A stretch of DNA of 43,939 nt from a virus. Positions 1 to 43,939 of this stretch are shown piece by piece. The notes under the pieces are model-generated. The model saw nothing but the letters and a program-made list of their open reading frames with translations, had not been told where the DNA came from and did no database searches. How positions within the stretch are numbered: the first letter of the stretch is position 1; the number at the start of each line of letters is the position of its first letter. The stretch is taken from positions 1 to 43,939 of IMG/VR virus record IMGVR_UViG_3300033571_006244. One strand, written 5' to 3'. A program made the translations under genes and the position numbers.

Positions 1-1
1 A

Positions 2-2092
2 GCCGATAATGAATGGCATTGGGAAATAGATGATCGCATTGATTACAGCAACTTTGACTTTACTTGGTTACCCGATGCATGGGACATCAAAAAAACACAT
101 TGTTTTTCCATGCGCGGAACTAAAGAATTGTGTTACACTAAACTAAAAAATTTAAAACATCATTCAACAGAAAATAAATTTTATCAAACTACTCTTACAT
201 TTAATAAAGTAGAAAAACTATATTGGCCTGACAAAATTGCGTATGAGGACATGTATGATTGGGTGTGTAAGCAGACACTCAATGATGAATGGGTTTGGAT
301 TTGTGACAACAGAGTTAATTATGAAAATTTTGATTTTAATTGGTTGCCCGATGCATGGGATAAAGACAAAATTCATTGTATCACAATGAAAAATCAAAAG
401 CAATTAAGTTACACTTGGCTAGTAAATCGTAATACGATACAAGAAAAAAACTTTAAGTATCATAGAAGTAATTTAAAATTTGCTAAAGAACAAGGCAATA
501 AAATATTTTGGCCAAACTTTCTTACTACTGTTTTATCAGGATTTGATTGGCAAGATAGTTTAGCAAATTGGGTAATTGAACAAGATTTTGAACAAGAATA
601 TGTTTGGATAGTTGATTCTAGAATCAATTATGATGAGTTTGATTTTAGTTGGTTGCCTGATGCATGGGATCGAGAATATATTCATTGTTTTTCAATGAAA
701 GATAAAAAGCAACTAAGTTATACTTGGTTAGTCAACATCAAAGCATTAAAAAACAAAAAATTCAAATATCACGAATCCAGTCTAGAATTTGTTGAATCAA
801 ATTTTGATGTAGTTCTCTTAGACATGGGTCATAATTTAGAATCTTTTCAACATTATAATAAAAAGATACGCTTTATTGGTACTATGGAAGCCATGCTGCA
901 CAGTGCAATAAAACGTGCTGATAAAGAATGGTTATATGTTATTAGTACATGTTGTAGTTATAATAACTTTAAGTTTAATTGGTTACCTGATTTAGATCAA
1001 ATTTCTTATACGCATTGTTGGCCTAGTAACGAACAAACTAAAGGCGATACCTTTTTAATACACATTCCTACTTTTTTAAGAACTAATAAATTAGATTATA
1101 ACTTTGATCATGAAAGTGTACAAAGAATAGCGTGGCCCGCAAAAGTATATTCTGAAGATAGTTTAGCAGAAGCATTAAATCTAGATAGATTGTCTAGTTT
1201 ATATGTAGTTTATTATAAACAAGATTCCATCATAAAAAAATTTCCAACTCCTTCTTTATGGGATAAGCGTCCTGTAGTTGGTATGAGTGAATGTAATAGT
1301 GTTAGTTTAGTTCCAAGAGATTGTATTGTAAAAAAAGAAATTTACGAATATCCTTATCTTGAAAGAAAAACTGATTGTGCAAAATCTTGTACCTTAGATG
1401 TTATTTTCATTCATAATGGTGAGAAAGATGCAATAGTAAATCTATCACATTGTCAAACTAATATGCCAAATGATATGACACTTAAAATTAGTAGCGGTGT
1501 AAATGGAAGATTAAAAGCATATCAAGCAGCGGCTGAACTTAGTAATGGCGATTGGTTTCTTGCAGTATTTGCCAAATGTCATGTTAAAGATAATTTTGTA
1601 GATTTCAATTGGCGCCCAGACTATTGGCAAAAACCTAAACATTATATTTTCCATAACCATAACTATGATTTGGATTTAACATATGGACATATGGCACCAA
1701 TTGCGTATAATAAAAAATTAATGTTAGAAAATAAAGGCGGACTCGATATGACGCTTGCACAAGAACACGCTGTTGTTCCTATTGTGTTAAGCGAAACAAG
1801 ATTAACTGACCCATGGGATACTTGGCGAACTGCATTTAGGGAAACAGTTAAACTTTTGTATTATTCTCAAAGTGATAATAGTATTGAATTACAATATAGA
1901 TTAGATCGTTGGTTAAATGCTCGAGATCGTTGGTCTAAACATAATCCCTGGTATCAATATGGCTCGCAAGATGCTAAAAACTTTTTTGAAAGTGTAGGCG
2001 GCGAATGGCATTGGATTATGATGACTAACGAATGGGATTGGCTAAGGAAAAAATTTAATACAATTTATGCTAAAGATAATTTAACAACTTGA
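2..2092 (+). CDS. Repeat protein of GT-A-like modules (5' end outside window)
   Basis: The reading frame is open from base 2, so the N-terminus lies off the left edge. The first ATG at 110 is internal to a repeat. At least five degenerate modules are visible. Each has an aromatic-rich block (W.W or W.Y.V), then D/N-R-x-N/D-Y, then FDF-x-WLPDAWD, a histidine-cysteine pair (IHCxxM), and a KQLSYTWLVN-like end. The last complete module (about residues 430-600 of the visible protein) looks most like a GT-A glycosyltransferase-type domain, with a D-V-I-F-I-H start, a K-A-Y-Q-A-A-AEL segment and N-G-D-W-F-L. I infer a multidomain glycosyltransferase-like or glycan-binding protein. Its 3' end overlaps the convergent aminotransferase gene by 28 bases. 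Activity is unproven, because the usual DxD is replaced in most copies. Confidence 0.75.
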   Translation, partial: ADNEWHWEIDDRIDYSNFDFTWLPDAWDIKKTHCFSMRGTKELCYTKLKNLKHHSTENKFYQTTLTFNKVEKLYWPDKIAYEDMYDWVCKQTLNDEWVWICDNRVNYENFDFNWLPDAWDKDKIHCITMKNQKQLSYTWLVNRNTIQEKNFKYHRSNLKFAKEQGNKIFWPNFLTTVLSGFDWQDSLANWVIEQDFEQEYVWIVDSRINYDEFDFSWLPDAWDREYIHCFSMKDKKQLSYTWLVNIKALKNKKFKYHESSLEFVESNFDVVLLDMGHNLESFQHYNKKIRFIGTMEAMLHSAIKRADKEWLYVISTCCSYNNFKFNWLPDLDQISYTHCWPSNEQTKGDTFLIHIPTFLRTNKLDYNFDHESVQRIAWPAKVYSEDSLAEALNLDRLSSLYVVYYKQDSIIKKFPTPSLWDKRPVVGMSECNSVSLVPRDCIVKKEIYEYPYLERKTDCAKSCTLDVIFIHNGEKDAIVNLSHCQTNMPNDMTLKISSGVNGRLKAYQAAAELSNGDWFLAVFAKCHVKDNFVDFNWRPDYWQKPKHYIFHNHNYDLDLTYGHMAPIAYNKKLMLENKGGLDMTLAQEHAVVPIVLSETRLTDPWDTWRTAFRETVKLLYYSQSDNSIELQYRLDRWLNARDRWSKHNPWYQYGSQDAKNFFESVGGEWHWIMMTNEWDWLRKKFNTIYAKDNLTT

Positions 2093-3156
2093 ATAACAGT
2101 TTCAACTTGATTAGCAGTTAAATGCCAATGATTAGGTAAACTAATACAACGTCCTGCTAAACTACTGGCTTTTGGGCAATGATCTTTATAATATGGAAAA
2201 GCTGAAAGATGATGTATGGGTTTAATATAATGACTGGCAAATTCAATACCTGCTTCGCTTAGTGCTGATCTTACGGTATCTGCATTACTTGGTGCTATCT
2301 CAAACACATAATTAGTATGAGTGCAAAGATAGTTACGTGCTGGCATTTCAACATAATTTTCTAATGCATGTCTATAATACCAACTGATTTCAGTTTTCTT
2401 ACGCATATTATCATCAAATTTTTGATATTTTACATTTAACACTGCGGCTTGTATAGCGTCAATTCTACAATTAAAACCTGATTCAACTACGTCTCCGTTT
2501 GACTCTTTGCCTTGAACTGTCCATTTTTTAAGTTGATCAACGGTATAATTCTTACTTAACACTGCACCTGCATTACCCAAAGCGCCTAAATTTTTAAGAG
2601 GATTAAAACTAAGTGCTAAACTATCGCAATAATCAATTTGATGATATTTGTCATACAATAGTTCAAAGCTTTGAGCTGCATCTATAATTAACTTTACATT
2701 GAAATAATCTGTTAACTTTTTAAATTTTTGTAAATCTGCACCTTGCCCATATAAGTCAACCAATACAACTGCTTTAATTTTATCTTTATATGTAACCAAA
2801 TATCTTTCCAAATGATCGTAATTCATTAACCATGTGTCGTCAATATCTATGCATATAGGACAATGCCCAGCAGCAACAACAGCATTTGCTGTAGCTACAT
2901 ATGTCATTGCTGGTACAGCTACTATGCTATTAAGTGGAAGATTAGCTGCTTTTAACGCAACAACTAATGCACTGGTTCCTGAATTAGTTGCAACACAAGA
3001 TGCTTTGTTGTATAAAGAACTGACCAAACTTTCAAATTTTGAAACAGCAGAATTTGCAAAGAATTGACCATCGACTGCTACCTCATGAATTGCTGTCATA
3101 ATTTCAAAACGTTGATCATCATATTGTTCTTTAAGGTTATAAAAATTAATAGACAT
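2065..3156 (-). CDS. DegT/DnrJ/EryC1-type PLP sugar aminotransferase
   Basis: A 363-aa fold-type I aminotransferase of the DegT/DnrJ/EryC1/StrS family, which transfers an amino group to keto-sugar nucleotides. The PLP site is clear: SFNPLKNLGALGNAGA carries the Schiff-base lysine (about K188), and IIDAAQSF supplies the aspartate that contacts the pyridine nitrogen (about D159). The N-terminal GTSAL loop binds phosphate. The start is placed at the ATG at 3156 (MSINFYNLK), because the longer frame adds residues unlike the family. That start overlaps the upstream epimerase gene by 11 bases, so the two are translationally coupled. Together they probably build an amino- or deoxy-sugar for virion or host-surface glycans. 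The exact sugar cannot be told. Confidence 0.9.
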   Translation of the reverse strand: MSINFYNLKEQYDDQRFEIMTAIHEVAVDGQFFANSAVSKFESLVSSLYNKASCVATNSGTSALVVALKAANLPLNSIVAVPAMTYVATANAVVAAGHCPICIDIDDTWLMNYDHLERYLVTYKDKIKAVVLVDLYGQGADLQKFKKLTDYFNVKLIIDAAQSFELLYDKYHQIDYCDSLALSFNPLKNLGALGNAGAVLSKNYTVDQLKKWTVQGKESNGDVVESGFNCRIDAIQAAVLNVKYQKFDDNMRKKTEISWYYRHALENYVEMPARNYLCTHTNYVFEIAPSNADTVRSALSEAGIEFASHYIKPIHHLSAFPYYKDHCPKASSLAGRCISLPNHWHLTANQVETVIQVVKLSLA

Positions 3157-4090
3157 GTCTATGTTTTTCAACCCATTGTATTTGAGAAGTAAGACCTTGA
3201 AGCAAGTCAATCTTGGGTCTATATCCTAAATTAATTGCTTTGGTTATATCTAAAGCACCGCGCTGCGGCATATTTAGATCAGGTGTTTTTTTATATATTA
3301 GTTCACTTTTGCACCCAGGAATTAAATGTTTAATTAATAATGCAGTTTCCCCAAGACTTCTAGCTTGTCCAAAAGTAACATTATATGTTTCACCAGACTG
3401 CCCCTCTTCTTCAATTTGTTTAATGCCGTTAACTAAATCATTGACATGTGTAAAATCTAATAGATTAGAAGGGTCGTCGATTTCAATTGGGTAATTGTCT
3501 AATGCACTTAAAATCCATTTATTAATAACTCTATCTTGATTATCTCCTGCTCCATATACAGCACTGGGTCTAATATTAATTGTATTAGGATTTTCAAACT
3601 TTGCTATTTCTTCGCATTGTTTTTTTAATAAACCGTATAAATTAATTGGTGATAACTGCGAATCTTCTTTTTGCTTATTGCTAGTAAAATTTCCATAAAC
3701 CATACTACTACTAACGTTAATAAATCTAACACCCAGTTCTTTAGCTAAAGATGCCAATGAGTAAGTATTCATTGGCATTGTTGATATTGCAGAATATGTA
3801 TCTTTTGATACCGATGCTTGATTAGGAAAACTAGCTAGATGTATAATACTTCTAGGTGGCATGCTAGATTTGATACTTTCTTTTATTTTAAACTTACTGC
3901 TACAACTAGAATTTATCAAGTGTGCTCGTTTATTATCTAGATATTCTAGACGATATTTGGTTAATACAGCATGATTGTAATGTGTGGATAAGTTATCTAC
4001 TATAGATACAGAAAATCCATCGTCTAAATAAAGTTTGGCTAGGTGATGTCCAATAAATCCAACACCACCGGTAATAATTACGTGTTTCAT
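3146..4090 (-). CDS. NAD-dependent sugar epimerase/dehydratase (extended SDR)
   Basis: A 314-aa extended short-chain dehydrogenase/reductase of the nucleotide-sugar epimerase/dehydratase class. The N-terminal Rossmann motif TGGVGFIGHHLA (residues 7-18) is intact. An acidic residue in IVDNLS (about residue 32) predicts NAD preference. The catalytic Y-x-x-x-K is in NLYGLLKKQ, with VSSSMVYG before it. The length matches the family. The start ATG at 4090 overlaps the stop of thyA in an ATGA, and the gene is followed by the sugar aminotransferase, so it is read in one operon with ThyA and DHFR upstream. Substrate is unknown: UDP-glucose/galactose-type epimerase or a dehydratase are both possible. 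Confidence 0.9.
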   Translation of the reverse strand: MKHVIITGGVGFIGHHLAKLYLDDGFSVSIVDNLSTHYNHAVLTKYRLEYLDNKRAHLINSSCSSKFKIKESIKSSMPPRSIIHLASFPNQASVSKDTYSAISTMPMNTYSLASLAKELGVRFINVSSSMVYGNFTSNKQKEDSQLSPINLYGLLKKQCEEIAKFENPNTINIRPSAVYGAGDNQDRVINKWILSALDNYPIEIDDPSNLLDFTHVNDLVNGIKQIEEEGQSGETYNVTFGQARSLGETALLIKHLIPGCKSELIYKKTPDLNMPQRGALDITKAINLGYRPKIDLLQGLTSQIQWVEKHRHVY

Positions 4091-4947
4091 ACTGCCATCT
4101 CTGCTGCAATATAGGGATGATGTTGATAGTTAATAAGTTTACAATCATCAACAGTAGCAGACCATATGTCCTTAACTGCACTAATATCCAATTGCGGAAG
4201 ATCATATGTATCGCGTGACATTTGTTCTAATACTGCATTTAAATGATTTTTATAAATGTGTACGTCGCCAAATGTTAAAATAAGTTCTTCAACCTCACTG
4301 TTAATTTCTTTTGCAACCAAGTGAGTTAACAATGCATAGCTAGCAATATTAAATGGTACTCCTAAAAATACGTCAGCACTGCGTTGATACATCTGGCAAC
4401 TTAATTTATTATTACGTAGATAGAATTGCATAAATGCATGACATGGCGGTAATGCCATTTGATCAAGTTCACCTGGGTTCCACGCACTTATAATATGACG
4501 ACGGCTAGTAGGATCTGTTATAAGTCCGTCGATGAGTTTTCTAAGTTGGTCTGTTGATGTGTAGCTATACGTTCCATTGAATTGTGGAGTTCTCCAATCA
4601 CGCCATTGAACCCCATAGATTCGTCCAAGGTCTCCGGCAAATCTAGCTTTGGGTTTCCAGTAAACAGCATCTGAATTAGCAGACCAAATAGTCTTTTTAG
4701 CCAAGTCTCTTGTTCCAAATTGTAATTCTGCAAGTCGTCGTTCATCGCCTGATCCTTCAATAAACCATAACAGCTCTGCAACTACTGCTCGCCAAGCTAG
4801 TCGTTTAGTTGTTACAGCAGGAAATCCTTTAGTCAAATCGAATCGTAGTTGTTCTCCAAAAAGGCTAATAGTACCGGTTCCAGTTCTATCAGTTGATTCT
4901 ACACCTTTATTTAAAATTTTTTCCATTAAATCTAAATAATTCTTCAT
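4087..4947 (-). CDS. thyA: Thymidylate synthase ThyA
   Basis: Converts dUMP to dTMP using methylenetetrahydrofolate, for phage DNA synthesis. The 286-aa protein shows the family landmarks: DRTGTGT with the phosphate-binding arginine (about R21), the catalytic cysteine in LPPCH (about C169), the second phosphate-binding pair in SRRHIISAWNP, and QRSADVFLGVPFNIASYA, which binds dUMP. It lacks the C-terminal extension of phage ThyX and is plainly ThyA type. It is coupled to the DHFR gene upstream (overlap of 4 bases at 4944-4947), which regenerates the folate this enzyme oxidises, as in T4 (td/frd). No intron is seen. Confidence 0.97.
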   Translation of the reverse strand: MKNYLDLMEKILNKGVESTDRTGTGTISLFGEQLRFDLTKGFPAVTTKRLAWRAVVAELLWFIEGSGDERRLAELQFGTRDLAKKTIWSANSDAVYWKPKARFAGDLGRIYGVQWRDWRTPQFNGTYSYTSTDQLRKLIDGLITDPTSRRHIISAWNPGELDQMALPPCHAFMQFYLRNNKLSCQMYQRSADVFLGVPFNIASYALLTHLVAKEINSEVEELILTFGDVHIYKNHLNAVLEQMSRDTYDLPQLDISAVKDIWSATVDDCKLINYQHHPYIAAEMAV

Positions 4948-5435
4948 CGCCTAATCCATGTTGTGTATGTTTTGTTTCTACCCCAGCCTTCACTTATACT
5001 ATTAAAGTCTTTGAGATATTCTATTAGATCTATTTTAACATCACAATCGTATTCTGTCATGAACATTGTATGATGTATTTCTTTAATATATGGACGACAA
5101 CTTAACAACAGTTTAGCTCCACCTATAATCCAAATAGTTTTTTTAGGATTGCGATCTATTAGATATTCTAAACTTTCTTTTAGCCAATTACCGGCAATAA
5201 CTTCATGTGCTTGAGGAAAGTTTTTTACATTTTGATTAGTTACTACAATGCAGGTTCTATTAGGCAAAGGTTTAGGCATCATAGGATCTAGCCAAGTATT
5301 AGATCCCATAACTACTATATCGCCTGTGGTTTTTTCTTTAAAATATTTTAAATCTTCTTTATCATGCGGCCAGGGCAGCGAGCCATTATTGCCCATGCCG
5401 CCCTGTATATCTGTTGCGAATATTGCTTTAATCAC
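4944..5435 (-). CDS. Dihydrofolate reductase
   Basis: A 163-aa DHFR that reduces dihydrofolate with NADPH, replacing the folate consumed by the ThyA encoded directly downstream. Recognisable features are the N-terminal IFATDIQGGMGNNGSLPWP (the Met20-type loop), the acidic residue in KEDLKYFK (about D26-D28), IVVMGSNTW for NADPH, and WIIGGAKL. The start is GTG at 5435, overlapping the upstream small gene by 8 bases. No ATG lies near the conserved beginning. The gene sits in a coupled run of small genes ending in the sugar enzymes. Confidence 0.94.
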   Translation of the reverse strand: MIKAIFATDIQGGMGNNGSLPWPHDKEDLKYFKEKTTGDIVVMGSNTWLDPMMPKPLPNRTCIVVTNQNVKNFPQAHEVIAGNWLKESLEYLIDRNPKKTIWIIGGAKLLLSCRPYIKEIHHTMFMTEYDCDVKIDLIEYLKDFNSISEGWGRNKTYTTWIRR

Positions 5436-5736
5436 CTAATAGGCCTTTTGTTTTTGCATCAACCACTTTAGCGACTTCTTCAACATTGATGTGAAAATCT
5501 ATAGAATCAATTTCTTCTTCATATAAATCAAAGAATTCTTTAATTTTAGTTTCCACATCATCTATGGATATACCTTCCAACAGTTCCAATATATTAAAAT
5601 CTATTGTAGAACCGTCATTCATTTTAATAGAAATTTCTTTTAAAAAATTAAACGGTACTTCTTGTATATCTGCATCTGCTATTATACTCTCCCAGCGACT
5701 TCTAAATTCATCGCTGGGTTTAAACCTATCGCTCAC
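5428..5736 (-). CDS. Small acidic phage protein, unknown function
   Basis: A 102-aa acidic protein that I do not recognise. It begins with GTG at 5736 (MSDRFKPSDEFRSRWESII), with a short GAG-type ribosome binding site, 7 bases after the end of the gene upstream. The middle is rich in isoleucine, aspartate and glutamate (ELLEGISIDDVETKIKEFF), predicted as amphipathic helices. No membrane segment, metal motif or signal peptide is visible. It is part of the run of genes ending in DHFR and ThyA, and its stop overlaps the DHFR start. Length, charge and coupling favour a real gene. Confidence 0.8.
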   Translation of the reverse strand: MSDRFKPSDEFRSRWESIIADADIQEVPFNFLKEISIKMNDGSTIDFNILELLEGISIDDVETKIKEFFDLYEEEIDSIDFHINVEEVAKVVDAKTKGLLGD

Positions 5737-5743
5737 TTATATC

Positions 5744-6370
5744 TCAAACAGCAGTCTTGCTCTTAGTAGTTTTCTTTGCTGGCTTTTTAAGATCAGCAAT
5801 TTCCTTTTGCATGGCCTGCATGGTCTTCATCATTTCCATCATCAATGCATTGGAATCTGTGCTAGCAGCCGGTGTATCATAATGAACAGCATCTGTGCCA
5901 TCATTTAATTCAGCAGCAATCTTATCCTTGTTTCGTTGTGCATTAGTTTGTGTTGGATTAGCATTCATACCCAATTGAGAATCTAGTTCATCTAACTTTT
6001 TAACAGCAGATTCACCGCGACCAACTTCATTAAGAATTCTATTGAGTTCATCTAGTCGAATTGTGCTCTTGCTATTAGGCTTTACTGTTACCGCAGTTTG
6101 AGGAACCCTCTTAATATAGTTTTCAGTGCTAAGGGCTTGTAACATATTTTCCCCATTTGAGGACATTCTACGTTGCAAGATATCTCTAAATTCCCATGCT
6201 GCTTGTCCTTCTGCTGATTCTAAAATCTGCATTAGATCATCATGATATCGTGAAGGTAAAATATCACTGTAAACTACAGCAGCCATGTGAGAATCGTCAC
6301 CTGTCAGCTGTCTTTGAACTATGATAACCTTCTTATTGTTGGCTACACCAACATGCTTAAAAAATGACAT
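5744..6370 (-). CDS. Phage protein with Lys/Thr-rich tail and coiled-coil region
   Basis: A 208-aa protein of unknown function. The N-terminal 90 residues look globular (KKVIIVQRQLTG, YSDILPSRYHDDLMQIL). The middle is charged and probably helical (DELNRILNEVGRGESAVKKLDELDSQ). The C-terminus has a short coiled coil (about residues 173-195, MMEMMKTMQAMQKEIADLKK) and a basic tail ending KKTTKSKTAV. The ATG at 6370 has a strong GGAGACGAATA leader and forms a TAATG overlap with the gene upstream. A structural or nucleoid-associated role is possible, but nothing in the sequence decides it. Confidence 0.85.
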   Translation of the reverse strand: MSFFKHVGVANNKKVIIVQRQLTGDDSHMAAVVYSDILPSRYHDDLMQILESAEGQAAWEFRDILQRRMSSNGENMLQALSTENYIKRVPQTAVTVKPNSKSTIRLDELNRILNEVGRGESAVKKLDELDSQLGMNANPTQTNAQRNKDKIAAELNDGTDAVHYDTPAASTDSNALMMEMMKTMQAMQKEIADLKKPAKKTTKSKTAV

Positions 6371-6621
6371 TATTCGTCTCCTGTATTTGTTTGTTCCGAA
6401 GAGTCAGTTGATTCAGTTGAGTTAGGAACAACTCCGTTTGCTATTAAAAACTTCTTTAACCTATCATAAACTGTTCCAACATTCGTGAGCTCATCTGCTC
6501 TAAATGCTCCTCTTTGAGCACAAGCTTCGAAAACTTGTGCAGTAAAAATTAAATCCTGGATGCCAAAAGAGGCTTCTTCTGTATTTTTAATTTCTTCTTC
6601 ATTTATCGTCTGATCAGACAT
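6370..6621 (-). CDS. Small acidic phage protein, unknown function
   Basis: An 83-aa acidic protein. The core, from about residue 20 to 65 (IQDLIFTAQVFEACAQRGAFRADELTNVGTVYDRLKKFL), looks like two or three helices, flanked by acidic, Ser/Thr-rich disordered ends. The ATG at 6621 follows AAAGGAATAGTA, and a near-consensus promoter (6657-6686) lies just upstream, so this gene probably opens the operon that runs down to the aminotransferase at 2065. I do not recognise the family with confidence. Confidence 0.85.
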   Translation of the reverse strand: MSDQTINEEEIKNTEEASFGIQDLIFTAQVFEACAQRGAFRADELTNVGTVYDRLKKFLIANGVVPNSTESTDSSEQTNTGDE

Positions 6622-6656
6622 TACTATTCCTTTTCGCGAAATATTTACTAGTAATA

Positions 6657-6686
6657 ATTATAGCAACTTAAACTTCTGATTGTCAA
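6657..6686 (-). promoter_or_regulatory. Sigma70-like promoter for the 6621-to-2065 operon
   Basis: Read on the minus strand, TTGACA (6686-6681) and TATAAT (6662-6657) are both perfect matches, with an 18-base spacer. Transcription would start about 6650, giving a leader of about 30 bases with the AAAGGA ribosome binding site before the ATG at 6621. This is the best consensus promoter in the window. The host RNA polymerase would recognise it, which fits an early or middle operon containing DHFR, ThyA and sugar genes. Confidence 0.7.
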
Positions 6687-6687
6687 A

Positions 6688-7281
6688 TTATTCTTCATAC
6701 AATTCATCCCAATCGCATAAATCCTTTTCAATTTTGCCTTGATAGTTAGGATCAAGTGTTACTATCTTGCCCGACGTATCATCTTCATACCAGTTATACC
6801 AAATGTCAGTTTCGTTTAAAATATAGAATTTGTTGGGATAGACTAAAGCTAATATGGTTAAGTCTTCTTTAGCAATTTCAATCACAAAGGTATTACCGCC
6901 ACAATGCCCTTTGAAGTTTTTACATGGCCCGTGTTCAATTCCATTATGTTTAAGTAACCACAACAGTTCATTCTTATAATGAAAAGCAATTCTAACTGGC
7001 ATAAGCGCATCCAGTCTTTGCTTGTCTTCTTCAGTTAAAATGTCAATTTTGGCACTGCCGTTTTCAAGTCGCAGTAATGCGTTCTTGAATTTTAAAGCAC
7101 CTTTAGTGCGAACATTTTTGGGAGTTTCTTTAGTGGTCCAAGGAATGTTTGCTTCAACGTGATCCACGTAGTACGTCTTGCCCTTGGTCATTATAATCCA
7201 CATGGGAACAGTGGAATCTTCTAAATGCTTCTTGTTAAAATGAAATACTAATTCTTTACAAGCTAATTCAATCTAGTTCAT
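6688..7281 (-). CDS. Phage protein with an in-frame amber codon at position 3
   Basis: The uninterrupted frame starts at ATG 7203 (MWIIMTKGKTYYV), but no ribosome binding site precedes that ATG or the one at 7191. The frame stays open upstream to an ATG at 7281 that has an ideal AAGGAG 7 bases before it. The only interruption is a TAG at 7273-7275 as codon 3. The codons between read IELACKELVFHFNKKHLEDSTVP, with charged and hydrophobic residues alternating like real protein. I therefore place the start at 7281 and propose amber readthrough (197 aa with the amber residue). The alternative is a two-codon leader (Met-Asn-stop) followed by a weak start at 7203 or 7191. The body has DHVEANIPWTTKETPKN, a Trp/Asp-rich end and no recognised domain. 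The gene lies 18 bases after the amidotransferase gene. Confidence 0.7.
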
Positions 7282-7299
7282 TTTAGTTCTCCTTATATG

Positions 7300-7953
7300 T
7301 TAATTTAGCATCAATTGATCCACGAAGTCTAATAAAAATTTGTGATGTCTGTGTTCATGCCAATCTTTTTGTATGTATGGATACATGTCATACCAAAACT
7401 TTTCGCTTTCAGGGTGACACCCAATAATACCAATATTGTTTTGTATCACAGCCATTGCATCACCGTTTTTATATCGTGCTATGACTTTATATTTGGCTGA
7501 GCTATCAGTTTCTATAATAGCACTGCCATCATAAAAGAACATACGATCTTGGCTATTGTCCTGATAGGTTATGTCAGCAACGGTTCCGTAAGGTCTTCGT
7601 ATCTCGGCGCTGGGCCGTTGGATATATTGCACACAATCAAGTCCTTCGAGGATGTCGAAATAGTTAGAACCTGTCCAGTAGGCTCCCATACATATACCGA
7701 GATACTTGCCCCCGTTAGCCAAAAACGCTGCCACAGCATTCGCATGCCGTCTTTTGAAGAAACTGTAGAATGAGTCTGAGTCACCTATACCTCCTGGAAA
7801 CGCAACACAATCATATGATTGAAATTTAAAATCTTGGAAATCATCAACTGACAGTATATCAACTTGGTACTTTGGAGTGAGTGCAGCAATCATCCCGTCG
7901 CAACATTGCGTAGAACATTCTGGGTGATGTTGAAATAATGCTATCTTTGGCAC
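7300..7953 (-). CDS. Class I glutamine amidotransferase-like protein (BPL_N type)
   Basis: A 217-aa protein with the flavodoxin-like class I glutamine amidotransferase fold, closest in style to the biotin-protein-ligase N-terminal (BPL_N) branch. The triad is intact: the nucleophile elbow GICMGAY (about C88), and a His/Glu pair in GCHPESEKF (about H180 and E182). FPGGIGDSDSF forms the oxyanion-side loop. It starts at GTG 7953; the codon before it is a stop, so no longer start exists. Such proteins can release ammonia from glutamine for a partner enzyme, or act as a hydrolase. No synthetase partner is adjacent. In a 7-deazaguanine phage an amidation role is conceivable but unproven. Confidence 0.8.
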   Translation of the reverse strand: MPKIALFQHHPECSTQCCDGMIAALTPKYQVDILSVDDFQDFKFQSYDCVAFPGGIGDSDSFYSFFKRRHANAVAAFLANGGKYLGICMGAYWTGSNYFDILEGLDCVQYIQRPSAEIRRPYGTVADITYQDNSQDRMFFYDGSAIIETDSSAKYKVIARYKNGDAMAVIQNNIGIIGCHPESEKFWYDMYPYIQKDWHEHRHHKFLLDFVDQLMLN

Positions 7954-7964
7954 TCATCTACTTA

Positions 7965-8096
7965 TCTAAAAGCGGCAGGGTTCCCACCTGCCACAGGGTT
8001 TGATCACCACCCCTAGTCCCCCACCGGTTGGAATGCTATCACTACGCTTACCGACCTTGTACACTAGGTGCGTAGTTATAGGGGGCTGTCGCATTC
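7965..8096 (-). ncRNA. Candidate structured RNA downstream of the CUA tRNA
   Basis: The 130 bases between the tRNA 3' end and the amidotransferase gene are GC-richer than their surroundings and can fold extensively. Visible pairings: GAATGC (8096-8091) with GCATTC (8036-8031); inside it ACTACGC with GCGTAGT (8076-8070 with 8047-8041); a small ACCT/AGGT hairpin inside that; a run of five G (8081-8085 on plus) that could pair with C-runs at 8010-8013 or 8018-8022, making a pseudoknot; and the 3' hairpin at 7974-7992. I recognise no known RNA family. The one long frame across it runs through the tRNA and is not credible. Confidence 0.45.
7969..7992 (-). terminator. Rho-independent-like terminator after the tRNA/ncRNA
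   Basis: On the minus strand GGCAGG and CCTGCC (7992-7987 and 7979-7974) form a 6-bp GC stem with a 7-base loop, followed by GCTTTTAG. The T-run is short, so termination may be partial. Its place would end a transcript covering the VWA gene, the CUA tRNA and the structured RNA. Confidence 0.5.
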
Positions 8097-8168
8097 TGGT
8101 GCCTGGAGTGGGAATTGAACCCACCCTCGCAGTTTTAGAGGCTGCTAGTTCTCCACGAACATCCAAGC
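8097..8168 (-). tRNA. Suppressor tRNA, anticodon CUA, pyrrolysine-tRNA-like shape
   Basis: A 72-nt cloverleaf with encoded CCA. The acceptor stem GCTTGGA/TCCAGGC pairs fully, with one G-T. One base (T8) joins it to a 4-bp D stem GTTC/GAAC with a 5-base loop GTGGA. One base then leads into the anticodon arm. The anticodon loop is CTCTAAA, giving anticodon CUA, which reads UAG. The variable region is 3 bases if a 6-bp anticodon stem is counted. The T arm is GTGGG-TTCAATT-CCCAC, and the discriminator base is A. Element lengths match Methanosarcina tRNA-Pyl (from memory): single base 8, 5-base D loop, 6-position anticodon stem, 3-base variable loop and the same CTCTAAA loop. Weak points are mismatches at both ends of the anticodon stem (A-G and C-A). 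The gene starts 2 bases after the VWA stop codon, so the two are probably cotranscribed. The amino acid is unknown, and no PylRS is seen here. Confidence 0.75.
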
Positions 8169-8169
8169 A

Positions 8170-9432
8170 TTAGTCATTGTCATAATATGTAAACCTACCG
8201 AATGGAGGTTGAATATCTTTATTATAACGATTGTTGATGATCCAAACTGTATCACAATAGTTAGGATCTCCCCAATCTCCCCAAACTTCACCATCAGTAA
8301 AGTTAATCAGCAATTTAGGTTCAACATCATTTTCCTTCATCCAATGCCAACTGACAGCAGCATCAGTACCGCCAAAGCCTGCAAGTTCATATTCACCTAA
8401 GGTAATTGAACCATGAGGGGTAAACTCTTCAGGATTATGAACAGCAGTATCCCAACACCAAACTTTGATCTTGTAGTCGGGAAACTGATCCATAATACCT
8501 TGCACTTCACTAAAGAAGTCCCGGGCCATTTCATCAGTAATTGAACCTGAAGTATCAATAGCAATGCAAATATCAATGCTGTCTTCCTTCAACATGCTGG
8601 GCAATGTAAACCCATTGCTGAAGTTCTTGCGACTGGGCATAGTCCAGGTGTAGTTGTTCTTAACCGTGCTTTGGATCTGCTGACGAATAAATTCACGCCA
8701 GTCAATCTTAGGCTCGGTAAGATCCTTAAGCATACGCTTGAGACCTCCAGGCAAGTTACCTGCACCAGCAGCTTGCGCGGCACTGAGCATAGCTTCTTTG
8801 AACTCGTCCTTAATCTGTTGACGTTCAGCATCACTTAGCTTAGGACGACCTTTGCCCTTACCTTCGTTTTCGCTGTCACCATTACCGTCACCATCATCTT
8901 CAAGATGATCGTCCAAAAGCATTTCAGCAAGTTCTTCTAGCGTAACTTCCTTAACATTTTTCATAAGGTCGTCATAAACAGCTTCCCAAGTCCATCCTTC
9001 ATATTTGCGATCATAAAGGACAGGCACTACTGTAATTTTTTCACCAAGACCATTGTTAATACAATCAGCGTTAACAACATAGTCCATAGCAATATTAGCA
9101 ATTTTACGATTTCTGTTTCCATTACGGCTCATGTGATCATATGCACAATGCAACAGTTCATGACAGAACAGAAACATTAGCTGCCGAGTATTGAGCATTA
9201 GAATGAATTTTGAATTGTAATAGAAATGACGACCGTCAGTAGCAGCCGTCTCACACCAAGTGTCAGCATTAACCAACTTGAGTCGCATGGCAAGATTGCC
9301 AAAAAATCCATGCTTTAGAACCAATGCAACACGAGCACCCAATATAGCTTGACGAGCCTGTTCATCTAGAACGGGATCAATTTTTTCAACAATGCGGGAC
9401 TTTTGAGCATTTTTGGGTATTGGGGTGGACAT
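8170..9432 (-). CDS. Metallopeptidase-like plus VWA-domain protein (DUF2201 type)
   Basis: A 420-aa two-domain protein. The N-terminal part carries a zinc metallopeptidase-like HELLH (about residues 91-95) followed by a histidine in AYDHMS. The middle (about 165-235) is acidic, then basic and low-complexity. The C-terminal part is a von Willebrand A-like domain with the MIDAS motif DTSGS (about 293-297). This is the DUF2201 arrangement, which elsewhere partners a MoxR ATPase; such a gene is at 11562-12692. The start is ATG 9432 (MSTPIPKN), preceded by CGGAGATATCCAA. The longer frame to 9483 would run through the promoter. The pair may remodel or insert metal into a protein complex; the target is unknown. 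Confidence 0.88.
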   Translation of the reverse strand: MSTPIPKNAQKSRIVEKIDPVLDEQARQAILGARVALVLKHGFFGNLAMRLKLVNADTWCETAATDGRHFYYNSKFILMLNTRQLMFLFCHELLHCAYDHMSRNGNRNRKIANIAMDYVVNADCINNGLGEKITVVPVLYDRKYEGWTWEAVYDDLMKNVKEVTLEELAEMLLDDHLEDDGDGNGDSENEGKGKGRPKLSDAERQQIKDEFKEAMLSAAQAAGAGNLPGGLKRMLKDLTEPKIDWREFIRQQIQSTVKNNYTWTMPSRKNFSNGFTLPSMLKEDSIDICIAIDTSGSITDEMARDFFSEVQGIMDQFPDYKIKVWCWDTAVHNPEEFTPHGSITLGEYELAGFGGTDAAVSWHWMKENDVEPKLLINFTDGEVWGDWGDPNYCDTVWIINNRYNKDIQPPFGRFTYYDND

Positions 9433-9455
9433 TTGGATATCTCCGTTATATGTAT

Positions 9456-9483
9456 ATATTAGCACCGCTAGCATATAAGTCAA
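9456..9483 (-). promoter_or_regulatory. Promoter for the VWA gene and CUA tRNA
   Basis: TTGACT (9483-9478) and TAATAT (9461-9456) with a 16-base spacer, read on the minus strand. The expected start is near 9449, giving a short leader with GGAG before ATG 9432. The same TTGAC-N16-TATTAT-like layout recurs upstream of six or more minus-strand genes here. The plus-strand gene at 9517 diverges from it. Confidence 0.6.
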
Positions 9484-9516
9484 CCGCTAAATATAGTGTA
9501 AAGGATCCAAAATTTC

Positions 9517-10161
9517 ATGAGTCTCAACGGTATAGCTCAATTGGCTACCAAAGAATTACGCCAAAAAGCCAAATTAGATTTGGCTGCGTTGGATAGATTA
9601 GCTGATGGCAATCCACGTGCTACATATGATATCACAACATTACCAACTCAATATAATGATAATGCTATAATTGATAACCCCAATGCCGGCGGCTTAGTGA
9701 TTGGTCGTCCTTGGATTGAAACTGTTAGCACATTTACATTTTACGAAGCATTTGGCACAACTTCTGCTATTTCAACGACTCGATATGTTAGCGGTAATAA
9801 AATATATGCTTATTCATCTACATATGACGTTCCAAGCTATCAACCTGCTAGAATTGTAGTTAATGATATTGAAATAGTAAATTCAACTCAACGCGGGCAT
9901 ACATTAGCAGTATTAGACTCTTATGGTGATACAGTTGGCATAACCAATTATGACACCTATGGAAATGCAGGATCACTAGCTACTTTAGCAACCGCACTTT
10001 CAGCAGTAGCTTCTGGTAATATTGTGATCCTAGTAGTTTATGATGCTAGTGCATTAAATGCCACAGTGCGTTCAGCTATCAATACAGGATATGGATCTAC
10101 TAATTCTAATACTTGGACAGCAAGCCGAACTAGTCAAATATTCATCGGGATTAAATTATAA
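9517..10161 (+). CDS. Virion-associated protein with ILEI/PANDER-like domain
   Basis: A 214-aa protein whose C-terminal half (about residues 110-214) resembles the ILEI/PANDER-like carbohydrate-binding domain seen in phage tail or head-decoration proteins. The marks are RGHTLAVLDSYGD, a central SLATLATALSAVASGNIVILVVYDASALN, and a closing SQIFIGIKL strand. The N-terminal 40 residues are helical and charged. An AAAGGATCC motif precedes ATG 9517. The stop overlaps the next gene (TAATG at 10159-10163). It is one of only two complete plus-strand genes in the window. Ser/Thr/Asn richness fits an exposed structural protein. Confidence 0.8.
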   Translation: MSLNGIAQLATKELRQKAKLDLAALDRLADGNPRATYDITTLPTQYNDNAIIDNPNAGGLVIGRPWIETVSTFTFYEAFGTTSAISTTRYVSGNKIYAYSSTYDVPSYQPARIVVNDIEIVNSTQRGHTLAVLDSYGDTVGITNYDTYGNAGSLATLATALSAVASGNIVILVVYDASALNATVRSAINTGYGSTNSNTWTASRTSQIFIGIKL

Positions 10162-11489
10162 TGGGTGTGAGAGCAGAAAATTCAACCAACTACGTTCATA
10201 GTGATGAGCCAAATCTTCTAAACCTTCATAAAGCTATGGAGTATAACAGTGTTGGTCAGCCTATTGTTAGAGTTAAAGCAAGTTTCGCAGGTAGTGGCGG
10301 TGACTTTAACGATAATGCTGCAACAGATGCTTTTGGTAGATTGCGTGTCAGTAATCCGCTTACCTTATTTGATTGCAATTATAGATTTGCTGATGATACT
10401 TCTAAATGGAATTCATCTGCCTCGGGGTCAGCTACTAAAACTTATGATGGCAATGCTTGTACTGTAAACATGAATGTAACAACTACTAATGATCAAGTTA
10501 TTAGAGAAACTAGATGTGTGTTTCAATATCAACCTGGTAAAAGTTTGTTAGTGTTGAATACATTTGCAATGGCCACACCAGTGGCAGGATTAAGACAACG
10601 TATTGGTTACTTTGGTGCTAATAACGGTGTGTATTTCATGACTGAAGGTACTGTCAACTATTTTGTAATTCGTAAGAAGACAAGCGGTACAGTAGACGAC
10701 ACAACTGAAAAGGTTGTGCAAAGTAACTGGAATGTTGATACATTAGATGGAAACGGGCCCAGTGGCATAACACTGGATGTAACTAAAACACAGATATTTT
10801 GGATGGATATTGAATGGTTAGGTGTTGGCAGCGTTAGATGTGGTTTTGTCGTTAACGGTGTATTTGTTCTTTGCCATGTATTTCATCATGCTAATACTAT
10901 TGCTTTGCCTTATATGCAGACAGCATGTTTGCCTCTAAGAGCAGAAATTACCGCAACTGGTAATGTATCTGCTACTATGCGTGTGATATGTAGTACAGTA
11001 ATAAGCGAAGGCGGCTATGAACCCAAGAGTCTATTTCATACAGCAACAATGGGTGTTACAACCAAAAATCTTGTTACTAAGGGAGTATATTATCCATTAA
11101 TGGCATTAAGATTAGCAAGCGGAAGAGAAGATGCTATCGTTAGGCTTGCACAATTACAAAGCATGATTGCCACTAGCAGTAGTAGTCCTAAAAACTGTCA
11201 CTGGGTAATTTTACTAAATCCAACTCTAACAGGCACTCCTAGTTGGCAGGCTACTCCAAATGGTATTGTAGAATATGATATTAGTGCTAGTGGGTATTCA
11301 AGTGGTACAATAATTAATAGTGGATATTTTAGTGCTAGCACAAGAATTGAATTGGGTAGAGTAGAAGATTTTAATCAACAGTTTGGTCGCACCATTGCAG
11401 GAGTCAGTGACATATTGTTATTTGCAGCAGCACCTGACAGCAACGGTTTAGACGTTGCTATTGATGTCGGTTGGTATGAATTGTCATAA
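10161..11489 (+). CDS. Phage structural protein, fibre- or decoration-like
   Basis: A 442-aa protein of beta-rich composition with no signal peptide. Patterns such as TDAFGRLRVSNPLTLFD (about residues 55-70), RQRIGYFGANNGVYF, SGTVDDTTEKVVQSNWN and IFWMDIEWLGVGSVRCGFVVNG match, from memory, a widespread family of phage virion proteins of unknown exact position. It is coupled to the ILEI/PANDER-like gene before it, so the two probably form one structural unit exposed on the particle. It ends at TAA 11487-11489, just before a hairpin. An adhesin role is inference. Confidence 0.82.
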   Translation: MGVRAENSTNYVHSDEPNLLNLHKAMEYNSVGQPIVRVKASFAGSGGDFNDNAATDAFGRLRVSNPLTLFDCNYRFADDTSKWNSSASGSATKTYDGNACTVNMNVTTTNDQVIRETRCVFQYQPGKSLLVLNTFAMATPVAGLRQRIGYFGANNGVYFMTEGTVNYFVIRKKTSGTVDDTTEKVVQSNWNVDTLDGNGPSGITLDVTKTQIFWMDIEWLGVGSVRCGFVVNGVFVLCHVFHHANTIALPYMQTACLPLRAEITATGNVSATMRVICSTVISEGGYEPKSLFHTATMGVTTKNLVTKGVYYPLMALRLASGREDAIVRLAQLQSMIATSSSSPKNCHWVILLNPTLTGTPSWQATPNGIVEYDISASGYSSGTIINSGYFSASTRIELGRVEDFNQQFGRTIAGVSDILLFAAAPDSNGLDVAIDVGWYELS

Positions 11490-11490
11490 G

Positions 11491-11516
11491 AAAACCCCGC
11501 TTATTTCTAAGCGGGG
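11491..11516 (-). terminator. Strong terminator for the MoxR transcript
   Basis: A perfect 9-bp stem, CCCCGCTTA (11495-11503) with TAAGCGGGG (11508-11516), and a 4-base loop. On the minus strand it is followed by TTTTCTT, the classic rho-independent form. On the plus strand no T-run follows, so it mainly stops the leftward MoxR transcript before it meets the convergent structural genes. Confidence 0.85.
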
Positions 11517-11517
11517 G

Positions 11518-11554
11518 TACACCGGGGGTAGTTACTGGAGGTGCAATACCCCCA
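11518..11554. repeat. Second inverted repeat in the convergent gap
   Basis: ACAC-GGGGGTA (from about 11519) and TACCCCC-GTGT (to about 11553) can pair across a 14-base centre, with one mismatch in the stem. It sits between the MoxR stop and the strong terminator. It lacks a T-run on either strand. It could back up termination of the rightward structural transcript or stabilise its 3' end. Confidence 0.5.
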
Positions 11555-11561
11555 GTGTTAA

Positions 11562-12692
11562 TTAGCCGCCTTGAACAGCAGCAACAACATGCTTACCTGC
11601 ATTCTTATTGAACTCTTGAAAATTCTTCAACTTGGATGCCTTAAAGGTCATCTTGTATGTAGTCAATGCAGCATGAACAAGCATAACCTGCAACTCAACT
11701 CCAAGATTGTCCATAATGAACCTTAGAACATTATCAAACTGTCCGTGGAAGAAGTCGTTGCCCTTATCGGTATTAGCATTCTTATCCCAGCACTCCTTGA
11801 GCTCGTAGCAGAGCGCAACAGTAAGTGAGTAACAAGCCGCAAGGTCCTTGTTCTTAAGTTCCTTAACCTTACCCTCAAGAATATGCGTTGGGTTAGGCAT
11901 CAAACCTGATACCTTTCGATGAGCATTAAACTTCAATGCAATACCTTCACCAACTGTACCAGAGATAAGATCAGTCAGTTCAGTATCATTTAGCGTGTCT
12001 TCTTGCAGAAGTTCGCTAACGAACGTCCAGCTACGCGGAGTAGCAAAACTCTGACCTGAACTCTTAGGATCAAAGTTGAACAAGTCAACCTTATTAGCAG
12101 TAAGATAACCAACCACATCTGGATTGATCTGATTTAGAACAGCCCAGTTCTGCCAAGTTTCAAAGTCAGGACGTAGCGTAAGATGAATAAAGCGGTTAGC
12201 CAACGGAGCAGGCATGCGATATACAACACCACGGTCGGTATCACGGTTACCAGCAGCAATTACCACAACATTGTCAGGCAGTTCATAAGTACCAACACGC
12301 CGATTCAGTACTAGCTGATAAGCAGCAGCCTGAGTAGCGGGCGGAGCACTGTTCATTTCATCAAGGAACAGAACTACAATTGGATACTTTGCAGCTTCTT
12401 CCTTAGTAGGAAGATCGGGCGGAGCAGACCACGTAGCGGTATGCATTTCGGTATTGTAGTAAAGCACACCCTTAAGATCACTGGGATCCATGAGCGCAAG
12501 ACGCAAGTCATATAGCTTGCCCTTCAACTCCTGGCAGATATCAGCAACCAATTCACTCTTACCAATGCCCGGAGGTCCCCAAAGAAACACAGGGCGCTTC
12601 TTACGCATTGCAACCATAATCTCTCGCTGAGCAGCAGCAAGAGTAACGCTACGGGTTTCGGTAAAGCTATTTTCCTTAGACTTAGCAGACAT
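11562..12692 (-). CDS. MoxR-type AAA+ ATPase
   Basis: A 376-aa AAA+ ATPase of the MoxR branch. Walker A is GPPGIGKS (residues 39-46). Walker B is VVLFLDEMNSAP (D111/E112). Sensor 1 lies in VVVIAAGNRDTD, and an arginine-rich PAPLANRFIHL follows. MoxR proteins work as chaperone-like ATPases with VWA-domain partners. The likely partner is the VWA gene at 8170-9432, although two plus-strand structural genes now lie between them. ATG 12692 has a good GGAGGTGCAAT leader and its own promoter. The protein ends AAVQGG. Targets in phages are not known. Confidence 0.93.
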   Translation of the reverse strand: MSAKSKENSFTETRSVTLAAAQREIMVAMRKKRPVFLWGPPGIGKSELVADICQELKGKLYDLRLALMDPSDLKGVLYYNTEMHTATWSAPPDLPTKEEAAKYPIVVLFLDEMNSAPPATQAAAYQLVLNRRVGTYELPDNVVVIAAGNRDTDRGVVYRMPAPLANRFIHLTLRPDFETWQNWAVLNQINPDVVGYLTANKVDLFNFDPKSSGQSFATPRSWTFVSELLQEDTLNDTELTDLISGTVGEGIALKFNAHRKVSGLMPNPTHILEGKVKELKNKDLAACYSLTVALCYELKECWDKNANTDKGNDFFHGQFDNVLRFIMDNLGVELQVMLVHAALTTYKMTFKASKLKNFQEFNKNAGKHVVAAVQGG

Positions 12693-12726
12693 ATTGCACC
12701 TCCAAAGTTTGAATGTCTATGTTACT

Positions 12727-12754
12727 ACTTTATACTCTTATACGGTTTCGTCAA
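12727..12754 (-). promoter_or_regulatory. Promoter for the MoxR ATPase gene
   Basis: TTGACG (12754-12749) and TAAAGT (12732-12727) with the 16-base spacer used by other promoters here. It overlaps the last codons of the gene at 12738-13409, which shows how tightly signals are packed. An alternative -10, TATAAA (12734-12729), would leave only 14 bases. Confidence 0.5.
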
Positions 12755-13409
12755 GTGATAATTTGACGTAATTTAACCTAGTTACCTTATTATCCTTATG
12801 GTCCTTAATCCTACCACGAATCTTATAACGACGACCAGTTTCCAACTGATCATTTGTGCTAAAGTTGATTACACATTTACTAGATAGATCAACTGCACTG
12901 TGAAAATGCCTAAACCATTTGGTGCTGTAGATACTGCTAATTACTTCAGCAGTACCTTCATAAGTATCGCCTACATTACCAAAAGAAAAACTATCTTGAT
13001 ATGCACGATCTCTCTTTTCCAAAATAGTATCAAAATTAATACTTTGCATATACGCTTTTGGCAAACTAGCAATCAAACCAATTTCTACAGGAGTTGAAAC
13101 TGATTCCTTATTGGAAACTTCACATGCTGATTGACTATAGGTATTAAGTTTACCTGCCATAAGATCCAGCAACTTTGACTGATAGTAGGTAATAATATCT
13201 CGAGCTTTGCTGTAATCGTTTTCTGTAATACGACTGGAATCGCGCAACAGATCGTTTACGATGTCCAAATTACGAACTTTAACACTTTGATCTTGGGCAG
13301 TTTCAGTTGCCTTATAATAGCCATTGTTAATTTCATATGCTCGAACTGCGGCAGCAAACACCTGCTCAGTAGGATAGTTTGTATATACTCGAGCACCTTT
13401 ATTTTTCAT
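12738..13409 (-). CDS. Conserved-looking phage protein, unknown function
   Basis: A 223-aa protein. The N-terminal part is helical (about residues 10-90, TEQVFAAAVRAYEINNGYY, then DYSKARDIITYYQSKLLDLM). The C-terminal part (about 145-220) is beta-rich, with GDTYEGTAEVISS and YKIRGRIKDHKDNKVTRLNYVKLS, and may be an OB-like fold. That layout could suit nucleic-acid binding, but no motif proves it. ATG 13409 forms a TGATG overlap with the gene upstream, so the two are coupled. Confidence 0.85.
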   Translation of the reverse strand: MKNKGARVYTNYPTEQVFAAAVRAYEINNGYYKATETAQDQSVKVRNLDIVNDLLRDSSRITENDYSKARDIITYYQSKLLDLMAGKLNTYSQSACEVSNKESVSTPVEIGLIASLPKAYMQSINFDTILEKRDRAYQDSFSFGNVGDTYEGTAEVISSIYSTKWFRHFHSAVDLSSKCVINFSTNDQLETGRRYKIRGRIKDHKDNKVTRLNYVKLSLDETV

Positions 13410-13639
13410 CAGACCAGTTCCTCATTTAGCAGCAGAGCGCAATGACCGCGAACAGCCATTTCTTTCGAATAGTAAAGGGCAACAACTTCGTTCTTGCCAT
13501 TGGCGTAGAACCAGCAGCTCTCGTAGGACTCGCAACCTTCAAGAACAGCAGGCACTGCTACGGTGCTAAGTTCGTCGCCATTAGGCAACTTGGTTTGCAA
13601 CTTCCATTGAGTAGCGAAGAATTTTTCAAGATTTAGCAT
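13409..13639 (-). CDS. Small phage protein, unknown function
   Basis: A 76-aa protein with two close cysteines (ECESYESC-like, about residues 35-42) and a mix of beta and helix (WKLQTKLPNGDELSTVAVPAV). ATG 13639 follows GGAGATAGCTC. It is translationally coupled to the 223-aa gene downstream and lies 11 bases after the 114-aa gene upstream. There is no recognisable domain, signal peptide or membrane segment. Confidence 0.8.
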   Translation of the reverse strand: MLNLEKFFATQWKLQTKLPNGDELSTVAVPAVLEGCESYESCWFYANGKNEVVALYYSKEMAVRGHCALLLNEELV

Positions 13640-13650
13640 GAGCTATCTCC

Positions 13651-13995
13651 TTAGTCTAGTTTAGAGTCAGCGTAAGCCTTAAATCCATACTTCTTAAGTA
13701 CAGCAGCAGCCGCTACAGCGCCAGCTTCCTTAATGTCAACACCCTGGCCAGGCCAACGAGCAGGATCCCAAACTTGGTAAGCCTTGCCGGTCCAATCCTG
13801 CTTGAAGCCTAACTCCTTAAGGATCTGTCGCTCGGCCTTGCCCAACTTAGTATTGCCCTTATTAGCAGGATAAACAGTTACCCAAGCAAAGCCGCAAGCG
13901 CCGCTATCGTTGCCACCGTAATGCTTGTCTGCGTAAGCCTTAGCCGCAGTTTGAGCAGCAAGGGTAAATTCGTTACGGATAGCGTTGAGGTCCAT
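13651..13995 (-). CDS. Small alanine-rich phage protein, unknown function
   Basis: A 114-aa protein rich in Ala, Lys, Gly and aromatic residues. YGGNDSGACGFAWVTVYP (about 26-43) and WDPARWPGQGVDIKEAG are distinctive and suggest a compact soluble fold. I do not know a function. ATG 13995 has GGAGACCAAAA before it, and promoter 14022-14049 lies upstream, so this gene heads a three-gene unit ending at 12738. Confidence 0.82.
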   Translation of the reverse strand: MDLNAIRNEFTLAAQTAAKAYADKHYGGNDSGACGFAWVTVYPANKGNTKLGKAERQILKELGFKQDWTGKAYQVWDPARWPGQGVDIKEAGAVAAAAVLKKYGFKAYADSKLD

Positions 13996-14021
13996 TTTTG
14001 GTCTCCGTTGTTTATGTCACT

Positions 14022-14049
14022 ATAATAAGTTCAAACACCAAAGTGTCAA
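14022..14049 (-). promoter_or_regulatory. Promoter, TTGACA-N16-TATTAT copy 1
   Basis: TTGACA (14049-14044) and TATTAT (14027-14022), 16-base spacer, upstream of ATG 13995. The spacer contains GTTTGAACT next to the -10, similar to GTTTGAGCT and ATTGAGCT in the two neighbouring copies. Confidence 0.7.
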
Positions 14050-14057
14050 CTGAAATC

Positions 14058-14345
14058 TTACATACTCCAGTAAGCTTCGCTAGAGGGCGAGCAGCAACGA
14101 GGCGTATTGACATCTTCCATATATGTCTTGCCGGTCATAAGATTAACACGTTCGACCAGTTGCTTGATCTGGTCCATATAATGATTGCTCTCAGCAATAC
14201 ACAAGGTAGCGGGCTTGTACTTTTGACGCTTAATCATTCGCGTACGAGCAGCTTTTGCAGCAGCCATAGTCTTAAACGAACCACGACCAAAAGTCTTTTC
14301 AGTTACAATAGCAGTAGTAACGGGGTCATAGATAACGTAAGCCAT
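14058..14345 (-). CDS. Small basic phage protein, unknown function
   Basis: A 95-aa protein starting at ATG 14345 (MAYVIYDPVTTAIV). GAGGAG lies 8 bases upstream; the in-frame TTG at 14351 is too close to that site. Residues about 25-42 are basic and helical (TMAAAKAARTRMIKRQK). The opening AYVIYDP resembles HVIYATY at the start of the 44-aa gene upstream, and both have near-identical promoters, so the two may be distant duplicates. Function unknown. Confidence 0.8.
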   Translation of the reverse strand: MAYVIYDPVTTAIVTEKTFGRGSFKTMAAAKAARTRMIKRQKYKPATLCIAESNHYMDQIKQLVERVNLMTGKTYMEDVNTPRCCSPSSEAYWSM

Positions 14346-14372
14346 GTCCAACTCCTCATTCCCTATATATGC

Positions 14373-14400
14373 ATAATAAGCTCAAACTAGATTCTGTCAA
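14373..14400 (-). promoter_or_regulatory. Promoter, TTGACA-N16-TATTAT copy 2
   Basis: TTGACA (14400-14395) and TATTAT (14378-14373), 16-base spacer. From the spacer's TTGAGCT through the -10 to ATATATAGGGAATGAG it matches copy 3 almost base for base, which indicates duplication of a promoter-leader cassette. Confidence 0.72.
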
Positions 14401-14405
14401 CTGGT

Positions 14406-14540
14406 TTATTTGGCCTCAATTCTCACTTCCCACACGCCTGCGCCTGTAACCCAAGTCCAGCTGCCGGGATTAGCTGCCGCCCACGCTTCAGCTTCAGTAC
14501 GCTTGTAAGTAGCATAGATAACGTGATAACGGTTGCTCAT
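14406..14540 (-). CDS. 44-aa phage protein, unknown function
   Basis: A short gene, ATG 14540 to TAA 14406. It has an AGGAG ribosome binding site 7 bases upstream and the duplicated promoter of 14575-14602. The protein begins MSNRYHVIYATYKR and has a Trp-rich end (AWAAANPGSWTWVTGAGVW, then EVRIEAK). It resembles a minimal beta-alpha-beta piece, and a Trp-rich short protein could bind a host protein. Support is the promoter, ribosome binding site and clean frame; homology is not known. Confidence 0.72.
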   Translation of the reverse strand: MSNRYHVIYATYKRTEAEAWAAANPGSWTWVTGAGVWEVRIEAK

Positions 14541-14574
14541 ATCCAGCTCCTGTGTTCTCATTCCCTATATATAC

Positions 14575-14602
14575 ATAATAAGCTCAATCTATATAGCGTC
14601 AA
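14575..14602 (-). promoter_or_regulatory. Promoter, TTGACG-N16-TATTAT copy 3
   Basis: TTGACG (14602-14597) and TATTAT (14580-14575), 16-base spacer, for the 44-aa gene. Shares its downstream ATATATAGGGAATGAG block with copy 2. Confidence 0.7.
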
Positions 14603-14746
14603 CCAGAATTTTTAAGGGTTAACCTATTGAAATTTAACACATTTTGCTAGAAATCAGCAAATCTAGGAAGATCATAGGTCCAAATTTTACCCAAAAATAG
14701 AGTGAAATTGTAACAAGAACAGTTACAAATATTAAGCTTAATTTTA
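14603..14746. other. Non-coding gap with a weak hairpin
   Basis: About 145 bases with no credible gene on either strand. It holds an inverted repeat TTGTAAC-N7-GTTACAA at 14708-14728, followed on the minus strand by TTTC, which could be a weak terminator for the VOC gene. It also holds a 12-bp palindrome ATTAAGCTTAAT at about 14733-14744. The rest is AT-rich sequence without an obvious signal. Confidence 0.5.
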
Positions 14747-15256
14747 CTACCAATTTGGGTCTACCGGATCAGCTATAGCTTCTTCTAGTGGATTTTTTGG
14801 TTTAAACATGCTGGGAGGCCTTAGCTTGCCTTCTGGACCTATTTGATCCATCCCGCAGTAAATTTCAAATTGATATCCGTCGGGATCCAGGAAATTGATG
14901 CTGGTGTTGCAGCCTGCACCCTTGCGGCCTTCGAAGACAATGGGAATATTATTTTCAATAAAATAGTTTTTAGCTTGCTGTAATATATCGGTATTTTCCA
15001 CTTCGAAAGCTAGATGTTCAGCTTGCAAAGAATTTAAATCTCTTTCGGGTCGTTTACCATCTTGCATAGGTGTTAATCCTATAGCATGATGATCGGCACC
15101 ATACCTAAAAAATACCATGCCCTTTTTATTTCTTTCAACAAGTTCAAATCCCATTACTTCTTGCCAAAATTTGGTTGTACGTTCTACATCACTTACTTCA
15201 TAAATGAAATGACCAAGCTTCTTGACCTTTATAGGCGAAAGACCTTTATAAGACAT
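14747..15256 (-). CDS. VOC-superfamily enzyme, extradiol-dioxygenase-like
   Basis: A 169-aa vicinal-oxygen-chelate protein made of two beta-alpha-beta-beta-beta units. Likely metal ligands are H in LGHFIYEV (about residue 14), H in EHLAFEV (about residue 84) and E in FEIYCG (about residue 131). KGAGCNTSINFLDPDGYQFE is a typical VOC ending. Glyoxalase, ring-cleaving dioxygenase or resistance roles are all possible; the LDPDGYQFEIYC pattern leans toward type I extradiol dioxygenase-like. The start is ATG 15256, with GGGGATAGCT before it. The gene ends in tandem TAG TAA. It follows tRNA-Gly on the same strand. It is unusual for a T4-like phage and may be a captured metabolic gene. Confidence 0.87.
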   Translation of the reverse strand: MSYKGLSPIKVKKLGHFIYEVSDVERTTKFWQEVMGFELVERNKKGMVFFRYGADHHAIGLTPMQDGKRPERDLNSLQAEHLAFEVENTDILQQAKNYFIENNIPIVFEGRKGAGCNTSINFLDPDGYQFEIYCGMDQIGPEGKLRPPSMFKPKNPLEEAIADPVDPNW

Positions 15257-15290
15257 AGCTATCCCCAATTGCAAAAATATTTAGTAAAAT

Positions 15291-15365
15291 TGGAGCGGGC
15301 GATCGGGATCGAACCGACGACATTCTGCTTGGAAGGCAGAAGCTCTACCTCTGAGCTACACCCGC
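15291..15365 (-). tRNA. tRNA-Gly (anticodon UCC)
   Basis: A canonical 75-nt cloverleaf including encoded CCA. The acceptor is GCGGGTG/CGCCCGC, the D arm GCTC-AGAGGTA-GAGC, the anticodon arm TTCTGC-CTTCCAA-GCAGAA with anticodon TCC, and the T arm GTCGG-TTCGATC-CCGAT. Unlike the CUA tRNA, every element has ordinary length. It would read GGA/GGG glycine codons, GGA being common in AT-rich phage genes. Confidence 0.96.
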
Positions 15366-15427
15366 TTGTTTGTGTGGCTAACCGTGACCACACGCGGGAC
15401 TATTTACGGCGTCCAACCCGTTACTAT

Positions 15428-15760
15428 TTAACAATACACTAGGTTGATGCTTGCGTCAATATTATTATTTGACAGTGCCATTGCTATAGCCATAGGTTCG
15501 TAAAAGAATGTAATACGCTTTTGATTAATATGGTAAGGATGTGTGATTTTTTGATCCATTAATATGACTATTCCTGAACTAATTGTCTCTTGCAAATGAA
15601 ATGTCCAATTCTTGTATGATCTATCTAACATGATATTCATTGCTCGATTGGTCAGTCTAAATCCATGCACTTTATCAGGATTAAACCAAAACAGAGGATA
15701 CCCTTTATCTATTTCTTTTAATGACGGAATAACATCTTTGGCATATTGCGCCAACTCCAT
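15428..15760 (-). CDS. Phage protein, unknown function
   Basis: A 110-aa protein with a hydrophobic core and no signal peptide. GYPLFWFNPDKVHGFRLTNRAMNIM (about 20-44) and ITFFYEPMAIAMALSNNNI near the C-terminus look like a conserved phage family with no known function. The start at ATG 15760 lacks a clear ribosome binding site. The frame is open further upstream without another usual start codon, so the N-terminus is uncertain. The promoter of tRNA-Gly overlaps its last codons. Confidence 0.78.
   Translation of the reverse strand: MELAQYAKDVIPSLKEIDKGYPLFWFNPDKVHGFRLTNRAMNIMLDRSYKNWTFHLQETISSGIVILMDQKITHPYHINQKRITFFYEPMAIAMALSNNNIDASINLVYC
15431..15459 (-). promoter_or_regulatory. Promoter for tRNA-Gly and the VOC gene
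   Basis: TTGACG (15459-15454) and TATTGT (15436-15431), 17-base spacer, inside the 3' end of the gene at 15428-15760. The RNA would start near 15424, about 60 bases before the tRNA, and could continue into the VOC gene. Confidence 0.55.
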
Positions 15761-15780
15761 AGTCCAACTTACTTTGGTTC

Positions 15781-16077
15781 TTATGGCTTCATTGGAAATA
15801 TTTGTGATCCTTGATTTAATAGAACCACGGAAAATTTTGTTGTTTTAAATCTAGTATTGAGTTTCTTACAAAGATTGATTGCATGTCCGGGGTTTGAAAA
15901 TGATACTTTTTTATATTTTGGTCCTGGATACTGACTTATTAAACTTGCTGTTTTTAAATTAATAGGCTTTGCATCATAGTAAACAGCCCAAATGCCTTCA
16001 CTAGCCAAAACTTGGTCAGACTTAAAAGTTTTTTTATCTGTTTGTTCTAATAGAACGTTTGGTTTTGGTCTTGACAT
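15781..16077 (-). CDS. Small basic phage protein, unknown function
   Basis: A 98-aa basic protein. VLASEGIWAVYYDAKPINLKTAS and YPGPKYKKVSFSNPGHAINLCKKLN look strongly conserved, and the pattern resembles a small family I associate with T4-like marine phages. It has beta-strand and helix alternation, perhaps a nucleic-acid-binding fold. ATG 16077 follows GAGAGTTA, and a GATAAATA late-promoter-like motif sits 28 bases upstream. Function unknown. Confidence 0.82.
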   Translation of the reverse strand: MSRPKPNVLLEQTDKKTFKSDQVLASEGIWAVYYDAKPINLKTASLISQYPGPKYKKVSFSNPGHAINLCKKLNTRFKTTKFSVVLLNQGSQIFPMKP

Positions 16078-16105
16078 TAACTCTCGTTACTTGATTTACT
16101 AATAC

Positions 16106-16113
16106 TATTTATC
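16106..16113 (-). promoter_or_regulatory. Late-promoter-like GATAAATA
   Basis: GATAAATA on the minus strand, one base from the T4 late element TATAAATA, placed 28 bases before ATG 16077. T4-type late promoters need no -35 box. One short motif in AT-rich DNA can arise by chance. Confidence 0.4.
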
Positions 16114-16130
16114 TTATTAAAAATTAGGCT

Positions 16131-16364
16131 TTATTTTTTAAATGTGTCTCCAACAAGTTCAACTGTAATTTCGCCATTTTGTAAAGCTAAAGATTTAGCT
16201 TCAGCCAGTTGTGTTTCTAGTTGACGTAAACTTACAAACAAGTCTAAAATTTCTCCTTGTAAGTCTCTAACTTCTTTATATGTTAGCATAAGTTTACCAT
16301 CGCCAACAAGACTTTTTACACGTTGATTAAATTGTTGTATGTGATATCCACTAAATGTAGTCAT
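16131..16364 (-). CDS. Small helical phage protein, unknown function
   Basis: A 77-aa protein predicted mostly helical. The stretch LTYKEVRDLQGEILDLFVSLRQLETQLAEAKSLAL (about 26-60) is a likely coiled coil. It could be an assembly or transcription accessory factor, but no family is recognised. ATG 16364 has GAGATTAAACA upstream. It overlaps the end of the preceding gene by 14 bases; that gene ends in TAG, and readthrough of it would lengthen the overlap. Confidence 0.8.
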   Translation of the reverse strand: MTTFSGYHIQQFNQRVKSLVGDGKLMLTYKEVRDLQGEILDLFVSLRQLETQLAEAKSLALQNGEITVELVGDTFKK

Positions 16365-16818
16365 TGTTTAATCTCAACTGTTCCATCATTTCTAATTTTG
16401 TTTTAAAAGGGCCTTTAAATTCATAACGTTGCAGCGTGATTAATTTAGGACTAAAGCTCTTAACCCATCCGTGTTCAAATCTAATAATATAATATCCTGC
16501 ACAATGATAGCTATTGCTTTTTACAGTTTTGGTATATATTGGTAACTTACGTTCAACATGCCAGAGGGCATTATGTGGTGTATGTGCAGTTGGAAAATCG
16601 TAAACTTCCATTTCAGAATTTGGTTTGCTTGGCTTAGCCTTTTTATTAAAACTGACTTTATATCTAGCAGCCAATTCGTCTAAGTTTTTAAAGGTTTGAC
16701 TGTTATTACCAATAACAGCAACCACTGTGTCATTCTTTAGAGAAATAGTACCAACTCTCTCTCCAGTATCTTCTTCAAGTATCCAAAACTTGTTTTCTAC
16801 AATAGTCTTAGCTTTCAT
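16351..16818 (-). CDS. Phage protein ending in TAG, unknown function
   Basis: A 155-aa protein. The N-terminal 50 residues look like two beta hairpins (FWILEEDTGERVGTISLKNDTVVAVI). The middle has an aromatic patch (THTPHNALWHVERKLPIYTK, then YHCAGYYIIRFEHGW). Residues about 125-150 are basic and helical. The stop is TAG at 16351-16353. In frame after it come seven sense codons (WISHTTI) and then TAA, so suppression by the CUA tRNA would add eight residues. ATG 16818 is preceded by AGGTTGCTAAC. Function unknown. Confidence 0.82.
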   Translation of the reverse strand: MKAKTIVENKFWILEEDTGERVGTISLKNDTVVAVIGNNSQTFKNLDELAARYKVSFNKKAKPSKPNSEMEVYDFPTAHTPHNALWHVERKLPIYTKTVKSNSYHCAGYYIIRFEHGWVKSFSPKLITLQRYEFKGPFKTKLEMMEQLRLNNDYI

Positions 16819-16819
16819 G

Positions 16820-17038
16820 TTAGCAACCTACATCTTGATCAGTTTCAGGCACAGGTTTATCATCTTCTAATTTCTTATTTGTTAGTGTAAAAGAACCGTT
16901 ATTGTTGTCAATCCAAAACAAATCGGTACCTTCTGACCAACCCATTTGTGCTAACAGATCAACTGGCAGTGGTAACACAAGTTCGCCTGTGTCCTTGTCT
17001 TCTTCTATTTGTACAGTCCAACTATGAGGATTAATCAT
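16820..17038 (-). CDS. AbrB/MazE-type swapped-hairpin protein
   Basis: A 72-aa protein. Residues about 7-55 (WTVQIEEDKDTGELVLPLPVDLLAQMGWSEGTDLFW, then a strand with FTLTNKK) fit the SpoVT/AbrB swapped-hairpin DNA-binding domain: a strand, an LPLP...L turn, then a G.K/E-GD-like second strand. Such domains dimerise, and act as transcription regulators or as antitoxins. No toxin partner is adjacent, so a regulatory role in the phage is more likely. ATG 17038 overlaps the stop upstream in TAATG. Confidence 0.75.
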   Translation of the reverse strand: MINPHSWTVQIEEDKDTGELVLPLPVDLLAQMGWSEGTDLFWIDNNNGSFTLTNKKLEDDKPVPETDQDVGC

Positions 17039-17241
17039 TAATACATCTCCAACGGCACATTCTTATCAACAGATTTTCCAGTCCAATGATCTATTGTAAC
17101 ACAAACTTTTTTATATCCTAATTCATCTGGCTTAGATATTTTAGCGTTTTGACACTCGATAACTGTTGGATAAGGTATAGCAACTTTGTCCAAATAATGT
17201 CCTAAAGGATCCATTAAGAATATAATCATCATTGCTTTCAT
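17038..17241 (-). CDS. Small phage protein, unknown function
   Basis: A 67-aa protein. The start MKAMMIIFLMDPLGHYLDK is hydrophobic but too short for a secure membrane or signal segment. The rest has a beta-rich pattern with several lysines (KKVCVTIDHWTGKSVDKNV). It is coupled to the cupin-like gene upstream (ATGA at 17238-17241) and to the AbrB-like gene downstream. No function can be given. Confidence 0.75.
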   Translation of the reverse strand: MKAMMIIFLMDPLGHYLDKVAIPYPTVIECQNAKISKPDELGYKKVCVTIDHWTGKSVDKNVPLEMY

Positions 17242-17675
17242 TTTGAAACTTTTCTCATCTTAAAATATTCATCAAATGGAATCCAAGTGCCATCTTTTAC
17301 AAAACCCCAATCTCTAACTTGAGGTCCAGGAAAAAACAAAGTCCAACATTCTGAAACATTAGGATCTAACTCAACACGATGTAATGCTCGAGATCTAGCA
17401 AAATTGATATAACCTGGACCTCGCCAAAATTTTCCCTTAGGAGTATGTTCCCAATAACCGCCTTTTAAAATTACAGTAATAAAAGGCCATGGATGATCAT
17501 GCAGATCATCTGGATCACTTTTTAAAAATCTATGCAAAAAAATATTAAAAGGAAAATGTTTCCTATCTTTAAGAAAAATATAGTATCTTTCAAGATAGGG
17601 TTCATTTTCAGTTCTGTCTAGAATTAATCTAAACCTGTCATTTTTCCTGCACCAATCAGTAATAAGTTTAAGCAT
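17238..17675 (-). CDS. Cupin-fold protein
   Basis: A 145-aa protein with a cupin-like double-stranded beta helix. LHDHPWPFITVILKGGYWEHTP (about 56-77) carries the HxH pair and the Gly-Tyr-Trp-Glu-His segment of cupin motif 1. RSRALHRVEL (about 93-102) supplies the motif 2 histidine. Three or four histidines could bind a metal. Substrate is unknown. The N-terminal NDRFRLILDRTENEPYLERYYIF may be a substrate lid. The gene starts at ATG 17675 and overlaps the exonuclease stop by 8 bases. Confidence 0.85.
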   Translation of the reverse strand: MLKLITDWCRKNDRFRLILDRTENEPYLERYYIFLKDRKHFPFNIFLHRFLKSDPDDLHDHPWPFITVILKGGYWEHTPKGKFWRGPGYINFARSRALHRVELDPNVSECWTLFFPGPQVRDWGFVKDGTWIPFDEYFKMRKVSK

Positions 17676-18669
17676 GAACTAAATCCTTAGGCAAGGGTTT
17701 GCTTAGAATTTCTGCAATTTGTTGTGCGCTTTGACTCATACGTTCTAGTTCAAACTTACCGCAAAACTTTAGAAACTTTGCGCCAACCATTGGCACTTGC
17801 TTGGGAGTAAGTCCAAGTAAGTATTCATCAATACGAGCTTTGACATCATCAGGTTGGCAAGTAAGATCAATCAATGTACGATTACGTTCATAGCAGTCTA
17901 GCACACGATGTTCAACACCTTCATGATCTGTCCACCGCTGTAGCATCATGTTATTCCACGCATAACCTTTCTTATCTCGATCTTCAAATGCTTCTAGCAA
18001 CCCAATCTTTTTAGCTGAACCTTTAGTTCGAACTCCTGGATAGGCGCTGAAAACATTATCAGTTGGATCGCCACGCATGATCTTTTCAAAAAGTATCCAT
18101 TTAGGATCTCCAGGCACCTTATGCTCTTTAGTTTTTTTGTCAACAACAGGCTTGCCTTTGTCATCAAAGAAACCTTCTAGTGTAATAACCTGGTTAGTGA
18201 CACCATTTTCAATAGTTACGTTGGGTGCAAGAAGCTGATAAAAGTCACTGTCAGTGCTGCAAATAATGTGATCATCGTTAGGATGGAGAGCAATCCATCT
18301 AGCGATGAGATCATCAGCCTCAGCAGTGTCACAACGAGCAACAGTAGCGCAAGTGTTGCTATCAAGCCACTTAACAAACTCATCATATGTCTCCCAAAAC
18401 AGCTTATCTTCTTCTGCCTGTGACTTACTCATTGCGTCTTTGGCTTCTTGCCTATTGCGCTTGTAAGTAGCAGTATGATCCTTGCGCCAACTACGAGCTT
18501 CAAGGCAAAAGATAACATGATCGGGCTTGTGACTGCGATAAGTTTTTAAAAGTGCATTGAATGTAATGTGGAGACTCATACCCACTTTGCTCCAACTGTC
18601 TGCTCCGCGAGCAGCCACATGACGAGCGCGAAAGAACATATTGGCAGTATCAACAAGTAAATATTTCAT
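17668..18669 (-). CDS. rnh: 5'-3' exonuclease / RNase H, FEN-PIN family (T4 Rnh-like)
   Basis: A 333-aa flap/5' exonuclease that removes RNA primers from lagging-strand fragments, as T4 RNase H (305 aa) does. The acidic metal-binding cluster is visible: D7 in LLVDTAN, DTAEADDLIA (about 119-128), STDSDFYQLL (about 143-152), and RGDPTDNVFSAYPGV (about 204-218), with the helix-hairpin-helix KGSAKKIG after it. It would work with the polymerase and clamp encoded at 34571-38839. There is no ribosome binding site: the ATG at 18669 lies 6 bases after a -10 box, so the message may be leaderless. Confidence 0.92.
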   Translation of the reverse strand: MKYLLVDTANMFFRARHVAARGADSWSKVGMSLHITFNALLKTYRSHKPDHVIFCLEARSWRKDHTATYKRNRQEAKDAMSKSQAEEDKLFWETYDEFVKWLDSNTCATVARCDTAEADDLIARWIALHPNDDHIICSTDSDFYQLLAPNVTIENGVTNQVITLEGFFDDKGKPVVDKKTKEHKVPGDPKWILFEKIMRGDPTDNVFSAYPGVRTKGSAKKIGLLEAFEDRDKKGYAWNNMMLQRWTDHEGVEHRVLDCYERNRTLIDLTCQPDDVKARIDEYLLGLTPKQVPMVGAKFLKFCGKFELERMSQSAQQIAEILSKPLPKDLVHA

Positions 18670-18675
18670 ATTATT

Positions 18676-18704
18676 AATATATGCTACTATTAATAGAATG
18701 TCAA
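18676..18704 (-). promoter_or_regulatory. Promoter for the exonuclease, predicted leaderless
   Basis: TTGACA (18704-18699) and TATATT (18681-18676), 17-base spacer. Six bases (AATAAT) separate the -10 box from ATG 18669, so transcription should begin at about the A of the start codon. Confidence 0.65.
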
Positions 18705-18710
18705 CATGAT

Positions 18711-19139
18711 TTAAGAAACTTCAGTCTTACCATCACCTAAATTTTTTCTAGTAACTAGATTAGCATCTATGGCAGATTTTGGAGTTAAGTTAGCTCCCTG
18801 AAATTGATTATCCGCGATAGTTCTACAAACATCATTGATCCATTGATCTATTATTTCTTCTTCAGAAGAACCTCTATACCCATGTTTCCTTAACAGGTCA
18901 ATAAACTCACTATTCCAATCTAATTCAATACTACCTAGTTTTGGATTATTTGGATCAAACTCAAATTTAAGAACATCAACCTTTGGTTCAATTTTTTCTT
19001 TTTTTAATTTAGGCTTGCGTTTTGATTTAGTTTTAGGCTTGCTATGTTCACCTTGACTAATTAGCATCGAAGGTACTTCTTCTTTTGATGCAAGTGCTTG
19101 TTTTTTAGGAAGAATACCTTTGATTAAATTCCAAATCAT
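18711..19139 (-). CDS. Phage protein with basic linker, unknown function
   Basis: A 142-aa protein. Residues about 30-50 are strongly basic (KPKTKSKRKPKLKKEK). The C-terminal part (about 60-125) is compact and helical: DPNNPKLGSIELDWNSEFIDLLRKHGYRG then EEEIIDQWINDVCRTI. This looks conserved and resembles a small phage family without known function. The basic stretch may bind nucleic acid or act as a flexible linker. ATG 19139 overlaps the upstream stop in TAATG. Confidence 0.82.
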   Translation of the reverse strand: MIWNLIKGILPKKQALASKEEVPSMLISQGEHSKPKTKSKRKPKLKKEKIEPKVDVLKFEFDPNNPKLGSIELDWNSEFIDLLRKHGYRGSSEEEIIDQWINDVCRTIADNQFQGANLTPKSAIDANLVTRKNLGDGKTEVS

Positions 19140-19477
19140 TAATTACAAACCTCTATATCTCTAAGTCCAATATATCTGCCTCGACGATCCCAAACTTCTT
19201 GAGTTTCGATCCAACAATATCTATTATTATAATAATAAGTACCTGCGCCTAATGCACCTAGTGCCAATCCTCCAACTGCATAAGGTACCCAATTCCTATT
19301 AGGTCTTGAATAATGTCTAATTGGAGGAGCTACATGCCTAATAGGAGGAGCTACATAACGGTGTACGCGAACATCTCGTCTTTGATATCCACGATGGTCC
19401 CTATATTGAGCAAAACTTTGGGTAGATATCAAAGTTAAAGTTGCAAAAACACCTAACAATAACAGTAGTTTACGCAT
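19139..19477 (-). CDS. Exported glycine-zipper protein
   Basis: A 112-aa secreted protein. MRKLLLLLGVFATLTLISTQSFAQ is a clean Sec signal peptide, with cleavage expected after SFA. The mature part is Arg/Tyr/His rich, with two VAPPIRHxxPP-like repeats (about 46-60). A glycine-zipper-like segment, VGGLALGALGAGTYYY (about 74-89), could insert in a membrane. It ends with two cysteines (YCWIETQEVW, then EVCN). The start is ATG 19477, with AAAGGAGGCTACG before it. A phage-made periplasmic or outer-membrane protein could alter the host envelope. Confidence 0.87.
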   Translation of the reverse strand: MRKLLLLLGVFATLTLISTQSFAQYRDHRGYQRRDVRVHRYVAPPIRHVAPPIRHYSRPNRNWVPYAVGGLALGALGAGTYYYNNRYCWIETQEVWDRRGRYIGLRDIEVCN

Positions 19478-19501
19478 CGTAGCCTCCTTTGGACTAAGTT
19501 T

Positions 19502-19529
19502 ATAATACATTATTTAATGTATTTGTCAA
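19502..19529 (-). promoter_or_regulatory. Promoter for the exported glycine-zipper protein
   Basis: TTGACA (19529-19524) and TATTAT (19507-19502), 16-base spacer. The -35 box overlaps the stop codon of queE (19526-19528). Confidence 0.7.
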
Positions 19530-20362
19530 GTACCCCATGCATTCTTCCATAATTGTACTTGTAATCTTGGAGTATAACGCCATCCATTTTGCATAGCCAA
19601 ATCAGCTACCCAACGCTCGTTTTCATCATAGTGTTTGGTTGTGCCACCTGCTGGCATTAGATATACTGGAATGTCAATTCCTGCTGCATTGTACTCGTCA
19701 ACGGCACGGCATACATCTTCGTAGTCGTCTTGATTGCTAACTACCCATTTAAAGTATGCTTCACCAACTTCAATATAATCCTTAACAACATCGGGCTTAA
19801 TAGCATCAATCCATGCTTCGCCACTACTAGGCAATTTGCTGCTGATACTGAATGTAGTTTGGTAAGGCGCAATATCTAAATAATCAAATAGATCATCGTG
19901 TAATTTTTGAGTACCATTAGTTTCAAAAGTTATATTTGAAAGATTCATATCTTTAGATTCAATTTCGTCAAACAATTCAATATAACTGCGTTGCCAACCC
20001 AGTAAAGGTTCGCCGCCGGTTAGAATTAAATGCTTGTCCTTGCCATATGTGCCCATTGGTAACAATGTTTGCATACGATCAGTAATCTGTTCGATAGTCA
20101 TAGTTGGACTAAGATGCTTGAACCTAACATCCCAACTAGCATAGCTATCGCAGCCAGTATGAACAAGCGGCAAGCTATCATAAGTCTTATAGTCATCGGG
20201 ATTGATATTAAGTCGCTCTTCACTTCGCTGCCCACGTGGCATAGAAAACCCAGGACACTGAAAGTTACAACCAAAAACTCTAAGGAAAATACTAGGCGTT
20301 CCAAGATACTGGCCCTCTCCTTGCAGTGAATAAAATAATTCTGCTACTTTAATTTTAGTCAT
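19526..20362 (-). CDS. queE: 7-carboxy-7-deazaguanine synthase QueE (radical SAM)
   Basis: A 278-aa radical SAM enzyme that turns carboxy-tetrahydropterin into 7-carboxy-7-deazaguanine, the third step to preQ0. FYSLQGEGQYLGTPSIFLR is the QueE opening. The cluster cysteines are unusually spaced: GCNFQCPGF gives two, and the third is probably in HTGCDSYASWD about 45 residues later, instead of a compact CxxxCxxC. This insertion is, from memory, usual in phage QueE. LILTGGEPLL (about residue 115) binds SAM. ATG 20362 overlaps the Rieske gene stop. Confidence 0.93.
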   Translation of the reverse strand: MTKIKVAELFYSLQGEGQYLGTPSIFLRVFGCNFQCPGFSMPRGQRSEERLNINPDDYKTYDSLPLVHTGCDSYASWDVRFKHLSPTMTIEQITDRMQTLLPMGTYGKDKHLILTGGEPLLGWQRSYIELFDEIESKDMNLSNITFETNGTQKLHDDLFDYLDIAPYQTTFSISSKLPSSGEAWIDAIKPDVVKDYIEVGEAYFKWVVSNQDDYEDVCRAVDEYNAAGIDIPVYLMPAGGTTKHYDENERWVADLAMQNGWRYTPRLQVQLWKNAWGT

Positions 20363-21573
20363 TTAACTCTTTTCCTTGCCTCTTCTAGAAAATCAATTTC
20401 TTTAGATATCAATAACTGCATTTGCCAAGTTTTTTGATGACTTGGATCTTGCCCAGGGGGTTTACTATTACTTTTTGCAGCTTTTAATAACATCTTACGT
20501 GCTATTATAATGGCATTATCAGACCCACACAAGTTTTCTTTTGTTCTATCTACTAGATATCCCATGCTTTCTTGTAGTGATCGATCCTGAAGTTGAATAG
20601 TTTGAATGCCAGTTGCAGTATGTCCCATTGCTTGATTTTCTCTATCAATTTGATATTCGTTGCTTTTATTTGCAACAGGAATATCTGTGCCAGGAATGTT
20701 TTTAACATGTACACTGCGATTAAACCCAGCTACTTCACTTTCAGAAAATGGCCTAGTAGGATGATGATCAGTAGTCCATACCATTGTAGTTTTATCGTCG
20801 ATCGGCACCCAAAATCTGCCAGACACTGGTCCGCCATATCTAACAGCTACTCCAATATATGAAGGAAGCACCCATGGATTTACACGCCAAAAATATTGAT
20901 TGTCTCTAGCATCTCGACGTACACCATTCACAATACCAAATTCAGTTTCCCTTACATCATAAACAGGATGATGATCGCCAATACCATCAAAATGAGGTTC
21001 TGCAAACAAATCGCCGCGATGAAGGAATAAAACATGTTCTGGATCAATGTTGCCTTCCAATGCCTGCAACCAATGACAGTCTTGCATACTCTTACTGATA
21101 TATGTGTGGTCTTCAGGTAAATTGCAAACATCCCAGCCTGGTAAAGGAGGCTGTTGGGAAGTATCTCCTAGATATGCCCAAATTGCTTTACCTAGCTGTA
21201 CTGCTGGATAACTTTTAATTTTAATTTTCTGAGCAAATGCTGGATTATTTTTTTCAAAGGGAACTTCTACGCAGTTTCCATCTACATCAAATTTCCAGCC
21301 ATGGTATCCGCATCGAATACCGCACTGTTCATTTCTACCATAAAATAATGAAACTCGTCTGTGAGGACAGAATTCTTCTAACAGTCCTAATTTACCATTG
21401 GTGTCTCTAAAAAGTATTAGTTTTTCTCCGAGTATTCTTATTCTAATTGGAGCACTGTCAGGATTAGAAACTTCTGAAGTCAATGCTACAGGCCACCAAT
21501 ACCGACGTAGTAAATCGCCCATTGGTGTACCAGCATCGATTTCACTTAGTATTTTTGCATCTTCTGTATTCAA
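20359..21573 (-). CDS. Rieske non-haem iron oxygenase, phthalate-dioxygenase-like
   Basis: A 404-aa Rieske oxygenase alpha-subunit-like enzyme. The 2Fe-2S site is intact: CPH (C69, H71) and CGYHGW (C88, H91). The mononuclear iron site is suggested by EGNIDPEHVLFLHR (N175, D177, H180, H185). GTPMGDLLRRYWWPVAL at the N-terminus matches the phthalate 4,5-dioxygenase/vanillate demethylase branch. Such enzymes hydroxylate or demethylate aromatic rings and need a reductase, which is not in the window. It starts at TTG 21573, since no other start fits the family. It overlaps both neighbours by 4 bases, lying between the SDR and QueE, so it belongs to the deazaguanine operon. It might oxidise a 7-deazaguanine intermediate or a host aromatic compound. 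Confidence 0.92.
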   Translation of the reverse strand: MNTEDAKILSEIDAGTPMGDLLRRYWWPVALTSEVSNPDSAPIRIRILGEKLILFRDTNGKLGLLEEFCPHRRVSLFYGRNEQCGIRCGYHGWKFDVDGNCVEVPFEKNNPAFAQKIKIKSYPAVQLGKAIWAYLGDTSQQPPLPGWDVCNLPEDHTYISKSMQDCHWLQALEGNIDPEHVLFLHRGDLFAEPHFDGIGDHHPVYDVRETEFGIVNGVRRDARDNQYFWRVNPWVLPSYIGVAVRYGGPVSGRFWVPIDDKTTMVWTTDHHPTRPFSESEVAGFNRSVHVKNIPGTDIPVANKSNEYQIDRENQAMGHTATGIQTIQLQDRSLQESMGYLVDRTKENLCGSDNAIIIARKMLLKAAKSNSKPPGQDPSHQKTWQMQLLISKEIDFLEEARKRVK

Positions 21574-22322
21574 TGTAATGCCACTCCCCCTGATATATCA
21601 AAACAAGATCCAGTAATATGACTAGCTTGATCTGAAATTAAAAACGAAATTGCATTTGCTACATCATGTGGACTAGTTACTCTGCCTAAGGGACTAATTT
21701 TAGTATTAATAGGTGCGGTATCTGGGTTCCATCTACTTTGTGTAAATCCTGGCAACACACAATTTGCTCTAATATTATATTCACCAACTTCTTGTGCAAT
21801 AGTTTTAGTAAAAGCCAAAACAGCAGCCTTGCTTGCACTATATGCTGCCATTTTAGGATATCCTGTAAAGGCAGCACCAGACACAATATTAATAATATTT
21901 CCTTGCTTTCGTTCTATCATATGGGGTAAAACTGCTCGAGTAGTGTTAACTACACCATTAAAATTAGCAGCCATAGTCCAATCGAAATCTTCTCTACTAG
22001 TTTTAATAAACACATCTCGTTCAGGTTGTACTTGCGCAATTGATTTGTGAGGAATTCCGCCTGCTACATTAATCACTGCATCAATTTGACCGTGATTGTC
22101 TAATACTTTAGTAAACAAAGCATCAATACTTGCACTGTCAATAACATCAACTACACCAGCAAAAACAGATCCTGGTCTTGTCAATGCGTCAACAACACCG
22201 TCTACTTTATCAAAGCTTCTTCCACATAGAACTACTTTCCAATTTTCATCCAAAAGTTTAATTGCAGTTGCTCTGCTGATCCAACTTGTTGCTCCAGTTA
22301 TAATTGCAATTTTGCTTGTCAT
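21570..22322 (-). CDS. Short-chain dehydrogenase/reductase with altered glycine motif
   Basis: A 250-aa classical SDR. The catalytic parts are intact: NVAGG, S in NIVSGAA (about 137), and YSASK (about 150-154). The cofactor loop is odd: the usual TGxxxGIG reads TGATSWISRA, with W and S where the two later glycines normally stand. That should affect NAD(P) pyrophosphate binding. The start is ATG 22322, with GAGGGGTAAA before it, one base after the queD stop; the longer frame into queD is a shadow. In aromatic catabolism an SDR follows a Rieske dioxygenase to oxidise the cis-diol. Here the two are coupled, which suggests they act in turn. Confidence 0.88.
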   Translation of the reverse strand: MTSKIAIITGATSWISRATAIKLLDENWKVVLCGRSFDKVDGVVDALTRPGSVFAGVVDVIDSASIDALFTKVLDNHGQIDAVINVAGGIPHKSIAQVQPERDVFIKTSREDFDWTMAANFNGVVNTTRAVLPHMIERKQGNIINIVSGAAFTGYPKMAAYSASKAAVLAFTKTIAQEVGEYNIRANCVLPGFTQSRWNPDTAPINTKISPLGRVTSPHDVANAISFLISDQASHITGSCFDISGGVALH

Positions 22323-22323
22323 T

Positions 22324-22839
22324 TTACCCCTCGTAGATTGCGCTGTTGCCAGCATGTTCGAATACTTCGGCACTTTTAAGACGCACAGATTTACCGATAG
22401 GATAACGTCCGCCTGTGTTCTTATACTGTTCTAATAAATTGTCCATTGCATCATAGCACATCTTAGCAAACATTTCACAGCCTACCCCTGGCACAATACG
22501 TAAATCACATAATGCACCTCGCTCATGCGGTTTACCTTTTGAAATACCTTCATAACCAATTTTGTTCATTTGCTCGAAGAAAGCTAGATGAGGATCATCT
22601 GCGGCAATAATTAACGTATGATCAAACATTGTGTCAGCCCATTCTTTGAATGCTTTTAGTCCACCAAAGTCCATTACCCAATTTCGATCATCTAGCGTTT
22701 CACTTTCAAATATTAATTTAATTCCAATACTATAGCCATGTAATGTAGAACAATGACTATGGGTAGCTCTCCATTGACGAAAACAGCAGCTTAGGCCACG
22801 ATCAGTACCGTAAGTTTTAGTAGAATAGAATTTTGCCAT
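22324..22839 (-). CDS. queD: 6-carboxy-5,6,7,8-tetrahydropterin synthase QueD
   Basis: A 171-aa tunnelling-fold protein (6-pyruvoyl-tetrahydropterin synthase family) making carboxy-tetrahydropterin from dihydroneopterin triphosphate. HSHCSTLHGYSI (about 27-38) has the zinc histidines and the catalytic cysteine. WVMDFGGLKAFKEW follows, and TMFDHTLIIAADDP holds the catalytic Asp-His. EVFEHAGNSA near the end has the substrate-binding Glu. HGY in place of HGH is, from memory, common in phage versions. The start ATG 22839 follows AAGGAGATATCA. It sits between FolE and the SDR/Rieske/QueE run. Confidence 0.92.
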   Translation of the reverse strand: MAKFYSTKTYGTDRGLSCCFRQWRATHSHCSTLHGYSIGIKLIFESETLDDRNWVMDFGGLKAFKEWADTMFDHTLIIAADDPHLAFFEQMNKIGYEGISKGKPHERGALCDLRIVPGVGCEMFAKMCYDAMDNLLEQYKNTGGRYPIGKSVRLKSAEVFEHAGNSAIYEG

Positions 22840-22914
22840 TGATATCTCCTTTTGAATAGCAATGACATGCAGAATGTTTAAAGAGGGATGAATGCCTAGT
22901 CCTCGTTGAGATCA

Positions 22915-23319
22915 TTACTTAGCTATTCCAGTGCGCATAAGTTCTAAAGTTATTGCCTGTGCTACACGTTCTTCAAAGTTTTCGTTTTGACTAATAACAT
23001 GCAATGTATTTTCAGATCTATCACGTTTAATATCGTAGTGTCTAAACTCTAACACAGTACCGCCATCAGCAGCATAGATATTCATGCTAAGACCATTTGC
23101 GTCTAATCTTGGTCCACGTTCTACTGCATTTATTGAAACAGGAGGACTAGGTTCGTTACGAGCCCGCTCCCATGATTCTCTGCACTTGCGATCAAACCAA
23201 CGTGTAAACCATCCCATCTTCTTCTCCTTGTGTTCTTCAATTGGTCCATAACTTCCTTGAGATACAACAGCACCCCCTGGAAAATATCCTGGACTCTTGT
23301 TTGCATAGCCTTGATTCAT
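22915..23319 (-). CDS. Phage protein, unknown function
   Basis: A 134-aa protein starting at ATG 23319 (MNQGYANKSPGYFPGG), with GAGGTGGTGGCA before it. The N-terminal 25 residues are Gly/Tyr/Pro rich and likely disordered. KKMGWFTRWFDRKCRESWERAR (about 33-54) is a basic amphipathic helix. The rest (about 60-134) is beta-rich, with ISQNENFEERVAQAITLELMRTG at the end. I do not recognise the family. It overlaps the 60-aa gene upstream by 4 bases and is part of the FolE-QueD stretch. Confidence 0.82.
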   Translation of the reverse strand: MNQGYANKSPGYFPGGAVVSQGSYGPIEEHKEKKMGWFTRWFDRKCRESWERARNEPSPPVSINAVERGPRLDANGLSMNIYAADGGTVLEFRHYDIKRDRSENTLHVISQNENFEERVAQAITLELMRTGIAK

Positions 23320-23498
23320 TGCCACCACCTCTTATTGTTTCTTCGTTGACACTCAGCAAGGGCAAGTTCATGTGTCTCCCATTCGCCTTCTACTGACATG
23401 TCATAATTTTTCCAAGCTGGTCGCCACCGACCATTTGATAACTTTTTAACACCCCACGTATATCCTACATCTAAAATGTTCTTTTCTAACAAAATCAT
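23316..23498 (-). CDS. 60-aa phage protein, unknown function
   Basis: A small Trp-rich protein (YTWGVKKLSNGRWRPAWKNYDMSVEGEWETHELALAECQRR). The pattern GRWRPAW, then EGEWETHELALAEC, suggests a small beta-sheet domain with a C-terminal helix. It is coupled by ATGA at both ends (23495-23498 upstream, 23316-23319 downstream), which supports it as real. Function unknown. Confidence 0.78.
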   Translation of the reverse strand: MILLEKNILDVGYTWGVKKLSNGRWRPAWKNYDMSVEGEWETHELALAECQRRNNKRWWQ

Positions 23499-23707
23499 TC
23501 TTTAATCTCCGAAATAGTTTTTCTTCCTAGAGTATGATTTACTCTTGCACGAATATATGCGTTCTCCCATGTCCAACATTCGCCTGTATCGTCTTGAAAA
23601 CAAACCCACATGAGATCATGTTCCGGGCCGTAATCGATAATAAAATGTGCTAACGCACGACCTTTTGGAGTCATGATTGGCATAGGGGGTTCAAGTCTTG
23701 TCATCAT
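23495..23707 (-). CDS. 70-aa phage protein, unknown function
   Basis: Starts at ATG 23707 or 23704; the first overlaps the folE stop in ATGATG. The protein reads MMTRLEPPMPIMTPKGRALAHFIIDYGPEHDLMWVCFQDDTG, then ECWTWENAYIRARVNHTLGR. The block WVCFQDDTGECWTWENxxIR looks conserved and is typical of small phage proteins with no known role; two cysteines could bind metal. It is coupled to folE and the 60-aa gene. Confidence 0.8.
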   Translation of the reverse strand: MMTRLEPPMPIMTPKGRALAHFIIDYGPEHDLMWVCFQDDTGECWTWENAYIRARVNHTLGRKTISEIKE

Positions 23708-24390
23708 CGCGGCGCCCAATCCTGTTGTAGTTTAATATTATCCATGAACTCTTTCTTAGTGCCTGGATCATCATTAAACGCACCCTTTAGCACAGTTGTT
23801 TGTGTTAGACTACTATGTGCCATAATGCCTCGATTTTCACAGCAGCCGTGTGTGGCTTGAATATAGACACCAATGTGTTCGCTGCCAGTAGCTTTTTCAA
23901 TTTCGCGGGCAATATCATTACACAATTCTTCCTGTAGTGTTCCGCGCCTTGCACACCATTGAGCAATACGTGTATATTTGCTAAGTCCGATAAGTTTCTT
24001 AGCTGCAATAATACCAATATATGCAACACCGGTAACTGGTTGATGGTGATGACTGCACATGGATTTTAGTTCACTACGAACAACCAACATGCCTGTATAA
24101 GCATTATTTCCCTCGTTTGGAAAAGCAGTTGCATCTGGAGTAGGTTCGTATCTGCCACTCATTATTTCATTAAAATACATCTTGGCAAGACGCTTTGCTG
24201 TGCCTTTACTGTTTGGATCTGTTTCTCTATCAATTACAAGTGCATCAAGCACCTGTTCAAATGCGCCGGTTGCTTCCTCTATCAAACGATCATATTCATC
24301 AAAATAGATATACTTTGAAATATTATCGCCGGCCCAATAACGGCCGCCGTCAGCCTTAATACGATTACGAATTGTTTCTGAAACGCTCAT
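23704..24390 (-). CDS. folE: GTP cyclohydrolase I FolE
   Basis: A 228-aa GTP cyclohydrolase I, the first step from GTP to dihydroneopterin triphosphate for preQ0 synthesis and for folate used by ThyA/DHFR. The zinc ligands are seen in KSMCSHHHQPVTG (C112, H115) and ATHGCCENRG (C183/C184). GLSKYTRIAQWCARRGTLQEEL is the family's substrate-pocket stretch. The start ATG 24390 has TAAGGAAAATAA before it. It heads the group of small genes leading to QueD. Confidence 0.95.
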   Translation of the reverse strand: MSVSETIRNRIKADGGRYWAGDNISKYIYFDEYDRLIEEATGAFEQVLDALVIDRETDPNSKGTAKRLAKMYFNEIMSGRYEPTPDATAFPNEGNNAYTGMLVVRSELKSMCSHHHQPVTGVAYIGIIAAKKLIGLSKYTRIAQWCARRGTLQEELCNDIAREIEKATGSEHIGVYIQATHGCCENRGIMAHSSLTQTTVLKGAFNDDPGTKKEFMDNIKLQQDWAPR

Positions 24391-24451
24391 TTATTTTCCT
24401 TATGATAACGCAGTAGGTATTGCGATATATGTTAATATACTTTATTTAGGC

Positions 24452-25528
24452 CTAGCTTGCAATAATTGTTTTATAAAGTTTTTCGCCATTAAAGAAAGAA
24501 TTAGTTGATAACCCAGCATTTACAAACACAGTTTCTGCAAAATCTTCGTTGTTACTGCCCATTATATTTCTTATTCTTTCGATTATGAATGGTTTATGTT
24601 TTTGATATGATTCCCAATTTTTAGTCCATTCGCTTGGATACTTAAACCAAGGGTTCCACATTTCTTGATAACTTAGGCGATCTGGTACCATTGGATATGT
24701 TCCAACTAAAGCACCCTCATAAACACTTATGCCCAATGTTTCCTGTAGGTTTGCACTAAACACAATTTTGCTAGCAGCCAATTGCTCATGATATTCATGC
24801 TTAGATAGATTGTTTTCTTGAGCCACTATCCATTTATACTCTGGCATTGCAGCAGCTAAATCTTTAAAAATTTCCAGTTGTTTTTCAGAAGCAATTCGAT
24901 GCGGAAAAATAATTTGATTCTTTTTACCAATGTATCTATAAGGAGCAAGTATATCTTTAAGATACTCCATTGGCCAACCCACAATATGTATTTTACCAGG
25001 ATGCCATTCCATAAAATCTTCGCTGTTATCTTCATCAAATAAATTCCTGCAGAACATATCAAGATGAAACTTAGTAGCAAAGAAGTTATGATCATAGCAG
25101 TAAAACATGCTGGATTCAGCATTTCGAACCCAAGGTTTATCACCAATTAAACGTCCAAGAAAATCTTGAGGGTCATAACTACCAGCATGCCACATACCGC
25201 CCAACTTCACTGGAATGTCAAGCAATTCGCTCATATATTTTACTTGAATAACAGTTGGGTTCCAAGCGTCGGTATATAGAAAGTAATCCCCAGCTTTAAC
25301 AGCGCCATTAGCAAACATTTCAGCAATCTGTAGTAGCTGCTGACTTTTGTAACTGTTAGTGCCAGCAAAGTTTAGAAAAGCACCTGGTGTAGTTGCTTGT
25401 GGAACATCTCCTCCACTAATGACCTTTACATTGAGCCCTGCTGCTATCATTTGCTCTGGAAGATACTTTTTCCACTGTGCGGTGTATCTGGTTTCCACTG
25501 CTTCTAGATCGACTATGTAAACGGTCAT
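24452..25528 (-). CDS. GT-B glycosyltransferase
   Basis: A 358-aa glycosyltransferase with the GT-B fold (GT4-like). The N-terminal half holds acceptor-side elements (WNPTVIQVKYMSELLDIPVKLGGMWHAGSYD). The C-terminal half has the donor site: KNQIIFPHRIASEKQLEIFKDLAAAMPEYKWIVAQ, then SANLQETLGISVYEGALVGTYPMVPDRLSYQE, which includes the ExxxxxxxE signature. It may sugar phage DNA bases, virion proteins or host surface. The stop is TAG at 24452-24454, with TAA one codon later in frame, so suppression would add only two residues. ATG 25528 has AAGGAATCAAAAA before it. Confidence 0.9.
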   Translation of the reverse strand: MTVYIVDLEAVETRYTAQWKKYLPEQMIAAGLNVKVISGGDVPQATTPGAFLNFAGTNSYKSQQLLQIAEMFANGAVKAGDYFLYTDAWNPTVIQVKYMSELLDIPVKLGGMWHAGSYDPQDFLGRLIGDKPWVRNAESSMFYCYDHNFFATKFHLDMFCRNLFDEDNSEDFMEWHPGKIHIVGWPMEYLKDILAPYRYIGKKNQIIFPHRIASEKQLEIFKDLAAAMPEYKWIVAQENNLSKHEYHEQLAASKIVFSANLQETLGISVYEGALVGTYPMVPDRLSYQEMWNPWFKYPSEWTKNWESYQKHKPFIIERIRNIMGSNNEDFAETVFVNAGLSTNSFFNGEKLYKTIIAS

Positions 25529-25634
25529 TTTTTGATTCCTTGATAATTTTATCTACTGCTTGTTCAAACCACGGATTACGAGCAATTAGTTCGTCTATTA
25601 CTGTATCTAGTTCTACTAGACTACGCTTTTTCAT
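25416..25634 (-). CDS. Small gene overlapping the glycosyltransferase start
   Basis: A 72-aa frame from ATG 25634. The first 35 residues (MKKRSLVELDTVIDELIARNPWFEQAVDKIIKES) look like a genuine helical protein. The rest overlaps the glycosyltransferase gene by 113 bases and becomes Ser/Arg/His rich, as out-of-frame translation does. The ATG overlaps the upstream stop in ATGA, which supports initiation. The end is TAG. Either a real gene with a long overlap, or one whose true end is blurred by a frameshift. Function unknown. Confidence 0.5.
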   Translation of the reverse strand: MKKRSLVELDTVIDELIARNPWFEQAVDKIIKESKNDRLHSRSRSSGNQIHRTVEKVSSRANDSSRAQCKGH

Positions 25635-25912
25635 TTTGTGTCTCTATAATAATTACTGCCCAACCAATACATCAAGCAAATTAATCCCTGTCCTTCATCT
25701 TTAAATCTAACTGTAATTAAACGGTAATCTTTATGTTCAGGATTTACTTGTATAACATAATCTTGATATAGTATCAAGTTTTCTCTATGAAAAAGTGCTT
25801 TCAGTCCGCTTAATGTGGCATTTTTATGATGCCAGTTATGTTTACTATTTTTAATTAAGGGAAAATCTACGGCTTCCCAATTCTCACTTAACCAAGGTGT
25901 TTTTTCGGTCAT
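25631..25912 (-). CDS. Phage protein, unknown function
   Basis: A 93-aa protein. Aromatic and charged residues alternate (MTEKTPWLSENWEAVDFPLIKNSKHNWHHKN), with a beta-rich second half (LYQDYVIQVNPEHKDYRLITVRFKDEGQGLICLMYWLG). It has no recognised domain. ATG 25912 follows AGGAAAAATT. It begins a three-gene run ending with the glycosyltransferase, and a terminator lies just upstream. Confidence 0.8.
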   Translation of the reverse strand: MTEKTPWLSENWEAVDFPLIKNSKHNWHHKNATLSGLKALFHRENLILYQDYVIQVNPEHKDYRLITVRFKDEGQGLICLMYWLGSNYYRDTK

Positions 25913-25927
25913 AATTTTTCCTAATAA

Positions 25928-25952
25928 AAAAGCTGGCAGTCTGCCAGCTTTT
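25928..25952. terminator. Bidirectional-looking terminator hairpin
   Basis: A 12-bp perfect inverted repeat, AAAAGCTGGCAG and CTGCCAGCTTTT, around one central T. In practice the top pairs stay open to form a loop. On the minus strand it is followed by T residues (CTTTTTTATTAG). It separates the genes at 25976-26943 from the next run at 25912. Confidence 0.85.
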
Positions 25953-25975
25953 ACTCGCTATCCTGGCAGGAAGTA

Positions 25976-26221
25976 TTAATTCAAGCTAGCCTTACGGGCA
26001 AAATGCGCAGCATCTTCTGCCCATTGATCAATAAAAGCATCACCTCGACGATGACGTTCATATTGAACGTAAGCGTTACTGTTACGCTTGTACAATTCCT
26101 TTTCGTCAAAAACATATCCATAAGTTACGCAAAATTCGCGAAAATCATCAAGATCATTAAACACACGATTTACATTACGATTCTTAATCATATTAAGCTT
26201 CCCATTTGATGTTACAGCCAT
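25976..26221 (-). CDS. Small phage protein, unknown function
   Basis: An 81-aa charged, helical protein (NRVFNDLDDFREFCVTYGYVFDEKELYKRN, then YERHRRGDAFIDQWAEDAAHFARKASLN). I chose ATG 26221 (MAVTSNGKL), because GAGG lies 9 bases upstream; ATG 26227 is too near that site. It overlaps the end of the QueD-like gene by 29 bases. The terminator at 25928-25952 follows its stop. Function unknown. Confidence 0.8.
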   Translation of the reverse strand: MAVTSNGKLNMIKNRNVNRVFNDLDDFREFCVTYGYVFDEKELYKRNSNAYVQYERHRRGDAFIDQWAEDAAHFARKASLN

Positions 26222-26633
26222 TTTCATTATCCTCACTTACTTCAATCTCTACTGCCCTGCCAGGATATCGAGAATTAATTTGAGCATACAAGTCTTCTGC
26301 AATCATTTCGCAGCTCTTGTAGTCAAGTGCCAGTATAGTAGTATTATACAGGCTTGTCAACCAGCGTTTAAACTGGATGAATTCAATGTCCCTATCATTG
26401 TGATACACTTCGATAGCAACACGGAAATGGAAGATGTGGCGATGAGGATATCCAAGAAAGCTGACATCATACTCATCGCCTGTGGCTAGCTTTGGATCAT
26501 CCAAAGCAGCAGGATACTTGTGGATACCTTCACGTTGAAAAGTTACCCAAATCATGCTCTTGCGATTAACAATTGAATCGGTATTCAATGCTTTTTTCTT
26601 TTTAAAAGGATTCATATCAATTATTCTTGCCAT
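26193..26633 (-). CDS. Divergent QueD/PTPS-like tunnelling-fold protein
   Basis: A 146-aa protein that looks like a second member of the 6-pyruvoyl-tetrahydropterin synthase fold. YPHRHIFHFRVAIEV resembles the HGHNY zinc strand, DRDIEFIQFKRWL the V-DF-LK helix, YKSCEMIAEDLYAQI the PT-x-ENLA helix, and VEIEVSEDNENG the final VSE strand. The catalytic Cys of QueD is not evident at the usual place, so it may have another reaction or no activity. The start is ATG 26633, with GAGGCACAAGATA before it. The true QueD is at 22324-22839, so this one may be a paralogue with a new role in the deazaguanine pathway. Confidence 0.75.
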   Translation of the reverse strand: MARIIDMNPFKKKKALNTDSIVNRKSMIWVTFQREGIHKYPAALDDPKLATGDEYDVSFLGYPHRHIFHFRVAIEVYHNDRDIEFIQFKRWLTSLYNTTILALDYKSCEMIAEDLYAQINSRYPGRAVEIEVSEDNENGCNIKWEA

Positions 26634-26943
26634 TATCTTGTGCCTCATGCCAAAGTTTATAGTCTTTGTGATAATTGTCAACTACTCTTTTTAAATTAAC
26701 TAGATCCGGATGTGTTGGGACTACATCGTGCCATTCTAAATTTTTGCCAAAAAACACATAGTTATATGCCATTTTTACACGCTTCCAAAAACTCAAATGA
26801 GCGTCAGCTTGTAGCTCAAAGAAAAATTCTGGCTGTTCTTGAGCTAACCAATCATAATAGCTAACTCGAATGATATGTTCTGGTGAATGACAGTCGCATC
26901 CTAAATAAATTGTTTCACTTTTGTCGGTAGTGTGTGCGCTCAT
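26617..26943 (-). CDS. Phage protein, predicted leaderless gene
   Basis: A 108-aa protein. YLGCDCHSPEHIIRVSYYDWL (about 13-33) contains a Cys-x-Cys-His group that may bind metal. The rest is aromatic and helical (EFFFELQADAHLSFWKRVKMAYNYVFFG). The ATG at 26943 has no ribosome binding site: the -10 box of its promoter ends 6 bases before it, and TAA precedes it in frame. An 11-bp inverted repeat brackets the start codon. Function unknown; the unusual control suggests an early or repressed gene. Confidence 0.82.
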   Translation of the reverse strand: MSAHTTDKSETIYLGCDCHSPEHIIRVSYYDWLAQEQPEFFFELQADAHLSFWKRVKMAYNYVFFGKNLEWHDVVPTHPDLVNLKRVVDNYHKDYKLWHEAQDNGKNN

Positions 26944-26970
26944 AGTTTTATATTACTACGAGCGCACACA
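26931..26970. promoter_or_regulatory. Operator-like inverted repeat over a promoter and start codon
   Basis: A perfect 11-bp inverted repeat, TGTGTGCGCTC (26931-26941) and GAGCGCACACA (26960-26970), with an 18-base centre. The centre holds the -10 box and the ATG of the gene at 26617-26943. As DNA it fits a dimeric repressor site. As RNA it could hide the start codon, but only in a transcript from further upstream. Confidence 0.65.
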
Positions 26971-26978
26971 GTTGTCAA
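26950..26978 (-). promoter_or_regulatory. Promoter for gene 26943, predicted leaderless
   Basis: TTGACA (26978-26973) and TAATAT (26955-26950), 17-base spacer, with AAAACT between the -10 box and ATG 26943. The expected first RNA base is the A of the start codon. Confidence 0.68.
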
Positions 26979-29900
26979 TTAAAATCCCCAAGTATAATTT
27001 ACACCAAATGATCCAATGTTAGCATCGATTAATGACTTCTGCTGCCAGCCAACATTTGCACCAACTTTGTGATTGGGCATAAATTCGTAAGTTACCCCTG
27101 CACCCAAAGCACCTGATGTATATTTCTTGCCTGGATTTGTTATATCAAAATTAAACATTCGATAAATTTCACTGGTGCCGCTAAATGATCCAGTATCGTT
27201 TGACAAATTGTGTACTAACCCAGCACTGACTGAAGCTGTGACTTTATCAGTAATAGGCATACCCAAACTTACCCCACCTAATAAATCTGTTTTAGTTTGC
27301 TTATAAGGATTTACACTAAGAGGAAATACTGCGCCAGATTCAGTATATCCGTCAACACTTAAATTGGAATATCTTAATCCTAAATAAGGTGTTGCTATTA
27401 AACTTCCGTAAACTGGAACAGTGTAACTTCCTTTAATTTGATATGCAGTATTGTTTACTGGTACTATAGCAGAACCTGCTTCGCTATATTGTAGCTGAGG
27501 ACGGTTTATTGTATAAGATCCTGTATTGTTTCTAGCCATAGATCCAACTAGTGCAAGTCCTGTTCCGTCTAAATTAGCATTCCATCCAACAAATCCGCCA
27601 ACAATAGGACCAACATCTTTATATTTTACTGTGCCTAATGTTGGGTTGGTAAATGGTTTGTCTAAGAAAATTCCCACTCGGTAATTGTCACTTAATACCT
27701 GTCCTAATTTGGTACTAATAACAACTGAACCCGATCTTAAATCGCCTGTACTGGATTTTGAAGTTCCAAATCCAAAACCAACACACCCGCCCATTGTACC
27801 ACCAGACATACAATTATTGTTTAATGCACTGGCAGTACGAGCAGTTACTAAATTATTAGCTTTTGCACTGTCATTTTGTACAATGTTTATACTGTCCTTA
27901 GTGGCTTTATCGCTGGGAGTAACATAGTAATACACAGAATTAGTTGTGTATTTTAAGTATCCGCCCAAAGGATCAATTCCAGGATTAATGTTCAAAGTTG
28001 CAAAAGTTCCAGTAATTGGTTGACCATTCATAGTTAAGTAACGGCCAAACGCAGTAGGTGAATTAATAATCATTAATGAACCATCTAGTACAGCCGGACC
28101 ATTAATATTGAACTGTTGTAAACCTGCTATTGCTAATAGACCAGTTGATGTTTGATCAAAGCTATTAACTGTTACATCGCTTCCTGCTGTAGCAATATTT
28201 AATACTCCACTGTTTGTAACTGATCCAATAGTAGCAGTTGCCGTATTTAGATTTATTATACCACTGTTATCAATATTTCCAGTAGATCCCGAACCATTAA
28301 TATTAGCTGTTCCACTATTGGTAATACTTCCTGTTTGTCCTATACCTAGAAAGTTAAAAGTGCCTGAGTTGTTTACACCGTTGATGTTCCCTGCACCATT
28401 AAAATCTAATAACCCGCCTGCTAAATTGAAAATATCACCCGAACTTGCTGTACCTGTAATATTTAAAGTGCCTGTATTATTAGCACCAGCTATGAATCCA
28501 TTTCCACTAATAGTGGCGGTGCCGCTGTTTGTAAGAGTACCGCTAGTGCCTGCACTATTAAATGTTCCACTATTAGTTACTGCACCTGTAATACCCGTAG
28601 CAAAGTTAGTAAATGTTCCGCTGTTAGTTACTGCACCAGTAGTTCCTCTATTATTGAATGTAGCAGTATTAGTCACTGCTGCGGTAGTTCCACCTGTGTT
28701 ATTATTGAACACACCACCTGTATTATTAGTTACTGAGCCTGTAGTTCCTGTATTATTAACTGTTGCTCTATTAGTAATTGCGCCAGTTGTGCCGCTATTA
28801 CTAAATGTTCCACTATTGTTTGTAACAGTACCAGATATAGTGCCGCTATTAGTAGCAGTACCAGTGTTAGTTAAGCTAGCTATTGTACCACTATTAGATA
28901 ATGTTCCGCTATTAGTAAATGCTCCTGTAACTCCTGTAGCATAGTTAGTGAATGTTCCAGAATTATTAACTGTGCCAGTAGTACCTCTATTGATCCATGC
29001 TCCAGCATTAACTACAGCACCAGTAGTTCCTCCTTGATTATTATTAAAAGTAGCACCGGTATTATTAGTTACTGAGCCTGTGGCTCCGGTATTAGTAAAA
29101 GTGCCGTTATTGGTTACACTAGCAGTAGTTCCACCATTAGTAAATGTACCGTTATTAGTAGTTGAACCTTGTATAGTTCCATTATTTGTAAATGTCCCAG
29201 CAGCATTGTTAGTCACAGTGCCAGTTATTGTTCCGTCGTTGGTTCCTATTAAATTATTGATAAAGTTAGCAATAATTCCCATTATACTGTTATTAAAAGT
29301 GCCATCATTAGTAACGTCATTTGTTGTACCGTTATTGGTAAAAGTTCCAGTGTTAGTAATATTTCCCACTGTGCCACCATTTGTAAATGTTCCTGCATTT
29401 GTAATATTACCGGTTGTTCCAGTAGAATTATTAGTAAATGTGCCAGTGTTTGTTACATCGCCATTTACACCATCATTAGTATAAGTTCCTGCATTTGTTA
29501 CTTCTAATGTAGTTGTTCCTGAAGGATTGTTTGCAGTAGTGCTCGAAGGATTATTAATTGCAACTGGTCCTGATGGGCCGCCTGCTGCTGCACCTTGTGC
29601 AGGTGTTGCGAGAGTTGTAAACCCTACGCTTGCAGGAATAGTACAACCCGCGGCAGCGATGCTTACATCAGCACACGCACCTCCATAGATTCCTAATTGT
29701 ACAGAGCTTGAATTAGCAGTATTATTGCCACTTACTTCAAAACTAATTGTATAAGTAGTACCTGCTGTAAGTTGAACCCCTTGATAGATTCCGTCAAACG
29801 TTCCAACAGCACCATCATACCAAACACCACCGTGTGTTCCGCCTATATCAGTCCAAGTTCCAGCAGCAGCAGGATAAGTGCCGTTTTGATACCATACACC

Positions 29901-30248
29901 CCAGTTTGTTGGGGCTTGGATACTTGTTACTCCGTTGTTTGTGGTTACGCTAAATGATCCACCTGTATTAAAGCTACCATTAGTCAAAAGATTAGTTGTA
30001 GTTCCAGATACTACTAAGCTAACATTATCAAAAGTCCAATAAGCTGGATCTTGTCTAAAAGCAAAACCAATAAAATTAGCACCTGTTTGACTTGGTGTAA
30101 ATGTATATGTAAATGTTTGCCAAGTATTAGGCGTATTAGCAGTGATCGTACCCAATTCTCCAGGCGGTAATGTTTGAGAAAATGTTGGACTCGTAGTTAT
30201 AAAAAAACCTGCAATTATTGCGCAAACTTTAGCTAAATTTCTAAGCAT
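26979..30248 (-). CDS. Large autotransporter-like outer-membrane protein
   Basis: A 1089-aa protein with the layout of a type V autotransporter. A signal peptide is at residues 1 to about 25 (ending SPTFSQ). A jelly-roll-like, perhaps sugar-binding, domain covers about 30-210 (NTWQTFTYTFTPSQTG, DNVSLVV, and WTDIGGTHGGVWYDGAVG). A passenger from about 230 to 740 is made of Asn/Thr/Gly repeats of roughly 15-25 residues (GTFTNNGTT, VTNSGTFTN), typical of a beta-helix. A C-terminal barrel covers about 830-1089 and ends FGVNYTWGF, with the terminal aromatic needed for BAM insertion. RBS AAGGAAGTATT precedes ATG 30248. This is highly unusual in a T4-like phage. A role in adhesion, phage exclusion or host aggregation is inference. 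Confidence 0.9.
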   Translation of the reverse strand: MLRNLAKVCAIIAGFFITTSPTFSQTLPPGELGTITANTPNTWQTFTYTFTPSQTGANFIGFAFRQDPAYWTFDNVSLVVSGTTTNLLTNGSFNTGGSFSVTTNNGVTSIQAPTNWGVWYQNGTYPAAAGTWTDIGGTHGGVWYDGAVGTFDGIYQGVQLTAGTTYTISFEVSGNNTANSSSVQLGIYGGACADVSIAAAGCTIPASVGFTTLATPAQGAAAGGPSGPVAINNPSSTTANNPSGTTTLEVTNAGTYTNDGVNGDVTNTGTFTNNSTGTTGNITNAGTFTNGGTVGNITNTGTFTNNGTTNDVTNDGTFNNSIMGIIANFINNLIGTNDGTITGTVTNNAAGTFTNNGTIQGSTTNNGTFTNGGTTASVTNNGTFTNTGATGSVTNNTGATFNNNQGGTTGAVVNAGAWINRGTTGTVNNSGTFTNYATGVTGAFTNSGTLSNSGTIASLTNTGTATNSGTISGTVTNNSGTFSNSGTTGAITNRATVNNTGTTGSVTNNTGGVFNNNTGGTTAAVTNTATFNNRGTTGAVTNSGTFTNFATGITGAVTNSGTFNSAGTSGTLTNSGTATISGNGFIAGANNTGTLNITGTASSGDIFNLAGGLLDFNGAGNINGVNNSGTFNFLGIGQTGSITNSGTANINGSGSTGNIDNSGIINLNTATATIGSVTNSGVLNIATAGSDVTVNSFDQTSTGLLAIAGLQQFNINGPAVLDGSLMIINSPTAFGRYLTMNGQPITGTFATLNINPGIDPLGGYLKYTTNSVYYYVTPSDKATKDSINIVQNDSAKANNLVTARTASALNNNCMSGGTMGGCVGFGFGTSKSSTGDLRSGSVVISTKLGQVLSDNYRVGIFLDKPFTNPTLGTVKYKDVGPIVGGFVGWNANLDGTGLALVGSMARNNTGSYTINRPQLQYSEAGSAIVPVNNTAYQIKGSYTVPVYGSLIATPYLGLRYSNLSVDGYTESGAVFPLSVNPYKQTKTDLLGGVSLGMPITDKVTASVSAGLVHNLSNDTGSFSGTSEIYRMFNFDITNPGKKYTSGALGAGVTYEFMPNHKVGANVGWQQKSLIDANIGSFGVNYTWGF

Positions 30249-30347
30249 AATACTTCCTTGTTGTTAACATTATCGAAGTACTAAAATTAGTTGATTTAGT
30301 CGAAAGTCTAAGCTTAATTGATTATTGCACTGCGCAAAACTACAATG

Positions 30348-30355
30348 TATTTATT
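30348..30355 (-). promoter_or_regulatory. Late-promoter-like AATAAATA upstream of the autotransporter
   Basis: AATAAATA on the minus strand, matching the NATAAATA late motif I associate with T4-like cyanophages, about 100 bases before ATG 30248. It overlaps the stop codon of the gene upstream. The rest of the gap (30249-30347) shows no TTGACA-type promoter, so this is the best candidate for driving the autotransporter late. Confidence 0.35.
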
Positions 30356-30872
30356 CAACAGTTTTATCGTTAGTGTACTGATCCCAGTAAGTATATTTGT
30401 CCTTGCTCATAAGATCATGCAGTTGATGAGTCCACACACCTGTATTGGTAGCTCCCCAGGTTTTATCATCTAATTTAATTGTTGTATTATAATTAAATGA
30501 CTGTATGTAAGGCAACTTAACACTGATCATTGGAACAAATCGTTGATATTCGCACAAACAAGATTCGTGAAGCCCTTCTACTTGTGCAATATCCAAATCT
30601 AAAGTACACCAATATCCTTCATTCAAACAAGCTTTAATAACAGTTTCCCACTTGGTCCACTCTTCAGCATCGTTCACACCAATATTAGGAAAACTTTGAC
30701 TTGTACCAAAATAAATGTGATCTACGCCTGTTTCTTTTGCTTTGATTAGAATTTCTTCAACAGGAGGTGTGCCTACCACGAACAATGTAAACTTACCATA
30801 GCAGATAGTATGTTCTACTTCATATCCTGTAAAATATACTACGTTCTGACGTTCTTCAGTATTCAATCCCAT
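30351..30872 (-). CDS. Phage protein at the end of the DpdA operon, unknown function
   Basis: A 173-aa protein. The N-terminal half has alternating strands and helices (VVYFTGYEVEHTICYGKFTLFVVGTPPVEEILIKAKETGVDHIYFG) like part of an alpha/beta barrel or Rossmann protein. CLNEGYWCTLDLDIAQVEG and a CLC pair (about 110-112) follow. I do not recognise it. It overlaps the alcohol dehydrogenase gene by 10 bases, so it is translated with DpdA, the Gfo/Idh enzyme and the dehydrogenase and probably shares their pathway. Confidence 0.82.
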   Translation of the reverse strand: MGLNTEERQNVVYFTGYEVEHTICYGKFTLFVVGTPPVEEILIKAKETGVDHIYFGTSQSFPNIGVNDAEEWTKWETVIKACLNEGYWCTLDLDIAQVEGLHESCLCEYQRFVPMISVKLPYIQSFNYNTTIKLDDKTWGATNTGVWTHQLHDLMSKDKYTYWDQYTNDKTVE

Positions 30873-31771
30873 TTCAAATATCCTCTGCTATATCCTTTGG
30901 GTCTGTTTAGCCCATCTGCAAATGCTTGCTGCCATTCTAAGTCTCTACTATAGCCCTTAGTCCAAAAATTGTCAATTTGAAGCTGACCTTCATCAATCCA
31001 CATAACAGCATCTTTCATAATAGAATGAAAGTTTTTAGTGCGTGGACTTGGGCAAACAATATTTGTAGCGTTCCACAACATGGGGCCAAAGTTAGTAGTA
31101 TATGTTTCTTTCTTTTCAGACGCCAATACCCATACACCGCCCGGCTTTAATAAATTCTTTTCAATCACTTGTAGATCATCTTTAAGATCAATGATAGCAT
31201 CGTATTTGCCATGTGTCCGCGTATCTAAAGTACAAACTTTACGCCATAGATCTTTATTACTGCGACCAACAACATGAATTTCAAAGTTTAACTTATGAAT
31301 GGCAATTGTTTGATAAGCAATCCAAGCTAGAAACCCACTGCCTAAAATCAGCAGTTTTGCTCCGCCGCCTTGCGCTTGTCTAAGCATAGGCAATGCTTGA
31401 TGAATTACGTTTATGCCGCAAGCTACTGGTTCGATAATGTATTTTGGATCAGCAGCTGGTACTTTTACATATTCTCCTGTACGAACATTATAGTGATCAC
31501 TGAATGCAGGCTCGCCTCTAGTAGCAACATAATCGCCAGGCTTAACATCAATTATGTTTTGCCCAACTTCAATAACTTGAGCAAGTCCTTCATGCCCTTG
31601 CATGTTGAGCGGCAGCGGCCCAAATTTGCCCGTCATCATATCAATATCACTGCGACAGATTCCTGTCATGATAGCACGTACACTGATCTCGTTGGCTTTA
31701 TAACGGGGTTTCCGCCATAATGTTTCTATAAACTCTCCTTGTCCTTCAGTGACTAGTATTCGATTTCTCAT
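30863..31771 (-). CDS. Zinc-type medium-chain dehydrogenase
   Basis: A 302-aa medium-chain dehydrogenase/reductase (threonine- or sorbitol-dehydrogenase-like). Catalytic zinc ligands are in GICRSD (Cys), GHEG (His-Glu) and IIEPVACG (Glu). The Rossmann motif is LILGSGFLAWIA (GxGxxx, about 150-161). The four structural-zinc cysteines of larger family members are missing, and the protein is short for the family (usually about 340). ATG 31771 has CAGGATGATAGA before it and overlaps the Gfo/Idh stop in ATGA. The substrate is unknown; coupling to DpdA raises the question of a base-modification role. Confidence 0.88.
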   Translation of the reverse strand: MRNRILVTEGQGEFIETLWRKPRYKANEISVRAIMTGICRSDIDMMTGKFGPLPLNMQGHEGLAQVIEVGQNIIDVKPGDYVATRGEPAFSDHYNVRTGEYVKVPAADPKYIIEPVACGINVIHQALPMLRQAQGGGAKLLILGSGFLAWIAYQTIAIHKLNFEIHVVGRSNKDLWRKVCTLDTRTHGKYDAIIDLKDDLQVIEKNLLKPGGVWVLASEKKETYTTNFGPMLWNATNIVCPSPRTKNFHSIMKDAVMWIDEGQLQIDNFWTKGYSRDLEWQQAFADGLNRPKGYSRGYLKWD

Positions 31772-32646
31772 TCTATCATCCTGTGAATCCATAAATCTTG
31801 TGCCAATTGATCACGCCAAAAATCTTTATTTGAAATATTATCTGTTGCTGTTTTAATCATGTTTTTATAAGCATATGCTGGGCATAGCCCAAGATCAAAA
31901 AATAATCTTTGATTATTATCTAATATAGCTTGTAGACTTTGATCGTCAGTTTTCTTACTGCGCCAATCTGCTGTAAGATAAATTTTTGTTCTGCCAATTT
32001 TCATTTCTAAATAAGCAAAATCGTTTACATTATATACACCATTTGGATCTACAGAACCATAATCAGTATCTACTAAATCATTAAGTTGCCATTTTTGTTC
32101 AAACTGTTTTTTAAAAAGATATAGTTCATTGTAAGAATTGGGATATAAAATTGAAATAAAACTTAACAAGTGAGGCATTAGATCTTTTTCGACTCCGCCA
32201 AAAGATTTTACTTTATTAGTAAACCATGAACCAGGGTTAGGTACTCTATTGTTATTAATCCATCGAATATCTAAGACATCTATATGATTTGATACAATTT
32301 TAAGCTTATTAATAATATCTCTGTATTGATTGTTTTTTACCATCATAAAACGAGTGTTTGGAAAACAATCAACTAAACATTGCCATCTAGAAGCATCACT
32401 AACACCTGGCTTTTCAATAAAAACAATACGAGATCTTGCTGCTACTTTATAAGCAATTTCTTCATGAGTCCAGTTTGGGGTACAAATGAATACACAATCA
32501 AAATGACCATGATCATCAATTGCAGTATCTAAATTATAGTAATCTGCAGGCTTGCTAATATCTACAGTTATGATTTCGTGTCTTAATTCTTCAAGAACTT
32601 GCTTATAAAGTTCTCCGATACCCATTCCAATAATTAAGCTTCGCAC
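31768..32646 (-). CDS. Gfo/Idh/MocA-family oxidoreductase
   Basis: A 292-aa NAD(P)-dependent oxidoreductase. The N-terminal Rossmann motif (LIIGMGIGELY, residues 4-14) and FIEKPGVSD with the EKP signature (about 90) identify the Gfo/Idh/MocA family, whose members act on sugars, inositols or biliverdin. The C-terminal part supplies the beta-sheet substrate domain. It starts at GTG 32646, overlapping the stop of the 72-aa gene by 13 bases, with a GGGGG-type ribosome binding site about 12 bases before it. The TTG further upstream is less likely. It is part of the DpdA operon. Confidence 0.87.
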   Translation of the reverse strand: MRSLIIGMGIGELYKQVLEELRHEIITVDISKPADYYNLDTAIDDHGHFDCVFICTPNWTHEEIAYKVAARSRIVFIEKPGVSDASRWQCLVDCFPNTRFMMVKNNQYRDIINKLKIVSNHIDVLDIRWINNNRVPNPGSWFTNKVKSFGGVEKDLMPHLLSFISILYPNSYNELYLFKKQFEQKWQLNDLVDTDYGSVDPNGVYNVNDFAYLEMKIGRTKIYLTADWRSKKTDDQSLQAILDNNQRLFFDLGLCPAYAYKNMIKTATDNISNKDFWRDQLAQDLWIHRMIE

Positions 32647-32852
32647 GATGATAAATGCCCCCAAGTTAATGCAAACAATGTTGTTTGATCATCTTCTTCA
32701 ATCCAAATTTCAGCAAATTGTCCATATTCGCCTCGAACTTGTTTCTTGGCGTCCCACCAAAGAACATTTTCGGTGCCAATATTTGTTCGGCACCATTCGT
32801 ACATGTCTTCCAGTTGTTTTATTGAATCTACTCTAACATTAAATCGTTTCAT
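32634..32852 (-). CDS. 72-aa phage protein, unknown function
   Basis: A small acidic, aromatic protein (MKRFNVRVDSIKQLEDMYEWC, then WIEEDDQTTLFALTWGHLSS). The order helix, strand, strand suggests a compact domain. The stop and start overlap their neighbours (ATGA with DpdA at 32849-32852), so it is translated as part of the DpdA operon. No function recognised. Confidence 0.8.
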   Translation of the reverse strand: MKRFNVRVDSIKQLEDMYEWCRTNIGTENVLWWDAKKQVRGEYGQFAEIWIEEDDQTTLFALTWGHLSSCEA

Positions 32853-34294
32853 TCAAATAACGCATTAAATTGTGTTGTGGCATTTACTGTCTTCTTGCCA
32901 GTATAACCCCGTTGTCCTACAATGTCAATCCAGAACTTATTATATTCATTGATCAAATCATCTGCTTTGCTAGTGCTGGCATTGGCAATGATTTCTGGAA
33001 CAATATCACGGAACATTTCATGTGTGCGCTTGCGGATCAACATGCCAGGCACAATGCCTTGATCATATTGTTCATTAGCTGTTTGAACTGCGTTTATGTG
33101 CATCCAAACATTATGTGCCATTTGGATAGCATAACTGAAACTATCCCAACTGGTTTTGCCTTCTTTACCAATCAAGTTAAGATCGCCTGGCTTGTAACAG
33201 CAGACGTCTTTAACCGTCATGTGCTTACTAATATGGCTGTCAACAAAGTTAGGGATAACACCGTCATCACGAGCAACGTCTCCATAAAGACGAGTATCAG
33301 TTGCATATTTCTTGTTGTCGATCCCTGCAGCCATGCTGTAAGTCCATTTAGATGCATGTTCTATCCTTAATTGATCATAAACAAGACCTTTAGCATTAGC
33401 CATGAATGGACTTGCGCAATCAAAGCTAATTGTAAAGTTCTCGTTATGGTATTTACGAACACTACGTTGTAAATCCGTCAGTAAAGTAGCCCATTCTAAC
33501 TTACTAGTACCAAGAAAATGCATCCAGTCTTGAGTGCCTTTTTCTAATAACCCATCACGCATTAAACTTACAATACGGCGTAGCACAAGATGTAAATCGC
33601 ACATGTTTTGCCCGCCCATGGCCCAACCGTTAAAGTGTGTTTGCGGATACTTTTTCGGATCGCAGAAATCCTTCATTTGTGCATACCAATCGTCTGCTTC
33701 AGTATGGTTCTCACCTTGTAGAACGTTTAGGAACTTACAACGTCCTGTGCGATGCTTCATCCAGTATTCATTATTAATACGAGTACCTATTACTGCTTCT
33801 TGATAAGTGCTGATGCCAGTTGCAGCAGCACCTTTTGGACTACGAGCAACCCAAGCAGGAATATCCAAAACCATACCATAATCCATGTAAGCGTCCATCC
33901 AACGAAGAACACCATCACGTTTAGCGTGAGCTTTAGGGCAGTTAGGATCGCGCCAATCGCCTTCCCACACGCCCTTGCCGATCTGGAAACCACCACTATC
34001 CCCTAATACAAAACTATTTGGATTACGATTGCGAACCATTTCTTCTTTTTCATCAGGTCCTACTTCTAGAATAGCATGACCTGCTGAGTATAAGCACCAA
34101 GGATAATAAAAATAACTGATGTCAGGATCGAGGAAATCTAGTCCACGAATACCATTTTGCATTGCTGCTGGCACACGACTGGCTTGCATTTTCTTACCAT
34201 ATTTGCAGATTTGAAAAGTATAAAAACTGCTAAGTGCTGGTAAAAAAATTGCGTAATCTTTTTGTCTTTGTGCCATATTATCTTGAGGTATCAT
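32849..34294 (-). CDS. dpdA: DpdA-type 7-deazaguanine DNA transglycosylase
   Basis: A 481-aa TGT-related protein. DpdA enzymes exchange guanine in DNA for preQ0 or related bases. The TIM-barrel landmarks of TGT are present: VLGDSGGFQIGKG (D99, the general acid/base), LQGEN (about 192-196), GWAMGG (about 223-228), HFLGTSK (about 259-265) and the nucleophile region ISFDCASPF (D292). It lacks the C-terminal CxCxxC zinc site of bacterial tRNA TGT, which supports a DNA substrate. ATG 34294 has AAAGGATAATA before it. It is read with polymerase and clamp upstream and with two oxidoreductases downstream, as expected for modification tied to replication. Confidence 0.88.
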   Translation of the reverse strand: MIPQDNMAQRQKDYAIFLPALSSFYTFQICKYGKKMQASRVPAAMQNGIRGLDFLDPDISYFYYPWCLYSAGHAILEVGPDEKEEMVRNRNPNSFVLGDSGGFQIGKGVWEGDWRDPNCPKAHAKRDGVLRWMDAYMDYGMVLDIPAWVARSPKGAAATGISTYQEAVIGTRINNEYWMKHRTGRCKFLNVLQGENHTEADDWYAQMKDFCDPKKYPQTHFNGWAMGGQNMCDLHLVLRRIVSLMRDGLLEKGTQDWMHFLGTSKLEWATLLTDLQRSVRKYHNENFTISFDCASPFMANAKGLVYDQLRIEHASKWTYSMAAGIDNKKYATDTRLYGDVARDDGVIPNFVDSHISKHMTVKDVCCYKPGDLNLIGKEGKTSWDSFSYAIQMAHNVWMHINAVQTANEQYDQGIVPGMLIRKRTHEMFRDIVPEIIANASTSKADDLINEYNKFWIDIVGQRGYTGKKTVNATTQFNALFE

Positions 34295-34571
34295 TATTAT
34301 CCTTTAATTTGTTGTATTCAAAACATTTAAAACCTGCCTGATGTTCCCATGTTAACAAGCCTGATCTAGGACTGTTTATGTTGGTACATACACCCCAATC
34401 ACTATCAGCCCAATCATTTTTTTCGTCGTAAAGAGGAACCCACCACTTGCAACCGCAGCTACAATCTGGATAGTCAAGTTTAGTTGATTTCCAACGTTCT
34501 ACTTGTCCACCGTAATCAGTATAATCGGTTGCAAGTCTTTTAAGTATGTCCCACTTTATATCTTTATTCAT
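34278..34571 (-). CDS. Cysteine-rich zinc-binding-like phage protein
   Basis: A 97-aa protein with a likely zinc site: DCSCGCKWWVPLYD (about 36-49) followed by WGVCTNINSPRSGLLTWEHQAGFKCFE (about 60-86). The pattern CGCKW, then DWGVCTN, SPRSGLLT, EHQAGxxCFE resembles the DUF3027-type proteins (recalled, not searched). It might bind nucleic acid. It is coupled to the clamp upstream (TAATG at 34571) and overlaps dpdA by 17 bases. Confidence 0.82.
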   Translation of the reverse strand: MNKDIKWDILKRLATDYTDYGGQVERWKSTKLDYPDCSCGCKWWVPLYDEKNDWADSDWGVCTNINSPRSGLLTWEHQAGFKCFEYNKLKDNNDTSR

Positions 34572-35302
34572 TACTTTGTGTTTGCTGGAATAATGTATTG
34601 GTATTCAATTAAACCACTATCAATAGTAATTTCTGCTGCTCCTTGATCGCTGAACCGCATGATCTTATCGCCTTGTAAAGACAAAATAGTAGAAATACGT
34701 AAGATTGGCCAATTCCAAGTCTTAGTTAACGATCCTTTGATATTGTTTTGGAATACAAAGTTACCTGCGTGTGTGCTATGATCACCAAAATAAAACTTTA
34801 GATCTGTGCCTTCTGTCTTAGCAATAAATTGTGTTTCGTCGCTGTTTGCACTAATTTGAAACTTAAACTTCTGAATAGAATTTTGTGAAGGTACAAACTC
34901 AACATTCCAGTTTGCGCCTTTAAAATTAATGCCTTTAATTTTTTCATTAATAACTTCGGTAGTCATAAAACGATAATCATTCTTAAAGTCACCTGACTCG
35001 TTTTCAAAATGAATTCCTACTGGCATTGATTCACCGTTGCGATCTTGCCTTAGAAGCTCAATCTTTGCATTTTCCTTATATTCGGGAATATTAAGAATAG
35101 TATTAAGTTTAATTAGATTAGGCATGCCAAACGTGCCTTCAAAATCTAAGTTAGGCTGTTTAAACTTAGCTTTAATAACAACACTTTTATCGTCGCTTAC
35201 TGCTTCTAATTCAGTTGAATCCTTTGTGCCAACCACTTTAATAGTATCAATACATCCCAATGTTTGTGTATGTGCTACAATGTCTAATAGAAAGTCTCTC
35301 AT
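34571..35302 (-). CDS. 45: DNA polymerase sliding clamp, gp45-like
   Basis: A 243-aa protein with the repeated beta-alpha-beta layout of the T4 gp45 clamp (228 aa). LLDIVAHTQTLGCIDTIKVVG begins the first domain, and LKLNTILNIPEYK-like and RFMTTEVIN segments follow. The second domain has VEFVPSQNSIQKFKFQISAN and ends GAAEITIDSGLIEYQYIIPA, a typical clamp terminal strand. It holds gp43 on DNA, and in T4 also activates late transcription. ATG 35302 has AAGGAAACAAA before it. Its place after the polymerase and methyltransferase genes supports the call. Clamp-loader genes are outside the window. Confidence 0.86.
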   Translation of the reverse strand: MRDFLLDIVAHTQTLGCIDTIKVVGTKDSTELEAVSDDKSVVIKAKFKQPNLDFEGTFGMPNLIKLNTILNIPEYKENAKIELLRQDRNGESMPVGIHFENESGDFKNDYRFMTTEVINEKIKGINFKGANWNVEFVPSQNSIQKFKFQISANSDETQFIAKTEGTDLKFYFGDHSTHAGNFVFQNNIKGSLTKTWNWPILRISTILSLQGDKIMRFSDQGAAEITIDSGLIEYQYIIPANTK

Positions 35303-35333
35303 TTTGTTTCCTTGTTGAATATTATTTAGAATT

Positions 35334-36197
35334 TTATACTAAGGGTGCAGTTTTTTCAATATATTTTGCCATGTTTGCTGTTAATTTAAACGGAGTCATT
35401 TCACCTGGTTTTTTAACTAAAATAGTTGATCCATATGAGTTCATAATATCTTTCTTTAAGAATTCATATCCCATTGCAATCAGTCTATCAACTAATTGGT
35501 TATGATTAACCGCACTAAGTCCGTGATTTTCAGAAAGATTTAAACCATCAAATGTATCATCTGGAATAAAATTAAAAATGAAGTACCCGCCTGGTCTCAA
35601 AACTTTAAAAGTTTCTTCAGCCCAATTAGCTATAAAATCTATATCTTTAACCATAAAGTAGCTATAAGAAAAAACTAATCCAAATTGATTTTGTGGCAGA
35701 TTACTAAGATCAAAATCCTTAATTTGATATTTCATTAATCGACGTTCATTGAAAAAATCATTAAACAATGAACCTACTTTTTCTAAATTTTCCATATAAT
35801 AGTCAGCAATATATAAAGGTTCACCCGCTACTGCTTCTGTAGTGAAGGTTCCTTTGCCTGGGAATAATTCTAATACTGGAAACTCAAAACTTATTAAGTT
35901 AGTATATCTAGATCTCAATGAATTATATAATTCATCATCAAATTCAACTGTATTATAAAATTCTAAAAATTGTTCAGCAGTAAGTCTATTTGGGTTCATT
36001 CTACTGCTGCGACTATGACTGCGATCTGAAATATTAATTTTGTCGTCTTCAATGATTTTTTTAAAACTATTTAAAAATTTTTCAAAAGATTCAAAATCAA
36101 TGATATCAATTTGTGTTTTTAGCAGTTGCGGTTTAACTTTAATTAAAACATCATACTCTAATTGTTTAATAAAAGATATTAAATTACTTATTTTCAT
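35334..36197 (-). CDS. SAM-dependent methyltransferase
   Basis: A 287-aa protein. The C-terminal 150 residues hold a class I SAM methyltransferase: VLELFPGKGTFTTEAV (about 108-123) as a relaxed motif I, PLYIADYY as motif II, FGLVFSYSYFMV near motif IV, and FKVLRPGGYFIFNFIPDD as the motif V-VI region. The N-terminal 90 residues are helical and do not resemble a DNA target-recognition domain. Substrate unknown. It lies between polymerase (ATGA overlap) and clamp, so it may act on DNA, nucleotides or replication proteins. Confidence 0.83.
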   Translation of the reverse strand: MKISNLISFIKQLEYDVLIKVKPQLLKTQIDIIDFESFEKFLNSFKKIIEDDKINISDRSHSRSSRMNPNRLTAEQFLEFYNTVEFDDELYNSLRSRYTNLISFEFPVLELFPGKGTFTTEAVAGEPLYIADYYMENLEKVGSLFNDFFNERRLMKYQIKDFDLSNLPQNQFGLVFSYSYFMVKDIDFIANWAEETFKVLRPGGYFIFNFIPDDTFDGLNLSENHGLSAVNHNQLVDRLIAMGYEFLKKDIMNSYGSTILVKKPGEMTPFKLTANMAKYIEKTAPLV

Positions 36198-38839
36198 GAA
36201 AATAAACTTTCAAATGTGTTTTGAATATTTGTTGAATTGGCGAGATCCCAATCAAGCACACCCAATAGGTTTTCTACTTTTTTAGTAATAATACCTTCCT
36301 CCATGCTATTAGGATCAAATGGCATATCTTTAAACCACTGTGGCAAACGTTGTTCATCTGTTGGGTAAGCAATACTTGTTAGCCCCAATGGATTGGGTCT
36401 TAATTTGCAAACAATACACTTCATGCCGTCGGTAATTTTCATACTGCGATTGTCACTATGCATACGAAGCATATTGTTCCAATTAATTGCAGCCCTAACA
36501 TGTCCAGGCATGTTTGCTTTACCTTGCTTATCTTCAAGCTCACCATAATATGTCAATTTGTTAACACGTTTAGGAGTACCTTTTTCCCATGCAGGCCTTA
36601 GTTTAAATTCTTCCTTAAAGATTTTAATACTTTCAATTACTTGTTCTCTAGTATCTCCATCCAGCACTTGTTTAAGAATTGAACTTAAAAAGTCCTGCAC
36701 CACCTTTGGTGTATCACTGCGTTTAAGATCGAGTCCCATTGCTTTGATTTTGCCATTTTTACCTTCGATATCTAAACGCTTGCCTTCGAGATCAATGATT
36801 AATGCAGCATAGCGTTTCTTAGTAATAAACAAACTCTTACTAGCAACAAGTTCTCTACCACCTTTGATAATATTGCCGTTCTCAAAAGGCACATGAAATG
36901 CACGTTCCATGAAACTAGGAAAACTAACATTGACCTGTTCAGCAATTTGATCATATAGATTAATACAAATATCTCTATTCCATTCCATACGACCTGCTGC
37001 TACATCATCTTTAACCACTGGCCAAGCACTGAAATAAACAGAATCTGTGTCACCATAGATAATTGTTTTACCTACGTAGTCGTACTCTCCAGTGAGCACT
37101 TCATTTACTGTGGCATCCATATGTTGAGCAATACATCGTCCGCTAAGAGTAGTGGACTGTCCAATACGCTTGTCAAAGAAGCGACAGCCAGGATTGAGAA
37201 TGGCGCCGTAGAGGCTGTTGAGGTTAATTTTTTTAACCAATTGCCGCTTGTCCCAAAACGCTGCTTCTTTTGCATCTTTGGCTTCTTTTTTCTTAGCTTG
37301 GAGCTCTTGACGTTCTTTATACCACCGTTCAAGCAACCCCGGGACAACTCCTTGTTGTTCAAGAGTGAACAATGTACCATTCGCCGACAACGACCACGAG
37401 TTGTTGCTGTCAAAGACCATCCTGTAGACTTGTGATGCCGAATACGTTTCATTAGATCCATCCTCCCAATCGATGGTAATTTCTGTACCAATTTCTTTAT
37501 TCATAACTGCTTGATATTCAAGTGAACCAAACATACCTTCCCATGCATCTGCAAAGGTACTGCCATTATCCATTTTATTTTTAATATAAAGGTCAGTCAT
37601 TACCGGACGAAGTTGTCCAATAATAGTTTCAACACTCATGTTTAATGAACGAATAGCACTGGGATATAGACTGTTAATATCAATTGCCCCAATCCATTCG
37701 TGAATGCCTTTTTTAGGATAAGCAACATAAGCACCTGCTGCTTGAGTATTACCATCATGATTACGTCTGCTGGGTACAACCACTCCTCTTTGATGAGCTT
37801 CGTTAATAATTGCTTGTTCAGTCACTGCCACAGCACCCATCGTGGTCTGTAGTAGCACAGTATTAGCATGAGCAAGTTCGTTAGCTAAATCTAGAAACTT
37901 TAGTTTTTTATCTAGTTTGTCTAATAGTGCAACGTCTTGTCTGTTATATTCTAGAAACTTCTTAAAGTCTTGATTGTATAATTGATCTAAAGAGCCTTCA
38001 TAAGGAATCTTACGTTCATTTAGCTCATACTCACCAATAGCGTCAAGTGCGTAACTATGGCGTTCTTCATAGGTATACTTACGATAAAGATTCATATAAT
38101 CAAGATGCACACGACCAACGATATCAAATGTTTGACGCTCTAATCCATACTTCTCATATGTGCGATCTCGCGGCATTTGATTCCACAAACAAAAACGTCT
38201 TGTGTCATCTTTACTAAGCACACGAGCAGTACGATTAATTGTATAAGGAATATCAAAACCTTCGCTATTCCAACCGCTAAGGATATCTGCGTCTTCAATA
38301 AGATCTAGAAATGTTAGCAGCAAGTCTGATTCGCGTTCAAACAAGAAACAATTATCGATTGTGTCGGTAATTGTTTTTGCATCATCCCAAGTCATTGTGC
38401 TGGGTGGTATGCACAGTGTTATTAGTTTATCTAACCAATTAAGATAAAGCGTAATAGCAGTAATTTTAGTAAAAGGATCTTCGGGACTTGAATACCCTCG
38501 GATAGAATCAAAATCTGTTTCAATGTCAAAAAATGCCACTTGTAATTCTGGTGCATCATGCCCAAGATAATTATCGGCTAAACATCTAAATATGGGGTTG
38601 ATGTCGTTTTCAAAAAGTTCTTTGCCTTTGAAAGCAGCCATTTCTTTTCGAAATTCTTTACTGCTACGGGTACTGACTCTTTTGCATCGTTCTCCCCATA
38701 GTGTTCTAAATTCACCATTTTCGTGAGGATAATAAAAAACATAATTCGCTGGATAATCTTTGTATTCTCTACGTCCGTTTTTACGTTCAACAATATGAAT
38801 ACGTTCTTTTTCTCTGTCGATAATTGCGTCGACGTACAT
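36194..38839 (-). CDS. 43: Family B replicative DNA polymerase, gp43-like
   Basis: An 881-aa T4 gp43-type polymerase with proofreading. Exonuclease motifs: AFFDIETDFD (D105/E107), ILSGWNSEGFDIPY (about 187-200), and YNRQDVALLD (about 298-307). Polymerase motifs: DINSLYPSAI (387-396, motif A), KKINLNSLYG (536-545, motif B) and YGDTDSVYF (595-603, motif C), with both catalytic aspartates present. The last residues (NTFESLFS) resemble the clamp-binding tail of T4 gp43. The length agrees with T4 (898 aa). ATG 38839 follows AAAGGAATTAAA. It opens the operon running through methyltransferase, clamp and DpdA to 30351. Confidence 0.98.
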   Translation of the reverse strand: MYVDAIIDREKERIHIVERKNGRREYKDYPANYVFYYPHENGEFRTLWGERCKRVSTRSSKEFRKEMAAFKGKELFENDINPIFRCLADNYLGHDAPELQVAFFDIETDFDSIRGYSSPEDPFTKITAITLYLNWLDKLITLCIPPSTMTWDDAKTITDTIDNCFLFERESDLLLTFLDLIEDADILSGWNSEGFDIPYTINRTARVLSKDDTRRFCLWNQMPRDRTYEKYGLERQTFDIVGRVHLDYMNLYRKYTYEERHSYALDAIGEYELNERKIPYEGSLDQLYNQDFKKFLEYNRQDVALLDKLDKKLKFLDLANELAHANTVLLQTTMGAVAVTEQAIINEAHQRGVVVPSRRNHDGNTQAAGAYVAYPKKGIHEWIGAIDINSLYPSAIRSLNMSVETIIGQLRPVMTDLYIKNKMDNGSTFADAWEGMFGSLEYQAVMNKEIGTEITIDWEDGSNETYSASQVYRMVFDSNNSWSLSANGTLFTLEQQGVVPGLLERWYKERQELQAKKKEAKDAKEAAFWDKRQLVKKINLNSLYGAILNPGCRFFDKRIGQSTTLSGRCIAQHMDATVNEVLTGEYDYVGKTIIYGDTDSVYFSAWPVVKDDVAAGRMEWNRDICINLYDQIAEQVNVSFPSFMERAFHVPFENGNIIKGGRELVASKSLFITKKRYAALIIDLEGKRLDIEGKNGKIKAMGLDLKRSDTPKVVQDFLSSILKQVLDGDTREQVIESIKIFKEEFKLRPAWEKGTPKRVNKLTYYGELEDKQGKANMPGHVRAAINWNNMLRMHSDNRSMKITDGMKCIVCKLRPNPLGLTSIAYPTDEQRLPQWFKDMPFDPNSMEEGIITKKVENLLGVLDWDLANSTNIQNTFESLFS

Positions 38840-38899
38840 TTTAATTCCTTTAAGCTACTTACGGCTAGCTACTGCCACTGCATGTCTTTTGACTTTTTA

Positions 38900-38905
38900 A
38901 TTATA
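38900..38905 (-). promoter_or_regulatory. Extended -10 promoter for the polymerase operon
   Basis: TGTTATAAT on the minus strand combines a perfect TATAAT with the TG of an extended -10 element. The -35 region (ATGTTA at about 17 bases) is poor, as extended -10 promoters, and T4 middle promoters with an activator, allow. The leader to ATG 38839 is about 55 bases. Confidence 0.45.
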
Positions 38906-38927
38906 ACACAAATTAGATTAATTAACA

Positions 38928-39512
38928 TTATGTTTTATTAAGAACTTTTAATAATTCTGGATTAATCAAATTGAATATAAAATTAAAACTAATAATAGTT
39001 TTGCGAATATCATTGCTCACTTGTGGAGCTCTATGGATAGTATAGCTGGGAAACAATAATATATCACCTTCTTTTATATCGGGTACTATAATTTCATTTT
39101 GATTATTTGGCACAACTAACTCTGTTTTTGGACCGCTTTCATCTAATTCTAGATAATAAACTCCAGTATAGTTACTGCCATGTATATGCCAGCCGTGTGT
39201 ATTACCCTGTGTATATTGTTGAAACCAAAGTTCTTCAATGATAGCTTTTTGATAACCTGCACGTTGCGCGATTAAATTAAGATAATCTTCCAACTTGGGC
39301 TTAATTAACTTGACCCAATTTCGATCAAAATCTTTTGCACGACTCCAATCTAACTTATTGATTGTATCGCTATAATATGAATCAATCTGAACAAGAGAGT
39401 CGCTCTCTTGTTCAGCAATTGAATTGAGAATTGAATCCTTTAAATTATCGTGTTCAGTAAATTCGCCATGAATCAATATTGATTCAATAGAATACTTGGT
39501 CGCTTTAATCAT
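38928..39512 (-). CDS. 2-oxoglutarate/Fe(II) oxygenase-like protein
   Basis: A 194-aa protein with a double-stranded beta-helix oxygenase pattern. NTHGWHIHGSNYTGVYYLELD (about 108-128) carries the HxH-type iron ligands of putative 2OG-Fe(II) oxygenases. EGDILLFPSYTIHRAPQV (about 151-168) has the distal histidine, and DIRKTIISFNF the arginine that binds 2-oxoglutarate. Such genes are frequent in T4-like phages; the substrate is not known, and DNA, protein or cofactor are all possible. ATG 39512 overlaps the dsbA-like stop in ATGA. Confidence 0.85.
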   Translation of the reverse strand: MIKATKYSIESILIHGEFTEHDNLKDSILNSIAEQESDSLVQIDSYYSDTINKLDWSRAKDFDRNWVKLIKPKLEDYLNLIAQRAGYQKAIIEELWFQQYTQGNTHGWHIHGSNYTGVYYLELDESGPKTELVVPNNQNEIIVPDIKEGDILLFPSYTIHRAPQVSNDIRKTIISFNFIFNLINPELLKVLNKT

Positions 39513-39784
39513 TCACTGTCTTCGTGCCGTAAATTGTCTGTGCTATTTAAGATACTTTCGATAACATCAAGATCATCGCGTACACGATCATAATCACGCT
39601 TTTGTGCCATCTTAATTGCTCTCTTTAGTAGACTGGGTTTGATTTCAAGTTCTTCAGCAATGTGCTTAACTGTGTCATTTAGACCTTCATTAAGTGTTTC
39701 GATTTCAGTCATTACAGTTGAGCTTTCGCTAATTAGCTGCTTGAGCTTGGCACGTTCTTCTGGATTAAAGTTACGAGTTGTCAT
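39509..39784 (-). CDS. dsbA: DsbA-like double-stranded DNA-binding late-transcription factor
   Basis: A 91-aa helical protein. LISESSTVMTEIETLNEGLNDTVKHIAEELEIKPSLLKRAIKMA closely follows, as I remember it, the DsbA family of T4-like phages (T4 DsbA is 89 aa), which binds double-stranded DNA near late promoters. The start is ATG 39784 (MTTRNFNPEE), with AGAGGAAAAA before it. The longer frame begins at a TTG within that site. It overlaps the gene upstream by 14 bases. It would fit with the TATAAATA late element at 41731. Confidence 0.85.
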   Translation of the reverse strand: MTTRNFNPEERAKLKQLISESSTVMTEIETLNEGLNDTVKHIAEELEIKPSLLKRAIKMAQKRDYDRVRDDLDVIESILNSTDNLRHEDSE

Positions 39785-40214
39785 TTTTTTCCTCTTCAAA
39801 TAATGCTTCTAGCAGTTTAAATTGATGATAAGCTGCTATGTATTGTTCGCTATTATAGCGCGGTTCAATTTGTTTTGCACTATGATATTGCTGATATGCG
39901 TCTAAAAGTGTGGGATTTTTTTCAAACTTATCAAAGTCAGGCACAATGATATGAAACATTTCATTTAATAGCTGTATGTTTTCATATAGTTTATCAATAT
40001 TAATTTTATGTTTCTTGGTATTTACGTAGGGATTTGAAGTATCAATTTCTAAGTTGCCACTTATTTTAATACTGGCATTTTGATTGTTTATTACATTATT
40101 GGAGGATATATAATATCCTCCATTTGCTGCTGATGCAGCATTAATTGTATATACACCGTTACTAGTAGTTGTTGGAGTTATTGTTGTTGTTGTGTTAGAC
40201 GAAAACCAGCTCAT
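39771..40214 (-). CDS. Phage protein with Thr/Asn-rich start, unknown function
   Basis: A 147-aa protein. The N-terminal 75 residues are low-complexity, Thr/Ser/Asn rich and likely disordered or beta (NTTTTITPTTTSNGVYTINAA). The C-terminal half is helical and charged (IDKLYENIQLLNEMFHIIVPDFDKFEKN, then QYIAAYHQFKLLEALFEEEK). Possibly a virion-associated linker. ATG 40214 has GAGGTCGGAT before it. Function not recognised. Confidence 0.82.
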   Translation of the reverse strand: MSWFSSNTTTTITPTTTSNGVYTINAASAANGGYYISSNNVINNQNASIKISGNLEIDTSNPYVNTKKHKINIDKLYENIQLLNEMFHIIVPDFDKFEKNPTLLDAYQQYHSAKQIEPRYNSEQYIAAYHQFKLLEALFEEEKNDNS

Positions 40215-40227
40215 ATCCGACCTCAGA

Positions 40228-40584
40228 TCAGATCTTTACAGGCTGATCCTCTCTTGACTTTTTATAGTTTACAGCATATTTGTCAGGACTGCAATTAAAT
40301 TTTTTAACAAAAGCTGAACGAAGTTTTTTTGGCTCAACTCTAAATTTTTCGCATATACTTTGCATTAACATATCTATAGCATCATATTTTGTATCAGGTA
40401 TATGCTTTAAATTATGTTCAAGTTGATCTACTGCATTAGTCAATGATTGTTTTATATTTTCTTTGACGCTTACATCATAACGCCAACGACTAGCCATTAA
40501 GCTGCGGGCACCCGCACTAACAGGATATTTAGATTGTACAGCAATACTCATAACTGCTTCTTGTATAAATTCTTTACTACGCAT
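40228..40584 (-). CDS. Phage protein with capsid-targeting-like N-terminus
   Basis: A 118-aa basic protein. It starts MRSKEFIQEA, which resembles the T4 capsid-targeting sequence MKTYQEFIAEA that sends internal proteins into the prohead and is cut by protease gp21 after an I/L-x-E. Cleavage here would follow residue 9. The body is helical (ENIKQSLTNAVDQLEHNLKHIPDTKYDAIDMLMQSICEKF), with a basic end. It starts in TAATG overlap with the 66-aa gene, which has a related start. An internal head protein is a reasonable inference. Confidence 0.8.
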   Translation of the reverse strand: MRSKEFIQEAVMSIAVQSKYPVSAGARSLMASRWRYDVSVKENIKQSLTNAVDQLEHNLKHIPDTKYDAIDMLMQSICEKFRVEPKKLRSAFVKKFNCSPDKYAVNYKKSREDQPVKI

Positions 40585-40784
40585 TAAAATTTCCCGTCTG
40601 ATCTTAATTTAGGAACTTTTCCGCCTGCTCCAACATTAAAACCTAACTTAGCAGCTTGTTTAGAATCTTCTCCTGGTTTGACATCCTGCGTCATTGCCAT
40701 AGAATAACGTGGATCATTGGCTTCTCGTTTGTTCTTAGGAATATAGCCAACTCCGCCCGTTTCCATTATTTCTTTTAATCTCAT
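40584..40784 (-). CDS. Small basic protein with related MRLKEIME start
   Basis: A 66-aa protein starting at ATG 40784 (MRLKEIMETGGVGYIPKNKRE), with GGAACTGCTG before it; the longer frame lies inside the upstream gene. The rest is Gly/Lys rich and probably disordered (PRYSMAMTQDVKPGEDSKQAAKLGFNVGAGGKVPKLRSDGKF). The start fits the same targeting or cleavage pattern (IME) as its neighbours. Function unknown; it may be packaged in the head. Confidence 0.78.
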   Translation of the reverse strand: MRLKEIMETGGVGYIPKNKREANDPRYSMAMTQDVKPGEDSKQAAKLGFNVGAGGKVPKLRSDGKF

Positions 40785-41563
40785 CAGCAGTTCCATTTGC
40801 GTAGTGATTTATTAATACGGCTATTAGGATCTCTTGCTGTTTTTGCACTGGTGCGCTTTTTCTTCATGCCTCTCATTCTAGCACAAAAGCTTTTGCGACG
40901 CTTACTTGCTTTGCTGCCTTTTTTTAATTTGCTGGGTTTAGTAGTTACTGCGGTTTGTAGTTTGCTACCAGGATGACTACGACGATAACTAGCTACACCT
41001 TTCTTATTAAGACCGCCATTCTTGTTCTTACCCTTTTTAGTTTGCCAAGCTTCAGCTTCATTTAACAAATCTAAATCATCAACAAATTCTAGATCTTCCC
41101 AAATAATTTCAGGATCTACGCCATGTTGTTCTGCCCAATCCTCAATCATTTCTTCAATCATATCAAAGTCAGACTCGAGTTCTAAATCTTCAGATAATAC
41201 TGAAGAGTCAATATCATTGCTTTCATTCTTAACACAATTATTAACTCTTACTCCGCCCTTCATTTTGGTTCCTTCTTTATGCCAGCCAGTCCAGCATTTG
41301 GGATCCAATCTTTGCTTTTCTTCATCCATTTCATCTTTTGGCTTTTTACCAGCCTTCTTCATTGAAATTGCAATAGCAGCTTGCTGGGCAGCATTAGCAG
41401 CTTCATCATATCTATTGTACTTTTTACGTACAGGTTCAAGGTCCTTGCCGTCTTTACCAGCTTGAGCTAAAGCTTTCATACCTTCTTTGCCATATTTCAT
41501 CATGCCTTTTGCAGCACGACTCATAGTTTTAGCTTCTTCTGTAATTATTTCTTTTATTCTCAT
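40784..41563 (-). CDS. Basic phage protein, capsid-targeting-like start, Cys-bearing tail
   Basis: A 259-aa protein of several parts. MRIKEIITEEAK is the targeting-like start. AAKGMMKYGKEGMKAL, then LEPVRKKYNRYDEAANAAQQAAIAI, is a lysine-rich helical part. DPKCWTGWHKEGTKMKGGVRVNNC (about 86-109) is a motif I recall repeated in T4-like phage proteins. An acidic helix follows (about 120-168). The tail (about 180-259) is very basic, with RRKSFCARMRGMKKKRT and DPNSRINKSLRKWNC; the tail resembles a DUF6321-type domain. DNA packaging or head-core functions are possible, but nothing proves it. ATG 41563 overlaps the 46-aa stop. Confidence 0.85.
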   Translation of the reverse strand: MRIKEIITEEAKTMSRAAKGMMKYGKEGMKALAQAGKDGKDLEPVRKKYNRYDEAANAAQQAAIAISMKKAGKKPKDEMDEEKQRLDPKCWTGWHKEGTKMKGGVRVNNCVKNESNDIDSSVLSEDLELESDFDMIEEMIEDWAEQHGVDPEIIWEDLEFVDDLDLLNEAEAWQTKKGKNKNGGLNKKGVASYRRSHPGSKLQTAVTTKPSKLKKGSKASKRRKSFCARMRGMKKKRTSAKTARDPNSRINKSLRKWNC

Positions 41564-41706
41564 GGTCTGCCCTGTCCCTTATACTTTTTAAAACTACGTT
41601 TCTTATGTTTGTTCATCGAACTAAGTTTAATATTGCCAAGACCCTGACTTGTACCTTTATCTACAGGGAACCGAATTACTTTAACTTCTTTAGGGGCCTT
41701 GGCCAT
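41560..41706 (-). CDS. 48-aa basic phage protein
   Basis: A short gene, ATG 41706 to TGA 41560. GGAG lies 7 bases upstream, and a TATAAATA late promoter (41731-41738) sits in front. The protein starts MAKAPKEVKVIRFPVDKG and ends with a very basic tail (MNKHKKRSFKKYKGQGRP). It overlaps the 259-aa gene in ATGA, so it leads a late four-gene unit down to 40228. A nucleic-acid-binding or head protein is likely from charge alone. Confidence 0.8.
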   Translation of the reverse strand: MAKAPKEVKVIRFPVDKGTSQGLGNIKLSSMNKHKKRSFKKYKGQGRP

Positions 41707-41716
41707 AGTTGATCTC

Positions 41717-42646
41717 CTACTTATAAAAAGTATTTATAAGAGAAATTTCGTTTTGAATAGTAGCTACAGAATCTTCCGGTGTTAAACAGAAAGAAAGATA
41801 TGGCGCTCGTAGTTTAGAAATTGGTTCAAAATCTGGAGAAGCACATACCTTTTTCATATCTTCTTCAAATATTTTCTTAAATTTTTCATTAGGCTTTGGC
41901 AATGCAAATACAAGTATAGATTGCAGTGAAAATTCCTTCATGCCTAATTCATTTGCAGTTGGGGCATTGGGAAAATAAGATAACCGTTGAGGAGATGAAA
42001 CAACTAAAGCATTTAAATTTTGCATATCTGGTACAGTGAATACTGTATAATCTGCCTCTTTATTTTCTATAGCCAATTTAATTTCAGGACTGGTTTTATA
42101 ATTGATAGTTTTTACTTTGTCTGCAATACCATATTTTTTAACAAAGATATCGTTCAAAACAATAGATCCTGGCGCAGTAAGCGTTGTAGCCATAAATGTT
42201 TCTTTTGACGAACCTTTAATCTTAGCCACTAACTGATCAATTGTTTTTACGTCTGAATCACTAGCAACCATAATTGCATATGTATTTTTTCCTATGCTTG
42301 TGCTAATAACAAAGTCTTTGTCACGATCAAACTCCGAGTCTTTATTGGTAATACGATTAAAAGTAAATGTTGAGACGCCGTTGTACAAAACAACATTTCT
42401 GCCATTTCGAGCTTCTGTTAAAGCTCTTAACATTGAAGTGTCCCCTTGTGCTCCTTGTACTACACCAAGTCGATATTCTCTTTCATTTTGAACACTGTTT
42501 AGTACTTTTGTAATACCGACTACTATCTGTCCGCCAGATCCAACTACTGGTAAACTGGTATAGATATCAACTACGGGTTTATTTTGTGCCATTACTGGAC
42601 TAGATAGAAAAAGACTTACTATTGCAATTTTAAGACCATTTAGCAT
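41717..42646 (-). CDS. Bug/TctC-family periplasmic solute-binding protein
   Basis: A 309-aa protein of the tripartite tricarboxylate transporter substrate-binding (Bug/TctC) family. A Sec signal peptide (MLNGLKIAIVSLFLSSPVMAQ) leads. The family beginning is VVDIYTSLPVVGSGGQIVVGI, and the middle has TLTAPGSIVLNDIFVKKYG and YKTSPEIKLAIENKEADYTVF. Two cysteines near the end (KKVCASPDF, LSFCLTPED) match the usual disulfide. These proteins capture carboxylates in the periplasm of Gram-negative bacteria and are abundant in Burkholderiales. No TctA/TctB genes follow. The stop is TAG, with eight sense codons and then TAA in frame. A host-derived gene is likely. Confidence 0.9.
   Translation of the reverse strand: MLNGLKIAIVSLFLSSPVMAQNKPVVDIYTSLPVVGSGGQIVVGITKVLNSVQNEREYRLGVVQGAQGDTSMLRALTEARNGRNVVLYNGVSTFTFNRITNKDSEFDRDKDFVISTSIGKNTYAIMVASDSDVKTIDQLVAKIKGSSKETFMATTLTAPGSIVLNDIFVKKYGIADKVKTINYKTSPEIKLAIENKEADYTVFTVPDMQNLNALVVSSPQRLSYFPNAPTANELGMKEFSLQSILVFALPKPNEKFKKIFEEDMKKVCASPDFEPISKLRAPYLSFCLTPEDSVATIQNEISLINTFYK
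41731..41738 (-). promoter_or_regulatory. T4-type late promoter TATAAATA
   Basis: A perfect TATAAATA on the minus strand (41738-41731), inside the end of the TctC gene and 24 bases before ATG 41706, with GGAG between. Position and sequence match a T4 late promoter exactly. Confidence 0.75.
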
Positions 42647-43826
42647 TTATTACTCCTAAGCTATATCTGTCTGAGTATATGTGTTTATTCAGTAAATTTT
42701 TATTTTCAATTTTTGCATATTTCTTAAAGAAATATTCATTTTGTTCTTTTAAAGCATCGCGAGGAACACTAGAATTATTAGTTAGCATCCCAACAATTTT
42801 TAGATCAGATGATTCTGTACTGTGTTTAGGTGCCTTGAATATTTCATCATTCCAGTGTTTATATATCAATCGAGTGTATGAACGTTGAAAATTTTGTTCT
42901 TGATCGTGTGCTTTTACTAGAGAATTCATTTTTTGATGTCTAAATAGCTTCTCTTGATTTAACATAAATGATGCATAAAAAGCAGCATTAGTTTCTAACG
43001 CTTGTTTTATTACATGACTTTGTTTAATCGGTATAAGAGGAACATCAGGAGTCCAAAAGAAACTTTCAAATGTATAAATGTTATTAATCTCACCCATTTG
43101 TATCAGTTTTACACTGTGCATTGTGACATCGCTAAAGTGAAATATCAATTCATTGCGAAACATTCTTAAATTTGGTTTTTCAGTACCCCTGAGGAAACAA
43201 GTCTTCTTTCCTGTATCAATAGTTTTATTATTATGATGCTGTTGAAAGAAATTTCTTACAAATGGTGTTGTACTAGCAAGAAAACTGGCGTTTGTTGCAT
43301 ATTGATCCATTCCGAGAAAACTAAATTTTCTAGTAGTTACATCGTCAACTAGAAAATCACTTGAATCTAGTAAAGTTAATTTTGTATTTGAACTCTTTTT
43401 TAATGCTTCTTGCAACGCAGGCAATGCTGCGTATTCATATTCTAAAAGTATTTTAAGTGATTGATCATTTAACATTAATGATCTATCTATATTTTTAATT
43501 GCGTTGCTTTGATGTACAACTTGTATTTCGTCAATAAAAATGTCATTGTCTAAAAATACATTTAAAACTTCGTGACTATCTGCTCCGCCTGAATAACTTA
43601 AAATTATATATTCATAAGTATCTCTAAGTTGTTGCGCTCTTATTCGATATAGTTCTTGTAGTGAAATGTCAGGTTCAATTTGCCAGTCAATTTTTCTAAA
43701 TATCTCATCATTAAACTTAAAATGTACAGGTAAATTTCCGTACACTAACATATCATCTAAAAGTTCTTGACGATTGATGTAAATTTTATTATTGTATTCA
43801 TAATAACCACAATGTAGTTGTATCAT
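42630..43826 (-). CDS. PP-loop ATPase, asparagine-synthase/QueC-like fold, unknown substrate
   Basis: A 398-aa protein with an ATP-pyrophosphatase loop YIILSYSGGADSHEVL (about 92-107, SGGxDS). A long N-terminal domain precedes it. QueC would be about 220-230 aa with a CxxC-type zinc site, which this lacks, so QueC is unlikely. Asparagine-synthase-like, PAPS-reductase-like or tRNA-thiolation-like adenylation are other options. It could adenylate a carboxylate before amidation. The start ATG 43826 is 7 bases after a -10 box with no ribosome binding site. It overlaps the TctC gene by 17 bases, so the two are coupled. Confidence 0.85.
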   Translation of the reverse strand: MIQLHCGYYEYNNKIYINRQELLDDMLVYGNLPVHFKFNDEIFRKIDWQIEPDISLQELYRIRAQQLRDTYEYIILSYSGGADSHEVLNVFLDNDIFIDEIQVVHQSNAIKNIDRSLMLNDQSLKILLEYEYAALPALQEALKKSSNTKLTLLDSSDFLVDDVTTRKFSFLGMDQYATNASFLASTTPFVRNFFQQHHNNKTIDTGKKTCFLRGTEKPNLRMFRNELIFHFSDVTMHSVKLIQMGEINNIYTFESFFWTPDVPLIPIKQSHVIKQALETNAAFYASFMLNQEKLFRHQKMNSLVKAHDQEQNFQRSYTRLIYKHWNDEIFKAPKHSTESSDLKIVGMLTNNSSVPRDALKEQNEYFFKKYAKIENKNLLNKHIYSDRYSLGVINAKWS

Positions 43827-43833
43827 ACATTAA

Positions 43834-43862
43834 TTTATACTATCTTAAATGTATAATATCAA
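43834..43862 (-). promoter_or_regulatory. Promoter for the PP-loop/TctC unit, predicted leaderless
   Basis: TTGATA (43862-43857) and TATAAA (43839-43834), 17-base spacer. ATG 43826 lies 7 bases after the -10 box, so the RNA would start at or one base before the start codon. The stretch TATAAATT also resembles a late element. Confidence 0.6.
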
Positions 43863-43867
43863 TTAAT

Positions 43868-43939
43868 TTAAGCGTCTCCGACCATTTTCTTACCAGGGCG
43901 CCCTTTATCTTTACCCTTCCAATAGCCAGTGAACTTTGG
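43868..43939 (-). CDS. C-terminal end of a phage protein (partial)
   Basis: Only the last 23 codons are in the window, ending TAA at 43868-43870. They read FTGYWKGKDKGRPGKKMVGDA after PK. The YWKGKDKGxPGKKMVG pattern is one I recall at the ends of T4-like phage proteins, alongside motifs such as GTKMKGGVRVNNC seen at 40784-41563. Too short for more. Confidence 0.65.
   Translation of the reverse strand, partial: PKFTGYWKGKDKGRPGKKMVGDA

Follow-up and report, generated by a model that had tools for sequence, protein, structure and literature searches.

The phage sequence analysed here contains a compact tRNA gene with the anticodon CUA. The best explanation, with a probability of about 0.78, is a phage amber-suppressor tRNA with a core that convergence, not descent, has reduced to tRNA-Pyl-like dimensions. 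Membership in tRNA-Pyl is not supported. Judged from its sequence features, the tRNA likely works as an amber suppressor.

The tRNA gene and its locus

The gene occupies 8097-8168 of the window, the complete 43.9-kb IMG/VR record, and is encoded on the minus strand. It comprises 72 nt with an encoded CCA and was defined by Rfam RF00005, syntenic homologues and covariation (tRNA position p corresponds to window 8169-p). The 5' acceptor strand GCTTGGA is followed by a T, the single base between acceptor stem and D stem. The D arm (8148-8160, minus strand) has a 4-bp stem, GTTC/GAAC, and a 5-nt loop, GTGGA, with the GG motif. After a further T, the six stem positions AGCAGC and ACTGCG flank the symmetric loop CTCTAAA, which has the anticodon CUA for UAG in its centre (8136-8138, minus strand). 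Only 4 bp form in the anticodon arm (8129-8145, minus strand): the 31:39 pair is a C.A mismatch and the outer A.G is also unpaired. AGG leads to the T arm (8108-8124, minus strand), with the 5-bp stem GTGGG/CCCAC and the canonical loop TTCAATT. The molecule is completed by TCCAGGC, the discriminator A73 and CCA. The D and T loops are invariant in the four homologues known. The minus-strand sequence bears out the element lengths, CUA anticodon and encoded CCA described in the sequence-only reading, and also the weak points named there, A73 and an anticodon stem mismatched at either end.

The Rfam tRNA covariance model, proposed as a check, scored the window tRNA at 33.5 bits, which exceeds the cut-off of 29. 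The E value was 0.0024 for all Rfam families and the whole window and 5.7e-7 for the tRNA family alone. The tRNA-Gly at 15291 had been chosen as an ordinary comparison and is one, with 68.2 bits in Rfam. ARAGORN, also proposed, gave a divided answer: the window copy was not called as a tRNA, but the same tool called its three syntenic homologues tRNA-Pyl(cta). This label stands for the anticodon CUA and nothing more. The three homologues reach 42-44 bits in Rfam.

Upstream on the same strand, a gene for a DUF2201 metallopeptidase/VWA protein (8170-9483, minus strand; Pfam PF13203/PF09967, synteny) ends 1 nt before the tRNA, and the spacing is close in relatives too. A BPL_N/GATase-like gene (7300-7953, minus strand; Pfam PF09825) is located downstream. 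A scan of IMG/VR with the DUF2201 protein yielded 37 relatives. The three closest, L003-L005 with 73-78% identity, have the same tRNA directly after the gene, and the compact CUA tRNA is kept at one locus in at least four related phages. ARAGORN found no tRNA at the remaining DUF2201 loci (≤65% identity). Homologues of the window tRNA excepted, the GTGGA-pattern matches L106-L126 had no tRNA fold. In the window, a GC-rich stretch of ~140 nt (7957-8096) separates the tRNA from the next gene and has a terminator-like hairpin at its end. It is apparently missing from L003-L005, had no Rfam match and folds no better than shuffled sequences (z = -0.06). The DUF2201 gene ends with TAG in L005 (L005:9953-11275) and with TAA in the window, L003 and L004.

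The window DNA polymerase is nearest to those of the jumbo phages Phosso (469 kb) and Atu_ph07 (490 kb), followed by Rak2-like phages. Most of the phage genome is therefore probably missing from the record. All four tRNA-bearing contigs are fragments of 44-123 kb, and the genomes of their relatives reach 340-490 kb.

Selection on the tRNA and stop codon usage

All pairs of the acceptor, D and T stems form in each of the four aligned sequences. Compensatory changes are present in all four helices, with both sides changed in eight pairs. The observed covariation was reached in 0 of 500 shuffles and was lost when pairing partners were slid. Because of the compensatory changes in all four helices, the tRNA is an RNA under selection; chance or decay is excluded. 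The window copy has several compensated changes of its own in the acceptor, D and T stems and is therefore not simply decaying. The encoded CCA and the anticodon loop are invariant in the four phages.

Stop codons were counted in ORFs of at least 100 aa. TAG ends 17 of 237 in the four contigs; sister loci that lack the tRNA have 19 of 346 (Fisher p = 0.48). With TAG no rarer than in these sisters, codon usage bears no footprint of an active suppressor. A search for TAG-merged genes in the window gave no convincing readthrough merge. In tblastn, none of the 21 TAG-ended ORFs in the four contigs had a convincing conserved coding extension. Recoding by code 15 (TAG = Gln) was considered and rejected: conserved genes had no convincing in-frame TAG, and TAG still serves as a rare stop. 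XacN1 and zeta crAss-like phages are known from publications to have suppressor tRNAs but no evident recoding; for the latter, it was proposed that the suppressor tRNA counteracts host defence gene expression. The DegT aminotransferase gene of the window (2065-3210) does not end with TAG. Its homologues in L003, L004 and L005 have TAG, four codons and then TAA.

Stop codon usage without a footprint would also suit a decaying or non-translational tRNA, such as a remnant, a decoy that anticodon nucleases would attack or a signal for mRNA processing downstream of the DUF2201 gene. The omission of the window copy by ARAGORN, its 33.5 bits in Rfam versus 42-44 in the relatives, A73, the C.A and A.G mismatches and the location only 1 nt after a gene point in the same direction. 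Such a tRNA is nevertheless unlikely in view of the compensatory changes in acceptor, D and T stems, several of them found in the window copy only, and of a CCA end and anticodon loop that are unchanged across four phages.

Comparison with tRNA-Pyl and search for synthetases

The sequence-only reading had offered two origins, a relative of tRNA-Pyl or a convergently shrunken amber suppressor. tRNA-Pyl is defined by a 6-bp anticodon stem, a 5-nt D loop, a 3-nt variable loop, one base between acceptor and D stems and the absence of G18G19 and TPsiC (PMC3941956, PMC7609411). G73 and G1:C72 are universal identity elements (PMC7609411). The tRNAs of the window clade have CUA, the one-base linker, the 5-nt D loop and G1:C72 in all four copies. 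Their variable loop has 3 nt on a count of six stem positions and 4 unpaired nt by the pairs that form. The 6-bp anticodon stem is absent in all four: columns 23-41 and 28-36 are both unpaired, leaving 4 bp. An anticodon stem is also broken in the tRNA-Pyl of Methanomassiliicoccales (PMC3941956), thus a broken stem alone cannot exclude Pyl. All four have GTGGA with GG in the D loop and TTCAATT with TTC in the T loop, unlike characterised tRNA-Pyl; GG and TTC are missing from the tRNA-Pyl of M. barkeri and D. hafniense (PMC7609411). The discriminator is A73 in the window copy and G73 in L003-L005. The CTCTAAA loop, previously taken as a mark of Pyl, loses this meaning, as many ordinary phage CUA tRNAs have the same loop.

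Sequence similarity was ranked with the M. mazei tRNA-Pyl (sequence from PMC5207767) as the sole tRNA-Pyl. Its ungapped match with the window clade covers 39-42 of 72 positions; with L189, a compact tRNA of a mycobacteriophage-like contig, it covers 36. By global alignment score, its rank beside 76 ordinary phage CUA tRNAs is 41 for L003, 38 for L004 and 44 for L005. The score of the window copy, 39, is below those of L003-L005. By these alignments, the window tRNA is not nearer to the M. mazei tRNA-Pyl than to a typical ordinary phage CUA tRNA.

A search for pylS, suggested together with the tRNA-Pyl reading, gave no match in the four contig fragments: the profile PylS_Cterm (TIGR02367) did not match the window or its three relatives (316 kb in all). 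The M. mazei PylRS domain, checked against the PDB, served as a second query. It had no match in 50,697 phage records or in IMG/VR, in a scan sensitive to close relatives. Genes for release factors and Gln/Glu-type synthetases were not found in the four fragments and three larger relatives. One candidate phage PylRS, a PF01409 match beside the CUA tRNA of Phosso, was rejected. The protein (PV764938.1 172390-173142; L277:6391-7143) is a minimal class II aminoacyl-tRNA synthetase core of ~250 aa, GlyRS-like and encoded ~330 nt after the CUA tRNA. Homologues are present in XbC2, Caulobacter and Brevundimonas jumbo phages and two uncultured phages of ~635 kb; at the loci inspected, no CUA tRNA is adjacent. 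The core is absent from the window-clade sequences, which are fragments.

A true tRNA-Pyl relative, supplied by the phage as extra tRNA-Pyl to a Pyl-using bacterial host or served by pylS in the unassembled part of genomes known from 44-123 kb, could account for the matching element lengths, CUA, G1:C72 in four and G73 in three of four copies and the ARAGORN label on L003-L005, but is very improbable given the missing 6-bp stem in all four, the retained G18G19 and TTC, A73 in the window copy, no excess similarity to M. mazei tRNA-Pyl and no PylRS in the four contigs or the 50,697 phage records.

Compact CUA tRNAs and the proposed function

Convergent shrinkage, the other origin offered, is supported by the distribution of phage CUA tRNAs: ordinary-sized ones are common and compact forms recur in mycobacteriophages. 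In the IMG/VR pattern scan, CUA tRNAs were common in phages among the matches listed. Jumbo relatives of the window phage also have ordinary-sized ones. A 2-nt linker and a D loop of 7-11 nt were found in 67 of 76 distinct phage CUA tRNAs. Compact forms occur in the window clade, L189, Phabba and Myrna; L168 is a further short one. The gene in Phabba (gene 91, L269:4922-4992) was deposited as tRNA-Arg(tct) and that in Myrna (gene 86, L270:5523-5594) as tRNA-Ser, while ARAGORN calls both CUA tRNAs. Phabba and Myrna infect M. smegmatis, and a paper of 2018 states that pyrrolysine had not yet been reported in Mycobacterium (PMC5966550). The presence of the compact shape in mycobacteriophages, where Pyl is not expected, argues for convergence. 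Novelty in a T4-like phage had been claimed for either origin. Only the compact shape is new in this sense; earlier reports on T4-like jumbo phages already include CUA tRNAs with the label tRNA-Pyl or suppressor.

The 31:39 pair is broken in 7 of 8 compact versus 5 of 68 ordinary CUA tRNAs (Fisher p about 6e-6, computed with 6 of 68), in a sample that was gathered by pattern searches and represents only two or three independent lineages. The link between compact CUA tRNAs and the broken pair is a lead. The conserved loop-proximal mismatch would shorten the stem to 4 bp and open a flexible loop of 9 nt. In some protists, a shortened anticodon stem of tRNA-Trp permits UGA reading (PMC13092985). 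By analogy, the 31:39 mismatch may make suppression more efficient or decoding less strict; such an effect has been proposed for tRNAs with a 4-bp stem. An effect on UAG or UAA reading like that of the shortened-stem tRNA-Trp is a conjecture.

The suppressor tRNA would be transcribed together with or after the DUF2201 gene and then processed. It is probably loaded with an ordinary amino acid by a host synthetase. Glutamine is a weak first guess, based on G73 in three homologues and the phage precedent of code 15. During infection, the charged tRNA would compete with release factor 1 at UAG. Phage genes, mostly ended by TAA or TGA, would be little harmed by suppression, and UAG-ended genes of the host or of rival elements would suffer readthrough. 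A more far-reaching possibility is that compact CUA tRNAs in which the 31:39 pair is broken form a class that phages have evolved repeatedly by convergence, with a flexible anticodon arm that widens decoding to UAG and perhaps UAA and reprogrammes termination in the infected cell, or with charging by a still unseen phage synthetase. This idea is speculative and unlikely.

Dimensions of tRNA-Pyl and a CUA anticodon are insufficient for calling a tRNA-Pyl, a label that automatic annotation has given to many phage tRNAs. Natural compact tRNAs, predicted to be suppressors and selected in phages without code reassignment, raise the question of what phages gain from reading UAG. They also provide material for asking how far a tRNA core can shrink.

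Comparison with known tRNAs

The tRNA-Pyl of M. mazei, M. barkeri and D. hafniense resembles the window tRNA in one-base linker, 5-nt D loop, CUA and G1:C72. It differs by a 6-bp anticodon stem, the lack of GG and TTC and its service by PylRS. The CUA tRNAs of the jumbo phages CBB, pEa_SNUABM_12, BF, XbC2 and Phosso share CUA, the loop CTCTAAA and the canonical T loop, but their linker is 2 nt long, their D loop 7-9 nt, their variable region longer and their 5-bp anticodon stem uninterrupted. They belong to the type that papers have listed as tRNA-Pyl, and their shape is ordinary. The ordinary CUA tRNAs of Rak2-like phages (L087, L097, L099, L089) have retained two neighbouring mismatches in the acceptor stem, T.C/T.T at 4-69 and 5-68; in Phosso, T.T/T.T are located at 3-70 and 4-69. 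These mismatches are possible identity anti-determinants. XacN1 and RsoM2USA also have CUA suppressor tRNAs, a likeness taken from published descriptions.

Phabba, Myrna and L189 are like the window tRNA in the compact D arm, the mismatched 31:39 pair and the 21 nt from acceptor stem to anticodon loop. Their mismatch is C.C, in comparison to A.A or C.A in the window clade, and they have no close sequence relationship to it. Phabba and Myrna also keep five other stem pairs and have longer variable regions. The tRNA-Trp reading UGA is a further stop-codon-reading tRNA with a shortened anticodon stem (PMC13092985); it is another isoacceptor for another codon, and the likeness lies in stem length. 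A convergent precedent is the type I mitochondrial tRNA-Ser(UCN), which has tRNA-Pyl-like dimensions with G18G19 and TTC kept (PMC7609411). This tRNA shares the 1-nt linker, the small D loop and the short variable arm with the window tRNA and differs by its 6-bp anticodon stem, its UCN codons and its mitochondrial location.
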